A DNA stretch of 58,756 nucleotides, from contig CABYVU010000008.1 in NCBI GenBank assembly GCA_902522525.1, positions 1 to 58,756 on the forward strand, written 5' to 3'. Positions 1-58,756 of this stretch are shown piece after piece. The position numbers and the translations under genes were made by a program. Positions within the stretch are counted from its first letter, which is position 1. Each line of letters begins with the position of its first letter. The notes under the pieces were generated by a model. It was not told the DNA's origin. It ran no database searches and saw nothing but the letters and a program-made list of their open reading frames with translations. Source of the DNA: an uncultured Pelagibacteraceae bacterium (GTDB taxonomy: Bacteria; Pseudomonadota; Alphaproteobacteria; Pelagibacterales; Pelagibacteraceae).

Positions 1-369
1 TGGATGTAAACCATCTACATCCTTGTGTGGTGAGATAGTTTCAATAACATGTTGCTTATTAATATGTTTTGGAAGCGGCAATTGAACCAAAATTCCTGAA
101 ACTGTTTCATCCTTATTAAGTTCCTCTATTTTATTTAAAACAGTTTTTTCATCTACTGTATCTGGATATTTTATAACTTCTGATTTCAGGCCAACTTGTT
201 TTGCTGATTTTTCTTTATTTCTTACATAAATCTGACTTGGAGCTAAATCTCCAATTAATATCACTGTAAGACCTGGAACTTTATTGTGTTTCTGTTTTAA
301 AACCTCAACTTCTTGTTTTAGTTCTTCTCTTAGTTCAGCAGATTGTTTTTTTCCGTCTATTAAAATCAT
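1..369 (-). CDS. folD: Methylenetetrahydrofolate dehydrogenase/cyclohydrolase, N-terminal part
   Basis: Bifunctional cytosolic enzyme interconverting 5,10-methylene-, methenyl- and 10-formyl-tetrahydrofolate for one-carbon supply. The window edge cuts the gene, so only the first 123 residues are visible (full-length proteins are about 285). Visible family motifs are YVRNK with Y48 and the catalytic lysine K52, the QLPLP segment at 96-100, and DVDGLHP at the cut end. The NADP-binding Rossmann half lies outside the window. The start is the ATG complementary to 367-369. The yggT-like gene ends 5 nt upstream, so the two are probably co-transcribed. The truncation is from the window, not a mutation. 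Confidence 0.95.
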   Translation of the reverse strand, partial: MILIDGKKQSAELREELKQEVEVLKQKHNKVPGLTVILIGDLAPSQIYVRNKEKSAKQVGLKSEVIKYPDTVDEKTVLNKIEELNKDETVSGILVQLPLPKHINKQHVIETISPHKDVDGLHP

Positions 370-374
370 GATTA

Positions 375-665
375 TTAAAAAATAAGTGGTGCTATGTAGA
401 GCTTCATACACATTTCTATAAACCATATCAACAAAAGAAGAATTATTGGCGATATATCAAAAGCACCAAGGCTAGGTAAAAAACCCCTGATTTTATTGAG
501 AATTGGATCGGTGAGTTTATAGGTAAATTCTAAAATTGAATAAACAAATCTATTTGAAGTATTTAAAACATTAAAAGCTATTAACCAGCTTATAACAACG
601 TTAGCGATTACTACATAAGAATACAATTTTAATAATTGTAAAGCTAAATAAAAAATAGCTATCAT
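375..665 (-). CDS. YggT family small membrane protein
   Basis: Small inner-membrane protein of 96 residues with two hydrophobic segments, about residues 3-30 and 68-92. Between them lies the family signature DPILNKIRGFLPSLGAFDIS, which resembles the EPILRPIRRFLPP-type loop of YggT proteins. The family has been linked to osmotic stress and, in Gram-positives, to division-associated membrane proteins, but its biochemical role is not settled. Its start overlaps the end of the MscS-type channel gene by 4 nt, and folD follows after 5 nt, giving a tight leftward operon. Pairing with a mechanosensitive channel fits an osmotic role, but that is inference. Confidence 0.85.
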   Translation of the reverse strand: MIAIFYLALQLLKLYSYVVIANVVISWLIAFNVLNTSNRFVYSILEFTYKLTDPILNKIRGFLPSLGAFDISPIILLLLIWFIEMCMKLYIAPLIF

Positions 666-1747
666 TTCTTCTCTACATATACAGAAGTGCTTGGGAAAGC
701 AAAAGATGCTTTATTACCCTCGACAATTTCTTTAATTTTAATTGCCAGTCTTTCTTTAACCAACAACATCTCGCTCCAACTATTTGTCTTTGTATAACAT
801 CTTACATACATATCTATTGAGCTATCAGCAAATTTATCAACCCTAACTGAAACACCAACTTTAGTATCATAATCTTCTGAACCATTTATAAAATCTTCTA
901 TTTCATTTCGTATAGTTTTTAATTGTTCAACAGTAGAATCATACTGAAGTGTTATCGTCCAACTAATCCTCCAATTTGTAATTTGACTCTTATTGATTAC
1001 AGCATTCTCTGCAAACTGAAAGTTTGGAATAATTGCTAAAGACTTGTCAAATTTTCTTATAACGGTTGATCGAAAACCTATTTTTTCTACTACACCCTCA
1101 ATTATACCCTCAACTTCAATCCAATCACCCATCTTAAATCTTTTCTCTACAAGAACTAAAATTCCTGATATTAAATTTTTGAATAAATCCTGTGCTCCTA
1201 AAGCAACTGCAACACCAAATAATCCAAGTCCTGCAATAATTGGACCAATTTTAATTCCCCATAACTCTAAAACTGCTGCAGCACCTAAGATTAAAATTAA
1301 AATTTTAAGTGATTTAATGATCCAACCAATTAATTCCCTAGTTAAAATTTTATCAAACCCACTTAATATGTAAGAGATTGGCTCAATTATTTGGTGGATA
1401 ATCCAAAAAAGTAAAATTGTAATCAACGTTCTATTTACGTTGTCTAAAAATAACCTCGTATCCTCCGCGAAAGACATATAATAACTTGCAAAAAATACTC
1501 CAAGAACAATTGGAAGAAATCTAGCTGGCCCCTCCATTGCCTTAACGAAGGTATCATCAAGTTTATTTGTAGTTCTTTTAGTAATTAGTTCTAATTTTTT
1601 AATGATTAATTTGCTAATTAACCCTCTAAAAACTAAGAATATAAAGAATATTCCAAGACCTATTAAGATCTCAACAAAGTTTACGCCTAAAATTCCCTTT
1701 TGCCATACAGACAAAAAAAGTCCTGAAAAATTCTCAAAAACACCCAT
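662..1747 (-). CDS. MscS-family mechanosensitive ion channel
   Basis: Predicted small-conductance mechanosensitive channel of 361 residues, releasing solutes under hypo-osmotic shock. Several hydrophobic helices span roughly residues 15-185. They are followed by a Gly/Ala-rich pore-lining helix (GLGLFGVAVALGAQDLFKN) and the MS-channel beta domain starting near KRFKMGDWIEV, with a mixed C-terminal domain after it. The length fits an MscS/YnaI-like protein with extra N-terminal helices. It starts at 1747, 2 nt after the hemD stop, so it may be transcribed with hemCD. The exact paralogue (MscS, YnaI or YbdG type) cannot be decided by eye. Confidence 0.9.
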   Translation of the reverse strand: MGVFENFSGLFLSVWQKGILGVNFVEILIGLGIFFIFLVFRGLISKLIIKKLELITKRTTNKLDDTFVKAMEGPARFLPIVLGVFFASYYMSFAEDTRLFLDNVNRTLITILLFWIIHQIIEPISYILSGFDKILTRELIGWIIKSLKILILILGAAAVLELWGIKIGPIIAGLGLFGVAVALGAQDLFKNLISGILVLVEKRFKMGDWIEVEGIIEGVVEKIGFRSTVIRKFDKSLAIIPNFQFAENAVINKSQITNWRISWTITLQYDSTVEQLKTIRNEIEDFINGSEDYDTKVGVSVRVDKFADSSIDMYVRCYTKTNSWSEMLLVKERLAIKIKEIVEGNKASFAFPSTSVYVEKK

Positions 1748-1749
1748 GA

Positions 1750-2448
1750 CTAAATTTTATATAGCAAAAACTCTTCTTCACCAGAGTTAAATAGAAAAAT
1801 TTTTTTCCACTTTATCTCATTTAAAATTGCTGATGCTTTTTCACCCATGCACATCAAATTGGTATCCATCCAACTGTCTAAAAGATCATATTTTTTAAGT
1901 AAATTTAATAAACTCTTAGCGCTATTTTCTGAATAAACATAAATTATATCAGGGATTGAGGCTTTTAATTGTTCTCTAAATTCCTCTTTTATTTCTTGAG
2001 TTGATGAAACCGTATAGTTAATTAATCTCTTTAAAGAATAACCTTCAGAAATTAAATCTTTATCTAACCTACTAGAAACTATCTCACCACTTACATAAAG
2101 AAGTAATCCATTCTTTGGGTCAAAGTTTTGTAATATTAATTCTTTTAAATTACTTACGTTTCCTTCTGCAGAGATTATATTTTGAAAACCGTTTAGCTTT
2201 GCAACTTTTTCTGTTGCAGAGCCAACACAATAGCATTCAATTTTTTTATCAACTCTATTTAAGTCTAAATTTTTAATCGCATTTGAGCTTGTAAATATTA
2301 TTCCCTTAAATTGGATATAGTCAGGTTCATTGTATTTAATTGGTTCAACTTTTATCACAGGTAAATGAGAAACTTTATGTCCTAAAGAACTAAATTTTAA
2401 TATTAATTCTTTACAATCCTCTAATGGTCTTGTTAATAAAATATGCAT
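1750..2448 (-). CDS. hemD: Uroporphyrinogen-III synthase
   Basis: Cyclises hydroxymethylbilane to uroporphyrinogen III with D-ring inversion in heme and corrinoid synthesis. The product is 232 residues, near the family norm of 240-250. It opens with ILLTRPLEDC, the usual N-terminal pattern, and has FTSSNAIKNL and a late YVYSENSAKSLL segment, the moderately conserved landmarks of this divergent family. It lies 1 nt downstream of hemC in the same direction, and that context is a large part of the assignment because HemD sequences diverge strongly. No signal peptide is seen, so it should be cytosolic. Confidence 0.9.
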   Translation of the reverse strand: MHILLTRPLEDCKELILKFSSLGHKVSHLPVIKVEPIKYNEPDYIQFKGIIFTSSNAIKNLDLNRVDKKIECYCVGSATEKVAKLNGFQNIISAEGNVSNLKELILQNFDPKNGLLLYVSGEIVSSRLDKDLISEGYSLKRLINYTVSSTQEIKEEFREQLKASIPDIIYVYSENSAKSLLNLLKKYDLLDSWMDTNLMCMGEKASAILNEIKWKKIFLFNSGEEEFLLYKI

Positions 2449-2449
2449 T

Positions 2450-3361
2450 TTATCTTTTATAAGATCCCTTTGACTCTGATTTTAATTTTTCTCCAATCTT
2501 AATACTTAAATTTTTAACCATTGTTTTATTTTCACTTTCTTCAACAAAAAATCTTTGTTTGCCATCTACTGAAAAAAGTTCAGCTTTTATATTTACAAGA
2601 TCTTTATCAATCTTTGCATACACACCAACTGCTGTATCGCAGTCACCCTCGAGTATTTTTAAGACTTTTCTTTCAGCATTTGCAATTATTCTGGACTGAT
2701 CATCATTAATCTTTTCTAAGATATTAATTATTTCTTGATCGTTTTCTCTACATTGTATAGCAATTATACCTTGTCCAGCACAGGGTATTAATTCTTCAGT
2801 ATTAAATTCATGTGTAATTTTATTTGTCAAACCTAAAGCTTCAATACCAGCTTTAGAAAGTAAAATTGCATCGTAAGCTCCATTCTCCAATTTCTTTATC
2901 CTAGTATCCACATTTCCTCTTATTAATTTATATTTCAGATCTGATCTAATACTTTTTAATTGGTATTCCCTTCTGTAAGAAGAAGTGCCTATTATTGAAT
3001 TAGGTTTAAGATCTTTGAAATTTATATTGTCGTTGCTAATAAAAATTTCATTGGGCGAATTTCTTTTTAAATAAAAATTTGTTGTTAGCCCCTCTGTTTC
3101 AATCGATGGCATATCTTTTAAAGCATGAACAGCTATATCAATATTATGATTGATTAATTCTATTTCAATTTTTTTTGAAAATAATCCTTTTCCTCCAATG
3201 TTTGACAACCTATCCTTTTGGTTTTCATCCCCACTTGTGATTATTTTTTTTGTTTCTATGTAAGTAGATGTAACTTTTTTAAGATCGTTTATCACTTTTT
3301 CGGTATAAATTTGAGCTAACTGACTTCCTCGAGTACCAATAATAAATTTATCCCTTTTCAT
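2450..3361 (-). CDS. hemC: Porphobilinogen deaminase (hydroxymethylbilane synthase)
   Basis: Polymerises four porphobilinogens into hydroxymethylbilane, using a covalently bound dipyrromethane cofactor. The product is 303 residues, standard length. It begins FIIGTRGSQLAQIYTE, matching the GTRxSxLAxxQ start of the family. It contains AVHALKDMPS, RGNVDTRIKKL and LEGDCDTAVGVYA, whose cysteine near residue 240 is the cofactor attachment site. It heads the leftward hemC-hemD unit, which may continue into mscS, yggT and folD. The 54-nt gap to the divergent tsaD should hold promoters for both directions. Confidence 0.97.
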   Translation of the reverse strand: MKRDKFIIGTRGSQLAQIYTEKVINDLKKVTSTYIETKKIITSGDENQKDRLSNIGGKGLFSKKIEIELINHNIDIAVHALKDMPSIETEGLTTNFYLKRNSPNEIFISNDNINFKDLKPNSIIGTSSYRREYQLKSIRSDLKYKLIRGNVDTRIKKLENGAYDAILLSKAGIEALGLTNKITHEFNTEELIPCAGQGIIAIQCRENDQEIINILEKINDDQSRIIANAERKVLKILEGDCDTAVGVYAKIDKDLVNIKAELFSVDGKQRFFVEESENKTMVKNLSIKIGEKLKSESKGSYKR

Positions 3362-3415
3362 AATTCTTATTTTTATTACATTCTTATAGTTTAATTGTAT
3401 TAATTATAAATATTT

Positions 3416-4489
3416 ATGAATGAAAAAAAAATAATCCTCGGAATTGAGACAAGTTGCGATGAAACTGCAGTATCAATCATAGAAGAAGATAAAAATGGTA
3501 AGATAAAAATATTATCTAACGTAGTTTCAAGTCAATTTGATATTCACAAAGAATTTGGAGGTGTAGTTCCTGAGCTTGCTGCACGATCTCATGTAGAAAA
3601 AATTGATTTAATTGCAAAAAAAGCAATTAATGAAAGCGGTGTGAATTTAAAAGATGTTTCTGCAATTGCTTCAACATCTGGCCCAGGCTTAATTGTTTGC
3701 CTCACTGTTGGTTTAAATTTTGGCAAAGCATTATCTGCAAGCCTAAATATACCTTTTATTGGCGTAAACCATCTTGAAGGGCATGCGTTAAGTCCGAAAC
3801 TCAACACAAGCTTAGATTTCCCATATTTATTATTATTAATTTCAGGAGGACATACGCAATATCTTAGTGTTAATGGACTTGGAAAATATAAAAGATTAGG
3901 AACAACAATTGATGATGCTTTAGGAGAAGCATTTGACAAAACTGCAAAGCTTTTAGGTATTGAATTTCCAGGAGGACCGAAGTTAGAAGGTTATGCAAAA
4001 CAGGGAGATGCAAATAAATTTAAACTTCCTAAACCAATTATAAATAAAGGGGGATGTAATTTATCGTTTGCAGGTCTTAAAACGGCCATTTTAAGAATAT
4101 CAAGCACTATAAAATCTAAACAAGAAAAATATGATCTTGCAGCATCTTTTCAAAAAACAATTGAAGAAATTTTAGAAGTAAAAACACAAATAGCATTTGA
4201 TGAATTCAAAAAGACTAGTAAAAAGAAAAATAAAACTTTTGTAATCGCTGGAGGTGTTGCTGCCAACAAGGGTATTAGAAAAAAATTAATAAAAGTATGT
4301 AGGAAGAATGATTTTAGACCAATTTTCCCTGAACCAAAATTATGTGGGGATAATGCAGCTATGATTGCGCTTGTTGGTCTTGAAAAGTATAAAATCAAAA
4401 AATTTGATAATTTAGATCTTCCTGCAAGTCCAAGACTACCACTTGACGAAAAAGCAAAGTTTTTAAAAGGAGCGGGAGTTAGATTATAA
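3416..4489 (+). CDS. tsaD: tRNA N6-threonylcarbamoyladenosine transferase subunit TsaD
   Basis: Transfers the threonylcarbamoyl group to A37 of ANN-decoding tRNAs, acting with TsaB/TsaE. Of the 357 residues, the start ILGIETSCDETAVSI is the ASKHA-fold phosphate-1 motif. The metal-binding HxxxH lies in NHLEGH (H119 and H123), and SGGHTQYL and GGVAANKGIRKKL are further family blocks. Length is slightly over the usual 340. It is divergent from hemC. A 38-codon basic ORF starts immediately after its stop and is followed by the EVE gene, so the three form one rightward transcript. Confidence 0.97.
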   Translation: MNEKKIILGIETSCDETAVSIIEEDKNGKIKILSNVVSSQFDIHKEFGGVVPELAARSHVEKIDLIAKKAINESGVNLKDVSAIASTSGPGLIVCLTVGLNFGKALSASLNIPFIGVNHLEGHALSPKLNTSLDFPYLLLLISGGHTQYLSVNGLGKYKRLGTTIDDALGEAFDKTAKLLGIEFPGGPKLEGYAKQGDANKFKLPKPIINKGGCNLSFAGLKTAILRISSTIKSKQEKYDLAASFQKTIEEILEVKTQIAFDEFKKTSKKKNKTFVIAGGVAANKGIRKKLIKVCRKNDFRPIFPEPKLCGDNAAMIALVGLEKYKIKKFDNLDLPASPRLPLDEKAKFLKGAGVRL

Positions 4490-4606
4490 ATGTCGAAAAG
4501 ATATAGTGGTAAATCATTTAAGGATGCTAGCGTAATGAAACAAGCTAAACTTTCTTTAAAGGAAAAAAGAAAGCTTAAAAAAGAAAAGAAAAAGAAAAAA
4601 AATTAA
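4490..4606 (+). CDS. Short lysine-rich ORF between tsaD and the EVE gene (unknown)
   Basis: A 38-codon ORF whose ATG begins on the nucleotide after the tsaD stop and whose TAA is immediately followed by the EVE-gene ATG. It exactly fills the gap between two real genes. The product starts MSKRYSGKSFKDAS and ends in an almost continuous lysine tail, giving a very basic, probably helical peptide that could bind RNA or the ribosome. I do not recognise a family. The exact tiling supports translation. The A-rich composition, which keeps this frame open easily, argues for caution. Confidence 0.5.
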   Translation: MSKRYSGKSFKDASVMKQAKLSLKEKRKLKKEKKKKKN

Positions 4607-5023
4607 ATGCAATATTGGTTAATGAAATCAGAGCCAGATGTATGGTCAATTGATCAACAAATCAAAGCTGGAGAAAAAGGAGCTGACTGGGATGGGGTAA
4701 GAAATTACCAAGCAGCAAATAATTTAAAAAAAATGAAGAAGGGAGATCTTTGTTTTTTTTATCATTCTAATATTGGAAAAGAGATAGTTGGTATAGTTGA
4801 AGTTATAAAAACATCATTCATTGATCCAACGGATAAAGAAAAAAGGTTTGTTGCTGTTAAAGTTAGATTTAAAAGTAAGCTTCAAAATCCTGTAACACTT
4901 GAAAACATCAAAAAAACTAAGGCTTTAGAGAACTTATCCCTAATTAGACAAAGTAGACTGTCTGTTATGCCCATTGATACTAAAAGCTGGAAAATAATTT
5001 TGAAGATGGGTAGAATTAATTAA
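4607..5023 (+). CDS. EVE domain-containing protein
   Basis: Cytosolic 138-residue EVE/PUA-like protein related to thymocyte nuclear protein 1 (THYN1). The family landmarks are YWLMKSEPDVWSID at the start, WDGVRNYQAANNLKKMKKGD with the conserved RNYxAxN, and FFYHSN. EVE domains bind modified bases in DNA or RNA; the target here cannot be told. Length is typical of single-domain bacterial members (135-150). It follows the 38-codon basic ORF without any gap and precedes acs by 9 nt. It is a broadly conserved alphaproteobacterial gene, not a restriction-island member here. Confidence 0.92.
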   Translation: MQYWLMKSEPDVWSIDQQIKAGEKGADWDGVRNYQAANNLKKMKKGDLCFFYHSNIGKEIVGIVEVIKTSFIDPTDKEKRFVAVKVRFKSKLQNPVTLENIKKTKALENLSLIRQSRLSVMPIDTKSWKIILKMGRIN

Positions 5024-5032
5024 AAAAAAATC

Positions 5033-7018
5033 ATGCCTAAGAAAAAAAAAGTTAAAAAAAAAGTAATCTCTAAAAAACCTAAAGAAACAATTTATAAAAC
5101 TAAGAAAGAATGGATAAGTAAAGCTACCGTTAATAAATCTCAATATATAAAGAAATATAATGAATCGATTAAAGACAACGATGGATTTTGGAAAAAAGAA
5201 GGCAAAAGAATTAATTGGATTAAACCTTATAAAAAAATTAAAGACGTCAAATATAGTAAAAATGATGTTCATATTAAATGGTTCTATGATGGTACTTTAA
5301 ATGCCTCAGTGAACTGTATTGATAGACATCTAAAAAAAAGTGCTGACAAAACTGCAATTATATGGGCAGGAGACGATCCTAAAGTACAAAAAAAAATTAC
5401 ATATAAGGAACTTCATAAAGAGGTTTCAAAAGCAGCAAATGGATTAAAAAATTTGGGCGTTCAAAAGGGTGATAGAGTTACAATTTATCTAACAATGATA
5501 CCTGAACTTGCTTATACAATGCTAGCATGTGCTAGGATAGGTGCAGTTCACTCGATAATATTTGGTGGTTTTTCTCCAGATAGTATTTCAGGTAGAATTA
5601 ATGACTGTGAGTCCGATTATGTAATAACTGCAGACGAAGGAGTTAGAGGTGGCAAAACAATTCCATTGAAATCTATTACAGATGAAGCCCTGCAAAGCTG
5701 CCCAAATGTTAAAAAATGTATTGTGGTAAAAAGAACTGGTACTAAGAAAATAGATTGGTTTAATGATAGAGATGTTTGGTATCATCAAATGACTAAGAAA
5801 GTATCATCCAAATGTGAACCTGAAGAAATGGGTGCTGAAGATCCTCTATTCATTCTTTATACATCTGGTTCAACAGGAAAACCAAAAGGAGTTCTACATA
5901 CGACTGGTGGATATATGGTTTATGCATCAATGACTCACCAATATATTTTTAACTACAAACCAAAAGATATTTATTGGTGTACTGCTGATATTGGATGGGT
6001 GACTGGACACAGCTATATTATTTATGGTCCACTAGCCAACGGCGCCACAACAATAATGTTTGAAGGAATACCAACATATCCTGATACATCTAGATGGTGG
6101 CAAATAGTTGATAAATATAAAGTCAATATATTCTATACTGCTCCTACAGCAATAAGAGCTCTAATGAGAGAAGGAGATAAACCTGTTAAAAAAACTTCCA
6201 GAAAAACTTTAAAACTTTTAGGTACAGTTGGAGAACCAATAAATCCTGAAGCATGGGAATGGTATTTTAAAACAGTTGGAGATAGTAGATGTCCAATTGT
6301 TGATACCTGGTGGCAAACCGAAACAGGAGGAATATTAATTAGTCCTCAGACAGGTGCAATAGATTTAAAACCTGGCTCTGCGACAAAACCATTTTATGGA
6401 ATTAAGCCAGAAATACTTGATAAGGATGGTAAGGTTTTAAAAGGAGAAGCTCAAGGAAGATTATGTATAGCACAATCTTGGCCAGGACAAATGAGGACGG
6501 TGTATGGAGACCACCAGAGATTTATTGATACATACTTTTCACAATTTGATGGAAAATATTTTACAGGAGATGGATGTAGAAGAGATAAAGATGGTTATTA
6601 TTGGATCACTGGCAGGGTGGATGACGTCATAATAGTGTCCGGACATAACCTAGGTACTGCAGAGATAGAAAGTGCATTTGTAGCTCATCCTAAAGTTGCA
6701 GAAGCAGCAGTGGTTGGCTACCCACACGATATTAAAGGGAATGGACTTTATTGTTATGTAACCTTAAATGCGGGAGAAAAAAGTACTCTTGATTTGGAAA
6801 GAGATTTAAAACTTTGGGTTAGAAAACAAATTGGTCCAATTGCTACACCTGACTTAATTCAGTTTGCTCCAGGACTTCCAAAAACTAGATCTGGAAAAAT
6901 AATGCGAAGAATTTTGAGAAAAATAGCTGCAAATGAACATGGTCAATTAGGAGATACAACGACCTTAGCGGATCCTTCAGTTGTTGACAGTTTGGTAGAC
7001 AATAGAAAAAATATTTAG
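5033..7018 (+). CDS. acs: Acetyl-CoA synthetase (AMP-forming)
   Basis: Activates acetate to acetyl-CoA through acetyl-AMP. The product is 661 residues. The adenylate-forming core contains [29 protein letters not shown] and YFTGDG. Near the C-terminus [11 protein letters not shown] carries the lysine (K622) that is catalytic and is reversibly acetylated in studied Acs proteins. An unusual Lys-rich stretch of about 20 residues ([14 protein letters not shown]) precedes the normal Acs start. No later in-frame ATG fits better, so I kept the start at 5033. It overlaps the convergent 7015-7641 gene by 4 nt and lies near a symporter pair that could import acetate. Confidence 0.96.
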
Positions 7019-7641
7019 ATCTTTATTAATTTCGAAAACTCCTCTTTAATATTATCCCATTTTAAAATCATTGAATTCAGAACAATTTTCCTATCTAAAG
7101 TTTTTAATTCATTTGCTACAGGAGCCCAGTTATATAAAGCCAAAGCACTTTCATTAAATGGCCAAGACTTATAATATTCCTTCCATTTAATTTGATCTAA
7201 TCTTTTTTTAAAACTTATTCTTGCCTCATCGACAATTTCTTTGGGCATACCATTCTCTAATTCTTTGTCCAAAATATTATTATAAATTTCAGAAGCTTTA
7301 TTAATTTCTTGAAAATTATAAAAAACATTTAAATATGAAACTGTATAAAATGACAAATCTTGAAGAGATATTGCATAAATATTCCACTTTGCAGTATTTA
7401 TTGAAGTTAAAAACTTTTCGTCATCAAAATGCAGCACCCACTTGGTTCCCATTCTAGTTTTTAAATAGTTATATAAAGTAACTTGAGATACCCAAGCAGA
7501 TTTTTGCTGAATAAATTGCTTAAGATCATCAATATTCTTAATTTTTTTCTTAGGCAAAATGCCCTTAAACATCGCAACTAAATAAACTTTGAAATCTTCA
7601 AGTTTTATATCTTTAAGATTGAATCTGTATTTGAGGGCCAT
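7015..7641 (-). CDS. Conserved alphaproteobacterial protein of unknown function
   Basis: A 208-residue soluble protein without a signal peptide. The central [26 protein letters not shown] segment resembles, from memory, a family conserved in alphaproteobacteria and often labelled 'esterase' without biochemical proof ([22 protein letters not shown]). No GxSxG or other hydrolase motif is visible, so I do not assign an activity. It sits tail-to-tail with acs, sharing 4 nt at the stops, and is divergent from the DUF4212/symporter pair. Placement inside an acetate module is suggestive only. Confidence 0.7.
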
Positions 7642-7761
7642 TTATCTACCTAATATGTTGATGTATAATGTAAAAATGCCACAATTTCGAGTGTTTTTAA
7701 GGGTTTAAATAAATTTGATTATCAGTAAGGTAATTTCTTTAACCTATAGGGAGAGAAAAAA

Positions 7762-8028
7762 ATGTCAAAACAAGAACAACACTGGGAAAAAACCAGAAAT
7801 TTGCTTTTTATTACATTGGCAATTTGGTTTGTTTTCTCAATTGGCATCTTTCTCTTCGGAGCCGAAATGCAAGAATCTAGCATTAGACCATTTGGATATC
7901 CTTTAACGTATTGGTTTACATGTCAAGGATCACTTGCGATCTTCGTCATTTTAATTTTCTGGTTTGCAGGTCGACAAGAGAAAATAGATGATGAGTTCGG
8001 GTTTTCTGAAAGAGAGGGTGACAAATGA
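7762..8028 (+). CDS. DUF4212 small subunit of Na+/solute symporter
   Basis: An 88-residue membrane protein with two hydrophobic helices, about residues 13-35 and 48-70. It belongs to the DUF4212 small-subunit family that is encoded immediately before VC_2705-type sodium:solute symporters. The ATG at 7762 follows a strong Shine-Dalgarno stretch (AGGGAGA, 7748-7754), which decides the start. It overlaps the symporter gene by 4 nt, indicating translational coupling and a fixed stoichiometry. A different-frame 63-codon reading across the same region is a shadow. Confidence 0.9.
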   Translation: MSKQEQHWEKTRNLLFITLAIWFVFSIGIFLFGAEMQESSIRPFGYPLTYWFTCQGSLAIFVILIFWFAGRQEKIDDEFGFSEREGDK

Positions 8029-9836
8029 TAAAAGGTAAATTTATAGATAATTTACCAAAGGTCTACGGAATATATACCGGAGGATTTCTTGTATTTATAA
8101 TTCTGATGGCAATAGCTGAACAAGCTGGAATGTCTGCAAAATTGATTGGTATCTTTTTTGTAGCTTTTACAGTCTTGATTTATGCTTTAATTGGTTGGTT
8201 ATCTAGAACACTACAAGTTGATGCTTATTATGTAGCTGGAAGACAAGTTCCAACTGTCTTTAATGGTATGGCAACTGCTGCTGACTGGATGTCAGGTGCA
8301 TCTTTCGTTGCTATGGCAGGTGGAATTTATTTCAAAGGCTATGGATATATGGCTCTACTTGTTGGGTGGACTGGTGGATATGTACTAGTTGCTTCGTTAT
8401 TAGCACCGTATCTTAGAAAATTTGGATGTTATACTGTTCCAGATTTTATAGGAACACGTTATGGTGGTAACTTAGCAAGATTTAGTGCAGTCATAGTTTT
8501 AACAGTAGCCTCATTCACTTATGTAACAGCACAAATTAATGCAACAGGTACAATTGCATCTGTAGCATTAGATATTCCATTTGGAATAGCTGTTTATGTA
8601 GGTTTAGCAAGTATTTTGATGTGCTCAATGCTTGGTGGAATGAGAGCTGTAACTTGGACGCAAGTAGCTCAATACATTGTATTAATTATAGCTTACTTAC
8701 TTCCAGTATTTTGGATTAGCAGTAAGTTGGGAGCAGGTTTCTTCCCACACTTTATGTTAGCTGATGAAGTTGCAAGAATCGCAGAACTAGAAGGTCAATT
8801 TGGTTTTGTTAAAAACTCTGCTGCTGATTTAGCAACAGTTCCAAAAGGTTTAGCTGGAATAACTAAAGCGCATTCTTCGGTTAATGCAACTCCTTGGGCA
8901 TTTATTTCATTAGCAGTGTGTATGATGGCAGGAACTGCATCATTACCTCACGTTATGATGAGATACTTTACTACTCCAAGTGTAAGAACAGCAAGAAGAT
9001 CGGTAGGTTGGTCACTATTCTTTATTTTCCTACTTTATTCTTCTGCACCGATGTTAGCTACATTATCTAAACTATCTTTAATTGACCCAACGCTACCGAC
9101 TGGAATTATTGGTAAAACAATTGCGGAAGTTCAATCTATTGATTGGTATCAAAACTGGAACCAAGCAAACTTAATGTTTATCAGTGACTTTAATGGTAAT
9201 GGAACTCTTGAGCTTAACGAGTTCTTTATGGGTGGTAAAGCTGTTGTATTAGCAACACCAGAGATTGCAGGATTACCTTATGTAATTTCAGGTCTAGTTG
9301 CTGCTGGAGGTATGGCAGCTGCAATGTCAACTGCAGATGGATTAGTTTTAGCAATATCAAATGCGTTATCTCATGATATTTACTACAAAATAATTAATCC
9401 AAAAGCTGAGACAGCGAGAAGACTAATTGTTGCAAGGGTACTACTTGTATTAATTGGTTTCGCAGGAGCAACAATAGCCGCGTTAGAGATACAAGGTATC
9501 TTAGGTTCGGTTATTTGGGCATTTGACTTTGCTATGTCAGGACTATTCTTCCCACTTGTACTTGGTGTATGGTGGAAGAGAGCTAATGCACCAGGCGCTG
9601 TTGCGGGAATGCTACTAGGACTTATATCTGGAACTGCTTACCTAATATGGGTAAGAAGTGGAGGATCTGGTTTCTTAGGCATAACACAACTTACGTTTGG
9701 AATAGTTGGAGCGGCTGTAAGTTTAGTTTCTATGATTGTTGTCAGTTTAATAACTGCAGCACCAGATGCAGCTACTCAGAAAATGGTTGATGATGTACGT
9801 GTACCAAGTGGTAAAACGGTACTAGCACAGAAATAA
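8025..9836 (+). CDS. VC_2705-type sodium/solute symporter (acetate-like)
   Basis: Large inner-membrane transporter of 603 residues, sodium:solute symporter family, with about 13 hydrophobic segments. The early DAYYVAGRQVPTVFNGMATA and later GLVAAGGMAAAMSTADG blocks are typical of the ActP/VC_2705 branch. A loop at residues 388-399 reads DFNGNGTLELNE, a canonical EF-hand-type calcium loop, just before the conserved VLATPEIAGLPYV segment. With acs nearby, import of acetate or a similar carboxylate is the likely role; the substrate is inferred. It is followed by a strong intrinsic terminator, so the pair is a discrete operon. Confidence 0.92.
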   Translation: MIKGKFIDNLPKVYGIYTGGFLVFIILMAIAEQAGMSAKLIGIFFVAFTVLIYALIGWLSRTLQVDAYYVAGRQVPTVFNGMATAADWMSGASFVAMAGGIYFKGYGYMALLVGWTGGYVLVASLLAPYLRKFGCYTVPDFIGTRYGGNLARFSAVIVLTVASFTYVTAQINATGTIASVALDIPFGIAVYVGLASILMCSMLGGMRAVTWTQVAQYIVLIIAYLLPVFWISSKLGAGFFPHFMLADEVARIAELEGQFGFVKNSAADLATVPKGLAGITKAHSSVNATPWAFISLAVCMMAGTASLPHVMMRYFTTPSVRTARRSVGWSLFFIFLLYSSAPMLATLSKLSLIDPTLPTGIIGKTIAEVQSIDWYQNWNQANLMFISDFNGNGTLELNEFFMGGKAVVLATPEIAGLPYVISGLVAAGGMAAAMSTADGLVLAISNALSHDIYYKIINPKAETARRLIVARVLLVLIGFAGATIAALEIQGILGSVIWAFDFAMSGLFFPLVLGVWWKRANAPGAVAGMLLGLISGTAYLIWVRSGGSGFLGITQLTFGIVGAAVSLVSMIVVSLITAAPDAATQKMVDDVRVPSGKTVLAQK

Positions 9837-9850
9837 TCAATAAAAAACTT

Positions 9851-9878
9851 AGGGGCGATTAAATTCGCCCCTTTTTTT
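9851..9878 (+). terminator. Rho-independent terminator of the symporter operon
   Basis: A perfect 8-bp stem (AGGGGCGA at 9851-9858 with TCGCCCCT at 9865-9872), a 6-nt AT loop, and a run of T from 9872 to 9878. The stem is G+C-rich in a very AT-rich setting. It lies 14 nt after the symporter stop and 9 nt before the next start. Confidence 0.93.
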
Positions 9879-9887
9879 CTAAGAATT

Positions 9888-10238
9888 ATGTCTGCTAACT
9901 TTCACCCTCTAGTTTATATAATTGATTACATTTTAGGTGTAATCATGTGGACATTGATTGGTAGAGTAGCAATGAATATTTTTCAAAGAGAGGACTCTCA
10001 ATTCTTCTTTATGAAAGTTTTTGTAAAACTTACAAATCCACTTATAAATGTGTTTAGACCAATTACCCCTAGCTTTTTGGTAGGGCCTTTAGTGCCGCTA
10101 TATGTAGCTTGGTTCTTTTACATGGCACGTTTCTATTTAATGCCTTATTTACTTGGTTATTCAGTAATGGGCATGCTTTCTTTTCCTTTAGAGAGTGAAA
10201 TTGCTCAGGAATTATACAGAATATTTAGTAAAAATTAA
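9888..10238 (+). CDS. YggT-like small membrane protein
   Basis: A 116-residue membrane protein with hydrophobic stretches around residues 8-28 and 62-100. The connecting region KLTNPLINVFRPITPSFLVG resembles the DPxxxxIRxxLP loop of YggT proteins, though it is more diverged than the copy at 375-665. I therefore call it YggT-like rather than a firm member. It starts just after the symporter terminator, so it needs its own promoter or one within the terminator spacer. It is followed by a perfect hairpin and rpe. No function can be assigned. Confidence 0.65.
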   Translation: MSANFHPLVYIIDYILGVIMWTLIGRVAMNIFQREDSQFFFMKVFVKLTNPLINVFRPITPSFLVGPLVPLYVAWFFYMARFYLMPYLLGYSVMGMLSFPLESEIAQELYRIFSKN

Positions 10239-10256
10239 TTCAAATAGAATAAAAAA

Positions 10257-10281
10257 TTGATACTAATATTTTTAGTATCAA
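10257..10281 (+). promoter_or_regulatory. Perfect hairpin abutting the rpe start codon
   Basis: TTGATACTAA (10257-10266) is followed by a 5-nt loop (TATTT) and the exact reverse complement TTAGTATCAA (10272-10281). The 3' arm ends on the base before the rpe ATG. It therefore occupies the whole ribosome-binding region, and no Shine-Dalgarno sequence is visible. It lacks a T-run on the plus strand, so it is not an obvious terminator for the upstream gene. It could be a translational control hairpin or a dyad operator. Confidence 0.6.
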
Positions 10282-10941
10282 ATGAAAAAAATTCAAATTT
10301 CTCCATCTATATTATCTGCTGACTTCAGCCAGCTTGGCAATGAAATTAAGAAGTTAGAAGAAGGTGGAGCTGACTTAATTCATGTCGATGTAATGGATGG
10401 TCACTTTGTTCCAAATTTAACAATAGGACCACCAGTAATAAAAAACTTAAGAAAATATACCAAGATTCCATTTGATGTGCACCTAATGATTTCTCCAGTA
10501 CATGAGTACATTGAAAATTATGCAAATGCTGGTGCTGACATAATAACTATTCATCCTGAGGCAACTGAGAACTTAAAAGAGTCTATTAGTTTGATAAAAA
10601 AATTTGGTAAAAAAGTTGGTGTATCATTAAATCCAAAAACTAAAATAAAAACTATAATTGATGAAATAGATAATATTGATTTAGTTCTTGTTATGAGTGT
10701 CAACCCTGGTTTTGGTGGGCAAAAATTTATGCCTGAAGTATTAGATAAAATAAAAGAATTGAAAAAAATAAAAGATAAAAACCAATATCACTTTGATATT
10801 GAAGTTGATGGAGGAATTAATTTTAGTAATTCAAAAATAGTTTTGGAAGCTGGAGCTGATATTTTGGTATCTGGAACCACAGTTTTTAAAGAGAACGATG
10901 GGGATATTAAAACCAATATTGAAAAATTAAAATCTATGTAA
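10282..10941 (+). CDS. rpe: Ribulose-phosphate 3-epimerase
   Basis: Interconverts ribulose 5-phosphate and xylulose 5-phosphate in the pentose phosphate pathway. The 219 residues form a TIM barrel with the family blocks SILSADFSQLG, HVDVMDGHFVPNLTIGP, FDVHLMI, MSVNPGFGGQKF and EVDGGI, carrying the metal-binding His and Asp residues. Length is typical. The ATG sits immediately after a perfect 10-bp hairpin with no Shine-Dalgarno sequence. The heparinase-like gene starts 1 nt after its stop and purH overlaps that gene, so rpe heads a three-gene rightward unit. Confidence 0.97.
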   Translation: MKKIQISPSILSADFSQLGNEIKKLEEGGADLIHVDVMDGHFVPNLTIGPPVIKNLRKYTKIPFDVHLMISPVHEYIENYANAGADIITIHPEATENLKESISLIKKFGKKVGVSLNPKTKIKTIIDEIDNIDLVLVMSVNPGFGGQKFMPEVLDKIKELKKIKDKNQYHFDIEVDGGINFSNSKIVLEAGADILVSGTTVFKENDGDIKTNIEKLKSM

Positions 10942-10942
10942 A

Positions 10943-12571
10943 ATGTTTTTAAAAAGCTCTTTAAATTATATCAATGAATTTTATTTTATTTTTAAAAACC
11001 AAATACGAAAAATTTATTTAAACTCATCTATTTATAATAAAAGAATTTCAAGAGTTGATGAGAATGATTTAGTTTATCGTCCAAGTCTTAATATACTTAG
11101 TTTATTAATAAAATATGAAAAACAAAAAAAGAAGATTGAGGATTTTAATATTCAATCTATATGGGAAAATAAAAATTTAAGATACAATGATTTTAAAAAA
11201 CTTCATAGTTTTTATTGGTTGTTTTCAATAGATCTTAAATCATCTAATGAAGTTACACAGTCAATTATTGAAAATTGGATTAAAAAGAACCAAAACTACG
11301 AAACGAAAAGTTGGGAAATAGATATTCTTTCTAAAAGAGTAATAGCTTGGATATCAAATTCAAAAATAACTTATGATGAATCTGGAAATAAATATAAAAA
11401 TAGTTTTAACGAAATAATCAGTAAACAAGTAAATCATTTAATGAATGAAATTGACAGATCCCCAGATTTCAACGACAAAATGATAGGGTGTACAGCGATA
11501 ACTCTCACAGGAATAGCTTATAAAAACAACAGGTTTTTGGAGTATGGATTAGATTTACTTAAAAAAATTATTAATACTTCTTTTGATAATAACTACTTTC
11601 CAAAATCAAGAAATATAAGACAGATGGTTTTTTATTTAAAATATTTTATTTTGATAAGAGAACTTTTAAAAGATTCTTTAAATGATATTCCAGAATACCT
11701 GAATGAAATTATTCATTTCCTTGGTAAATCATATGATTTTCTTTGGGGGTCGCTAGGGCAAAGTTTATTATTTAATGGAAATAATAATTCTAATAATAAA
11801 GACTTTGATGAATATTTGTCTCTTTTTAGATACAAGTTTAAAAATGATAAGTTCAACATATCTGGTTATACAATCTTAAAAAATAGAAATGCACTCCTTG
11901 CTATGGATACTGGGAGCAACCCAGCAAGAAATTATTCTGAAAATTATCAAAGTGGACCATTATCATTTGAATTTTTTTTTAAAGGTAAAAAACTAATTAC
12001 TAACTCTGGTTATTTTCAAGATCATAACCACCAACTGAATTTAATTTCAAAATCAACTGCAACTCATTCGACACTAATTTTAGATAACTCTTCAACCTGT
12101 AATTTTAAAAAAAATAGTAAAGGTCCTAGTATAGTTACCAAAGGATTTAAAACATTCGATAATGAAGTGACTTATGAAAAAAATTATTGGGGTATTAAAT
12201 GTTCACATGATGGATATTTATCAGAATACGGGGTAATTCATCAAAGAAACATAGAATTTGATATAGATAAATTTACTCTTTTTGGAAAAGAAAAACTTAT
12301 TAAAAAAAATAATTTTAAGGTAACAAATTTTGAAATAAGGTTTCATCTCCTACCGAATATTAAAGTTACAAAGCTTCAAGATAATAAATCAGTTTTAATT
12401 GAATTAGAAAACTCTGGCTGGAGATTCTTTTCAAAAGATGGATTGATAGGGGTTGAAACTGGGCTATACTTTGGTGATAAAAATAAATATATTGAGAACC
12501 AAAATATTTTCATATCAGGTATTACTCAAAATAATGAACAGTTAATTGAATGGCAAATTAGTAAAATATGA
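10943..12571 (+). CDS. Heparinase II/III-like protein
   Basis: A 542-residue protein whose N-terminal half looks alpha-helical (toroid-like) and whose C-terminal half is beta-rich. It carries the heparinase II/III-type segment around GPLSFEFFFKGKKLITNSGY and STATHSTLILDN. No signal peptide is obvious. Its place between rpe and purH matches a common alphaproteobacterial arrangement. Family members act on, or are presumed to act on, acidic polysaccharides, but the substrate here is unknown. A cell-envelope glycan role is only inference. It overlaps purH by 4 nt and should be translationally coupled to it. Confidence 0.82.
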   Translation: MFLKSSLNYINEFYFIFKNQIRKIYLNSSIYNKRISRVDENDLVYRPSLNILSLLIKYEKQKKKIEDFNIQSIWENKNLRYNDFKKLHSFYWLFSIDLKSSNEVTQSIIENWIKKNQNYETKSWEIDILSKRVIAWISNSKITYDESGNKYKNSFNEIISKQVNHLMNEIDRSPDFNDKMIGCTAITLTGIAYKNNRFLEYGLDLLKKIINTSFDNNYFPKSRNIRQMVFYLKYFILIRELLKDSLNDIPEYLNEIIHFLGKSYDFLWGSLGQSLLFNGNNNSNNKDFDEYLSLFRYKFKNDKFNISGYTILKNRNALLAMDTGSNPARNYSENYQSGPLSFEFFFKGKKLITNSGYFQDHNHQLNLISKSTATHSTLILDNSSTCNFKKNSKGPSIVTKGFKTFDNEVTYEKNYWGIKCSHDGYLSEYGVIHQRNIEFDIDKFTLFGKEKLIKKNNFKVTNFEIRFHLLPNIKVTKLQDNKSVLIELENSGWRFFSKDGLIGVETGLYFGDKNKYIENQNIFISGITQNNEQLIEWQISKI

Positions 12572-14112
12572 GTAATAAAATTAAAAAAGCAATTATATCT
12601 ATCTCAGATAAATCAGAAATTAAATTAGTATTAAATACCCTTGAAAAATATAAGATTAACATTTTAAGTTCAGGCGGTACATCTAAAGAGATTAATAAAT
12701 TAGGCTTCAAATTTACCGATATATCAGAATATACTAAAACAGATGAAATTTTGAATGGAAGGGTTAAAACGCTTCATCCAAAGTTATATGCTGGTATTTT
12801 GAGTAAGAGAGATAATAAAAAACACAAAAAAGAACTCAAAAAAAATAATTATGAAGAAATAGATTTAGTTATAGTTAATTTTTACCCATTTGAAGAAACA
12901 TTAAAAAGTACAAAAAATCACAATAAACTAATTGAAAATATAGATATTGGTGGCCCAACCCTTGTTAGAGCTGCAGCAAAAAACTATAAATATACAACTG
13001 TTTTAACTTCTCCAAATCAATACAAAGAATTTATTTTAGATTTAGAAAAAAATAAAGGTTCCACAAGTTTGGAACTTAGAAAAAAATTTTCTAGAGAAGC
13101 ATTTAATTTAACGGCTTATTATGACTCTGTAATTTCAGAATATTTAAACAATCTGAATAATGATTACTTCCCTCAAAAGAAGACTATTCATGGAAATTTA
13201 GTAGAAGTATTACGGTATGGAGAAAACCCTCATCAAAAATCAGCAATTTATAGTAAAAATAACAATTTAGACATATTACAATTAAGTGGAAAAAAATTAA
13301 GTTATAATAATTATAATGATATTTATGCAGCATTAAATATTTCACGAACACTTCCAAAAAATAATGGGACTGTAATTGTAAAACATGCAAACCCTTGCGG
13401 TGTTTCAATAAATAATAATAAAATAAAGAGTTATAAAGAAGCTCTGGCTTGTGATCCCATAAGTGCATTTGGGGGAATTGTTTCATGTAATTTTAAAATT
13501 AATAAAAAAATAGCATTAGAATTTAATAAAATATTTTTAGAGGTAATTATAGGACTAGGTTTTGATAAGAAATCTCTAAAAATTTTAAAGGAGAGAAAAA
13601 ATTTAAGATTAATTGATGCATCAAAATTAAGTGAACAAAATTTTTATAACACTTCTAGTCACTTTAACTCTTTACTACTTCAAAGCACAGATAACAAATT
13701 TTTTACTAGAGATAATTTTGAAGTTGTCTCTAAAATCAAACCCTCAAAAAAAATTTTAGATGACCTAATGTTTGCTTTCAATGTATGTCGAAATGTTAAA
13801 TCTAATGCGATTGTTTTAACAAGAAATAGTTCGACTGTCGGAATTGGATCAGGTCAACCAAGTAGATTAGATAGTTGTAAAATAGCAATAGAGAAAATGA
13901 AAAGATTTCAAAAAATTAGTGAAAATGATATAATCATAGGCGCATCAGATGCATTTTTTCCATTCGTAGATGGAATTGAAACATTAGTTCAAAATGGAAT
14001 TAGTGCAATCATTCAACCCTCGGGATCTATTCGTGATAAAGAAATCATTAAATTTGCAGATAAATTGGGCATCATACTGGTATTTTCTAAAACCAGACAT
14101 TTTAAACACTAG
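12568..14112 (+). CDS. purH: AICAR formyltransferase/IMP cyclohydrolase
   Basis: Bifunctional enzyme for the last two steps of IMP synthesis. The product is 514 residues, near the usual 520-530. The N-terminal MGS-like cyclohydrolase domain (about 1-145) begins KKAIISISDKSEI and has LNGRVKTLHPKLYAGIL. The C-terminal formyltransferase domain has RYGENPHQ, KHANPCGVS, DPISAFGGIVS and GIGSGQPSR. It uses 10-formyl-THF, which links it to folD at the left edge. It is the last gene of the rpe unit and faces the pterin dehydratase gene tail-to-tail with 6 nt between. Confidence 0.97.
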   Translation: MSNKIKKAIISISDKSEIKLVLNTLEKYKINILSSGGTSKEINKLGFKFTDISEYTKTDEILNGRVKTLHPKLYAGILSKRDNKKHKKELKKNNYEEIDLVIVNFYPFEETLKSTKNHNKLIENIDIGGPTLVRAAAKNYKYTTVLTSPNQYKEFILDLEKNKGSTSLELRKKFSREAFNLTAYYDSVISEYLNNLNNDYFPQKKTIHGNLVEVLRYGENPHQKSAIYSKNNNLDILQLSGKKLSYNNYNDIYAALNISRTLPKNNGTVIVKHANPCGVSINNNKIKSYKEALACDPISAFGGIVSCNFKINKKIALEFNKIFLEVIIGLGFDKKSLKILKERKNLRLIDASKLSEQNFYNTSSHFNSLLLQSTDNKFFTRDNFEVVSKIKPSKKILDDLMFAFNVCRNVKSNAIVLTRNSSTVGIGSGQPSRLDSCKIAIEKMKRFQKISENDIIIGASDAFFPFVDGIETLVQNGISAIIQPSGSIRDKEIIKFADKLGIILVFSKTRHFKH

Positions 14113-14118
14113 AATTAA

Positions 14119-14454
14119 CTAAATTTTATCAATTTTAGCAGCAAGTACAAAGTCGCTTTCATGTAATCCATTAATTGCGTGTGTTTGTATTTTAATTTTA
14201 GCGTAGCCCCAACCAAACCATATATCGGGATGATGACCTTCTCGCTCTGCTATTTCTCCAACTTTATTAACAAAAGACTGACTTTCTAAAAAATTATTAA
14301 ACTTAAAGTCTTTAATAATATAATAATCCTTTTTATTCACCGAATTGACATCCCAACCATCAACTTTTTTAAGGTATTTATGTATTTCCTCAATATTAAA
14401 ACTTGGAATTCCTCCTTCACATGGAATACATTTTTTATCGGCTAAATCAGTCAT
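14119..14454 (-). CDS. 4a-hydroxytetrahydrobiopterin dehydratase (PCD/DCoH family)
   Basis: Dehydrates pterin-4a-carbinolamine to regenerate the pterin cofactor. The product is 111 residues. The catalytic signature EREGHHPDIWFGWGYAKI contains H74-H75-P76, and a third conserved histidine (H92) lies in the following IQTHAINGL. No aromatic amino acid hydroxylase is visible in the window, so it may serve tetrahydrofolate or molybdopterin chemistry as proposed for orphan family members. It begins after a 57-nt gap following the TPR gene at 14512 and is transcribed leftward. Confidence 0.93.
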   Translation of the reverse strand: MTDLADKKCIPCEGGIPSFNIEEIHKYLKKVDGWDVNSVNKKDYYIIKDFKFNNFLESQSFVNKVGEIAEREGHHPDIWFGWGYAKIKIQTHAINGLHESDFVLAAKIDKI

Positions 14455-14511
14455 TAATGTCCGTTATAATATTTATTTTTTAATTGTAAGCAATAGATAT
14501 ATTAGTCTTTT

Positions 14512-15645
14512 TTAAAAAAAAATTTTTTGATTATTAAACCAATTATTCATAACAAGAAAATTATTTAAAGAAATTCCTTTAATCGTATCATGAGAAACTC
14601 CAGAATTCTCAATACCATCTTTTGTATTTTCTAAATCATATTTCTTTTCATTATCTAGCCATTCATTTGGCATATGCATCATTTCTGATTTTTTTTTAAA
14701 AATTTTTTTATATTCAGGATATTTTGAAGCATACTCATGGCAGCCTCTCTTACTTTCAATTAAAATTTGTTCATCAAAATAAATACTAAGAATTTTTTTT
14801 GTTTCATTTTCTACTTGAAAAACTTCCTCTAAACTTTGACAATATATAATACTTTTAAAAATATCAGTTTCTGATTTTTTATCTATCATATTTTTTCTGT
14901 TAAACTTATGGAAGTAAGTTATTTGGTCAAAAATTAGGGACATCTTCACCAAATCATAAAAATTTTTTGATTCAATCACTACTTTATAACACTCAAAACA
15001 ATATTTTGGTATAGAATTATATTTAAAAAAGATTGCCTTATGCCTCTCACAATTAAGATTAATTGATTTAGTTCTATAAATTTGAACCTTATTATAAGAA
15101 AGATCTTTTAAATCATTTAGTACAACTTTTTTACAATTCTTAAAATAATTAATAATTTGTTGATCAGTTATTCCTTTTGAAAAATCAATTTCGTAAGGAA
15201 CTTTTTTAACTTTTTTATCAATATCACTTATAAAATTTGAATTTTCATCATCAGGTTCATAAAAGGAGAGTATTTCAATTATTTTATCTCTTGCTAATTT
15301 ATAATCATTTTTAATAATTATTGCTTTATTTAAAAAATTATAAGATTTTTTTAAATGCTTAGTTTTAAAAAATAATAAACCTAAATTATAATAAGCAGAA
15401 TAAAAATTCGGATCAAGATTTATTGCTTTTTTAAAGTCTAATATAGAATTTTCTAAATCATTAAGTCTAAAATTTATAAGCCCTACTATATTATGATATT
15501 GTGGAATTTTATTTAAATTTGGAAGTTTAAATTTACTATTATTAGCAAATAATAAAGCGTCTTTCAGAGAATTAACGTTGTAACTTTTTACAATTTTATT
15601 TAACTGATTTAATTCATCTTTGTAATTTGAAATATTCATTTCCAA
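14512..15645 (-). CDS. TPR protein with a Cys/His motif C-terminal domain (unknown)
   Basis: A 377-residue protein I cannot assign to a function. Residues about 48-125 hold two to three TPR repeats, ending in the typical INLDPNFYSAYYNLGLLFFK pattern. The remaining 250 residues do not resemble a sulfotransferase. They include C199-x2-H202 followed by C216-x2-C219, a possible zinc site, in NLNCERHKAIF and PKYCFECYKVV. It neighbours tRNA-Gly and two TPR-sulfotransferases in the same direction, so it may be part of a surface or exopolysaccharide decoration cassette. That is inference. Confidence 0.7.
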   Translation of the reverse strand: MEMNISNYKDELNQLNKIVKSYNVNSLKDALLFANNSKFKLPNLNKIPQYHNIVGLINFRLNDLENSILDFKKAINLDPNFYSAYYNLGLLFFKTKHLKKSYNFLNKAIIIKNDYKLARDKIIEILSFYEPDDENSNFISDIDKKVKKVPYEIDFSKGITDQQIINYFKNCKKVVLNDLKDLSYNKVQIYRTKSINLNCERHKAIFFKYNSIPKYCFECYKVVIESKNFYDLVKMSLIFDQITYFHKFNRKNMIDKKSETDIFKSIIYCQSLEEVFQVENETKKILSIYFDEQILIESKRGCHEYASKYPEYKKIFKKKSEMMHMPNEWLDNEKKYDLENTKDGIENSGVSHDTIKGISLNNFLVMNNWFNNQKIFF

Positions 15646-15661
15646 ATATTTTTAGCAATTT

Positions 15662-15736
15662 TGGAGCGGGCAATGGGACTCGAACCCACGACCTTCTCGT
15701 TGGCAACGAGACGCTCTACCACTGAGCTATGCCCGC
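15662..15736 (-). tRNA. tRNA-Gly (anticodon GCC)
   Basis: The reverse strand folds into a full cloverleaf: acceptor GCGGGCA/TGCCCGC, D-stem GCTC/GAGC, anticodon stem TCTCG/CGAGA around loop TTGCCAA (anticodon GCC at 15702-15704), T-stem GTGGG/CCCAT with loop TTCGAGT. Discriminator T and an encoded CCA end the gene at 15662. It is flanked by TPR/sulfotransferase genes on both sides, and I saw no duplicated 3' end nearby that would mark an attachment site. Confidence 0.98.
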
Positions 15737-15840
15737 CTATTCTAATAGTATTGAAATTAGTAGCTTTTGTAAGATTAAGCAATAGGCAAAATGATTAAAA
15801 TTAGAAATCTACTATGACCATTAGAGTGACTGAAATTTTT

Positions 15841-17202
15841 TTAATTTTTTAACCAATCATAGTTTTTTTTATAATTCTCAAATAACGAGTAATATCTTTT
15901 ATATTTATTGTAGTCATATGATTGAATTCCAGTTCTTAATTGCACATTACTGCTAGTCTTAATGTATAAATTATCTCTTTTATGAAATTCGAATATTTCC
16001 TCATTCCAATTTAAATCACAAAATTCAAAAATCTTTTTCGTTTCTTTATATTTGTCATTATTCAAACTTTCTAAGGATATTGTAATAATATTTTGTGGAT
16101 ATTTTTTTTTATAATAATCCATTATTCTTAAATATATATCTATATAATCTAGTATATCTTTAATTGTGTGAGCCCATGATAATTTAGCCAAAAGCTTTTC
16201 GTAAATTGCAATTATGTTATCGTAAATATTTCTTGTAGAATTTATGATTTTTGCATCTGGAAAAACTTTTAATATTGTTTCAATATTAAAAAAGTTGTCT
16301 AAAGATTTGTCAATAATTTCTTTTTCATTTTCTGAGGGGCTAAATTGAGAGTATCTCTTGTATAAATATTCTTTGAATTCTTTCAGATCTAATTCAATAA
16401 TGTTTACATTAAAGTAGTTTTCATTATTAAAAAGATTTTTTTTTTTTATTTGTTCCAAGATACCCATATGAAAAAAAGAACTTTCTCCAAATGATAAATA
16501 ATTGTTGTTAGCAGTTGAAATAATACTTTCAATTAGAGTAGATCCAGTTCTTGGAAGACCAATAATAAAAATTGGTTTTGTATATTTTTGTTTATCCGAA
16601 TTATCTAAATTCAAATATTCTATTTTATTGTGGAACTTTTGCATAATTTTTTTATAATAAAAATCAGACTCTCTGTTGTACTGTAAATTTGCATTAAAAA
16701 TTGTTTTATGAGCATCTTCTAATAATGTAAGTTCTTTTTTTAAATTTTTTTTAGTTATTTCAAACTTTGAAAGTAAAAATTTACTTATTGCAAGATCTGT
16801 AGAATTCTCTTTTGCATGAAGTGAAATATTCTTTATCTTATCATAATACTCATCTTTAAGAAATTTTGGCTTTAGCTGATATAAGCCGTAATAACTTCTT
16901 ATCTGATTACTATCCAACTCTATAGATTTTAAATAATTATTTTTTGATGATTCTGTATCACCCATTGTTTGATATAAAACTGCTAATTTAATATATACTG
17001 AGATATTGTTAGGTCTTAAATTTAAAGACTTTTCGAAAAATTGAATACTCTTATCTAAGTTTCTCAATTCAAAATGTACAAGGCCTAAAAAATAAAAAAT
17101 CATAAACTTGTCTTTTTCTGTTTTTAATCCTTTTTGTAAAAGTTTTTCAGCCGCAGTAAAATCTTGTTCGTACATTAATTTTTTTACTGGATCTAAATTC
17201 AT
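15841..17202 (-). CDS. TPR-sulfotransferase fusion protein (453 aa)
   Basis: A predicted PAPS-dependent sulfotransferase fused to TPR repeats. TPRs occupy about residues 1-110 (for example FYFLGLVHFELRNLDKSIQF). The 5'-phosphosulfate-binding loop is PIFIIGLPRTGSTLIES, with GLPRTGST at 215-222. Downstream INSTRNIYDNIIAIYEK matches the 3'-phosphate-binding region, although the usual RxPxxxxxS is degenerate. No signal peptide is seen. It would sulfate a glycan, lipid or peptide; the acceptor is unknown. The next upstream gene (17212-18849) is a paralogue 9 nt away, suggesting tandem duplication and divergence. Confidence 0.85.
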   Translation of the reverse strand: MNLDPVKKLMYEQDFTAAEKLLQKGLKTEKDKFMIFYFLGLVHFELRNLDKSIQFFEKSLNLRPNNISVYIKLAVLYQTMGDTESSKNNYLKSIELDSNQIRSYYGLYQLKPKFLKDEYYDKIKNISLHAKENSTDLAISKFLLSKFEITKKNLKKELTLLEDAHKTIFNANLQYNRESDFYYKKIMQKFHNKIEYLNLDNSDKQKYTKPIFIIGLPRTGSTLIESIISTANNNYLSFGESSFFHMGILEQIKKKNLFNNENYFNVNIIELDLKEFKEYLYKRYSQFSPSENEKEIIDKSLDNFFNIETILKVFPDAKIINSTRNIYDNIIAIYEKLLAKLSWAHTIKDILDYIDIYLRIMDYYKKKYPQNIITISLESLNNDKYKETKKIFEFCDLNWNEEIFEFHKRDNLYIKTSSNVQLRTGIQSYDYNKYKRYYSLFENYKKNYDWLKN

Positions 17203-17211
17203 AAATATTTA

Positions 17212-18849
17212 TTAAAACTTTATATTCATATTGTTGAGAGTTTCCTGCATAGGCATTAAATAATTGCTATACTTTTTCCAAGACAGAGAAGTATTTTTTT
17301 TTATACCCTCCCTAACTTGTTGAAAAGACGCAGTTGTTACAGGTCTCATATTTTTATTATAATTTTTTATCTCATCTTCCCATTTTAAATCTAAAAAATT
17401 TAAAATTTCCCTAGAATTAGTTTCAAAATCATTTACAAAATTCTCATAATTAACATCAAATATATTTTTTGCATATTTTGATTTCCAAAAATTTATAGTA
17501 TCTAAGTATAATGAGTAATATTTAGCTATATCTTGCTGAGTTAAATTAAAATCCATACCACTATCGACAAATGATGTTTTGTAATTAGACCAACATACAG
17601 CCATAGGATTTCTCTCAATATGTATAATTTTTGATTCTGGAAAAGCATTAATTATAAATCCAACCCATTTATAATTTGCTGGTAATTTATCTATAATATA
17701 ATTGTCATCAGAAATTTTTTTAATTTGATCATAATATGAATTTCTCATCTCTTTAAAAAAATTCTCTAGACTAGCAGGCTTTTTTATACCTAGCTTATCT
17801 ATAATTTTAGGCAAAAAATCTAACTCTCCAGCTCCATAAATTTGTGAGTGACTAGACAATATCTGCTCTATAAGTGTAGTACCAGATCGTGGCATTCCAA
17901 TTATAAAAATTGGCCTACTTTTTAATGTATCTTTATAATTAATGTCAATATTATCAATTTTTTCAAAAAAAGTTTTTGTATCTTTGAATTCTATCTCTGC
18001 TTTTTTAAATGAAAATTTTGAATTCTTCTTTTTTAGAGAATTTGATTTTTCTAAATATTTAAATGCTAATTCATCATTATCTTGATCAAAATATCCTTTA
18101 CTTAGTGCATCATAAAACAAAATTTTATCATCATCTGAAAAAAAATCTTCACTTAAAAGCTCTAATTTTTTAAATATTTCATTTGTTTTTGTTATTTTAG
18201 TAACTGATATGTAATTTCTATAACTTGGAATGTGATTGTTGTTAATTTGAATAATCTTTTCAAAATAATATTTTCCCTTAGATATATTGCCTAAAAATAG
18301 ATAAGCGCTACCTAAATTATATAAAGTTTTTAAATCGTTTTGATTAAAACTTAATATTTTTTCATAAATTTTAATTAGTTTATTAAAATGTCTATTTTCT
18401 TTATATATATTCGCTAGATTTAGATATGCTTCGATATTATTCTCTTTTAATTGAATAGCTTTCTCAAAACAAAAAATTGCTTCATCAATTTTACCTACAC
18501 GCTTTTTTGTATTTCCTAAATTATTATATGCTTCAGAAAAGTTTGGGTTTAGTTGAATTGCTTTTTCAAAATAACTTATTGCAGTGTCATACTTTTTTAA
18601 TTGCTTGTGAATATTTGCTTGTATAAAAAAAATCTCTGGCTTTTTTTGAACATATAGTAATTTATCAAAATACTTTTCAGCTTCTGCATACTTTTGAAGA
18701 TTCACATAAGATAAACCTATCAAATATGTTAATTGATAATTTTTAGGGTTTTTTTTTAATAATTTTAATCCTGACTTAATAAAACTATTGTAATTTTTTT
18801 CTTTGTATAAATTTAATATATTATTTTTATCTAAATTGTTTGAATTCAT
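17212..18849 (-). CDS. TPR-sulfotransferase fusion protein (545 aa)
   Basis: A second TPR-sulfotransferase. Five to six TPR repeats span about residues 35-215, including the strong SEAYNNLGNTKKRVGKIDEA unit. The sulfotransferase domain begins at about 312 with PIFIIGMPRSGTTLIEQIL (PAPS loop GMPRSGTT at 318-325). It has IYGAGELDFLPKI and the 3'-phosphate region IIHIERNPMAVCWSNYKTSF. It is better conserved than its 453-residue neighbour and is the typical form of this family in marine alphaproteobacteria. It starts 26 nt from the divergent Lon-N-like gene. The acceptor is unknown. Confidence 0.9.
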   Translation of the reverse strand: MNSNNLDKNNILNLYKEKNYNSFIKSGLKLLKKNPKNYQLTYLIGLSYVNLQKYAEAEKYFDKLLYVQKKPEIFFIQANIHKQLKKYDTAISYFEKAIQLNPNFSEAYNNLGNTKKRVGKIDEAIFCFEKAIQLKENNIEAYLNLANIYKENRHFNKLIKIYEKILSFNQNDLKTLYNLGSAYLFLGNISKGKYYFEKIIQINNNHIPSYRNYISVTKITKTNEIFKKLELLSEDFFSDDDKILFYDALSKGYFDQDNDELAFKYLEKSNSLKKKNSKFSFKKAEIEFKDTKTFFEKIDNIDINYKDTLKSRPIFIIGMPRSGTTLIEQILSSHSQIYGAGELDFLPKIIDKLGIKKPASLENFFKEMRNSYYDQIKKISDDNYIIDKLPANYKWVGFIINAFPESKIIHIERNPMAVCWSNYKTSFVDSGMDFNLTQQDIAKYYSLYLDTINFWKSKYAKNIFDVNYENFVNDFETNSREILNFLDLKWEDEIKNYNKNMRPVTTASFQQVREGIKKNTSLSWKKYSNYLMPMQETLNNMNIKF

Positions 18850-18875
18850 TATTTTTATGTTATATTTTAATTATT

Positions 18876-19517
18876 ATGAAAAAAGAAGATCTTCCAAACA
18901 TATTACCAGTTTTTCCTTTATCTAACTTTATAATATTTCCTCGCACAACCGTTCCATTGAACATTTTTGAACCAAGATATATTGAAATGGTAGATCAAAG
19001 TATGAAAAGCAACCGAATTATTGGCATGATTCAACCAAAAAAAACTGGTGAGTTAAAAAAACCTGATCTGCATAATATTGGGTGTGCAGGAAAAATTACT
19101 AGTTTTAATGAAACTGATGATGGACGATATTTAATAATTCTGAATGGAATATGCAGATTCAAGATAATAGAGGAAATCGATAATGGCAATTTGTACAGAG
19201 AATGTAATGTTAAATATGACGATTTTTCAACAGATTTGGTTGAAAAAACTAATGAAATTAAGTTTTCCGACCTAAAACTAATATTTCAAAATTTAAAGGA
19301 GTTATTTAAAAAGCAAGGGTACGAAATAAATTGGAAAGAGATTGAAAAACAAAGTCTTGATCAAACCATAAATACGCTATCAATGGCCTCTCCTTTTTCA
19401 CTAGAGGAAAAACAAGTCTTACTTGAAAGTAAAGATCTAAATAATAGAAAAGAAAAGTTAGAAGAAATTCTAAATACCTATATTTTAGATAACTTTAATA
19501 ACAAAACCTTACAGTGA
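18876..19517 (+). CDS. Lon-N (LON substrate-binding) domain protein
   Basis: A 213-residue protein made of the N-terminal substrate-binding domain of Lon without ATPase or protease parts. It begins DLPNILPVFPLSNFIIFPRT and continues PLNIFEPRYIEMV, the classic signature. A longer reading from a TTG at 18840 would overlap the divergent sulfotransferase start. The ATG at 18876 gives the normal family N-terminus, so I chose it. Such proteins are common in alphaproteobacteria and may recognise misfolded proteins, but no activity is established. It ends 13 nt before the convergent UbiH-family gene. Confidence 0.9.
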   Translation: MKKEDLPNILPVFPLSNFIIFPRTTVPLNIFEPRYIEMVDQSMKSNRIIGMIQPKKTGELKKPDLHNIGCAGKITSFNETDDGRYLIILNGICRFKIIEEIDNGNLYRECNVKYDDFSTDLVEKTNEIKFSDLKLIFQNLKELFKKQGYEINWKEIEKQSLDQTINTLSMASPFSLEEKQVLLESKDLNNRKEKLEEILNTYILDNFNNKTLQ

Positions 19518-19530
19518 TTAATAACAAAAA

Positions 19531-20592
19531 CTAGTTTGACAAGAATGTTGCATATTTGTTTAAAAATTTGTTTCCCTTTAAAATTTTAAATATTGGTCTT
19601 GATAAATTATTTTGTAATTTGCTATCGAATTTGAAAAAAGAATTTATAGTATCAATTCCAAATCCATACATGAAATTTATGTGCTTATTAATTTTTTGAA
19701 ATTTTTCAGCAATTATTTCTCCATCGTCGATTCCTAACTTAATATTTTCATCTAAAATATTAGACAACGATTTGATGTCTCTGATAGTCATATTAAATCC
19801 TTGTCCGGCTAGTGGATGAACTTTATGTATTAAATCTCCAAAAGACAAAATATTTTTAAAAAAATACTCTCGTAGTACTAAAAACTTGATACCCACAGAT
19901 TCAACCTCACTAATTTTTTTTATTTTATAATGATGATTATACTTATTAATTATTTGAAGAAGACTTAATTTATCAATTGATTTTGTAGAATTATTTGAAA
20001 AAACAATAGAAGTTTGATTATTAGATAAAGGTAGAAATGCCAAAGGACCATTTTTTGTAAAAATTTGAACAGCAATTTTATTTTCAATTCTTTTATGATC
20101 TATTATTGCTGTGTGTGCTAAAGATTTATAATTTTTTTCTATTTTTTTTTGAAAATATTTTTTTGTAATTGAATTATTTTGTTCAGAGTTAATAATTAAA
20201 TTATAGTCTCTTTTTTTAATATCATTGAGATTATAATTTTTTAAATAAATGAATTTAAAAGATTTATTTCTTTTCATCAAATTATAAAGCACACTGTATT
20301 TTAATAAAAAAAAATTACTTTGGTTTTTATTTTTGAACTCAAATAACTCAGATGATTTATTTTTGGCTGAATAAATTTTAATTTTTTCTGTTGGCCAGCC
20401 GAAGTTTGAAATACCTTTAATATTTTGCTTTAAAAATTTGTAATTTTCGTTTGAGATTGCAATTGTTCTGACAGTATTTGTTAATATTGATGGTTTGGAT
20501 TGAGAAATGATATCAACATTGATCTTTTTTTTTAGTAATATGTTTGCTAGAACTAGATTAGTTAAGTTATTTCCTAATAGACAAATATTCAT
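19531..20592 (-). CDS. UbiH/COQ6-family FAD-dependent monooxygenase
   Basis: Probable ubiquinone-ring hydroxylase of the UbiH/UbiF/UbiL/COQ6 group, 353 residues from the ATG at 20592. That start gives MNICLLGNNLTNLVLANILL, a Rossmann N-terminus, although the usual GGGxxG is relaxed to GNNLTN. The second FAD motif is better kept: FGDLIHKVHPLAGQGFNMTI, with the GD and the HPxxGQGxN block. Which ring position it hydroxylates cannot be decided. An upstream in-frame Met 8 codons earlier is possible but puts extra residues before the nucleotide-binding strand. Confidence 0.85.
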   Translation of the reverse strand: MNICLLGNNLTNLVLANILLKKKINVDIISQSKPSILTNTVRTIAISNENYKFLKQNIKGISNFGWPTEKIKIYSAKNKSSELFEFKNKNQSNFFLLKYSVLYNLMKRNKSFKFIYLKNYNLNDIKKRDYNLIINSEQNNSITKKYFQKKIEKNYKSLAHTAIIDHKRIENKIAVQIFTKNGPLAFLPLSNNQTSIVFSNNSTKSIDKLSLLQIINKYNHHYKIKKISEVESVGIKFLVLREYFFKNILSFGDLIHKVHPLAGQGFNMTIRDIKSLSNILDENIKLGIDDGEIIAEKFQKINKHINFMYGFGIDTINSFFKFDSKLQNNLSRPIFKILKGNKFLNKYATFLSN

Positions 20593-20655
20593 AATATTAT
20601 TTAATTTTATCAACAAAAATTAAATGATACAAAGTGACAAATCATTAATAAGAAA

Positions 20656-22743
20656 ATGAAAATTAAAAATTTAGTAGATAATACAACTAGTTTTCTCTTT
20701 AAAAGATTATCTGAACTAATAGGTTTATCAACATTATGTTTGTCTATTTTACTTCTAGCGTCATTAATAAGCTACTCTCCTGAGGATCCTAACTTTATTT
20801 TTCCTGAGAATACAGAAATTAAGAATTTACTAGGCGCAAAAGGTAGCTATGTCTCTGATATTTTATATCAATCAATCGGTTTGATATCATTACTAATACC
20901 AATTTCTTTTTTTTTTATATCTCTATCCATAATAATTGATAAAAAAATTTTATATATTATTGAAAGTTTATTTTTTATAATCATATATTCAATAATAGGA
21001 ACATTATTCTTTACTGTTTTCCATACTGAAACATATTGGCTTACAATTAACGGGAATAATGGATTTATAGGCAATTTATTTACAGAATCTTTCTTTGTAA
21101 ATTTAATAAACTTAAATTACCAAATTAGTTATATAGTCTTAATTTTTTTAATATCATTATTTTTTCTTCTAAGTATAAATTTCAAGTTTAGATATCTAAA
21201 ATTTCTTCTAACAATTTTTAGTAAATCAAAAAAAATATCAACTAAAAGAGTTGTTGAGAGTATTGATGATAATATATTAGATGAAGCTCAATATATAAAT
21301 AATGAAACAAGAGTCCAAGAAAACTTTTCATTTGATACTAATATATTAAATTCAGAAAAAAAAGTTACTAAATATAAATTACCTACCTTAGAGTATTTAA
21401 AAAATCCTTTAAAAAAAGATAAAAATTTATCAGAAAATAAAATTGATGAAAAAACTTTAGAAAAAATTTTATTAGATTTTGGAGTAGAGGGAGAGGTTAA
21501 AAAGGTAAGTCAAGGTCCTGTCGTTACGTTATATGAGTTTGAACCTGCTCCTGGCGTTAAAGTATCAAAAATAATTAATCTCTCTGAGGATATTGCTAGA
21601 AATACTAGTTCAGAGTCTGCTAGAATTGCAACAATACCTGGTAGCAATACTATTGGGATTGAATTGCCTAAACCTCAAAGAGAGAATGTTTTCTTGAGTG
21701 AGATAATTTCTGATTCTAATTATAAAAAGAAAGACGTAAAACTCCCTATTGCTCTTGGTAAAAGTATTTCTGGGTTACCAATAACTGGTGATTTAAGTAG
21801 TATGCCTCATTTGCTTATAGCTGGTACAACTGGTTCTGGTAAATCAGTTTGTATTAATACAATCATTTTATCCCTTTTATACAAACACTCACCTGAAAAA
21901 TGTAAATTTATATTAATCGATCCTAAAATGTTAGAATTATCAACTTATGAAGGAATCCCACATTTGCTGTGTCCAGTAATTACAGAGGCAAAAAAAGCTG
22001 CCTCAGTTTTAGGTTGGGTAGTTAAAGAAATGGAAAATAGATACAAATTGATGACCAAAGTTGGAGTAAGAAATATTGACGGATATAACGAAAAACATAA
22101 AATTTCTATGCCTTATATTGTTGTAATTGTTGATGAAATGTCAGATTTAATGCTAGTTGCTGGAAAAGATATAGAAAACTACATACAAAAACTTTCCCAA
22201 ATGGCGAGAGCTGCTGGAATTCATATTATAATGGCAACACAAAGACCAAGTGTTGATGTGATAACAGGAACAATAAAAGCTAACTTTCCAACTAGGATAT
22301 CATTTCAAGTTACTTCAAAAATTGATAGTAGAACTATACTTGGTGAACAAGGTGCTGAGCAACTACTTGGAAAAGGTGACATGCTTTATATGACCTCTGC
22401 AAATAGAATGACTAGAATTCATGCACCATTTGTATCAGAAGGAGAAATTGAAAAAATAAATAATTTTTTAAGAAATCAAGCTGAACCAGACTATGTAGAT
22501 GAAATTCTTAATTTTGTAGATGCAAAGGAAACTAATAGTGATTCAAACAATGATGAAAATTTAGATGAATTATATAATACTGCTCTTGAAATAGTAAAAT
22601 CTGAAAAGAAAGCTTCAACATCTTTTTTACAGAGAAAATTACAAATTGGTTACAATAGAGCAGCCAGAATAATTGACCAAATGGAGGAAAATGGAGAGGT
22701 GAGCCAAGCCAATCATGTTGGTAAAAGAGAAGTACTCAAATGA
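20656..22743 (+). CDS. ftsK: DNA translocase FtsK
   Basis: Septum-anchored DNA pump that clears chromosome ends and activates XerCD at dif. The product is 695 residues, short for FtsK because the linker is reduced to about 100 residues. Four N-terminal membrane helices occupy about residues 20-185. The motor carries Walker A GTTGSGKS at 390-397 and Walker B PYIVVIVDEMSDLM. The C-terminal gamma winged helix (about 630-695) is present, ending ARIIDQMEENGEVSQANHVG. lolA overlaps by 4 nt, a common alphaproteobacterial pairing. Confidence 0.96.
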   Translation: MKIKNLVDNTTSFLFKRLSELIGLSTLCLSILLLASLISYSPEDPNFIFPENTEIKNLLGAKGSYVSDILYQSIGLISLLIPISFFFISLSIIIDKKILYIIESLFFIIIYSIIGTLFFTVFHTETYWLTINGNNGFIGNLFTESFFVNLINLNYQISYIVLIFLISLFFLLSINFKFRYLKFLLTIFSKSKKISTKRVVESIDDNILDEAQYINNETRVQENFSFDTNILNSEKKVTKYKLPTLEYLKNPLKKDKNLSENKIDEKTLEKILLDFGVEGEVKKVSQGPVVTLYEFEPAPGVKVSKIINLSEDIARNTSSESARIATIPGSNTIGIELPKPQRENVFLSEIISDSNYKKKDVKLPIALGKSISGLPITGDLSSMPHLLIAGTTGSGKSVCINTIILSLLYKHSPEKCKFILIDPKMLELSTYEGIPHLLCPVITEAKKAASVLGWVVKEMENRYKLMTKVGVRNIDGYNEKHKISMPYIVVIVDEMSDLMLVAGKDIENYIQKLSQMARAAGIHIIMATQRPSVDVITGTIKANFPTRISFQVTSKIDSRTILGEQGAEQLLGKGDMLYMTSANRMTRIHAPFVSEGEIEKINNFLRNQAEPDYVDEILNFVDAKETNSDSNNDENLDELYNTALEIVKSEKKASTSFLQRKLQIGYNRAARIIDQMEENGEVSQANHVGKREVLK

Positions 22744-23300
22744 AAAAATATATAATTTTTTTATTAATTTTTTTCTTTAATACTAACTCACACAGCTCTT
22801 CAAATCAGAAAATTATAAATCACTTTGAAAATATAAATTCTTTGCAATTCAAATTTACTCAGAGGATTGATAATAATAATATTGAGAAAGGTGAATGTAT
22901 AATTTTATATCCTAAGAAAATATTTTGTAAATATTATGACATTTATAATAAGATACTCGTTTCAAATGGTAGATCCCTAGTTATTAATTCGGATAAAATC
23001 CCAAATCACTATAGATATCCACTAGATAAAACACCTTTAAATTTTATACTTGATAAAAATTTTTTAATTTCAAAAATGAAAGAAGCAGATGATGATAAAA
23101 ATTATCCTTTTTATTATGTCTTTAATTTTGAACATGAAAATAATTTAATTAGGGTCTTTTTCGATAAAGTAAGTTTAGATTTAATGGGTTGGGAAACTAA
23201 AGATATCTATCAAAATCTAATACAAACTTTTTTAAGTGATATTAATATTAATATTGACGTTGAAGAGAAAATATTCTCAATACAAAAGTATACTAATTAA
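22740..23300 (+). CDS. lolA: Outer-membrane lipoprotein carrier LolA
   Basis: Periplasmic chaperone that ferries lipoproteins from LolCDE to the outer membrane. The 186 residues begin with a hydrophobic signal peptide of about 19 residues (MKKYIIFLLIFFFNTNSHSS). The mature part has the LolA pattern NSLQFKFTQRIDNNNIEKGE and YPKKIFCKYYD. The family is low in identity, so context helps: it is coupled to ftsK by a 4-nt overlap, as in many alphaproteobacteria. It overlaps the convergent GNAT gene by 8 nt. Two lipoprotein candidates (LptE, DUF3576) lie in the same window. Confidence 0.87.
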   Translation: MKKYIIFLLIFFFNTNSHSSSNQKIINHFENINSLQFKFTQRIDNNNIEKGECIILYPKKIFCKYYDIYNKILVSNGRSLVINSDKIPNHYRYPLDKTPLNFILDKNFLISKMKEADDDKNYPFYYVFNFEHENNLIRVFFDKVSLDLMGWETKDIYQNLIQTFLSDININIDVEEKIFSIQKYTN

Positions 23301-23805
23301 AATCAACATTTATCTTTTCAGATTTAAATACCTTCATTCCTCTAGCTAAATAATTTTTAATTGCATTTTCATGATCGAGTGAACAAGTATGTAGCCATAC
23401 TCTTGATATTCCTTCCTCAAATAACCTTTTAATAGCGTCTGAGAGTAAATAACCACCACACTTTTTTCCAATATATTCCTCTAAAATTCCAAAATATGCA
23501 ATTTCGCACTGATCTTTATCGAGATCTCGGATAGTTTCATAATATCCAGCTAAGTTATTATTATCCTTTAAAATAAAGGTTTTTATTCTTGGATTTTCAA
23601 CATACTGAGTCCATTTTTTATCTGTCCATGCTAATCTATCTATCCATCTATGATTTCTTCCAATTTGTTTATAAAAAAACTTGTTTAATTGAAAATCTGG
23701 TGGGTCTACTTCAATAATTTTAAAGTTTGGTCCAGGTCTCTTTGATTGGTTTAGATTTTCTATTGTTTTTATTTCCAAGAAACTTCTGTCTACATTAATT
23801 TTCAC
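23293..23805 (-). CDS. GNAT-family N-acetyltransferase
   Basis: A 170-residue acetyltransferase-like protein. The acetyl-CoA-binding region is CEIAYFGILEEYIGKKCGGYLL, matching the V/I-x-P-x-x-(Q/R)GxG(x)L pattern in relaxed form. The C-terminus has LHTCSLDHENAIKNYLARGM, typical of GNAT motif B. The substrate is unknown. It overlaps lolA tail-to-tail by 8 nt and the HIT gene by 4 nt, so it is probably the last gene of a leftward unit that may begin at mcl. Confidence 0.85.
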   Translation of the reverse strand: MKINVDRSFLEIKTIENLNQSKRPGPNFKIIEVDPPDFQLNKFFYKQIGRNHRWIDRLAWTDKKWTQYVENPRIKTFILKDNNNLAGYYETIRDLDKDQCEIAYFGILEEYIGKKCGGYLLSDAIKRLFEEGISRVWLHTCSLDHENAIKNYLARGMKVFKSEKINVDFN

Positions 23806-24167
23806 AAGACCATTTTACCAATTTTCTCTCCACCAAATAAATGAAAATGCAAATGTGGAACCTCTTGTCCTCCATCCTCACTTATATTTGCTAGAGCTCT
23901 ATATCCCTTACCTGTATCAACAGATATATTTAATTTCTTTGCAACAATATTTATACCTTTTAATAATCCAACCATTTCCTCAGGAGAAGCGTTTTGACTA
24001 AAATCGTCTAAGTCAACATATTTTCCTTTTGGAATTACTAAAGCATGAATTTTTTTTTGAGGATTTATATCATGAAAGGATAAAACAAATTCGTCCTCAT
24101 AAATTTTATTACAAGGTATCTCATTTCTTAATATTTTTGCAAATATATTATTATCATCGTAACTCAT
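23802..24167 (-). CDS. HIT (histidine triad) family hydrolase
   Basis: A 121-residue HINT-type nucleotide hydrolase or transferase. The triad HLHFHL contains H105, H107 and H109. It also has IFAKILRNEIPCNKIYEDE and FHDINPQKKIHALVIPKGK, the usual HINT N-terminal blocks. Such proteins cleave purine nucleoside phosphoramidates such as adenylated lysine. It follows mtkB by 2 nt and overlaps the GNAT gene by 4 nt. Confidence 0.95.
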   Translation of the reverse strand: MSYDDNNIFAKILRNEIPCNKIYEDEFVLSFHDINPQKKIHALVIPKGKYVDLDDFSQNASPEEMVGLLKGINIVAKKLNISVDTGKGYRALANISEDGGQEVPHLHFHLFGGEKIGKMVL

Positions 24168-24169
24168 AA

Positions 24170-25057
24170 TTACATTTTTTCTAGAACCGATTTTACTGTA
24201 TCACCCATAACAGATGGATTTTTAGAAATTGTAATTCCACACTCTTTTAAAATTTCAACTTTTTCAATTGCACTTTCCCCATAGGCTGAGACTATTGCAC
24301 CTGCATGCCCCATCACTCTACCTTTTGGAGCCGTCAGACCAGCTATGTAGGCTACGACTGGTTTTTTCATATTTTTTTTTGCAAATTCACCTGCAGCAAC
24401 TTCTTGTGGACCACCAATTTCACCTATCATTAAAATTAAGTCTGTTTCATCATCTGTTTCAAACTTTTCTATAATATCCCTAAATGAGCTTCCATTTATT
24501 GGATCTCCTCCAATACCAACACTTGTTGAAACTCCAATATTTAAATTTTTCAGTTGCTGTGCAGCTTCATAACCTAAAGTACCTGATCTACTTATAATTC
24601 CAACTCTTCCTTCTTTATAAATATGTCCTGGCATTATTCCCAACATTGATTTTCCAGGGCTAATAATTCCAGCACAGTTTGGCCCAACTAATGTCATTTT
24701 AGAACTTTTAGTATATCTTCTCATATACCTTTTTATTCTAATCATGTCGTGAGAAGGTATTCCATCAACTATTGCTACACATATTTTTATTCCAGCATCT
24801 GCTGCTTCCATCGCAGAGTCGGCTGCAAAAGCTGGGGGTACAAATAAAATTGAAGCGTCGGCTCCTGTTTCATTAACAGCATCTTTAACTGTATTGAATA
24901 CCGGTAAATCTAAATGCTTTGAGCCTCCCTTTCCTGGTGTTACTCCACCAACTACATTTGAGCCGTATTTTATCATCTCATCTGCATGAAAAGACCCCAT
25001 TTTACCAGTAAAACCTTGGATTATTATCTTACTATTTTTATCTACGAGTACAGTCAT
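24170..25057 (-). CDS. mtkB: Malate-CoA ligase subunit beta (SucD-like)
   Basis: The nucleotide-phosphorylated subunit of malate thiokinase (malate to malyl-CoA), or alternatively succinyl-CoA synthetase alpha. It has 295 residues. It shows the CoA-binding Rossmann GFTGKMGSFHADEMIKYG, the VVGGVTPGKGGSKH block, GPNCAGIISPGKSMLGIMPG and the active histidine H251 in GRVMGHAGAIVSAYG. From memory, YGSNVVGGVTPGKGG and IPSHDMIRIKRYMRRY resemble methylotroph MtkB more than SucD. The adjacent mcl gene supports the malate role. It follows mtkA by 3 nt. Confidence 0.8.
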   Translation of the reverse strand: MTVLVDKNSKIIIQGFTGKMGSFHADEMIKYGSNVVGGVTPGKGGSKHLDLPVFNTVKDAVNETGADASILFVPPAFAADSAMEAADAGIKICVAIVDGIPSHDMIRIKRYMRRYTKSSKMTLVGPNCAGIISPGKSMLGIMPGHIYKEGRVGIISRSGTLGYEAAQQLKNLNIGVSTSVGIGGDPINGSSFRDIIEKFETDDETDLILMIGEIGGPQEVAAGEFAKKNMKKPVVAYIAGLTAPKGRVMGHAGAIVSAYGESAIEKVEILKECGITISKNPSVMGDTVKSVLEKM

Positions 25058-25060
25058 GAT

Positions 25061-26224
25061 TTATTTATTGAGCGCTGCAACTGCTTTATTAGCTGCATCC
25101 TCTAAAGTATTTGCCTCTATATATTTTATTTTACTATCTTTTAAAATTTGATTGCCTTTTTCGACATTTGTACCTGCTAATCTAATAACTAATGGAACAT
25201 TAACTTCTATTTTTTTAAGAGCTTCTACTATTCCTTCTGCTACCCAATCGCATCTATTTATACCAGCAAAAATATTTACTAAAATTACTTTAACTTTTTC
25301 ATCCATTGTAACTAGCTTAAATGCTTTAACTATTTTTTCTGGCGTTGCTCCACCTCCTACGTCTAAAAAATTTGCAGGAGCTCCTCCAGCAAGTTTAATC
25401 ATGTCCATAGATGCCATAGCAAGACCAGCGCCATTTATAATATTACCTATATTTCCATCTAAACTGACATAGTTTAAACCTCTGTCCGATGCAAAAATTT
25501 CTTTTGAATCTTCTTGTGTTTTATCTCTTAGCTCAGAAACTTGACTTCTTCTAAACATTGCATTGTTGTCAAAACTCATTTTACAATCTAAAGCTAAAAT
25601 TTGTTTTTGTTTTGAAATCACCAATGGATTAACTTCAACCATCGTAGCATCAAGTTCACTAAAAGCTTTATAACAACCAATAATAGTATCAGAAGCTCTT
25701 CTAATTAAGTCTGGCTCTATTCCAAGACCAAATGCTAATTCTCTAGCTTGGAAATTTTGCATTCCAACTGCAACTTCAATTTTTGATCTAATAATTGTTT
25801 CAGGTTTTTCCTTTGAAATTTCTTCTACACTCATTCCACCTTCTGTGGATGCAACAACCATAATACTTTCTGAGCTTCTATCAAAAACCAATCCTAAATA
25901 TAATTCCTTTTCAATATCTGTAGCTTCTTCAATATAAATTCTGTTTACAATTTTACCTTCAGGTCCTGTTTGATTTGTAACTAATTTTTTTCCCAATAAT
26001 TTGTCAGTTGCTTGTGCAACTTCTAATGGGGTATTACAAACAATTATCCCTCCAGCTTTTCCTCTCGCACCAGAATGGATTTGAGCTTTAACAACCCATC
26101 TTGATCCACCAATTTCTCTCGCTTTATTCTCAGCATTCTCTGGACTGTAAACAATTCCACCTCTAGGAATTGTTACTCCAAAGTTTGAGAGAATTTTTTT
26201 TGCCTGATATTCGTGAATGTCCAT
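25061..26224 (-). CDS. mtkA: Malate-CoA ligase subunit alpha (SucC-like)
   Basis: ATP-grasp subunit of malate thiokinase, 387 residues. It begins MDIHEYQAKKILSNFGV and carries KAQIHSGARGKAGGI, LALDCKMSFDNNAMFRR, NGAGLAMASMDMIKLAGG, ANFLDVGGGATPEKI and VNIFAGINRCDWVAEG. The NRCDWVAEG segment (SucC usually has RCDLIADG) and overall pattern match methylotroph MtkA from memory. It lies between mcl and mtkB, with 8 and 3 nt spacing. Succinyl-CoA synthetase remains the alternative, so a second sucCD elsewhere in the genome would be the deciding fact. Confidence 0.8.
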   Translation of the reverse strand: MDIHEYQAKKILSNFGVTIPRGGIVYSPENAENKAREIGGSRWVVKAQIHSGARGKAGGIIVCNTPLEVAQATDKLLGKKLVTNQTGPEGKIVNRIYIEEATDIEKELYLGLVFDRSSESIMVVASTEGGMSVEEISKEKPETIIRSKIEVAVGMQNFQARELAFGLGIEPDLIRRASDTIIGCYKAFSELDATMVEVNPLVISKQKQILALDCKMSFDNNAMFRRSQVSELRDKTQEDSKEIFASDRGLNYVSLDGNIGNIINGAGLAMASMDMIKLAGGAPANFLDVGGGATPEKIVKAFKLVTMDEKVKVILVNIFAGINRCDWVAEGIVEALKKIEVNVPLVIRLAGTNVEKGNQILKDSKIKYIEANTLEDAANKAVAALNK

Positions 26225-26232
26225 AATTTTAT

Positions 26233-27171
26233 TTATTTATTATGGATTAACTTGTCTATATTTACAATGTTTTCGGCCATTCTAGCTGATGCAGCATCTA
26301 TCATCCTGCCATCAAGCTGAGCAGCTCCTTTACCCTCTTTTGCTGCCTTTTCTAACTCTTCTAAGATCCTCTTAGCCTTAATAACCTCAGCTTCAGGAGG
26401 AGAGAACACGTTATTTGCTAATTCGATTTGTGAAGGATGTATTGCCCATTTACCCTCAATACCAATTGCAGCACCTCTTTTAGCGGCTGCTGTATAAGCA
26501 TCTGGATCATTAAAATCTCCAAAGGGTCCATCAATTGCTCTTATTCCATATGCTCTACAAGTCATAACTAGTTCAGATAAACCATGATGCCACTGGTCCC
26601 CTGGATAGTTTTCATTAAGACCGCCTATAACAGTGGTTCTCGCTCTTAAACTAGCAGCATAGTCTGCAACACCAAAATGTAATGCCTCTAATCTTTCACT
26701 TGAAGTTGCAATTTCTTTAATATTTGACATTCCTAATGCAGTTTCAATTAAACATTCAATTCCAATTTTATTTTTTAATTTTTTATTTGTTTCAATTTGA
26801 GTTAACAAGCAATCAACCATGTAAACGTCACTTGCAGTTCCTGCTTTTGGAACTAAAATTGTATCTACATTTTCTCCAGCTTGTTCAACAATCTCGATTA
26901 AATCTGAATACATGTAATGAGTATCTAAACTATTTATACGGACTGAAATAGTTTTACCACTACCTCTCCAATCCATTTCATTTAAAGATTTAATAACATT
27001 TGCTCTAGCAGTAATTTTATCATTAGGAGAAACTGCATCTTCTAAATCTAAAAAAACATAATCTGCTGCAGAACTAAGAGCTTTCTCAAACATTTTAGGA
27101 GATGAACCTGGAACTGCTAATTCACTTCTTTGTAATCTTGATCTTGCAGATTTATAAAATTTATGACTCAT
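26233..27171 (-). CDS. mcl: Malyl-CoA lyase (HpcH/HpaI/CitE family)
   Basis: Cleaves (S)-malyl-CoA to acetyl-CoA and glyoxylate, and may act on beta-methylmalyl-CoA. It has 312 residues. The family residues are R78 in VRIN, the Mg-binding E143 in CLIETALG and D170 in HFGVADYAASL, and DYVFLDLEDAVSP. The C-terminal KWAIHPSQIELAN is typical. It is the first gene of mcl-mtkA-mtkB. Together with mtkAB it converts malate plus CoA and ATP to glyoxylate and acetyl-CoA. It overlaps hisE by 4 nt, so it may be read through from the his operon. Confidence 0.88.
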   Translation of the reverse strand: MSHKFYKSARSRLQRSELAVPGSSPKMFEKALSSAADYVFLDLEDAVSPNDKITARANVIKSLNEMDWRGSGKTISVRINSLDTHYMYSDLIEIVEQAGENVDTILVPKAGTASDVYMVDCLLTQIETNKKLKNKIGIECLIETALGMSNIKEIATSSERLEALHFGVADYAASLRARTTVIGGLNENYPGDQWHHGLSELVMTCRAYGIRAIDGPFGDFNDPDAYTAAAKRGAAIGIEGKWAIHPSQIELANNVFSPPEAEVIKAKRILEELEKAAKEGKGAAQLDGRMIDAASARMAENIVNIDKLIHNK

Positions 27172-27440
27172 TTTTTTCTTTTATCTAGTTCACCCATTAC
27201 TTCTTCAATTTTAATATTGTTTGCTTCAAGGTACATGGCCAGATGATAAAACACATCTGCAGCTTCATGAATTTTATTTGTATCTTCTTCTACTGCCTCT
27301 ATCAATTCATTTATTTCCTCTAAAACTTTAGCTTTACTTAAAGATTTATCACTCAGAAGTTTATTAGTATACGAACCATCAACCGGTGAAGATTTTCTTT
27401 CTCTTGCAAGTTTAAATAGGTTCTCAAGGGTATTTAGCAT
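27168..27440 (-). CDS. hisE: Phosphoribosyl-ATP pyrophosphatase
   Basis: Second step of histidine synthesis, phosphoribosyl-ATP to phosphoribosyl-AMP. The ATG at 27440 gives a 90-residue protein starting MLNTLENLFKLARERKSSP, normal for stand-alone HisE. A longer open frame reaching 27545 would overlap hisF by about 100 nt and is not needed. The MazG-like core EEINELIEAVEEDTNKIHEA carries the acidic metal ligands. It begins 1 nt after the hisF stop. HisI is not in the window, so the two activities are not fused here. Confidence 0.93.
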   Translation of the reverse strand: MLNTLENLFKLARERKSSPVDGSYTNKLLSDKSLSKAKVLEEINELIEAVEEDTNKIHEAADVFYHLAMYLEANNIKIEEVMGELDKRKK

Positions 27441-27441
27441 C

Positions 27442-28197
27442 TCAAATCCTAACAGGTATTCCTTTTGAGTCCAAATATTCTTTAGCTTCTTTGACAGAAT
27501 ATTTACCATAGTGAAATATAGATGCTGCCAAAACCGCACTAGCATTGCCTAATTTGATACCATCCACTAAATGATCAAGATCACCAACTCCTCCTGATGC
27601 TATTGTAGGTATGTTAACCATTGAAGAAATTTTAGACATAAGATCAATGTCATAGCCTACCTGAGTACCGTCTCTATCCATTGAAGTGACCAACAACTCA
27701 CCTGCTCCACTCTCTTCCATCTTTTTTGCAAACTCTAAAGCATCAATTCCAGTATTATTTCTACCTCCGTGGGTAAAAACTTCCCATTTATCTCCATTTT
27801 TCTTAGCATCGATTGCAACAACTATGCATTGAGATCCAAATTTTTTTGAACTTTGAACTACAACATCAGCATTTTGTACTGCAGCTGTATTAATTGAAAC
27901 TTTATCGGCCCCGCAGTTCAAAAGTTTACTAATATCATCCACACTTCTAACTCCACCACCAACTGTTAATGGTACAAAACATTTTTTAGAAGTATCTTTA
28001 ACTACATCATAAATAGTATCTCTATTTTCATTTGAGGCTGTAATATCTAAAAAACAAATTTCATCTGCACCACCATCACTATAAATTTTAGCTTGCTCCA
28101 CTGGGTCTCCTGCATCTTGTAAATCTATAAAGTTTATACCTTTTACAACTCTTCCATTTTTAACATCTAAGCAAGGTATAATTCTATTTTTAAGCAT
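27442..28197 (-). CDS. hisF: Imidazole glycerol phosphate synthase cyclase subunit
   Basis: Cyclase half of IGP synthase, working with HisH-supplied ammonia. It has 251 residues in a TIM barrel with the catalytic D11 in [15 protein letters not shown] and the second aspartate in [10 protein letters not shown]. The phosphate-binding loops LTVGGGVRS and ASGGVGDL are present. It overlaps hisA by 8 nt and is followed at once by hisE. Its partner hisH is upstream in the same operon. Confidence 0.97.
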
Positions 28198-28915
28198 TTA
28201 TTTCTTTTGCAAGTTCATCCAATTTAATATCACCATCATATATGGCTTTACCAACAATAATTCCTTCAATATTTTTATTTCCTAATTCTTTGGCCTTTTT
28301 AATATCATCAATTGAAGAAACACCTCCAGAAATAATGACTGGACAATTTGAATTATTAGCTACATTTTCTGTTTCATCAAAATTTGGGCTCATTTTCATT
28401 CCATCTCTATTAATATCTGTATAAATTAATCTACTAGCTCCATAATCATTCACATCTTTTAAAAATTCTAAAGTTTTTAAATTAGAATTTTCTTTCCATC
28501 CAGATACAGATAAATAACCATCTTTAGCATCTAGACCTAAAGCAATTTTATCTGAAAATTTTTGACAAGCTTCTTTTAAAAAATTTTTATCTTTAATTGC
28601 AGCACTACCTAAAATAACTTTATCAACTCCAACATCAGTGTATTTTTGAATACTTTCAAAATTTCTTACACCTCCACCTATTTCAATTTTAAGATCAAAT
28701 TTACTTATAATTTCCTCAATAATTTCAATGTTTACAGTCTCTCCAGTTAAAGCTCCATCCAGATCAACTATGTGTAAATTTTTAAATCCATGGTCTTTAT
28801 ACTTTCCAGCTTGATCAACTGGAGACATGTCATATTCAGTTTTATTATCAAAGTCCCCTTTAATTAACCTCACGCACTTTTTATCTTTTATATCTATTGC
28901 AGGAAATATTTTCAT
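28190..28915 (-). CDS. hisA: ProFAR isomerase (HisA)
   Basis: Isomerises ProFAR to PRFAR in histidine synthesis. It has 241 residues, paralogous to HisF. It begins with D8 in [20 protein letters not shown] and has LEIGGGVRN-type ([13 protein letters not shown]) and IISGGVSS phosphate loops, plus [14 protein letters not shown] with the second catalytic Asp. Its start shares one nucleotide with the stop of the SHOCT-domain gene and its end overlaps hisF by 8 nt. Confidence 0.96.
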
Positions 28916-29832
28916 TAATTTAATATTTTTTTCTTTGCTTTCTCAAACTCTTCTTTTGTTAAAATTCCAGATTTGTATAACTCATTCAATTGTTTTAATT
29001 GATTTATAAAATCATCATTGTTTGAATTCGATATTTGATTTGATAAATTATTTTTATTAAATGAATTGTAAACTATTTGATCAAAAGTATCATAAAATTT
29101 TGAACATTTTACTAAACACCATCCATCAAAAATAAATATATTTTCATCTAACTGTGAAATATAATATGAAATATCAGCATTAATTGAAACTCCAGATATA
29201 AAATAATCTATTTCTCCTTGAATTAGAAGAAATGGAGTACCATTGGAATTTTTTGATATTGTAAATTGCTTTAACTTAATTCCAAGATCATCATTTATGG
29301 CAAGATAATTTTTATTATTGAATGATAATTCATTTTTTAATTCATTGGCTATATTTTGAAGATCTGTTTTGGACATATTCTCTAACTCCTCAAAAGTGAA
29401 CCCATAATCTGATATGTTTAAATAGCTTTCTAAACTTCTATCAGTACTATAATAATCAAATCCCATTCCTGAATTATTTTTTTTTAATAAATTTCTTAAT
29501 GACACCATAAAACTTTTGATTGATTTTTCAGGAGACTGGCTTGAATTCAATAATCTTTCATATTTTTTAAAAAGAGGCTTTAAAACTTTCATATCTTCTG
29601 GATTAGTTCCAGCTTTTAACTCATCTACTATCTCTTTAATTTTAATATCGACAATCGAATAACAAGTAGTAAAGTCTTGACACATACTACTTATAAGATC
29701 AACTGAAGTGGCATCAACTAGAAAAAATTTTTGAGGAACTTCTAATTTATGTTTTCCAACATCTAAAATTTTTCCATAGGACTCATTAAAAAATAATGAA
29801 AAAAAAAAGAGTACAATGAAGGTTTTTTTCAT
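28915..29832 (-). CDS. Secreted protein with C-terminal SHOCT domain (unknown)
   Basis: A 305-residue protein with a clear signal peptide (MKKTFIVLFFFSLFFNESYG). I do not recognise the main body, but it contains two cysteine pairs that could form disulfides (around MCQDFTTC and CLVKC). The last 35 residues, DDFINQLKQLNELYKSGILT followed by KEEFEKAKKKIL, are a typical SHOCT short C-terminal module, usually an oligomerisation element. It lies between hisH and hisA without spacing, yet has no obvious link to histidine synthesis. Confidence 0.75.
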   Translation of the reverse strand: MKKTFIVLFFFSLFFNESYGKILDVGKHKLEVPQKFFLVDATSVDLISSMCQDFTTCYSIVDIKIKEIVDELKAGTNPEDMKVLKPLFKKYERLLNSSQSPEKSIKSFMVSLRNLLKKNNSGMGFDYYSTDRSLESYLNISDYGFTFEELENMSKTDLQNIANELKNELSFNNKNYLAINDDLGIKLKQFTISKNSNGTPFLLIQGEIDYFISGVSINADISYYISQLDENIFIFDGWCLVKCSKFYDTFDQIVYNSFNKNNLSNQISNSNNDDFINQLKQLNELYKSGILTKEEFEKAKKKILN

Positions 29833-29833
29833 C

Positions 29834-30460
29834 TTATAAATTTATAAAGTTATCAATTATTTTAAGACCAATTTTATCACTCTTTTCTGGGTGAAATTGA
29901 GTACCAAAGATATTTTCCTTTTCTACAGCACAAACAAAATTTGTTGAGTAATCAGTTGCTGCTAAAATTACAGATTTATCTTCAGGTACAAACTCATAAC
30001 TGTGAACAAAGTACATGTGGGACTTGTTTTCTACTGCATTAAAAATCTTACTGTCTTTTATTATATTAATTTCATTCCAACCAATATGTGGAAGTTTAAA
30101 TTTACCAGCTTGGTTATCAATTTTAGATACTTTGCCTGAAATCCATCCTAAACCTTTAGTCTCAACTTCCTCATAGCCGATGTCAGCAAACATTTGAAGA
30201 CCTACACAAATTCCAAGAAGTGGTTTTTTACTTTCTAATACAAATTCATTAAGAGTATCAATCAAACCATTAATACTATTAAGCCCATCTATGCAGCTTT
30301 TAAAAGAGCCTTGTCCAGGTAATACAACTTTATCGCTAGTTTTTATAGTTGAAAGATCTGAAGTTACTTCAATGTTTACTTTATCTTTTGCAACTTCTTT
30401 AAACGAATTTATTACAGAACTTATATTGCCTGAATTGTAGTCAACAATTGTGACATTCAT
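29834..30460 (-). CDS. hisH: Imidazole glycerol phosphate synthase glutaminase subunit
   Basis: Supplies ammonia from glutamine to HisF. It has 208 residues. The nucleophile C85 lies in LLGICVGLQMFAD and the triad partners H190 and E192 are in GTQFHPEKS. The start VTIVDYNSGNISSV is typical of the family. It follows hisB by 5 nt. Confidence 0.97.
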   Translation of the reverse strand: MNVTIVDYNSGNISSVINSFKEVAKDKVNIEVTSDLSTIKTSDKVVLPGQGSFKSCIDGLNSINGLIDTLNEFVLESKKPLLGICVGLQMFADIGYEEVETKGLGWISGKVSKIDNQAGKFKLPHIGWNEINIIKDSKIFNAVENKSHMYFVHSYEFVPEDKSVILAATDYSTNFVCAVEKENIFGTQFHPEKSDKIGLKIIDNFINL

Positions 30461-30465
30461 TAAAT

Positions 30466-31056
30466 TTATAAAGAACCTTTTGTAGAAGGTATTGTAGTTT
30501 TATTTCTTGGATCCATTTCTAAAGCAGCACGTAAAGATCTTGCTAATCCTTTAAAACAAGACTCTATTATGTGGTGACTGTTATCGCCATAGATATTTTC
30601 AACGTGTAAAGTGATACCTGCAGCTTGCGAAAAAGCTTGGAACCATTCTTTAAATAATTCTGTATCCATCTCACCTAATTTTTCTACTTTCAATTTTACT
30701 TTCCAAATTAAATAAGGTCTATTCGAAACATCAATTGCAACTCTAGTTAATGTTTCATCCATTGGTATCATCGCGTGAGCATATCTTTTAATTCCGACAA
30801 ACTTTTTTGATGCTTTTTTTAAACATTCACCAATCGCAATTCCCGTATCTTCTGTTGTGTGGTGAAGATCAATGTGCGTATCACCTTTAGCTTTAATATT
30901 CATATCCATTGAAGAGTGTTTTGATAATTGCTCAAGCATGTGATCTAAAAATCCTATACCTGTGTCAACTTTGTATTTACCCTTACCATCAATGTTTAAA
31001 TCAACACTGATGTTAGTCTCTTTTGTTTTTCTACTTATTTTGGCTTTACGTTTCAT
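30466..31056 (-). CDS. hisB: Imidazoleglycerol-phosphate dehydratase
   Basis: Dehydrates IGP to imidazole acetol phosphate. It has 196 residues, so it is the monofunctional form without the phosphatase domain found in enterobacteria. Metal-binding blocks are [28 protein letters not shown] and [17 protein letters not shown]. It is the first gene of the leftward his unit. The 91-nt gap to the divergent hslV should hold its promoter. Confidence 0.97.
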
Positions 31057-31112
31057 AGTTTGAAAAAGGTATATATCTATTATTCAAATATGGCAATAAT
31101 TCTAGGCTTGGT

Positions 31113-31140
31113 CTTGAACTATAGGATTTAGTATCCATCT
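31113..31140 (+). promoter_or_regulatory. Possible RpoH-type heat-shock promoter of hslVU
   Basis: CTTG at 31113-31116 is followed, after 17 nt, by TCCATCT at 31134-31140. This partly matches the alphaproteobacterial RpoH consensus CTTG-N17-CYTATNT (5 of 7 in the second box). hslVU is a standard heat-shock operon. If used, transcription would begin within a few bases of the hslV ATG at 31148, giving a nearly leaderless mRNA. The call is weak because AT-rich sequence matches such patterns often. Confidence 0.35.
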
Positions 31141-31147
31141 ATAATCC

Positions 31148-31663
31148 ATGACAACAATAGTATTAGTAAGAAAAAACAATGAAGTAGTAGTTGCTGGAGA
31201 TGGCCAAGTTAGTATGGGAAATACAGTAATTAAGAAAACTGCAAATAAAGTTCGTAAGATTGAGAAAAGAAATGTGATCGCAGGTTTTGCTGGATCTACA
31301 GCAGATGCCTTAACATTATTTGAAAGATTAGAGTCTAAGCTAGAAAAACATGCCGGAAATTTAGCAAGAGCCGCTGTTGAACTAGCTAAAGATTGGCGAA
31401 CAGATAAATATTTAAGAAGATTAGAAGCCTTGATGGCTGTTGGTGATAAAGAAAATAGTTTTATTATTTCAGGAACAGGCGATGTTTTAGAACCTGAAGG
31501 AGATGTTATTGGAATAGGATCAGGTGGAAATTATGCATTAGCTTCCGCAAAAGTATTAATGGATACTGATTTATCAGCAGAAGAAGTTGCAAAAAAAGCA
31601 ATTAAGGTTGCATCCGAAATATGTGTTTTCACAAATGATAATTTAAACATAGAAAAAATTTAA
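31148..31663 (+). CDS. hslV: ATP-dependent protease subunit HslV
   Basis: Proteasome-like peptidase of the HslUV complex. It has 171 residues. After Met removal the N-terminal nucleophile is T2 in [35 protein letters not shown] and [15 protein letters not shown] are standard blocks. Because the N-terminus must be exact, this start is well fixed. hslU starts on the next base after the stop. Confidence 0.97.
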
Positions 31664-33034
31664 ATGGAAAAATCAAACGTCACAACATTACCAAACGCTA
31701 AAGTAAAAAAAGAGAATAATAATATTCAAAACTCACTGTCTCCAAGGGAAATTGTGTCTGAATTAGATAGATTTGTTGTTGGGCAAAATAATGCGAAAAG
31801 AGCAGTAGCAATTGCTTTAAGAAATAGATGGAGAAGACAAGCTTTAGAAGGTGATATGAAGGATGAAGTTCTTCCAAAAAATATTTTAATGATGGGACCA
31901 ACAGGTGTTGGTAAAACGGAAATATCTAGAAGATTATCAAAATTAGCTGAAGCACCATTTGTAAAAGTTGAAGCTACAAGATTTACTGAAGTTGGTTATG
32001 TTGGAAGAGATGTTGAACAAATAATTAGAGATCTTTTAGAAATTGCTATTGCAATGGAAAAAGTTAAAAAAAGAAAAGAAGTTCACGCTAAAGCGCAAAA
32101 ATTAGCAGAGGATAGAGTTCTTGATGCAATTGTAGGTAATAAAGCAAGTGTTGCAACTCGGGAAAGTTTTAGGAAAAGATTAAGAGATGGTGACTTAGAC
32201 GACAATGAGATTGAAATAGCTGTAACTGAAAGTGGTGGTGGAATGCCGTCATTCGAAATTCCTGGTATGCCTGGTGCAAATGTTGGAATGATTAATATTT
32301 CAGATATGCTTGGTAAATCTATGGGTCAAAAAGCTAAGAAAAAAAAAATGTCAGTAAAAGAATCTCATGAAATATTACTTAACGAAGAAGCTGATAAATT
32401 AATCGAACAAGATAAAATTATTAAATCTGCAAAAAACACAACTGAAAATAATGGTATAGTATTTTTAGATGAAATAGATAAGATTTCAGCAAGAACTGAT
32501 AGAGTTGGTGGAGATGTTTCAAGAGAAGGTGTTCAAAGAGACTTACTTCCTCTCATTGAAGGAACGACAGTGAGTACAAAATACGGTCCAATAAAAACAG
32601 ATCACATATTATTTATAGCTTCTGGAGCATTCCAGTTAGCAAAACCATCAGATCTTTTGCCAGAGCTTCAAGGAAGACTGCCAATCAGAGTTGAGCTAGA
32701 TGCATTGAATAGTGAGGATTTTAAACGAATTTTAAAGGAGCCAGACAATAGTTTAATTAAACAATACAAAGCTTTACTTAAAACCGAAAACGTTGATTTA
32801 GAATTTACTGAAGATGGGATTGATACCATTGCAACGATTGCAAGTGAGGTAAATACAACTGTAGAAAACATAGGTGCCAGAAGACTACACACCATTATAG
32901 AAAGAGTTTTAGATGAAATTAGTTTTACAGCCACAGATAGAGCTGGTGAAAAAATCAGTATAGACTCTGATTATATAAAGAAAAATATAGGTGAACTTGT
33001 TAAGGACGCAGACCTATCAAAGTTTATTTTATAA
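31664..33034 (+). CDS. hslU: ATP-dependent protease ATPase subunit HslU
   Basis: AAA+ unfoldase that feeds HslV. It has 456 residues. It starts the conserved core with [20 protein letters not shown], Walker A GPTGVGKT at 78-85, [17 protein letters not shown] (pore loop GYVG), and Walker [12 protein letters not shown]. The family-specific I domain lies roughly at 115-235. The usual C-terminal tail ends LSKFIL, where HslU tails insert into HslV. It is adjacent to hslV and ends 3 nt before a convergent Smr gene. Confidence 0.98.
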
Positions 33035-33037
33035 AAA

Positions 33038-33454
33038 TTATTTTTTTTTTCTTAAAAAAATATCAAAATTTCCAACAGACGGGTTTTCAACAGCCTCAAA
33101 ATCAATACTTATAATTCTTTTCATTAAATGATCACTACCTTTAATAAAATTGGGTACTGAGTGTTTTAATATACTCAAATTGCTAGATTGATAAGGGTCA
33201 TTTAAATTTTTAGATCTAAGACCTTTTCCTGTAATGACACTAATTTTGTTAACTCCATTTTCATAACATTCTTCAATGTAAGAAGTCATCTTTTGATTTG
33301 CTTCCTCTAAAGTATAACCGTGCAAATCAATAGATCTTTCAATATATCTTTTGGGCGTTGAAGAAATTTTTAGATCTTTATTTTCTAGTTTATCAGTGCT
33401 ATCTAAAAACTCTTGCCAGTCTTGTTTATCTTTATCTGATATTATTTTTTTCAA
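33038..33454 (-). CDS. Smr-domain protein
   Basis: A 138-residue protein with a stand-alone Smr domain. The signature SIDLHGYTLEEANQKMTSYI (with DLHG) is followed by KISVITGKGLRSK (with TGKG). Smr domains can be nucleases acting on DNA or RNA, and those studied cleave collided-ribosome mRNA or branched DNA. The substrate here is unknown. It directly follows the Tim44-like gene with no gap, on the same strand. Confidence 0.92.
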   Translation of the reverse strand: MKKIISDKDKQDWQEFLDSTDKLENKDLKISSTPKRYIERSIDLHGYTLEEANQKMTSYIEECYENGVNKISVITGKGLRSKNLNDPYQSSNLSILKHSVPNFIKGSDHLMKRIISIDFEAVENPSVGNFDIFLRKKK

Positions 33455-34045
33455 CTAAGCTTGAGTATCTACTATTAACCAGTTAGGATTTTTTGAAGTG
33501 CTGTCTTTTGTAAATTTCCAAGTATCTAATACTTTTTTAACTTTTTGAGCATCACCTGAAATAATTTTATTATCTTTATCTTTAATGCAAGATATAATTT
33601 CACTCACAAATTCAACACTTACTTCAAGCATATTTTTATTTTGATTATGCTCTTTTATTTCTGCAGAATTAATACCTATAAATGTAGTTTCTGATGTAAC
33701 ATTTCTTGCTTTTTTATCTTTAATAGCCTCATCAAATTGATCGTACACATTTTTGGCTAAAAGATTTTTTATTGACTTTAAATCTCCTTTAGAAAAACTA
33801 GTAATAATAGTTTCATAAGCAATTTTTGCACCATTTAAGAAATCTTTCTTTGCTGCATCATCAAAAGTTTCAGCATTCAAAATGGGAGAGTTTTTTCTCT
33901 CTGGAGCCTCTTCGTGAGGAAAACTCGAATTAATATTTTCCTCAAATCCAGTTTTTTTTCCTAAAATTCCTCTTAATCTAAGGAAAATGAAACCAGCTAT
34001 CATGGCCAATAATATTATATCGATGTACTCGAAGCTATAACTCAT
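33455..34045 (-). CDS. Tim44-like domain membrane protein
   Basis: A 196-residue protein with one N-terminal membrane helix (about residues 7-24) followed by a KTGFEENINS linker and a Tim44/TimA-type NTF2-like domain (about 65-196). The block FLNGAKIAYETIITSFSKGDLKSIK is typical. The alphaproteobacterial member is the bacterial relative of mitochondrial Tim44 and its role is unclear; envelope location is expected from the anchor. Divergent from fxsA-secB by 58 nt, a conserved alphaproteobacterial arrangement. Confidence 0.9.
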   Translation of the reverse strand: MSYSFEYIDIILLAMIAGFIFLRLRGILGKKTGFEENINSSFPHEEAPERKNSPILNAETFDDAAKKDFLNGAKIAYETIITSFSKGDLKSIKNLLAKNVYDQFDEAIKDKKARNVTSETTFIGINSAEIKEHNQNKNMLEVSVEFVSEIISCIKDKDNKIISGDAQKVKKVLDTWKFTKDSTSKNPNWLIVDTQA

Positions 34046-34103
34046 ATACTAATAATATTTACTATGTTGATTAATTTCAACCTGCAATTTACATTATAGA
34101 CAA

Positions 34104-34526
34104 ATGAACACAGCACTAATACTTATTATAGGGATACCTCTTATTGAAATCTACTTATTCATTAAAGTTGGCTCACAAATCGGAGCGTTAAACACTATTT
34201 TGTTAATATTAGTAACAGCAATTGTTGGCATTTGGTACGCGAGATATGAGGGTTTTAACACATTACGATCAGGGATGTCACAATTAGTAAAAAATGAACT
34301 CCCCCTTTATGAAATAGTTTCAGGAGCAGCTATAGCTTTTGCCGCTCTACTATTAATTTTGCCTGGATTTGCAACAGATATAATTGGAATTTTATTAGTT
34401 TTTCCTATTACTAGGAAAATTATTTTAAGTAGATATTCAAAAAAATATTCTCCAAAAAAAGAAGAGCATAAAAAAAATTATATTGATGGTGAATACGAGG
34501 ATATAGAAGACAAAGATGGAAAATAA
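34104..34526 (+). CDS. FxsA-family membrane protein
   Basis: A 140-residue inner-membrane protein with three hydrophobic stretches (about residues 2-20, 26-45 and 72-100). It has the FxsA pattern IPLIEIYLFIKVGSQIGALN and ILPGFATDIIGILLVFP. The hydrophilic tail is rich in Lys and Asp. E. coli FxsA affects exclusion of phage T7 by F, but its native role is unknown. It overlaps secB by 11 nt, suggesting coupling. Confidence 0.92.
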   Translation: MNTALILIIGIPLIEIYLFIKVGSQIGALNTILLILVTAIVGIWYARYEGFNTLRSGMSQLVKNELPLYEIVSGAAIAFAALLLILPGFATDIIGILLVFPITRKIILSRYSKKYSPKKEEHKKNYIDGEYEDIEDKDGK

Positions 34527-34938
34527 ATATAAAATAGTAGTGAGTTACATTCAAGATTTATCGGTTGAAATACCTAGCCCAGAAACTTTAATTACAATAA
34601 GAAATACAATACCTCAATATGTTATGAAAGTTGATATAAAATCAAAACCTTTAAAAAGAAAAATGATAGAAGTTTTGACTACCCTTACATATGAAAACCC
34701 AAATATTAAAAAGGATAAAGGGTTTTTTCAAATAAAATATGCAACTGCAATTGAAATTATAGATGTTCAAATAAAAAAAAGTGATTTAGAAAAAATCGTT
34801 CTATGCGACTTGCAAACAAAAATTTATCCTGAGTTAGAGAATAAATTTTTAACTATTCTAAGAAATTCTGGTTTACCTGATTTACAATTTGGATCTAAAA
34901 TTGATTTTGAAAAACTATATAATGAAAGATTGAATTAA
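34516..34938 (+). CDS. secB: Protein-export chaperone SecB
   Basis: Cytosolic tetrameric chaperone that holds pre-proteins for SecA. It has 140 residues. It begins YKIVVSYIQDLSVEIPSPE, as in alphaproteobacterial SecB, and has the EVLTTLTYENP and FFQIKYATAIEI strands. It is somewhat diverged in the C-terminus but the context (fxsA upstream, dnaQ convergent) matches the ancestral gene order. It overlaps dnaQ tail-to-tail by 4 nt. The porin and LolA of this window are plausible clients. Confidence 0.88.
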   Translation: MENKYKIVVSYIQDLSVEIPSPETLITIRNTIPQYVMKVDIKSKPLKRKMIEVLTTLTYENPNIKKDKGFFQIKYATAIEIIDVQIKKSDLEKIVLCDLQTKIYPELENKFLTILRNSGLPDLQFGSKIDFEKLYNERLN

Positions 34939-35600
34939 AAATAATTTTTTTTTAAGTATTTTTTTAAAAATTCGTCATGTTTTGACAATTCATCCTTGCT
35001 TGGAACTATTACTTTCTTATAATATTCTAAATTATCTTTGCTCTCTGAAATACTGTTTTCATTACTCTCCACTAAATTTAAAGTTGGTTCTTTTTGATCA
35101 ATTAAATTTATATAAACTTTTGCAAGTAAATCACAGTCTATTAAAGCAGTATGTTTCTCTCTTTTTGAATTATCTATTCTAAACCTTTTACATAATGCAT
35201 CTAGACTTATTCCAGAACCTGGAAATTTATTTCTAGCTAATTCCAGTGTGTCAATTACATTAGAATTATCTATTTTATTTTTTCCAATTAATGATAATTC
35301 ATTATTTAAATGTCCTATGTCAAACTCAGCGTTGTGAATTATAATTTTTTTGTCTCTTATAAAGTCTAAGAATTCATCTGCAATTTCAGCAAATTTTTTT
35401 TTTGTTGATAAAAACTCATCAGAGTATCCATGAACCTCGAAAGCTTTCTGTGACACTTTCCTTTCAGGATTTAAATAAATATGAAAAATATTTTTAGTTG
35501 GTATTAAATTATCTAATTCAATACATCCAATTTCAACTATACGATGACCGTCTCTAACTGATAATCCAGTTGTCTCAGTATCTAGAACTATTTCTTTCAT
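34935..35600 (-). CDS. dnaQ: DNA polymerase III epsilon subunit
   Basis: Proofreading 3'-5' exonuclease of the replicase. It has 221 residues. ExoI is VLDTETTGL with D7 and E9; ExoII is in IIHNAEFDIGHLN; ExoIII-epsilon is in HTALIDCDLLAKVY. Length and domain are usual. Its 5' end overlaps the coaE end by 26 nt, so the pair is tightly coupled. It is the last gene of the leftward origin-proximal run ppsR-maf-aroE-coaE-dnaQ, as in Caulobacter. Confidence 0.97.
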   Translation of the reverse strand: MKEIVLDTETTGLSVRDGHRIVEIGCIELDNLIPTKNIFHIYLNPERKVSQKAFEVHGYSDEFLSTKKKFAEIADEFLDFIRDKKIIIHNAEFDIGHLNNELSLIGKNKIDNSNVIDTLELARNKFPGSGISLDALCKRFRIDNSKREKHTALIDCDLLAKVYINLIDQKEPTLNLVESNENSISESKDNLEYYKKVIVPSKDELSKHDEFLKKYLKKNYF

Positions 35601-36168
35601 TTAGAATTTTTTTCTTAATTAGTTTAACTTTTTTTTTCATTACTTCTGCAGAAAAATTATTGTTAATAACATAATCAGATAATCTTCTTTTTTTAGATAA
35701 GATAAACTGACTTTCTTTTAGACTTTTAATCAATTTTTTATTGAAGTTAGGTCTTTTTTTTAACCTTTCCAATACTTTTGAAGTTTTAGAATTAACAAAA
35801 ATTATTACATCTTCTTTTTTATTGAGCTTGTTTTCAATAAATAAGGGAATATCAAAGATTATCATTCTAGATTTTTTGTTTTTATTTATAAATTTTGTCA
35901 TTTTTTTTCTGACCAAAGGATGGACAATTTTAGAAATTATTTTAAGATTTTTTTTATTTGAGCTAATTGCTGATATGAGTTCTTTTTTTTGGATAGGAAA
36001 TGTTTTAATAAATTTAGGTAATTTTTTTTTCATTTGATTGAAGCAGTTTTTATTTTTTTTATAAATATATTTAACTTCATTATCTGCATTGAAAACTGGG
36101 TAACTAAAAAGTTTTGAAATAAAAGATTTTCCTGAACCAATCCCTCCAATTACTGCGATTCTAATCAT
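35575..36168 (-). CDS. coaE: Dephospho-CoA kinase
   Basis: Last step of coenzyme A synthesis. It has 197 residues. The P-loop GGIGSGKS at residues 8-15 is clear, with VFNADNEVKYIYKK following and IIFDIPLFIENKL as the substrate-side block. It is unusually Lys-rich, reflecting base composition. It lies 24 nt downstream of aroE and its 3' end overlaps the dnaQ start by 26 nt. Confidence 0.95.
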   Translation of the reverse strand: MIRIAVIGGIGSGKSFISKLFSYPVFNADNEVKYIYKKNKNCFNQMKKKLPKFIKTFPIQKKELISAISSNKKNLKIISKIVHPLVRKKMTKFINKNKKSRMIIFDIPLFIENKLNKKEDVIIFVNSKTSKVLERLKKRPNFNKKLIKSLKESQFILSKKRRLSDYVINNNFSAEVMKKKVKLIKKKILNERNSSRY

Positions 36169-36192
36169 GTTTAATTTTAAATTTCATATTTT

Positions 36193-36987
36193 TTAATTTT
36201 TTAAAAATTTAAGTAATTCTTCATTTATTTCTGGTTCAACTTTATGCCAGATATTAAAGGCTTGCTGTCCCTGAAATAAAAACATATTCAAACCATTTTC
36301 AATTATGTTACCTTTTGCACTTCCTGCATCTAAGAATTCTGTTTGGTATGGATCATATATTACATCATAAAAAAACTTGTTTTGACCAGTTTTAGAAAAA
36401 TCTATTCCAAACTTATCCTTTTTATTAAGACCTATAGTTGTGGCATTTATAATCATATCAAAATCAGGTAAATCTCCCCAGTCTACAACATTAATCTCTT
36501 TGAAAAATTCTTTTAAATTATTCGCTTTCTCTTTGGTTCTATTACTTAAAAATATTTTCGATACCTTCATTCTTAGGAGCGAAAAGATTATTGATGGTAC
36601 AACACCACCAGCTCCTAATATCAGGACTGTTTTATCAATAACATCATATTTTAATTTTTTTATGCTTAATTCAAATCCATCAATATCAGTATTATCTCCA
36701 ACTAAATTCCCTTTATTAAGAGAAATAGTATTTACAGATTGTGTTTTTATTGCATTGCCACTTAAAATATCTAAATGAGGAATTATTAATTTTTTAAAAG
36801 GGACTGTAATATTCAAACCATCCAAATCTCCTTTTTTCATGGATTTACATAGTTCAGATAAATCATTTTCATGAGCCTCTAATTTTGCATAAATTGCATC
36901 CAAATTATTTTTTTTTATCCAATAGTTGTGTAGCTTTGGAGATAAAGAATGTTCAATTGGATTTCCTATTACTAAAAATTTTTTCAT
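36193..36987 (-). CDS. aroE: Shikimate dehydrogenase
   Basis: NADPH-dependent reduction of 3-dehydroshikimate. It has 264 residues. It shows NPIEHSLSPKLHNYW, catalytic K65 in NITVPFKK, D101 in NTDIDGF and the nucleotide motif GAGGVVPSI. Substrate serines S14 and S16 are kept. It overlaps maf by 4 nt. Confidence 0.96.
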   Translation of the reverse strand: MKKFLVIGNPIEHSLSPKLHNYWIKKNNLDAIYAKLEAHENDLSELCKSMKKGDLDGLNITVPFKKLIIPHLDILSGNAIKTQSVNTISLNKGNLVGDNTDIDGFELSIKKLKYDVIDKTVLILGAGGVVPSIIFSLLRMKVSKIFLSNRTKEKANNLKEFFKEINVVDWGDLPDFDMIINATTIGLNKKDKFGIDFSKTGQNKFFYDVIYDPYQTEFLDAGSAKGNIIENGLNMFLFQGQQAFNIWHKVEPEINEELLKFLKN

Positions 36988-37568
36988 TTGATGAGTTCTA
37001 AGTATTCTTTAATTTTTTTTATAGGAAGACCCATAATTGTATCTTCGTCACCTTCAATATTTAAAAATAAAGTTCTACCTTCTCCTTCAATTTGATAAAC
37101 ATTATAAGCGTATAAAGCCTCATCACTAATTTTATTTAAGTAGGTAATTAGTTCATTTTCTGAAAAATGCTTCATAGTCAAGTAAGCTTTATCCGTATAA
37201 TTCCAAATCATAGACCCATTTTTAGATATGCATACTGAACTTATTAGAGAGTGTTTTTTTCCATTGAGTTTCTTTAAAATTTCAAGTGCTTCATCCCTAG
37301 TTTCTGGCTTTGATATAAGCTCACCTGATAAATCAATTACACTATCTGCTCCCAAAACTAAGCTATTAGTTATTTTTTGACTAACTTTATTAGCCTTTAG
37401 CTCAGCAAGATTTTTAGAAATAATTTCAGGCGAAGCACCCTCTTTCAACATACTTTCTTTGATTGGTTCTTCGTCTACATTAGAAACTTCAACATTAGTT
37501 TTAATGTCGTAACTATCCAATATTTGTTTTCTAACCTTACTTTTAGACGCTAAAATAATATTAAGCAT
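36984..37568 (-). CDS. maf: Maf-family nucleoside triphosphate pyrophosphatase
   Basis: House-cleaning NTP pyrophosphatase that hydrolyses non-canonical or dTTP/UTP-type nucleotides. It has 194 residues. The block ILASKSKVRKQILDSY at the start, LGADSVIDLSGELISKP with the catalytic Asp, and KKLNGKKHSLISSV are typical. It overlaps ppsR by 8 nt and aroE by 4 nt. Confidence 0.95.
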   Translation of the reverse strand: MLNIILASKSKVRKQILDSYDIKTNVEVSNVDEEPIKESMLKEGASPEIISKNLAELKANKVSQKITNSLVLGADSVIDLSGELISKPETRDEALEILKKLNGKKHSLISSVCISKNGSMIWNYTDKAYLTMKHFSENELITYLNKISDEALYAYNVYQIEGEGRTLFLNIEGDEDTIMGLPIKKIKEYLELIK

Positions 37569-38388
37569 TTTTTTTATTTTTTATTTCATAGATTTTTATT
37601 ACCGAGGCTGCTGTTTCTTCTACTGATTTTCTTGTTACATCTATTGTTGGCCAATTATTTTCTTTGAAAATCTTTCGAGCTCTGTTTAATTCATCCCTTA
37701 TTTTATCGATATTTACGTACTCGCTGTTATGATCCTCTTTAAGAGAAGTTAATCTGTTCTTTCTCAAATCATATAATCTCTCTGCTTCTGTAACTAAACC
37801 AACTACACATGGTGAAAAATTTTTTTCAGTAACTTTAGCTGGTAAAGAATTTATATTAACTAATGGAATATTTGACGTTTTAAAACCTCTATTAGCTAAA
37901 TAGATAGAAGTTGGTGTTTTGCTTGTCCTGCTAACACCAAGAAGTAGAATATCTGATTTCTCAATATCTTCCGTTTGATTACCATCATCATGATTCATGG
38001 TAAATTGTATAGCTTCAATTCTATCATAATATTCTTCATTAAGAATATGTTGTCCACTAGGTTGATGGGAGGCTTTTTGGTTTAAAACTTTGGAAAAATT
38101 TAGAATTAATTCACCAAGTACTCCAAAACAGGGTATATCTCTTTCGTAAGCTTTCTCAGTAAGATATTTTGCGAGCTTACTGTTAACTATGGTGTATAAA
38201 ATTATCGAATTTTTGTCTTTTTTTGCTTGTTTTAAAATGCTCAAAGTTTGACTTTCAGTCCTAGTAAAAGAGAAATGATTTGTTTCATATTCAAAATTAG
38301 GAAATTGAGCTTTTAAAGCTAAAAAAATTCTATCAAGAGTTTCACCAGTTGAATCTGATATCAAATAAATTTGGTATAAGTTTCTCAT
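37561..38388 (-). CDS. ppsR: Pyruvate, phosphate dikinase/PEP synthase regulatory protein
   Basis: Bifunctional ADP-dependent kinase and Pi-dependent pyrophosphorylase (DUF299) controlling PPDK or PEP synthase. It has 275 residues. The P-loop is GVSRTSKTPTS at 151-161 and the start IYLISDSTGETLDR is conserved. It is the first gene left of the candidate origin; its Caulobacter counterpart CC_0001 and Rickettsia RP001 have the same position beside oriC. Confidence 0.96.
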   Translation of the reverse strand: MRNLYQIYLISDSTGETLDRIFLALKAQFPNFEYETNHFSFTRTESQTLSILKQAKKDKNSIILYTIVNSKLAKYLTEKAYERDIPCFGVLGELILNFSKVLNQKASHQPSGQHILNEEYYDRIEAIQFTMNHDDGNQTEDIEKSDILLLGVSRTSKTPTSIYLANRGFKTSNIPLVNINSLPAKVTEKNFSPCVVGLVTEAERLYDLRKNRLTSLKEDHNSEYVNIDKIRDELNRARKIFKENNWPTIDVTRKSVEETAASVIKIYEIKNKKNA

Positions 38389-38670
38389 GTATAAGATGTT
38401 TATAAACTATTAGTAAAATAAGAAAAATGTAGATTTATTTAATAAAATGATAGTTGTTAGATTTTTTGTCATTTAATTAGATGATTTATAAAATGTGATT
38501 ATACTTATACATAATAACACTAGAATGTGATAAAATTAGATTAATCATTGAAAAATCTAACTAATTTGAGTTTAAAAATGTTAATAAAAAGTTAATTAAG
38601 TGTGGAAATTGAGTAATTTACGTAATTCACAATACATAATACTAATAAGGTAATTAATATATCTATTTAT
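38389..38670. other. Candidate chromosomal replication origin (oriC)
   Basis: A 282-nt gene-free region between divergent ppsR and hemE, the largest intergenic gap here. Its location equals that of Cori in Caulobacter and oriC in Rickettsia. It is extremely AT-rich and contains several near-matches to the DnaA box TTATCCACA: 7 of 9 at 38506-38514 (TTATACATA), at 38623-38631 (TAATTCACA), and on the minus strand at 38601-38609 (TGTGGAAAT). A TTAA-N7-TTAA element, the CtrA pattern, is at 38581-38595. No perfect DnaA box is present, so the call rests mostly on synteny. Confidence 0.6.
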
Positions 38671-39672
38671 ATGAATCCCATAACCAACTGCATCAAAAAT
38701 CAGGATACTAAAATTAATCCTATATGGTTAATGAGGCAGGCCGGAAGGTATTTGCCAGAGTTTAGAGAAATTAGGAAAGAAAACTCAGATTTTATAAAAC
38801 TTTGTTTAAATAGTGATTTAGCATCTCAAATTACTCTTCAACCTATTAAAAGATTTGGTTTTGATGGGGCTGTAATTTTTTCAGATATTTTGATGTTACC
38901 TTATGGACTTGGTCAAAAAGTAGAATTTGAAAAAAACTTTGGACCTAAATTAGGAGAAATAAATTTAGAAACAATAAAAAATGTTGACGAGATAAGTTTT
39001 ACTGAAAAAGTTTATAAAGTATATAAAGCAATTTCAAAAACTTCAAAAGACTCTTTAATGAATAATAAGGATACGATTGGATTTGTTGGAGCACCTTGGA
39101 CTATTTTAGTTTACATGATTAACAGATCATCCCCCAAAAAAGGTTTGTCTACTGATTTTTTTAAAGATGAATTTTTAATTAATAGATTATTAGGAATAAT
39201 AGAAAAGTTTTTAAAACTTCATATAAAAAATCAAGTTGAAGCTGGCGCTCAAATTATTCAAATTTTTGATAGTTGGGCTGGGTTATTAAAAGATAAAATT
39301 CCAGAATATATTTATATACCTACTTTAAATATTGTAGAATATGTTAAAGAACTAGGAGTTCCTGTTATCTGTTTTCCTAGAGGCATTAAAGATTATAAAA
39401 ATTTCTGTGATATTGTTAATCCTGATGCTGTAAATATAGATTACGATGTAGACCCAAAGAAAATAGTAAATGAGATAAAAATACCAATACAGGGTGGTCT
39501 TGACCCAAAAATTTTGTTAACAGACCAAAAAACCCTTAGAACAGAAGTTGAAAAATATCTTAATATTTTTAAAGACCACCCATACGTTTTTAATTTAGGC
39601 CATGGAATACTTCCTGAAACTAAAATTGAAATGGTTGAAGAATTAATCAATATTGTAAGAAACTTTAAATGA
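38671..39672 (+). CDS. hemE: Uroporphyrinogen decarboxylase
   Basis: Decarboxylates uroporphyrinogen III to coproporphyrinogen III. It has 333 residues. It contains PIWLMRQAGRYLPEFREIR, GFDGAVIFSDIL with the active Asp, GFVGAPWTILVYM, IFDSWAGLL and FNLGHGILPET. It is the first gene right of the candidate origin and starts the hemE-hemH-hemJ-rho run, overlapping hemH by 4 nt. Confidence 0.98.
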   Translation: MNPITNCIKNQDTKINPIWLMRQAGRYLPEFREIRKENSDFIKLCLNSDLASQITLQPIKRFGFDGAVIFSDILMLPYGLGQKVEFEKNFGPKLGEINLETIKNVDEISFTEKVYKVYKAISKTSKDSLMNNKDTIGFVGAPWTILVYMINRSSPKKGLSTDFFKDEFLINRLLGIIEKFLKLHIKNQVEAGAQIIQIFDSWAGLLKDKIPEYIYIPTLNIVEYVKELGVPVICFPRGIKDYKNFCDIVNPDAVNIDYDVDPKKIVNEIKIPIQGGLDPKILLTDQKTLRTEVEKYLNIFKDHPYVFNLGHGILPETKIEMVEELINIVRNFK

Positions 39673-40661
39673 CACCGAACCATCCAAAAGTTAATTATGG
39701 TAAGACCGGCATTTTAATTGTAAATCTTGGTACGCCTGACTCAACAAATTGGTTAGATATTAGAAAATATTTAAAGGAATTTTTGTCAGACAGACGAGTA
39801 ATTGAAGTAAATCCTTTAATTTGGCAGGTAATACTTAATTTATTTATACTTACTTTTAGACCTTCAAAAACAGCAAAAGCTTATAAAGAAATATGGATGG
39901 AAGATAAAAATATGTCTCCTTTAAGATATTTTACTGAAAGCCAATCTGAAAAATTATCTAAACAAATAGGAAATGAAAATTTAATTGTTGATTTTGCTAT
40001 GAGATATGGAAATCCAAGTATTAAAAGCAAAATCCATGGTCTTCAAAAAAAAGGTTGTGAAAATTTAATCGTGCTTCCCTTGTATCCGCAATATGCAGCA
40101 GCAACTACAGCAACAGTTTGTGATGAGGTTTACAGAACTTTAATGAAAATGAGATGGCAACCAAATCTTAAAATAATCCCTCATTATGAGTCTGAACCTC
40201 TTTATATTGAGGCAATCAAAAACAGTATTATTAAAAAAATTAGTGAAATTAATTGGCAGCCTGATTTAATTATTGCATCATACCATGGGATTCCTAAGAA
40301 ATATTTTGACAAAGGAGACCCCTATCATTGCTATTGTCACAAAACTACAAGATTGATTTCTGAAAAATACTCAGATATTAAAATTATGACAACATTTCAA
40401 TCAAGATTTGGTCCTCAAGAATGGCTACAGCCCTATACCGACAAAACTTTTGAGGCTTTACCTAAAGAAGGTAAAAAAAATATATTAGTTATTTGCCCTG
40501 GATTTTCATCAGATTGTGTAGAAACTTTAGAGGAAATATCAATTCAGGGAAAAGAAAGCTTTATTAAATCTGGTGGAGAAAATTTTGAGATGATTCCATG
40601 TTTAAACGATAATGAGGATCATATTAATTTATTCAAACATCTTATTTCAAAGAATTTATAA
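39669..40661 (+). CDS. hemH: Ferrochelatase
   Basis: Inserts Fe2+ into protoporphyrin IX. It has 330 residues. It shows GILIVNLGTPDS, DFAMRYGNPSI, LPLYPQYAAATTATV, the metal-site histidine in IIASYHGIPKKYFDKGDPY, and CPGFSSDCVETLEEI. Coupled to hemE by a 4-nt overlap and followed by hemJ after 3 nt, completing the late heme steps together. Confidence 0.98.
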   Translation: MTPNHPKVNYGKTGILIVNLGTPDSTNWLDIRKYLKEFLSDRRVIEVNPLIWQVILNLFILTFRPSKTAKAYKEIWMEDKNMSPLRYFTESQSEKLSKQIGNENLIVDFAMRYGNPSIKSKIHGLQKKGCENLIVLPLYPQYAAATTATVCDEVYRTLMKMRWQPNLKIIPHYESEPLYIEAIKNSIIKKISEINWQPDLIIASYHGIPKKYFDKGDPYHCYCHKTTRLISEKYSDIKIMTTFQSRFGPQEWLQPYTDKTFEALPKEGKKNILVICPGFSSDCVETLEEISIQGKESFIKSGGENFEMIPCLNDNEDHINLFKHLISKNL

Positions 40662-40664
40662 TTA

Positions 40665-41099
40665 ATGAGCGGATACCTTTTATTAAAATCACTCCATTTA
40701 ATTGCAGTAATTTCTTGGATGGCAGGCCTTTTATATTTGCCAAGAATATTTGTTTATCATGTTGAAAATTTTGAAAAAGAGCAAGCTACTGAGATTTTTG
40801 AAACAATGGAAAGGAAACTTTATAATTATATAATGCGACCGGCCATGATCTTATCCTGGCTTTTTGGTATCATACTGATTTGGATAAATGGGATTGAAAC
40901 TTTTGCTTATCTATGGCTACAGCTTAAAATCATTCTAGTAGTAGTTTTGACGATTTATCATGAATACCTTGGAAAATGTATACGGTTGCTAAAATCAAAA
41001 GAAAACACCAAATCTTCCAAATTTTATAGAATAATTAATGAAATTCCTACTGTATTGCTGATTTTTATTGTATTTATTGTAGTTTTTAAACCTATCTAG
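40665..41099 (+). CDS. hemJ: Protoporphyrinogen oxidase HemJ
   Basis: Membrane protein of 144 residues that oxidises protoporphyrinogen IX in many alphaproteobacteria and cyanobacteria lacking HemG/HemY. About four hydrophobic helices are visible. The conserved histidine near residue 11 lies in LLLKSLHLIAVISWMAGL, and YLWLQLKIILVVVLTIYHEY carries a conserved Lys and His. It directly follows hemH, so the order hemE-hemH-hemJ covers the terminal pathway apart from coproporphyrinogen oxidase. Confidence 0.95.
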   Translation: MSGYLLLKSLHLIAVISWMAGLLYLPRIFVYHVENFEKEQATEIFETMERKLYNYIMRPAMILSWLFGIILIWINGIETFAYLWLQLKIILVVVLTIYHEYLGKCIRLLKSKENTKSSKFYRIINEIPTVLLIFIVFIVVFKPI

Positions 41100-41157
41100 G
41101 GTTGAAATTTTAGTTTCAATATATATATTTAATTTATCTTAAACAAAACTCCCATAA

Positions 41158-42429
41158 ATGAACATTCAAGAATTAAAAGAAAAAAGCTCTGAAAAATTAA
41201 TCACTGAAGCTGAAAAGCTTGGAATAGAAAATGCTAGTACTCTTCGTAGACAAGAAATTTATTTTGCAATTTTAAAAAAACTTGCAGAAAAAGGAGAAGA
41301 GATAACTGGTGGAGGAGTTTTACAACTACTTCAAGATGGTTTTGGTTTTCTGAGGGCAATGGAGTCTAATTATTTACCAGGAGCAGATGATATATATGTA
41401 AGTCCAAGTCAGATAAGAAGATTTGGATTGAGAACTGGAGATACAGTTGAGGGACCTATTAGATCCCCTAAAGATGGAGAAAGATATTTTGCACTTCTTC
41501 AAGTAAGTAAGATAAATTTTGAAGAACCGGATAAATTTAAGCATAAAATTGCGTTCGACAACTTAACACCTCTATACCCAAATAAACAATTGGGGATGGA
41601 AGTTGAGACTAATAAAATAGAAAAAAAACCTGATCTTACTCCAAGGTTGATTGATTTAGTAAGTCCTATTGGAAAAGGTCAAAGATCATTGATTATATCT
41701 CCACCTAAGGCAGGGAAAACGATGATTTTACAAAGTATTGCAAATTCTATAACAGCCAATCATCCCGAATGTTATCTTATGGTTTTGTTAATTGATGAAA
41801 GACCAGAAGAAGTAACAGATATGCAAAGAACAGTTAAAGGCGAAGTTATAAGTTCAACTTTTGATGAACCAGCTCAACGCCATGTAGCAGTTGCTGAAAT
41901 GGTTATTGAAAAAGCCAAAAGACTGACAGAACATAAGAAAGATGTTGTAATACTATTAGATTCTATAACAAGATTAGGAAGAGCGTATAATGCTGTTGTA
42001 CCAAGTTCAGGAAAAGTTTTGACAGGTGGTGTAGATGCCAACGCGCTACAAAGACCCAAAAGGTTTTTTGGTGCAGCCAGAAATATTGAGGAAGGTGGAT
42101 CATTAACAATTATAGCCACTGCTCTTATTGATACTGGTAGCAGGATGGATGAAGTAATTTTTGAGGAATTTAAAGGAACTGGAAATAGTGAAACCATTTT
42201 AGATAGAAAAATATCAGAGAAGAGAATTTTCCCTGCAATAGATATTACAAAATCTGGAACAAGAAGAGAGGAATTAATTTTTGATAAAAATGATCTTCAA
42301 AAAATGAACGTTTTGAGAAGAATAATTGCTCCGATGGGATCTATGGATGCGATAGATTTTATTAATTCAAAATTAAAGACAACTAAAAATAACGCTGAAT
42401 TTTTTAATTCAATGAATAAGCCTGCATAA
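41158..42429 (+). CDS. rho: Transcription termination factor Rho
   Basis: Hexameric RNA helicase. It has 423 residues. The N-terminal helical domain and cold-shock-like RNA-binding domain ([21 protein letters not shown]) are intact. Walker A is PPKAGKT at 182-188, with [24 protein letters not shown] and [16 protein letters not shown] after it. A Rho-dependent genome fits the near absence of clear intrinsic terminators here. The 58-nt upstream gap contains only a weak 6-bp inverted repeat (41102-41119). It ends exactly where the convergent sulfotransferase gene ends. Confidence 0.98.
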
Positions 42430-43284
42430 TTATAAATAACCAAGTTCTTTCATTTCAATCTCGAATTTTTCTTCAATACTTTCCTTAATTTCAATATCCA
42501 ATTTTTCCTGCCATTTGTTTTTAGGGCCTAAATTAAAAAAACTTTTTGTCTCGCCTGTTTCCTTATTTTTAATTGCTTCCTTAAAACCATCTTTTTTTTC
42601 CATTCTTTTTAAATTTTCAAATTCATTTGACTTTATTGCCAGATCAATTTTTTTGTCTTCGATTTTCAAATTCATCAACTTAGAAATATAATTTGAAATT
42701 TTACGAAACTCATTTTTTGGTTCTGAAACTAAATTTTCATATTTTATTAAAAGGTAATTTTTTTTAAAATTTTTCCACGAATTATAATGAGTTTTCCATG
42801 ATGTAATAAGCGTAAACATATCATTATTTTGGTTATGACCATCTGGGTTATATTTTTTTCCTAAGGCTCTATGTTCATCAAATAAAAACTCTTTTGCTTC
42901 TTGATAATTTTTTTTTGAATAGTGATAAAGAACTGAACTTATCACATTTCTTGGATCTCTAACAATGTATATTGCACCTAATGAGCAACTATGATTAGTA
43001 AAATTCGATCTACCAATTTTAACCAGTGCATGATGAGTTTTTAGTAATTTAATTTTGTTGTCAGAATTTATAATATTTTGTGATTTCAACCAATTAGATG
43101 AAATTTCATTTATATCATCTAAATTACTAATGAGATTCTTAAAGTCGGATCTTAATGGATATTGTTTTATATTTAATATTGAACTAAAGTTTGCTTCATT
43201 ATTTTCATCATATAGTAACGAAGATAAAAAAGAACGAACCCAAGTGTTTCCACTTTTAGGATAAGATGCTAACCATATAATCAT
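42430..43284 (-). CDS. Sulfotransferase-domain protein
   Basis: A 284-residue single-domain sulfotransferase without TPRs. The PAPS loop YPKSGNTW is at 8-15, the catalytic-type histidine follows in LLKTHHALVK (about 82-90), and the 3'-phosphate site is IVRDPRNVISSVLYHYSKK with R109 and S116. The C-terminal region has NEFENLKRMEKKDGF and FNLGPKNKWQEKL typical of the family. The order rho then mnmE is often contiguous in alphaproteobacteria, so this gene may be an insertion. It is not close to the two TPR-sulfotransferases in sequence style. Confidence 0.93.
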   Translation of the reverse strand: MIIWLASYPKSGNTWVRSFLSSLLYDENNEANFSSILNIKQYPLRSDFKNLISNLDDINEISSNWLKSQNIINSDNKIKLLKTHHALVKIGRSNFTNHSCSLGAIYIVRDPRNVISSVLYHYSKKNYQEAKEFLFDEHRALGKKYNPDGHNQNNDMFTLITSWKTHYNSWKNFKKNYLLIKYENLVSEPKNEFRKISNYISKLMNLKIEDKKIDLAIKSNEFENLKRMEKKDGFKEAIKNKETGETKSFFNLGPKNKWQEKLDIEIKESIEEKFEIEMKELGYL

Positions 43285-43330
43285 TAATAAAATTATATAA
43301 TTATGCTTAATATAAAACTATAATAATTAT

Positions 43331-44662
43331 ATGAACATATACGCGCTTTCATCAAGTCCTGGAGTTTCAGGTATAGCAGTTATTCGTTTATCTGGGATAC
43401 ACACAAAAAAAATTATACTAAGTTTAATAAATGGAGAAATGCCTCCTCCAAGATTAGCAACTCTTAAAAAATTCAATAAAGTCAATAATTCTGAGCTGAT
43501 AGACGAAGGTATATTGTTGTGGTTTCCTGGCCCTGAGAGCTATACAGGTGAAGATATGGCTGAAATACATGTACATGGTAGCATAGCTGTTATTAGATCA
43601 ATTTTAGATCAATTGTCAAAATTTGAAGATTGTCGTCTAGCAGAGCCTGGTGAATTTACAAAAATTGCCTTTCAAAATGGAAAAATAAATCTTCTTAAGG
43701 CTGAGAGTATATCGGATCTTATTTCTGCAGAAACCGAAATTCAAAGACAACAAGCTATTAAAATAATGAGTGGAAGAAGTTCTGAAAAATATAATTCTCT
43801 AAGGGAAAAGCTTTTAAAAATTTTGTCAAATGTTGAGGCCAAAATCGATTTTCCTGAAGATGATCTTCCAGAAGATGTAATAAAAAATATTAAAATAGAC
43901 TCCGAAAAAATCAGAAATGAAATTGAAAAAATTTTGAATGATCAAAAAGTTGGAGAAAGAATTAGAGAAGGTTTTAAGATTGCAATTATAGGACCAGCTA
44001 ATGCAGGAAAATCCTCTTTATTGAATTATTTATCGAACCGCGATGTAGCTATCGTCTCAGAAATTGCAGGAACAACTAGAGACGTTATCGAAGCTCATTT
44101 GAATTTAGACGGTTATCCTGTTGTGATTTCTGATACTGCAGGGATAAGAGAGTCTCAAGATGAGATAGAAAAAAAAGGAATTAGATTAGCCCTCAAACGT
44201 GCAGAGGATGCCGATCTTAATATTATAGTAATAGAGCCAAAGAGTGTTGATTTTACTGGATTTTTGAACGATTTAGTTAGTGAAAAATCAATAATTGTCA
44301 TAAATAAAATAGATCTTGGTTATAATAATATCAATCAACAAATTGAAAAATTTAATCCAATTTTTTTATCAATTAAAAATGAAACTAACTTAGATGAATT
44401 AATAAAAAGAATAAAAGACAAATTAAAAAATAAATTTGTAAGCTCAAGCGAAACTTTAATTACCAGAGAAAGACATAGACAAAGCTTAGAGGCTTGTCTT
44501 CAGAATTTAAAAAATTTTAAGGAAAAAAACTCCCAGGAAGACTTTGATAAAGCTGCAGAGGATTTAAGATTGGCAACCAGACATTTAGGTATGATTGTTG
44601 GAAAAGTAGATGTTGAAGAAATATTAGGATCCATTTTTAGTGATTTTTGTATAGGTAAATAA
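43331..44662 (+). CDS. mnmE: tRNA modification GTPase MnmE
   Basis: With MnmG makes cmnm5U or nm5U at wobble position 34. It has 443 residues. N-terminal formyl-THF domain begins IYALSSSPGVSGIAVIRLSG; G1 is GPANAGKS at 221-228; SDTAGIRES and NKID follow; the C-terminal CIGK motif is at 440-443. mnmG follows after a 76-nt gap containing a weak CCTAAA/TTTAGG dyad (44665-44687). Start chosen as the ATG at 43331. Confidence 0.98.
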   Translation: MNIYALSSSPGVSGIAVIRLSGIHTKKIILSLINGEMPPPRLATLKKFNKVNNSELIDEGILLWFPGPESYTGEDMAEIHVHGSIAVIRSILDQLSKFEDCRLAEPGEFTKIAFQNGKINLLKAESISDLISAETEIQRQQAIKIMSGRSSEKYNSLREKLLKILSNVEAKIDFPEDDLPEDVIKNIKIDSEKIRNEIEKILNDQKVGERIREGFKIAIIGPANAGKSSLLNYLSNRDVAIVSEIAGTTRDVIEAHLNLDGYPVVISDTAGIRESQDEIEKKGIRLALKRAEDADLNIIVIEPKSVDFTGFLNDLVSEKSIIVINKIDLGYNNINQQIEKFNPIFLSIKNETNLDELIKRIKDKLKNKFVSSSETLITRERHRQSLEACLQNLKNFKEKNSQEDFDKAAEDLRLATRHLGMIVGKVDVEEILGSIFSDFCIGK

Positions 44663-44738
44663 GCCCTAAATTTGTTCACTTTTTAGGCATATTTAAGTGT
44701 TTTCTTGTAAAATTTTAGATCAATAATAAATTACAATT

Positions 44739-46610
44739 ATGAAAAACGAGTTGTCATTTGATGTAGTCGTAATTGGAGGAGGTCATGCTGGCTGTGAAGC
44801 AGCTGCAGCATCTGCTAGATTAGGCGTAAATACTGCCTTATTTACACATAGATTTAATACTATTGGTGAGATGTCATGTAATCCAGCAATAGGGGGATTA
44901 GGCAAAGGTCATCTCGTTAGAGAGATAGATGCACTTGACGGTGTGATGGGCGAAGTTGCAGATAAATCAGGAATACAATTTCGATTATTAAATAGAAGCA
45001 GAGGCCCTGCTGTGCGTGGACCTCGAACTCAAAGTGATAGATCATTATATAAGAAATATATGCAAGAAAAACTTGTAAACTACTGTAATTTAAGCATTTT
45101 TTCTGATCCTGTAATAGAGTTTATTTTTGAAAAAAACAATATAATTGGTTTTATTACACAAGAAGGTAAAAAGGTGCTATCATCTAAAGTAATCCTAACA
45201 ACTGGAACTTTTTTAAATGGTTTAATTCACATCGGTAAAGAAAAAACACCTGCAGGAAGATTTAATGAAAAACCTTCAACAGGTTTAAGTGAACAATTAG
45301 AAAAATATGATTTTAAAATTGGAAGATTAAAAACAGGAACACCACCAAGATTGGATGCAACGACAATTAATTTCGAAAAACTCGAAGAGCAGTATGCAGA
45401 TGAAGATCCATATTTTTTTTCTTTCCTTACAAAAAAAAATATCAATAGACAAATTTCATGTAGGATGACATATACTAATCGAGCAGTTCATGAGATCATA
45501 TCTAAAAACATTAAAAGTAGTGCTATGTACTCAGGAAGTATCCAAGGTGTTGGTCCTAGATATTGTCCTTCCATAGAAGATAAAATTGTAAAGTTTGCTG
45601 ATAAGCAAAAACATCAAATATTTTTAGAGCCAGAAGGTCTAAATGATAAAACAATCTACCCTAATGGAATTTCAACTTCCCTACCTGCTGAAATACAGCA
45701 AGAAATATGCAATAATATCAATGGTTTAGAAAATGTTAAGATTTTAAGACCTGGATATGCAATAGAATATGATTTTGTGGACCCAAGGGAGCTATTTCTA
45801 ACTTTAGAGACAAAAAAAATTAAAAACCTTTACCTTGCAGGACAAATAAATGGAACAACAGGTTATGAAGAAGCTGCAGCACAAGGATTGATAGCTGGAA
45901 TAAATGCCGCTCTCTCGATTAAAGGTAAAGAGCCATTTATACTTGATAGATCTGAGGCATACATAGGTGTTATGATAGATGATTTAGTTACAAAAGGAGT
46001 TGCAGAGCCCTATAGAATGTTCACCTCGAGGGCAGAATACAGGCTATCTTTGAGATCTGATAATGCAGATATAAGACTTACTCAAAAAGGAATAGATATT
46101 GGTTTAATATTAAATGAGCGGAAAATTATTTATAAAGAGAAAGCTTTAAAATTGCAAAAAAGTATCAAAATTATGGAAAATTCATTAATTTCGCCCTCAA
46201 AAGTATCTAAATTTGGAATTAATATTGCAAAAGACGGGGTTAAAAGAAGTGCATTGCAAATACTGAGCCAAAAGTCAGTAAACATGAGTAAAATTAGGGA
46301 AATTTGGCCTGAAATCAAATATGTTTCACGTGAAATCGATGAGCAAATTGAGATAAAAGCTCACTATAAAGGATATTTGAAGAAACAAGATGCAGATATT
46401 TTAGCATTTAAAAGAGACGAAAATCTAAAAATACCTGAAAACCTAGATTATGATCAATTTTCTGGATTATCAAATGAAGTTAAGTCAAAATTTAAGGAAA
46501 TAAAGCCAAAAACACTTGGCCAAGCACTCAGAATAGATGGAATAACTCCAGCTGCAGTATATATTTTGTTGTCTCATGTCAAAAGAAAGTCTATTAAGCA
46601 TATAGCTTGA
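44739..46610 (+). CDS. mnmG: tRNA uridine 5-carboxymethylaminomethyl modification enzyme MnmG
   Basis: FAD-dependent partner of MnmE. It has 623 residues. The FAD motif is [65 protein letters not shown] and the C-terminal [20 protein letters not shown] are landmarks. A near-perfect parS (46322-46337) is embedded at about residues 528-533. It overlaps rsmG by 4 nt (TTGA). Confidence 0.98.
46322..46337. promoter_or_regulatory. Near-perfect parS site inside mnmG
   Basis: TGTTTCACGTGAAATC matches the canonical palindrome TGTTTCACGTGAAACA at 14 of 16 positions, with mismatches only in the last two bases. It lies 332 bp upstream of the perfect site and about 0.9 kb before parA. It probably binds ParB more weakly or adds to spreading. 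Confidence 0.75.
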
Positions 46611-47251
46611 TTGATTCGAAAATAATAAAAACAGATAGAACTCTCCTCCAAAATGTTTCACGTGAAACACTTAAAGAGTTAGAGGACTATTCAAAATCAA
46701 TTTTGAGCACTAACAAGAAAATAAATTTGATAAGCTCAAGTACAGAAAAGTCAATAAATACAAGACATATTTATGATAGCGCACAAACTATTGATTTTAT
46801 TGATAAAAATGACATAAGTGTATGTACTGATCTTGGCTCTGGTGCAGGGCTTCCTAGTATAGTTTTAGGTATTCTGATGAAATCAAAAAAACGAGGTTTT
46901 AAGCTAATTTTTTATGAAAAGAGTTATCATAAAAGCAATTTTTTAATAGAGATGGTAAAAAAGTTTAAATTGGAAGCGAAAATTTATCAAAAAAATATAT
47001 TTGAAGAAAAAAATTTAGTGACAGATGTAATAATTTGTCGAGCATTCAAACCTTTGCCAGTGATTTTTGATATAGCAACAAAAAATTTTAAAAATTTTAA
47101 ATACATAGTCATGTATTTAGGAAAAAGCAGAAAAAAAATTTTAAAAGATGTCTCCACGAAATGGAAATTTGACTTAGAGGAAATGAAAAGTCTTACAAGT
47201 GAGGAGTCATCAGTGGTAAAAATTTCAAATTTAAAAAAAAAATATGAATAA
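46607..47251 (+). CDS. rsmG: 16S rRNA (guanine(527)-N7)-methyltransferase RsmG
   Basis: Methylates G527 of 16S rRNA. It has 214 residues from a TTG start that overlaps the mnmG stop (TTGA). No in-frame ATG lies nearby that would keep the conserved NVSRETL segment at residues 16-22. The SAM loop [15 protein letters not shown] starts at about residue 75. The codons for NVSRET carry a perfect parS. It overlaps parA by 8 nt. Confidence 0.95.
46654..46669. promoter_or_regulatory. Perfect parS centromere site inside rsmG
   Basis: TGTTTCACGTGAAACA, the exact 16-bp consensus palindrome bound by chromosomal ParB. It encodes the NVSRET region of RsmG, so DNA-binding and coding constraints overlap. It lies about 8 kb from the candidate oriC and 575 bp before parA, as expected for an origin-proximal centromere. 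Confidence 0.96.
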
Positions 47252-48044
47252 GAAAGTTGTTTCGGTCATAAACCAAAAAGGAGGAGTAGGTAAGACCACC
47301 ACTGTCATCAATCTTGCTGCTGGTTTGTCGATGAAGGGAAAAAAAATTCTTATAATTGATCTTGATCCACAAGGTAATGCTACTACAGGACTAGGATTAT
47401 CCAACACAACCAGTTCAGACCAAACAATTTACAATGTATTGAATGGTAATAAAAAAATCTCAGAGGTAATCCAGCATACAAGCTTTGGAAATTTAGATAT
47501 GATATCATCAAATGTTGATTTGTCTGGACTAGAAGTGGAAACAGCAGGTGATAGCCGTCGAGCCTTTAAATTAAAAGAAGAATTAACCTTGATTTTAAAC
47601 AATTCTGAGCCATTATATGACTATATCATAATTGATTGCCCTCCGTCTTTAAGTCTACTTACAATCATGGCATTGGTAGCATCTGATGCTCTCGTAGTGC
47701 CACTTCAGACAGAATTTTTTGCTTTAGAGGGTCTCACCCAGCTCATGAAAACAATTGAAAGGATAAAGTCTAAATTAAATCCATCTTTAGACATAAGAGG
47801 AATACTTCTTACCATGTATGATAAGAGAAATAAATTATCAGGTGAGGTAGAAACAGAAGCAAGGAACTATTTTAAGGATAAAGTTTATAGTACTGCAGTA
47901 CCAAGAAATGTTAGACTATCAGAGGCGCCCTCTCATGGTGTTCCAGTTCTCATTTATGATAAAACTTGTCCTGGCAGTAAGGCTTATTTTAGTTTTACAG
48001 AAGAATTTTTAAACCAAGATAAACAAGTGGAGAGTGCAGCATGA
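47244..48044 (+). CDS. parA: Chromosome-partitioning ATPase ParA
   Basis: Deviant Walker ATPase driving origin segregation. It has 266 residues. The P-loop is NQKGGVGKTTTVINLAAG with KGGVGKTT at 12-19. LDPQGNATTGLG and YIIIDCPPSLSLLTIMAL are the A' and B motifs. The length and lack of an N-terminal HTH indicate the chromosomal (Soj) type. It overlaps rsmG by 8 nt and parB by 4 nt. Confidence 0.98.
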   Translation: MNKKVVSVINQKGGVGKTTTVINLAAGLSMKGKKILIIDLDPQGNATTGLGLSNTTSSDQTIYNVLNGNKKISEVIQHTSFGNLDMISSNVDLSGLEVETAGDSRRAFKLKEELTLILNNSEPLYDYIIIDCPPSLSLLTIMALVASDALVVPLQTEFFALEGLTQLMKTIERIKSKLNPSLDIRGILLTMYDKRNKLSGEVETEARNYFKDKVYSTAVPRNVRLSEAPSHGVPVLIYDKTCPGSKAYFSFTEEFLNQDKQVESAA

Positions 48045-48892
48045 TTAATCCGTTTAAATCAAAAAAAGGACTTGGAAGAGGGCTATCTTCTTTAATAGGG
48101 GATAGTGAACAAATTGATGATAAAAAAAATATCTCAATAAGTTCTTTAATTAGAAATAAGTATCAACCTAGAAAAAAATTTGATGAGGTTAGTTTAGAGG
48201 AATTAACTAACTCTATAAGAGAGCGAGGAATTATCCAACCTATCATTGTAAGACCATCTTTATATGAAGAGGGAAAATTTGAAATAATAGCAGGAGAAAG
48301 AAGGTGGCAAGCAGCCCAATATGCAGGGCTTCATGAAGTTCCGGTAATTATAATTAATGCAGATAATCTTAAATCATTAGAATTTGCGATTGTCGAAAAT
48401 GTCCAAAGAAAAGATTTAAATCCAATCGAGGAAGCAGAAGGTTATAAAAGATTAATTGATGAATTTAGTTACGACCAGGATAAAGTATCTAAATTTATAG
48501 GAAAGAGTCGAGCTCATATTTCAAATTGTTTACGACTTTTATCTCTTCCACAAGAAATTATAGAACTAATAGTTGAAGAAAAATTATCTCAAGGACATGC
48601 GAAAATTTTGGTTGGATTAGACAATGCAATACTTTTAGCAAAGAAAATTATTTCAAAAAAATTATCAGTCAGACAAACTGAAAATTTGGTTAGAATGTTG
48701 AAATCTAGTTCTAATAGTACTTCAAAGAAAAAAGATCCAAATATTGTAAGTCTTGAAGAGGAGTTAACAGATAAAATTGGAATGAGAGTTTTTGTTAAAA
48801 ATAAAAGAAATAATTCTGGAACTATTAGTTTAGAGTATAAAGAGGCTGACCAGCTTGACAGACTGGTGGCGATTATTAGGCAAAATTACTAG
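48041..48892 (+). CDS. parB: Chromosome-partitioning protein ParB
   Basis: CTPase and parS-binding clamp. It has 283 residues. It begins with KKGLGRGLSSLIGD, the N-terminal region that contacts ParA. The CTP-binding GERR motif is in IIAGERRWQAAQYAGL and the HTH region is SKFIGKSRAHISNCLRLLSL. It has two candidate targets, both upstream, in rsmG and mnmG. Its stop shares a CTAG palindrome with the stop of the convergent holA. Confidence 0.97.
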   Translation: MINPFKSKKGLGRGLSSLIGDSEQIDDKKNISISSLIRNKYQPRKKFDEVSLEELTNSIRERGIIQPIIVRPSLYEEGKFEIIAGERRWQAAQYAGLHEVPVIIINADNLKSLEFAIVENVQRKDLNPIEEAEGYKRLIDEFSYDQDKVSKFIGKSRAHISNCLRLLSLPQEIIELIVEEKLSQGHAKILVGLDNAILLAKKIISKKLSVRQTENLVRMLKSSSNSTSKKKDPNIVSLEEELTDKIGMRVFVKNKRNNSGTISLEYKEADQLDRLVAIIRQNY

Positions 48893-49866
48893 TAATTACT
48901 TACAAAATTAGAAACAAAAAGCATTGAATTTGTGTTATTTTTCTTAACTAAAGCTTCCAAGTCATTTATTTTAAATATGATTTCTTTAACTTCACTAGTT
49001 GACCACGATTGAGCTTGTTTTTTAACAATATCTTTTTCTTTCCAAAATATAGGTGGTTTGAAGCTAGAAATTGCTTGATCTATATTAGTATTTTTATCAA
49101 TTTCACTTCTTATTTTTAAAAGCCTTTTTGATTTATTTAATATTGTTCTTATAATTAAAATACAGTCCTCAGATGAATAATTATTTTCATTAAGTATGTT
49201 AGATACTTTCTTAGAATTTTTAGCTAAATAGTTATCCGATAATTCAAACACACTATAATTTTCTGCCAGGTTTGAGAGTTTATTTACATCCTCTACACTT
49301 ATTTTATTTTTACTTAATGACAAATTTTTTAATTTAGATAATTCATTTTTTAAGTTAATCCTATCTCCTTTCGATCTTTCTATGAGAATATTTTTAATTT
49401 CTTGTGATAGACTGAAGTTATTTACTTTCAAAAAATTTTGAATAACATAATTTAATGATCTCGTGTCATCTTCATAAACAGGTGTACAAATTAACTGATC
49501 TTCTTTTTCAAACAAATTTCTAAGTTTTGATTTCTTCTCTAAACTTGATGATTTTATGATAATTTTTGTCTCCACTATTTCCCTATCTAACAAATCATTT
49601 ATCAAAGTGCATAGTTTATCTGTAGCTCTTGAAATAATGATTATTTTTTTATTACCAAACAATGACTTTGTTAATAAATTTGAAATAAATTGATCAATAT
49701 TATTTAAAACTTCATGCTCCTCATACTTAAAAATATCTCCTTTGTAACCTTCTAAGTAAATATTATTTATCAAATCTTGCTTAATGCCTTCATTGACACC
49801 ATAAATTAAATGTAAATTAGAATTAGATTTTTTAAATTTGTCTATCTCAAAGTTTTTAATTATCAT
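48889..49866 (-). CDS. holA: DNA polymerase III delta subunit
   Basis: Clamp-loader subunit that opens the beta clamp. It has 325 residues. The N-terminal LHLIYGVNEGIKQDLINNIY and LLTKSLFGNKKIIIISRATD segments and the later LSNLAENYSVFELSDNYLAK (matching the family VFELxDAL) identify it, though overall identity should be low. It overlaps lptE by 11 nt. The order leuS-lptE-holA next to parB is the usual alphaproteobacterial arrangement. Confidence 0.88.
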   Translation of the reverse strand: MIIKNFEIDKFKKSNSNLHLIYGVNEGIKQDLINNIYLEGYKGDIFKYEEHEVLNNIDQFISNLLTKSLFGNKKIIIISRATDKLCTLINDLLDREIVETKIIIKSSSLEKKSKLRNLFEKEDQLICTPVYEDDTRSLNYVIQNFLKVNNFSLSQEIKNILIERSKGDRINLKNELSKLKNLSLSKNKISVEDVNKLSNLAENYSVFELSDNYLAKNSKKVSNILNENNYSSEDCILIIRTILNKSKRLLKIRSEIDKNTNIDQAISSFKPPIFWKEKDIVKKQAQSWSTSEVKEIIFKINDLEALVKKNNTNSMLFVSNFVSNY

Positions 49867-50332
49867 TCAAATCAATTATTGATGAAATTATAGTTTCACT
49901 AATTTTTTCAGATAAATTTTCTAAAATTATTTTTTCATTTTGTTCAAGCTTAAATTTATCTACATCATTATTATAAATATTATTTTTTATAATTTCTTTT
50001 TTAAATAATAATTTTTCTTCATTACTAATTTCAAAATATGTTGTAACAATAAGATCAAATTTTAGAGGATCACCTTTTGAGTCTTTAGATACAATTAATT
50101 TTTTTTTATTTGTATTTATTAAAAGATCATATTTTTTTCTATTTTGCTCATTTTCTTTCTTAATTAAATCAAATTTATTTTTAATAATTCTATTAATATA
50201 TCTTTCGCCACTAAATATTATTTCATTTATTTCAAAGTTATAATTATTTTCAGAAAAAATAGGTTTATATGAACAAGCTGTTACAACTGTTATTAAAAAA
50301 ACAGCTAGATATCTCAAAAAAAAATTACTCAT
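49856..50332 (-). CDS. lptE: LPS-assembly lipoprotein LptE
   Basis: Outer-membrane lipoprotein plugging the LptD barrel for LPS export. It has 158 residues. The lipoprotein signal ends at C20 in [14 protein letters not shown], and CSYKPIF resembles the CGFxPLY start of alphaproteobacterial LptE. The body is very Lys/Asn/Ile-rich and weakly conserved, so the position between leuS and holA carries much of the call. It overlaps leuS by 8 nt and holA by 11 nt. Confidence 0.85.
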
Positions 50333-52877
50333 GTATTAATAAGTTAATTAATCTGTTTTTAACAAAGATAATCTTATCTATTGATTTATCTTTTATATAC
50401 TTTGCCACTATCTTATTTGATTTTATCTTCAGTAAAAGACTTTCTTGATCAATATCTCTATTATCATTTAAAATAGCCCTTTTTTTTCCATTAATCTGTA
50501 TTACATAATCTATCTTGTCTTTATTTGTGAAGCTTAAATTGGCTATAGGCCAATGCACTTTATCACCATATCCTAAATCTTCAAAACACTCTGATGAAAA
50601 ATGTGGGATAGCAGGTGAAAACAAAATTAATATTTTTATATAGTTCTCTTTAAGCTTCTTTGAATCAATTTCTTTTTCAATTTCTTTGTTTAAAAAATTA
50701 TATGTTTCATAAATATTTGCTATAATTACATTATAACTAAAATTTTCAAGATTATTTGTTATCTTACTAATCATTTGGTTAGTAAAATTTTCCAAGTTCT
50801 TTTCAGATCCAGTCAAGTTAAAATTATTTTGTATTTTGACTTTTATTTTATTATGAAGGGTCCATAACTTTTGTAAAAATTTGTAAGATGCATTCATACC
50901 TTGCTCAGACCATTGAACATCTTTTTCTGGAGGACTATCAGATAGAATAAATAATCTTACAGCATCAGCACCATAACTATTCATTATATTTTCTGGATCA
51001 ATCACATTCTTTTTTGATTTTGACATTGACTCTGATGGTCCAACTTTAACAATATTATCTGGCTCATCTTTTTTGTAGTATTTATCTCCATCTGATACTA
51101 TTTGATCGGGACTTAGCCAATTATTATTTTTATCCTTATATGTTTCATGACATACCATTCCCTGTGTGAATAGACCTTGAAATGGTTCATCAAATTTAAA
51201 ATTATGATTTTTATATCCTATAGCTTTCATAAAAAAACGGGAATAAAGTAAATGCAATATTGCATGTTCTACGCCACCTATATATTGGTCTACTGGCATC
51301 CAATAATCAATTTCTTCTTTTTTAAATCCATATTCACTTTCTTGTGGTGAACAGAATCTAAGATAATACCACGAGGAACATACAAATGTGTCTAAAGTAT
51401 CTGTTTCTCTTGTATATTTCTTTCCATTTATTATTACATTCTTCCAATCTTCTTTAAAATCTAACGGATTCCCTTTTGAGTTTAGATCTACTTTCTCTGG
51501 AAGTTTAACTGGTAAATCTTTTTTCGGTATAGCTGTTACGCTTCCATTTTCATCATAGGCAACAGGGATTGGACATCCCCAGTATCTTTGTCTAGACACA
51601 CCCCAATCTTTTAATCTAAAATTAATTTTTTTTTTGCCAATATTTTTTTCTTCTAATATTTCGATTGTTTTTATAATTGACTCTTCAGGGACCCTTAGTC
51701 CATTTAAAAATTCTGAATTTATTATAACTCCAGATCCAGAGTATGCCTCTTTTCCAACAATAAATTTGTCATCTTGTTCTTCAGGTCTTACTACAGTTTT
51801 TATATTGAGATCATATTTTTTGGCAAAGTCATAGTCTCTTTGATCATGTGCTGGACATCCAAATACAGCGCCAAACCCATAATCCATTAATACAAAATTA
51901 GCAAAGAAAACTGGTACTTTTTGTGATGGATTTAAAGGATTTATAGCCATTAAGTTAGTTTTAAAACCTATTTTTTCACCAATAGCAATCGCTTCCTCTG
52001 TAGTCCCTGTTTTAGAGCACTCTTTTTTAAATTCTTGAAATTTCAAATCTTCAGAATAAAATTTTGAAATTTCATGATCTACAGATAATGCCAAAAAAGA
52101 AAAACCAAACAATGTGTCAGGTCTTGTAGTAAAACATTTAATTTCTTCAATAGGTAAATCACCTTCAGTTTTAAATGCAATCTCACAACCAAATGATTTT
52201 CCTATCCAGTTTTTTTGCATTACTTTTACTTTGTTTGGCCACTGTTTTAATTTATCTAAGCCATCAAGAAGTTCCTGAGAAAACTTAGAAATGTTAAAAA
52301 ACCACTGATTTAGTTTTTTTCGTTCAACAACTGCGCCTGATCTCCAGCCCTTGCCATCAATGACTTGTTCATTCGCAAGTACAGTTTGATCTACTGGGTC
52401 CCAATTAACATAATTTTCTTTTCTATAAACTAGTCCCTTTTCAAAAAGCTCCAAAAAAAATAATTGTTGGTGTTTATAATATTCTTCAGAGCAAGTTGAT
52501 ATTTCTCTTTCCCAATCAATAGAAAGTCCAAGTCTTTTTAATTGTTCTTTCATTGTTGATATATTTTTATTTGTCCATACTTTAGGATCTAAATTGTTTT
52601 CTCTAGCTGCATTTTCCGCTGGCATTCCAAAAGCATCCCAGCCCATGGGGTGAAGAACATTAAATCCCTTTAATGTTTTATATCTTGATAAAACGTCACC
52701 AATTGTATAATTTCTTACATGTCCCATATGGATTTTTCCTGAGGGGTATGGAAACATCTCAAGACAATAAAATTTTTCTTTAGAATGATCTATTTTTGAG
52801 GAAAATATACGATTTTCAGCCCATTTTTTTTGCCATTTAGGTTCAACTGTTTTAAAATTATATCTTTCAGAATTCAC
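50325..52877 (-). CDS. leuS: Leucyl-tRNA synthetase
   Basis: Class I synthetase of 850 residues. The HIGH motif is [15 protein letters not shown] and the KMSKS motif is in ESMSKSKKN. The editing (CP1) domain has [15 protein letters not shown], and [16 protein letters not shown] precedes the catalytic C-terminal half. Length is typical for the bacterial type. It is 20 nt downstream of the DUF3576 gene and is followed by lptE-holA. Confidence 0.98.
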
Positions 52878-52897
52878 TTAAATTTTTATTTACTGGG

Positions 52898-53461
52898 TTA
52901 ATTAGACAGCTTCTTTGAACCTTTGTACTCTTTAAAATTCTTGTCTTTGTTCTCTTTTTTATAAATTGTAGCTTTACTTAAAATTTCCCTTTTTAGTTCA
53001 ACTAAAAGTGAACCTTTTTTTTGCGTGACTTCACAAGATGCCATTTGATTACATTTTTTATAAAAAATCTTAATATCGAGTGCATCTGCCCTTACTTCAT
53101 TTGATAAGAACCGTATTGAGATTTTTACTGACTCATTAAGATTTTTTCCATCTGAATACCAATCTGTTACTATGATACCTCCACTATAATTTACAGACGA
53201 TAGAGGCATAAAATCTATGATATCCAAAGATGCTCTCCAAAGTTCATTTGAACTTGCAAACATAAAGTCTCCGCCTTTATTATTTTTGAAAGCACTATCC
53301 AGTCTGAAGCCTCTTCCTTCTTCAAGATTTTTCTTTACCCTTAAATCTGGATCAGGTGGATTTTCTCGAGCATCTCCTCCTGGCATATTCTCACAAGATA
53401 TTAATGAGACTATAGCAAGACCGATAATGAAAAAAAGTAATAATTTTTTTAAATAAGCCAT
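52898..53461 (-). CDS. DUF3576 lipoprotein
   Basis: A 187-residue predicted lipoprotein. The signal peptide ends with the lipobox LISC (C23). The body includes GRGFRLDSAFKNNKGGDFMF, ASLDIIDFMPLSSVNYSGG and IIVTDWYSD, which match DUF3576 as I recall it, an alphaproteobacterial family usually next to leuS. Function is unknown. It is divergent from the porin gene, whose 220-nt upstream region it borders. Confidence 0.88.
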   Translation of the reverse strand: MAYLKKLLLFFIIGLAIVSLISCENMPGGDARENPPDPDLRVKKNLEEGRGFRLDSAFKNNKGGDFMFASSNELWRASLDIIDFMPLSSVNYSGGIIVTDWYSDGKNLNESVKISIRFLSNEVRADALDIKIFYKKCNQMASCEVTQKKGSLLVELKREILSKATIYKKENKDKNFKEYKGSKKLSN

Positions 53462-53536
53462 AAATTTATCTAATAAATTGTTTTATTTTAAAAAATGCAA
53501 AAATTAAAAGGATATTTTCAATATTTCTCAAATAAT

Positions 53537-53560
53537 ACCTATAAAACAACAATTATAGGT
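53537..53560. promoter_or_regulatory. Inverted repeat upstream of the porin gene
   Basis: ACCTATAA (53537-53544) and its exact complement TTATAGGT (53553-53560) are separated by 8 nt. It lies about 120 nt before the porin ATG in the shared DUF3576/porin intergenic region. It could be an operator or a weak hairpin; nothing else decides it. Confidence 0.4.
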
Positions 53561-53645
53561 GATGTAAATATGCAACACTTCTTTAAAATCTACAAATAAT
53601 ATTAATAATTAAGGAAAATAATCCGAATTTATTGATAAATATTCC

Positions 53646-53663
53646 TTGTTTAATATTAAACAA
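53646..53663. promoter_or_regulatory. 18-bp perfect palindrome in the porin leader
   Basis: TTGTTTAATATTAAACAA reads the same on both strands and ends 18 nt before the porin ATG, just before the Shine-Dalgarno (AAAGG at 53670-53674). It has no loop, so a dimeric regulator site is more likely than an RNA hairpin. The rest of the 220-nt region holds the 53537-53560 repeat and no ORF of note. Confidence 0.5.
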
Positions 53664-53681
53664 TTAACGAAAGGTAATAAT

Positions 53682-54620
53682 ATGAACAATCTAAAAAAAG
53701 TAGGATTGACAGCATTAGGTACTGCATTAGTAGCATCTTCAGCTCAAGCTGCGGATTTCTCTATTTCAGCTACTAGCCAAATTACTTTAGCTGGTGCCGA
53801 TAACGGTAACAAAGGTAATGGTTGGTCAATGTCTGATTCAATCAGTTTCGCTGCAAGCGGAGAAATGGATAATGGTTTTACTATCACTCACGACGTAGAG
53901 CTTGATAATACGCAAATTGGCTTTTTGGCATTATCAGTAGACACAGGAGATATGGGTAAACTAACATTCATTGGAGGAAGTAGTACTTCTGTAATGGGTG
54001 TTTGGGATGACTTAACTCCATCAGCTAACGAAGAATCATGGGGCGTAGGATATGCAGGAACTCCAGATACTCCAGCTAACGGTTCAGCTATAACTCATAA
54101 TATATTCACTTATGATTATACAATAATGGATGGTTTAGCACTTAAAGCTTCATACGTTCCTTCTCACACTACTGGTGCTGTAGAAGGTTCAGTTGACTAT
54201 GGTGTGAAATTCTCACCATCAGCAATTGAAGGTCTAGATGTGTATGCAGCTATGGGTGAAAATAATGATGCTGCGAATTCTGCAGACGTATCAATGATGG
54301 CAGTAAGCTATGCATCAGGTCCATTTACAGTTGGTTACCAAGTAAACGAAACTGATTTCGGTACTGGTAGTTCTGATGAAGATTTCACAGCTGTTGGTGT
54401 ATCTTATGCATTAACTGATGATTTATCAGTATCAGTAAATACTTCAGTTATTGATTACGAAGCATCTTCAAAAGATGACCAAGAAGCTCAAGCTATTAGT
54501 TTCTCACATACTACAGGTGGTATGACTATCTCAGGTACGTACGGAAAAATGGATAACGTAGCTGGTACATCTACTGCAGATAACGCTGCTTACGAACTAA
54601 ACTTTAAATTTGCGTTTTAA
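53682..54620 (+). CDS. Gram-negative porin
   Basis: Outer-membrane beta-barrel channel of 312 residues. The ATG at 53682 follows AAAGG and gives a classic signal peptide (KKVGLTALGTALVASSAQA, cleavage before ADFS). A TTG-started longer frame from 53646 is rejected. The mature part alternates polar and hydrophobic residues and ends in a phenylalanine (LNFKFAF), the BAM signal. Its Gly/Ser/Thr/Asp-rich composition differs sharply from Lys-rich neighbours, consistent with high expression. It is followed by a strong terminator. Confidence 0.93.
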   Translation: MNNLKKVGLTALGTALVASSAQAADFSISATSQITLAGADNGNKGNGWSMSDSISFAASGEMDNGFTITHDVELDNTQIGFLALSVDTGDMGKLTFIGGSSTSVMGVWDDLTPSANEESWGVGYAGTPDTPANGSAITHNIFTYDYTIMDGLALKASYVPSHTTGAVEGSVDYGVKFSPSAIEGLDVYAAMGENNDAANSADVSMMAVSYASGPFTVGYQVNETDFGTGSSDEDFTAVGVSYALTDDLSVSVNTSVIDYEASSKDDQEAQAISFSHTTGGMTISGTYGKMDNVAGTSTADNAAYELNFKFAF

Positions 54621-54642
54621 TTAGAAGTTTAAAATACTTAAT

Positions 54643-54674
54643 AAAAAGGCCTCTTTTTAGGGGCCTTTTTTTTT
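54643..54674 (+). terminator. Terminator after the porin gene, likely bidirectional
   Basis: AAAAAGGCCTC (54643-54653) pairs with GGGGCCTTTTT (54660-54670) with one T-G wobble, a 6-nt loop, and T from 54666 to 54674. The A-run on the left becomes a T-run on the other strand, so it can also stop leftward transcription of the ThiE-like gene. The stop codon of that gene (54657-54659) sits in the loop. Confidence 0.92.
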
Positions 54675-55202
54675 ACTTTCAAAATAAGATATTCCTGCAA
54701 AGCCAACTGATTTTGTAAGTTTAATAAGCTTTTTATTTTTTTTTGAAATTCCCCCTAAAGCTACAATTTGAATTCTTGAAAGATTTGAAATTATTTTAAA
54801 TTTATTTAAACCTAGGAAGTTTTTGTTTTCTTTAAATATTGATGAAATAAAAATTTTTTTAACTTTCTGTTTTTCCTTAACTTTAATTTCCTTTAAATTA
54901 TGAGCTGACCCTATAAGCATGAAGTCTTTTTTCATTAAATAACTAAGATGAGAATATTCATTATTAAATGAAGGAATATAAGCACCATCTAGATTAAATT
55001 TGATTGATAGTTTGATATTATTTGACAGAAAAAATTTAAGTCCCCTTTTTTTGCAAAAATTTTTGAGGTTTAAAATTTCACTATGATCATATTTCTTCTT
55101 GTAATTTCTGTATATAATTACAGTATTTTTATCTTGTTTATCAATGTTACTTTTATTAAATTTTTTTATAAAGTAATATTTTTTGAAATCTTTTTTATGC
55201 AT
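54657..55202 (-). CDS. Diverged ThiE/TenI-like protein
   Basis: A 181-residue protein resembling thiamine-phosphate synthase or TenI. The recognisable parts are FNLDGAYIPSF (family DGVHLG), MLIGSAHNLKEIK (family IGxSxH) and IVALGGISKKNKKLI, then VGFAGISYFES. Many ThiE substrate residues appear missing, so activity is doubtful. I chose ATG 55202; a TTG at 55214 is possible. The start overlaps that of the YggS-like gene on the other strand by 6 nt. Confidence 0.72.
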   Translation of the reverse strand: MHKKDFKKYYFIKKFNKSNIDKQDKNTVIIYRNYKKKYDHSEILNLKNFCKKRGLKFFLSNNIKLSIKFNLDGAYIPSFNNEYSHLSYLMKKDFMLIGSAHNLKEIKVKEKQKVKKIFISSIFKENKNFLGLNKFKIISNLSRIQIVALGGISKKNKKLIKLTKSVGFAGISYFESKKKGP

Positions 55203-55859
55203 TTTACTATCCAAAATTTATTATCTATTCAAGCTTCAATCAAATCTAAATTATTAGAATTGAAAGAAAAAAAAAGAATACCTAAAATTATTGCAGTTTC
55301 AAAAACTTTTAAAATAGAACATATATTACCGTTAATAAATTATGGTCACATAGATTTTGGTGAAAATAAAGTTCAGGAAGCAGTAGAAAAATGGACAGAG
55401 ATCAAAAATAAAAATAATAAATTAAAATTACATTTAATTGGTAAGCTGCAAACAAACAAAGTTAAATTTGCGGTTAAAATTTTTGATTATATTCATTCTT
55501 TGGATAGTGAAAAATTGGCAAAAAAAATTGCAGATGAGCAAAATAAACAAAGTGTAAAACCTAAAATATTTATTCAAATAAACCTTGGTGAGGAAAGTCA
55601 AAAATCAGGAATATCAAAGAATGATCTCTCAGATTTTTACAATTTTTCTAAAAGTTTAGGTCTTGATATAGTAGGCACAATGTGTATCCCGCCTTTTAAT
55701 GAAGACTCTACCAAGTACTTTTCCGAAATGAATGAAATAAACAAAAAAATAAAATTAACAGACTTAAGTATGGGGATGTCATCTGATTATTTAAACGCCG
55801 TAGATTTTCAAGCAACATATTTAAGAATTGGGTCTAATATATTTGGCCAACGAAATTAG
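55197..55859 (+). CDS. YggS-family PLP homeostasis protein
   Basis: Pyridoxal-phosphate-binding protein of the PROSC/YggS family, which buffers PLP and affects amino-acid metabolism. The ATG at 55197 gives 220 residues with the PLP lysine K36 in IIAVSKTFK. FGENKVQEAVEKW, LHLIGKLQTNKVK, INLGEESQKSGI, LSMGMSSDYLNAV and RIGSNIFGQR are the family blocks. A longer frame reaching 55083 is a hydrophobic artefact. It overlaps the convergent L,D-transpeptidase-like gene by 4 nt. Confidence 0.95.
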   Translation: MHFTIQNLLSIQASIKSKLLELKEKKRIPKIIAVSKTFKIEHILPLINYGHIDFGENKVQEAVEKWTEIKNKNNKLKLHLIGKLQTNKVKFAVKIFDYIHSLDSEKLAKKIADEQNKQSVKPKIFIQINLGEESQKSGISKNDLSDFYNFSKSLGLDIVGTMCIPPFNEDSTKYFSEMNEINKKIKLTDLSMGMSSDYLNAVDFQATYLRIGSNIFGQRN

Positions 55860-56353
55860 TTTAACTTAATTTTTGTGTTTTTATTTATAAGTTTTAATAA
55901 TATTAAAAAATCTTTTTTTTTAAGCGCCACACAACCTAATGTTGGTTTGAATTTTTTTGTCAAATGGATAAAAATTGCACTACCTTTTCCAATTATTGGT
56001 TTTTTTGTGTTGTAGTTAATTGGTATTAAAAAATCATATTTGTAATCTTTTCTAAATAATTTTTCATAATGAACTTTCTTTTTTTTAATTTTGATTATTT
56101 TATTATAACTTTTTTTACTTTTAACATCATTACACCACCCCATATCTTTTTTGATTGGAATACATTTTAACTTAGTAGATGGCTTAACATGTCGATCTTT
56201 TCTATAATATAAATTTCCTAGTGAAAATATACCTTTTGGCGTTTTTTTATCCCCCTCAATCTTGTTTTTAATCAATCCCCTTTTACCAATTGAACATTTA
56301 AAAATAAAATCATCAAAAAGAAGTGTCTCTTTATTTTTTAAAATAATTGTCAT
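55856..56353 (-). CDS. L,D-transpeptidase (YkuD)-family protein
   Basis: A 165-residue protein with the YkuD catalytic block: H130 in AIFIHLTKK and the nucleophile C141 in PTLGCVAL, plus GDKKTPKGIFSLG at about 34-46. Such enzymes form 3-3 cross-links or anchor lipoproteins to peptidoglycan. No signal peptide is visible, which is unusual for a periplasmic enzyme and suggests non-classical export or a cytosolic role. Extremely Lys-rich. Divergent from the winged-helix regulator with 14 nt between starts. Confidence 0.88.
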   Translation of the reverse strand: MTIILKNKETLLFDDFIFKCSIGKRGLIKNKIEGDKKTPKGIFSLGNLYYRKDRHVKPSTKLKCIPIKKDMGWCNDVKSKKSYNKIIKIKKKKVHYEKLFRKDYKYDFLIPINYNTKKPIIGKGSAIFIHLTKKFKPTLGCVALKKKDFLILLKLINKNTKIKLN

Positions 56354-56367
56354 ATTCTTTATTATAT

Positions 56368-56922
56368 ATGAATAATCAAACTTTAGTAATTTATGATTTT
56401 AAAGTTTTATATGAAATTCTTACTGAAATTGAAAATTATTTAAACTTTAATTTAATTAAAATTAATAAATTAAAAGAACTTAATTCTAATTCATTAGAAA
56501 ATTATCTTGTAATATCGGATAAAAAGAAAAAAGATGTGGAGGAACAAATTATTGTTAACAAACTTCCAATTGATATTAATAAATTAATTGAAATTATTAA
56601 TATTAAATTTTTAAAGAAAAAATATAGTCAACAATCTGAAATAAATTTGGGAAATTATAAATTAAATTTAAATTCAAGGAGCATGCATAAAAATGGAATT
56701 AGTTTAAATTTAACAGAAAGAGAGGCAAATATTTTAATATTTTTAAATAATTCCCAAAAGCCCGTAAATATAAGTGAATTGCAGACTGAGGTGTGGGGGC
56801 ATAATTCAAAATTAGAAACCCACACAGTTGAAACACATATCTATAGACTAAGAAAAAAAATTAATAATATATTTAATGATAAATCTTTTATAAAGAGTTC
56901 AAAGTCTGGTTATATAATTTAA
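56368..56922 (+). CDS. Winged-helix (OmpR-type) regulator lacking a phosphoacceptor
   Basis: A 184-residue protein from ATG 56368. The C-terminal OmpR-type winged helix (about 95-184) is clear: LNLTEREANILIFLNNSQKP, VWGHNSKLETHTVETHIYRL and FIKSSKSGYII. The N-terminal 85 residues resemble only the end of a receiver and show no phospho-accepting Asp or acidic pair, so it is probably not phosphorylated. Target is unknown. It overlaps the ArfA-like gene by one nucleotide (TAATG) and is divergent from the YkuD gene. Confidence 0.85.
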   Translation: MNNQTLVIYDFKVLYEILTEIENYLNFNLIKINKLKELNSNSLENYLVISDKKKKDVEEQIIVNKLPIDINKLIEIINIKFLKKKYSQQSEINLGNYKLNLNSRSMHKNGISLNLTEREANILIFLNNSQKPVNISELQTEVWGHNSKLETHTVETHIYRLRKKINNIFNDKSFIKSSKSGYII

Positions 56923-57029
56923 TGAAAAAAAAAAATCTAATTGCAAAAGATTTATTATCACCAAAATATAAAAGTCGGGTTGTTAAACCTAAAAAAGGGA
57001 AAGGTAGTTTTAAAAGAAAAAAAAAATAA
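56922..57029 (+). CDS. ArfA-like alternative ribosome-rescue factor (35 aa)
   Basis: A 35-codon gene whose ATG overlaps the regulator stop (TAATG). The product reads LLSPKYKSRVVKPKKGKGSF through residues 11-30, then a basic tail. This matches the [20 protein letters not shown] region of E. coli ArfA (from memory), including the RV and KKGKGS elements. ArfA recruits RF2 to ribosomes stalled on non-stop mRNA. The protein is shorter than the approximately 55-72 residue E. coli form. A-runs of 11 (56925-56935) and 10 (57017-57026) bracket the ORF. Confidence 0.72.
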   Translation: MKKKNLIAKDLLSPKYKSRVVKPKKGKGSFKRKKK

Positions 57030-57032
57030 TTT

Positions 57033-57962
57033 TTAAAGCCTTGCACCTATCTGTTGTATAACTTTAGAAGACATCTCTGTGCCTTTGTCTAAACTCTCTT
57101 TAAGGGACATATTATTTACATGACCATGCAAAAAGCCTGCTGCAAAAAGATCACCAGCACCAGTTAAATCAACAATTTTAAGACCTTCTTTTATACCGCA
57201 TTGAACAACTTCATCTCCATTAATTGCAACTGCACCTTTTTCACCTCTTGTCAAAACAATTATTTTGTTAAGTGATTTAGAGAAATTAATTACTTCATCA
57301 AAAGATTTTGCATCTATTAGAGACATTATTTCTTGTTCATTCGCAAATGTGATGTCTAGTTTATTTTTAACTAATTCTAAAAAGTGAGGTTTGTGTCGAT
57401 CTACACAAAATTGATCTGATAGTGACATTGCAACTTTGTTAGCGCTTTGAATTGCCTTTTCAAAAGCTTTTTTTGGTTCTCCTTCGTCCCAAAGATAACC
57501 TTCTAAAAGTATAATGTCGCTGTGTTTAATAGCATCTGAACTGACATCATTTTCATTTATTTTTCCTGCAGTTCCCAAAAATGTACACATTGTCCTTTCA
57601 GAATCTGGTGTAACTAAAATCAAGCATGTTCCAGTGGGCAGTTCTTCTTTTTTTTTTGAATAAATATATTTAACGTTCTCCTGTTTCAAACCATCTTCAT
57701 ATTTACTACCAAGTTCATCATCATTAACTTTGCCTATAAAACCAACTTTATTTCCAAGTTGAGATAAGCCGACGATTGAATTTGCAACTGATCCTCCTGA
57801 TACTGTTTTTTCTATTTTAAGATTTGATAATAATTCTTTGAACTCTTTATCATCAAAAATTAATTTCATTGTACTTTTTGTTAAATTACTTTTAGTAATA
57901 AAGTCATCCTCTACTTTGCAAATTACATCTACAATTGCATTTCCAATTCCTAATATTTTCAT
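57033..57962 (-). CDS. PfkB-family kinase (adenosine kinase-like)
   Basis: A ribokinase-fold kinase of 309 residues. It has GIGNAIVDVICKVED at the start, the phosphate/sugar block SGGSVANSIVGLSQLGNKV, and the anion-hole motif DLTGAGDLFAAGFLHG with the catalytic Asp. Alphaproteobacterial members are usually annotated as adenosine kinases; the substrate is not provable here. It ends 3 nt from the convergent ArfA-like gene and starts 3 nt after nth on the same strand. Confidence 0.9.
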   Translation of the reverse strand: MKILGIGNAIVDVICKVEDDFITKSNLTKSTMKLIFDDKEFKELLSNLKIEKTVSGGSVANSIVGLSQLGNKVGFIGKVNDDELGSKYEDGLKQENVKYIYSKKKEELPTGTCLILVTPDSERTMCTFLGTAGKINENDVSSDAIKHSDIILLEGYLWDEGEPKKAFEKAIQSANKVAMSLSDQFCVDRHKPHFLELVKNKLDITFANEQEIMSLIDAKSFDEVINFSKSLNKIIVLTRGEKGAVAINGDEVVQCGIKEGLKIVDLTGAGDLFAAGFLHGHVNNMSLKESLDKGTEMSSKVIQQIGARL

Positions 57963-57965
57963 TGA

Positions 57966-58619
57966 TTATGCTTTCTTTGTTATAAGTGGTTTTTTTCTCT
58001 TAGGATAACAACTAGTACAGATTTTACAAGATAAACCATAACACTCTCTTGCCTTACAATACTCTCTTCCATAATAAATTATTTGAAGATGCAACTTATT
58101 CCAATACTTTTTTGGAAAAAGCCTTTTTAAATCTTTTTCTGTTTGAACTACATTCTTACCATTGGTTAAACCCCATCTTTGGGCCAGTCTATGTATGTGA
58201 GTGTCCACCGGAAAAGCAGCATGCCCAAACCCTTGGGACATCACCACACTAGCAGTTTTGTGTCCAACTCCTGGTAATTCCTCTAGCTGTTCGAATGTTT
58301 TTGGGACTTTTCCATTGTATTTTTCAACTAAAGTTTTTGATAAGTTATAAACACTTTTTGCTTTAATTCTAAAGATACCAATACTTCTTATTAGTTTTTC
58401 AATTTTCTTTCTTCCAAGTTTAACAAAATGTTCTGGCTTATTATATTTTGGATAAATATTTTTTGTAACATTGTTTACATTTACATCCGTACATTGTGCA
58501 GATAAAAGAACAGAAACCAATAAAGTAAATATATTTCTGTGTTTGAGAGGTATTGGTGTTTTTGGATAAATTTTATTTAATATCTTAAGAACAATTTTTG
58601 CTCTTTGTTCTTCGCTCAT
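57966..58619 (-). CDS. nth: Endonuclease III
   Basis: DNA glycosylase/AP lyase for oxidised pyrimidines. It has 217 residues. The HhH-Gly-Pro motif [20 protein letters not shown] and the catalytic Asp in [15 protein letters not shown] are intact. The C-terminal Cys cluster reads [17 protein letters not shown]: the spacing differs from the usual C-x6-C-x2-C-x5-C. It overlaps dapB by 3 nt (ATGA arrangement). Confidence 0.95.
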
Positions 58620-58756
58620 TTAAAATTTAAAACATCACGCATAGAGTACAAACCAGGTTTCTTATTCATTAACCATTTTCCAGCTGTTAAAGCTCCTTCA
58701 CTATATAAAGCTCTATCAAAAGCCTCATGATTTAGTGTTATAATTTCTTTACCACT
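58616..58756 (-). CDS. dapB: 4-hydroxy-tetrahydrodipicolinate reductase, C-terminal part
   Basis: Reduces HTPA in the diaminopimelate/lysine pathway. Only the last 46 residues are in the window; the rest lies beyond the right edge. The visible end contains [20 protein letters not shown], then [15 protein letters not shown], matching the DapB C-terminus (AxxLxxKxPGLYDMxDVL). Its TGA overlaps the nth start codon, so dapB and nth are coupled. Confidence 0.88.

Follow-up and report, generated by a model that had tools for sequence, protein, structure and literature searches.

A 35-residue protein of SAR11 bacteria that looks like a conserved, minimal member of the ArfA ribosome-rescue family

We have analysed a stretch of 58,756 nucleotides from an uncultured Pelagibacteraceae bacterium (contig CABYVU010000008.1), hereafter called the window, in which an initial annotation had proposed a 35-codon ArfA-like ribosome-rescue gene coupled to a regulator gene. 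The coordinates of this ORF have turned out to be exact, the TAA stop included, and the ORF encodes the peptide MKKKNLIAKDLLSPKYKSRVVKPKKGKGSFKRKKK, in which 16 of the 35 residues are K or R and no GGQ motif is present (Table 1). The start on the stop codon of the regulator was also as described, one base being common to the upstream TAA and to the ATG of arfA. The regulator carries its Trans_reg_C winged helix at residues 113–182, and the gene that converges on arfA from the other strand is one that we take to be sugar/adenosine-kinase-like.

Table 1. Features at the arfA locus, in positions of the window
Feature	Position	Strand	Basis or remarks
Winged-helix (Trans_reg_C) regulator, 184 aa, upstream of arfA	56368..56922	+	PF00486, 48.8 bits
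TAATG, overlap of regulator stop and arfA start	56920..56924	+	Sequence; −4 or −1 overlaps in 61/77 homologous loci
arfA, 35-aa ArfA-family protein	56922..57029	+	ATG start, TAA stop; PF03889 match; gapless alignment to E. coli ArfA
Basic segment KKGKGSFKRKK	56991..57023	+	Aligned to E. coli K33–G43; counterpart of the E. coli mRNA-channel stretch
Convergent kinase-like gene	57033..57962	−	ORF; end lies 3 bases past the arfA stop

The window contains 1384 stop-to-stop frames with a length of 20 aa or more, and when these were compared with residues 1–47 of E. coli ArfA, the arfA frame came out best with 20.7 bits, the runner-up having 5.4. The peptide itself gave 21.3 bits against the same residues (phmmer), as against 10.7 bits for the best of 5000 composition-preserving shuffles, which rules out a chance likeness through lysine content. 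It also matches the Pfam family PF03889 (ArfA) with 32.6 bits, above the gathering cut-off of 25.5, and the ArfA core that had been pointed out earlier (LLSP..., RV and KKGKGSF/KR) is borne out by these scores. Among PDB sequences, the single peptide found the E. coli ArfA chains at E 0.0014 over 33 residues without a gap (phmmer). A profile of 20 SAR11 homologues (A1), all 20 of which match PF03889 at E ≤ 0.01, found these chains at E 4e-6, and a mixed SAR11/phage profile (A2) found them at E 2.3e-8, together with weak matches to uS14, the best at E 0.034. The comparison of the A1 set with E. coli ArfA by hhalign gave 91%. The NCBIfam scan returned no match for the peptide, and likewise none for E. 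coli ArfA; the PHROGs scan gave two weak matches (E 0.0098 and 0.017), both to families of unknown function, and the Pfam scan contained no row for DUF7230 (PF23876). Judged by these sequence comparisons, the 35-residue SAR11 protein looks like a conserved member of the ArfA family.

The search of Pelagibacterales genomes with PF03889, which had been proposed as a check on the annotation, found matches in 115 of the 143 Pelagibacteraceae genomes of at least 90% completeness at E ≤ 0.01, and 62 of the 143 were above the cut-off. There was no match at E ≤ 0.01 in the other 28, and therefore some lineages do without arfA, assembly gaps aside. In a set of 41 genomes, 23 had a match to arfA at E ≤ 1, namely the genome of the window itself, 19 of the 24 genomes of the same genus and three genomes of another family, the last with weak matches. 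Among named contigs, at least 378 stretches were confirmed as homologues, and the best 80 are all titled Pelagibacteraceae or Candidatus Pelagibacter. Over the whole order, the SAR11 profile matched 240 of 297 genomes at E ≤ 0.1, 197 strongly (E 2.3e-10 or better) and 43 weakly (E 6e-5 to 0.1). In the class, PF03889 matched 12 of 385 genomes at E ≤ 0.01, nine above the cut-off, and three of the 12 belong to Pelagibacteraceae. Outside this family, six matches (L282, L285, L287, L288, L289 and L290) have a sequence like that of ArfA and lie in stop-to-stop frames of 49–168 aa, two (L291 and L292) seem to be false matches inside longer proteins, and one (L286) lies in a long frame.

In a published survey of 15,259 genomes, arfB is reported for 2,022 of the 2,376 Alphaproteobacteria and arfA for none of them, arfA being confined to Gammaproteobacteria, some of the Betaproteobacteria and a group of Bacillus (PMC11633108). 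The nucleotide models of that survey were built from annotated genes, and neither SAR11 nor Pelagibacter is named in its main text (PMC11633108). The survey may simply have been unable to detect the SAR11 gene. Our search of the literature on ArfA and ribosome rescue in SAR11, Pelagibacter and Alphaproteobacteria, which reached few subscription papers, did not bring up any account of an ArfA encoded on a SAR11 chromosome.

The gene order of the window recurs among the best 80 homologues. The regulator ends −20 to +54 nt from the arfA start in 74 of the 77 loci with enough upstream DNA, the deviating loci being L102, L123 and L156; three loci (L130, L131 and L134) end too close for the regulator to be judged and were left out of the 77. 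The convergent kinase is present in 79 of the 80 arfA loci, and in 68 of these the distance of its end from arfA is −17 to +30 nt. Upstream of the arfA start, a Shine-Dalgarno-like 4-mer was found in 28 of 80 loci (a raw count without a background rate), which would fit translational coupling. We have found arfA at the regulator/kinase site also in two other genera (G112 and G057), and at about 1–3.4 kb from the kinase in G041, G044, G055 and G179. When the regulator, the kinase and the segments 55856–56353 and 57966–58619 of the window were used as queries, none was found within the arfA loci of G041 and G044 or within the DUF7230-like loci described below. In all eight Pelagibacter genomes without a strong match that were examined (G042, G043, G046, G047, G052, G063, G106 and G118; loci L294 and L297–L303), arfA is cleanly missing, the kinase following the regulator directly and no degraded copies being present. 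Because the regulator persists in these eight genomes, it is not specific to arfA, and the idea of a regulator dedicated to arfA is unsupported. The coupling claimed by the initial annotation therefore stands as far as adjacency and overlap are concerned, but it does not extend to a specific partnership of the two genes; it is positional and probably translational.

In E. coli, arfA is made from non-stop mRNA because of an intragenic hairpin, and the product is tagged and degraded as long as trans-translation is not overloaded (PMC3989581, PMC8012679). The traits of this type of regulation, a hairpin before the stop and a hydrophobic tail, are absent from SAR11 arfA, a difference that concerns regulation and is not a trait of the protein family. 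The best 50-nt fold inside arfA reaches −5.7 kcal/mol in the window, in contrast to −28.6 in E. coli, and it is no better than the folds of its own shuffles (z 0.14), low G+C contributing to the weak folding. A set of 80 SAR11 homologues has a median of −4.75 and a minimum of −15.1 kcal/mol, and a set of 80 viral homologues has a median of −8.5 and a minimum of −20.2. No hairpin of the E. coli kind was found ahead of the stop, nor any terminator-like site at the arfA of the window. The idea that slippage on the A-run ahead of the stop provides a concealed non-stop mechanism is also unsupported, because the exact 15-mer AGAAAAAAAAAATAA occurs in 13 of the 80 homologues and the other common forms hold a G within the A-run. 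From the weak folds, the z of 0.14 and the lack of a terminator-like site, we infer that the non-stop feedback loop would be absent in SAR11 and that the protein would be synthesised without it.

The alignment pairs the peptide with residues 12–44 of E. coli ArfA, N5 corresponding to N14, L11 to L20, P14 to P23, Y16 to F25, R19 to R28 and V20 to V29. In the channel segment, K24–S29 corresponds to K33–S38, F30 to Y39 and R32 to R41, and KKGKGSFKRK pairs gaplessly with E. coli K33–K42. Residues K24, K25, G26, G28, S29 and R32, as well as N5 and L11, are invariant in the 20 homologues of A1. Residues 31–48 of E. coli ArfA are described as filling the mRNA channel and residues 21–30 as sitting in the A site (PMC5378476), and the A-site segment and the channel segment KKGKGS[YF]xRK are common to E. 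coli ArfA (YhdL) and the SAR11 form. As a prediction from this alignment, the channel-sensing half of SAR11 ArfA is well supported.

The two forms differ in length and in location. E. coli ArfA has 72 aa with a hydrophobic tail and is encoded between mscL and zntR, whereas the SAR11 form has 35 aa, no such tail and a gene behind the winged-helix regulator; it is shorter at both ends. E. coli residues 1–9 have no counterpart in the SAR11 peptide, which ends, in KRKKK, at the counterpart of K44, about three residues short of Asn47, a minimum that has been measured in E. coli only: the protein truncated to Asn47 was active and shorter forms were inactive, as reported in PMC5378476. The earlier comparison with the active, truncated E. 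coli protein is accordingly right about the missing hydrophobic tail, but the peptide, spanning about residues 10–44, stops before Asn47. In E. coli ArfA, L19, L24 and F25 constitute a patch that meets Trp319 of RF2 (PMC5378476), and the counterparts in the SAR11 peptide of this patch, defined from E. coli structures, are D10, K15 and Y16, with the aromatic residue kept. Because D10 and K15 stand at the positions of L19 and L24, residues 1–9 are lacking and the peptide ends at the K44 counterpart, the route of RF2 activation may be different from that in E. coli.

We have searched the genomes for the partners of such a protein. An alpha-type tmRNA was found in 35 of the 41 genomes, in 33 of them with more than the gathering score, and SmpB was found in 38; both ssrA and smpB, whose presence in the same genome had been suggested as a check, occur in the genome of the window. 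RF2 was over the cut-off in 31 of 41 genomes; it was not found in the genome of the window, which is 80% complete and has one release factor, of the RF1 type, whereas relatives have both RF1 and RF2. For the RF2 alignment we used the 23 RF2 among 30 release-factor loci, six of the others being RF1 and one a piece of RF2. All 23 sequences retain the residues W319 and F217 as well as the motifs SPF and GGQ, and the position of V198 holds I in 22 and V in one; the kept W319, F217 and V/I198 are probably general traits of RF2. The E. coli lineage and SAR11 are alike in having RF2 with Trp319 plus tmRNA–SmpB.

In Alphaproteobacteria the usual backup is ArfB/ICT1, which likewise has a backup rescue role (PMC11633108) and which has its own GGQ motif, unlike the SAR11 peptide. 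No ArfB-sized gene with an RF-1 domain was found at E ≤ 0.001 in 66 distinct Pelagibacterales genomes, which comprise the set of 41, many of them incomplete, and a set of 26, with one genome (G012) in both. The RF-1 domain frames of the 26-genome set are all of 345–369 aa, and a 151-aa frame in one genome of the 41-genome set (G007) carries the RF2 switch loop. In this respect, SAR11 differs from most of the Alphaproteobacteria surveyed, where arfB was reported in 2,022 of 2,376 genomes (PMC11633108). The peptide itself is ruled out as an ArfB by its 35 aa, its lack of GGQ and the absence of an ArfB-sized gene in the genomes scanned.

We consider it quite likely that the gene encodes a genuine minimal SAR11 ArfA. 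In the scheme that we propose, arfA would be translated by coupling to the preceding regulator gene and would end at an ordinary stop codon; the N-terminal half of the protein, bound to a non-stop ribosome, would lie at the decoding centre and recruit RF2, holding it in the open form, and RF2 in this form would release the nascent chain without a stop codon. SAR11 ArfA would then serve as the only backup to tmRNA–SmpB detected in these genomes. Expression of the gene and rescue activity of a protein of 35 residues are both predicted from sequence here.

A different possibility, to which we assign a low but appreciable probability, is that the peptide binds the ribosome as ArfA does and recruits RF1 as well, or recruits RF2 through other contacts. 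The replacement of L19 and L24 by D10 and K15, the lack of a counterpart to residues 1–9 and the presence of both RF1 and RF2 in relatives would all suit it, and there are precedents. BrfA of Bacillus and ArfT of Francisella, which we liken to the SAR11 protein by description only, are likewise small rescue proteins dependent on release factors; BrfA places a basic C-terminus in the mRNA channel and has N-terminal helices, which ArfA lacks (PMC6881298, PMC8012679). BrfA is reported to contact RF2 differently, and ArfT to work with RF1 or RF2; E. coli ArfA is described as selective for its partners (PMC6881298). Nevertheless, the peptide retains the aromatic Y16 together with the invariant N5 and L11, and RF2 retains W319, F217 and V/I198, even if the latter are probably common to RF2 in general.

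The question of whether arfA is maintained as a functional gene can be approached through its variation in 29 core codons of 80 homologues, all distinct and the best 80 of the at least 378 stretches. The mean pS is 0.63 and the mean pN 0.135, and the median dN/dS is 0.216, as calculated from the 532 of 3160 pairs with pS 0.1–0.5; since the homologues were collected by protein motif or profile, pN and the ratio are biased downwards, pS is little affected, and many pairs are near saturation. Two of the 3160 pairs have a pN that equals or exceeds pS. Variation is greatest at third codon positions, and none of 10000 permutations attained this excess. The ORFs, with the start chosen by us, have 34–42 aa (median 35) in 80 of 80 loci, and in all 80 an ordinary stop follows 5–13 residues past KGKGS, a motif largely fixed by construction in the motif- and profile-gathered sets of 80 SAR11 and 80 viral homologues. 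The frame and its length are thus conserved, as had been expected, with homologues in 19 of 24 genomes of the same genus, and the ratio of about 0.22, far from the value near 1 that would have spoken against a gene, indicates purifying selection.

Homologues of arfA are also found in phages. In IMG/VR, at least 194 stretches were confirmed as relatives, and the best 80 are frames of 33–94 aa (61 distinct), all with KGKGS, largely through the construction of the search. In one of them (L182), arfA follows immediately on one clamp-loader gene and is located two genes ahead of the second clamp-loader gene and a translation repressor; in a second (L193), the stretch that contains it is flanked by a helicase and SbcD/SbcC-like subunits; in a third (L174), it comes one gene after an endolysin, in a stretch that has a match to HTVC010P covering 60% of the query at 83% identity. 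For L185, L226, L235, L237 and L179, the neighbours were judged by likeness to these three and are replication/recombination genes or an endolysin.

Among named phages, gp30 of the pelagiphage HTVC027P has the same core as SAR11 ArfA, NPVAKEVRTPKYKSQIIKPKKGRGSFKR, and it has already been called ArfA in print (PMC12753301), as has a gene of a Citromicrobium phage (PMC8953757). Compared with SAR11 ArfA, gp30 (58 aa) and gp63 of HTVC034P (41 aa) have extra N- or C-terminal residues. Against PF03889, gp30 scores 20.2 bits, below the cut-off of 25.5; gp63 (L319:142-267), deposited as hypothetical, scores 25.7 bits, just above it. Neither tblastn of the 35-mer, in which we suspect the low-complexity filter, nor blastn of window positions 55800–58000 gave matches in the phage collection. 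When a 63-aa phage homologue was used as query, 86 phage records were returned at E ≤ 10, and the 40 of these that were listed include HTVC027P (7e-16), CRP-212 (2e-4), Cr30 (2e-3, two records) and HTVC034P (0.03), the remaining ones having E of about 3 or worse. Stretches of HTVC010P, HTVC008M, Mosig and S-MbCM25, chosen as named phages close by, contained no frame with the ArfA pattern.

The patchy occurrence within the family, the close homologues in phages and a length below that of the shortest E. coli truncation reported active (PMC5378476) might suggest that the gene is what is left of a longer arfA in decay, or that it came from a phage and is carried along without a function in the host. 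We regard this as very improbable, because pN is low against a high pS, the length stays within 34–42 aa in 80 of 80 loci, the same site is used in three genera and absence is clean, without degraded copies, in eight of eight genomes. Hardly any weight can be given to the view that the product is a small basic RNA- or ribosome-binding peptide, ArfA-like only through its lysine-rich composition, for which its 16 K or R residues and the weak uS14 matches of A2 could be cited, since it is largely refuted by the shuffles and has against it the gapless 33-residue alignment, the invariant non-basic residues N5, L11, G26, G28 and S29 and the curated Pfam cut-off that was passed.

Apart from the minimal SAR11 ArfA, we have observed frames that resemble it in part. 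DUF7230 (PF23876), a separate Pfam family of unknown function for which our literature search found nothing, has an N-terminal half NPxAKxLRTPKF like that of SAR11 ArfA and a channel segment three residues shorter (KKKYNRK in place of KKGKGSFKRK). Four frames (L326, L343, L347 and L348) end in KKYNRK or KTYNRK plus a few residues and all look ArfA-related; three of the genomes that carry them belong to genus g6 and the fourth (G195) to Pelagibacter, none having a strong match of the KGKGS type. Their scores against DUF7230 are 27.8, 27.0, 19.9 and 15.8 bits, of which two reach the cut-off of 27. In f2, a sister family of bacteria within the Pelagibacterales, a conserved frame of 41–44 aa (from the first Met) was found in 20 of the 23 genomes searched, most of which had been chosen for an earlier match. 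The N-terminal half of this frame reads NP[IV]A[KR][ED]LRT.K[FY], and its tail is different, without KGKGS; the loci L325, L327–L342 and L344–L346 have a basic tail such as ERKRVKIKV, with another tail in L339. In four of four loci with neighbours listed, the f2 frame abuts a gene that we presume, from a VTGAARGLGQ-type motif, to be short-chain-dehydrogenase-like, and a Pfam scan of three f2 peptides gave no match. Profile comparison of the mixed SAR11/phage set gave 96.8% with the DUF7230-like SAR11 frames and 96.9% with the f2 set, both without a shuffle control and with a likeness that is partly selected because the frames were found with the SAR11 profile. The DUF7230-like set compared directly with E. 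coli ArfA gave 61.7%, weaker than the 91% of the SAR11 set. Pfam DUF7230 looks related to ArfA on this evidence.

A wider view, which we put forward tentatively and hold to be possible, yet doubtful, is that ArfA is the core of a larger marine superfamily. On this view, SAR11 would have, in place of ArfB, either a reduced ArfA that lacks the non-stop feedback or a relative with another channel tail, of the DUF7230 type or of the ERKRVKIKV type of f2. The phages of SAR11 would carry the core as well, several of them amid genes of DNA replication, so that host ribosomes stuck on broken mRNA are released during infection, and DUF7230 would itself be a family of ribosome-rescue proteins.

Pelagibacteraceae are among the commonest bacterial families of the ocean. 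Most scanned genomes of this family contain arfA, with no ArfB seen there, and the published survey had arfA in none of its 2,376 Alphaproteobacteria (PMC11633108). That the hairpin is missing suggests a different regulation of rescue in these small genomes, and the phage copies point to ribosome rescue as a function worth carrying during infection.
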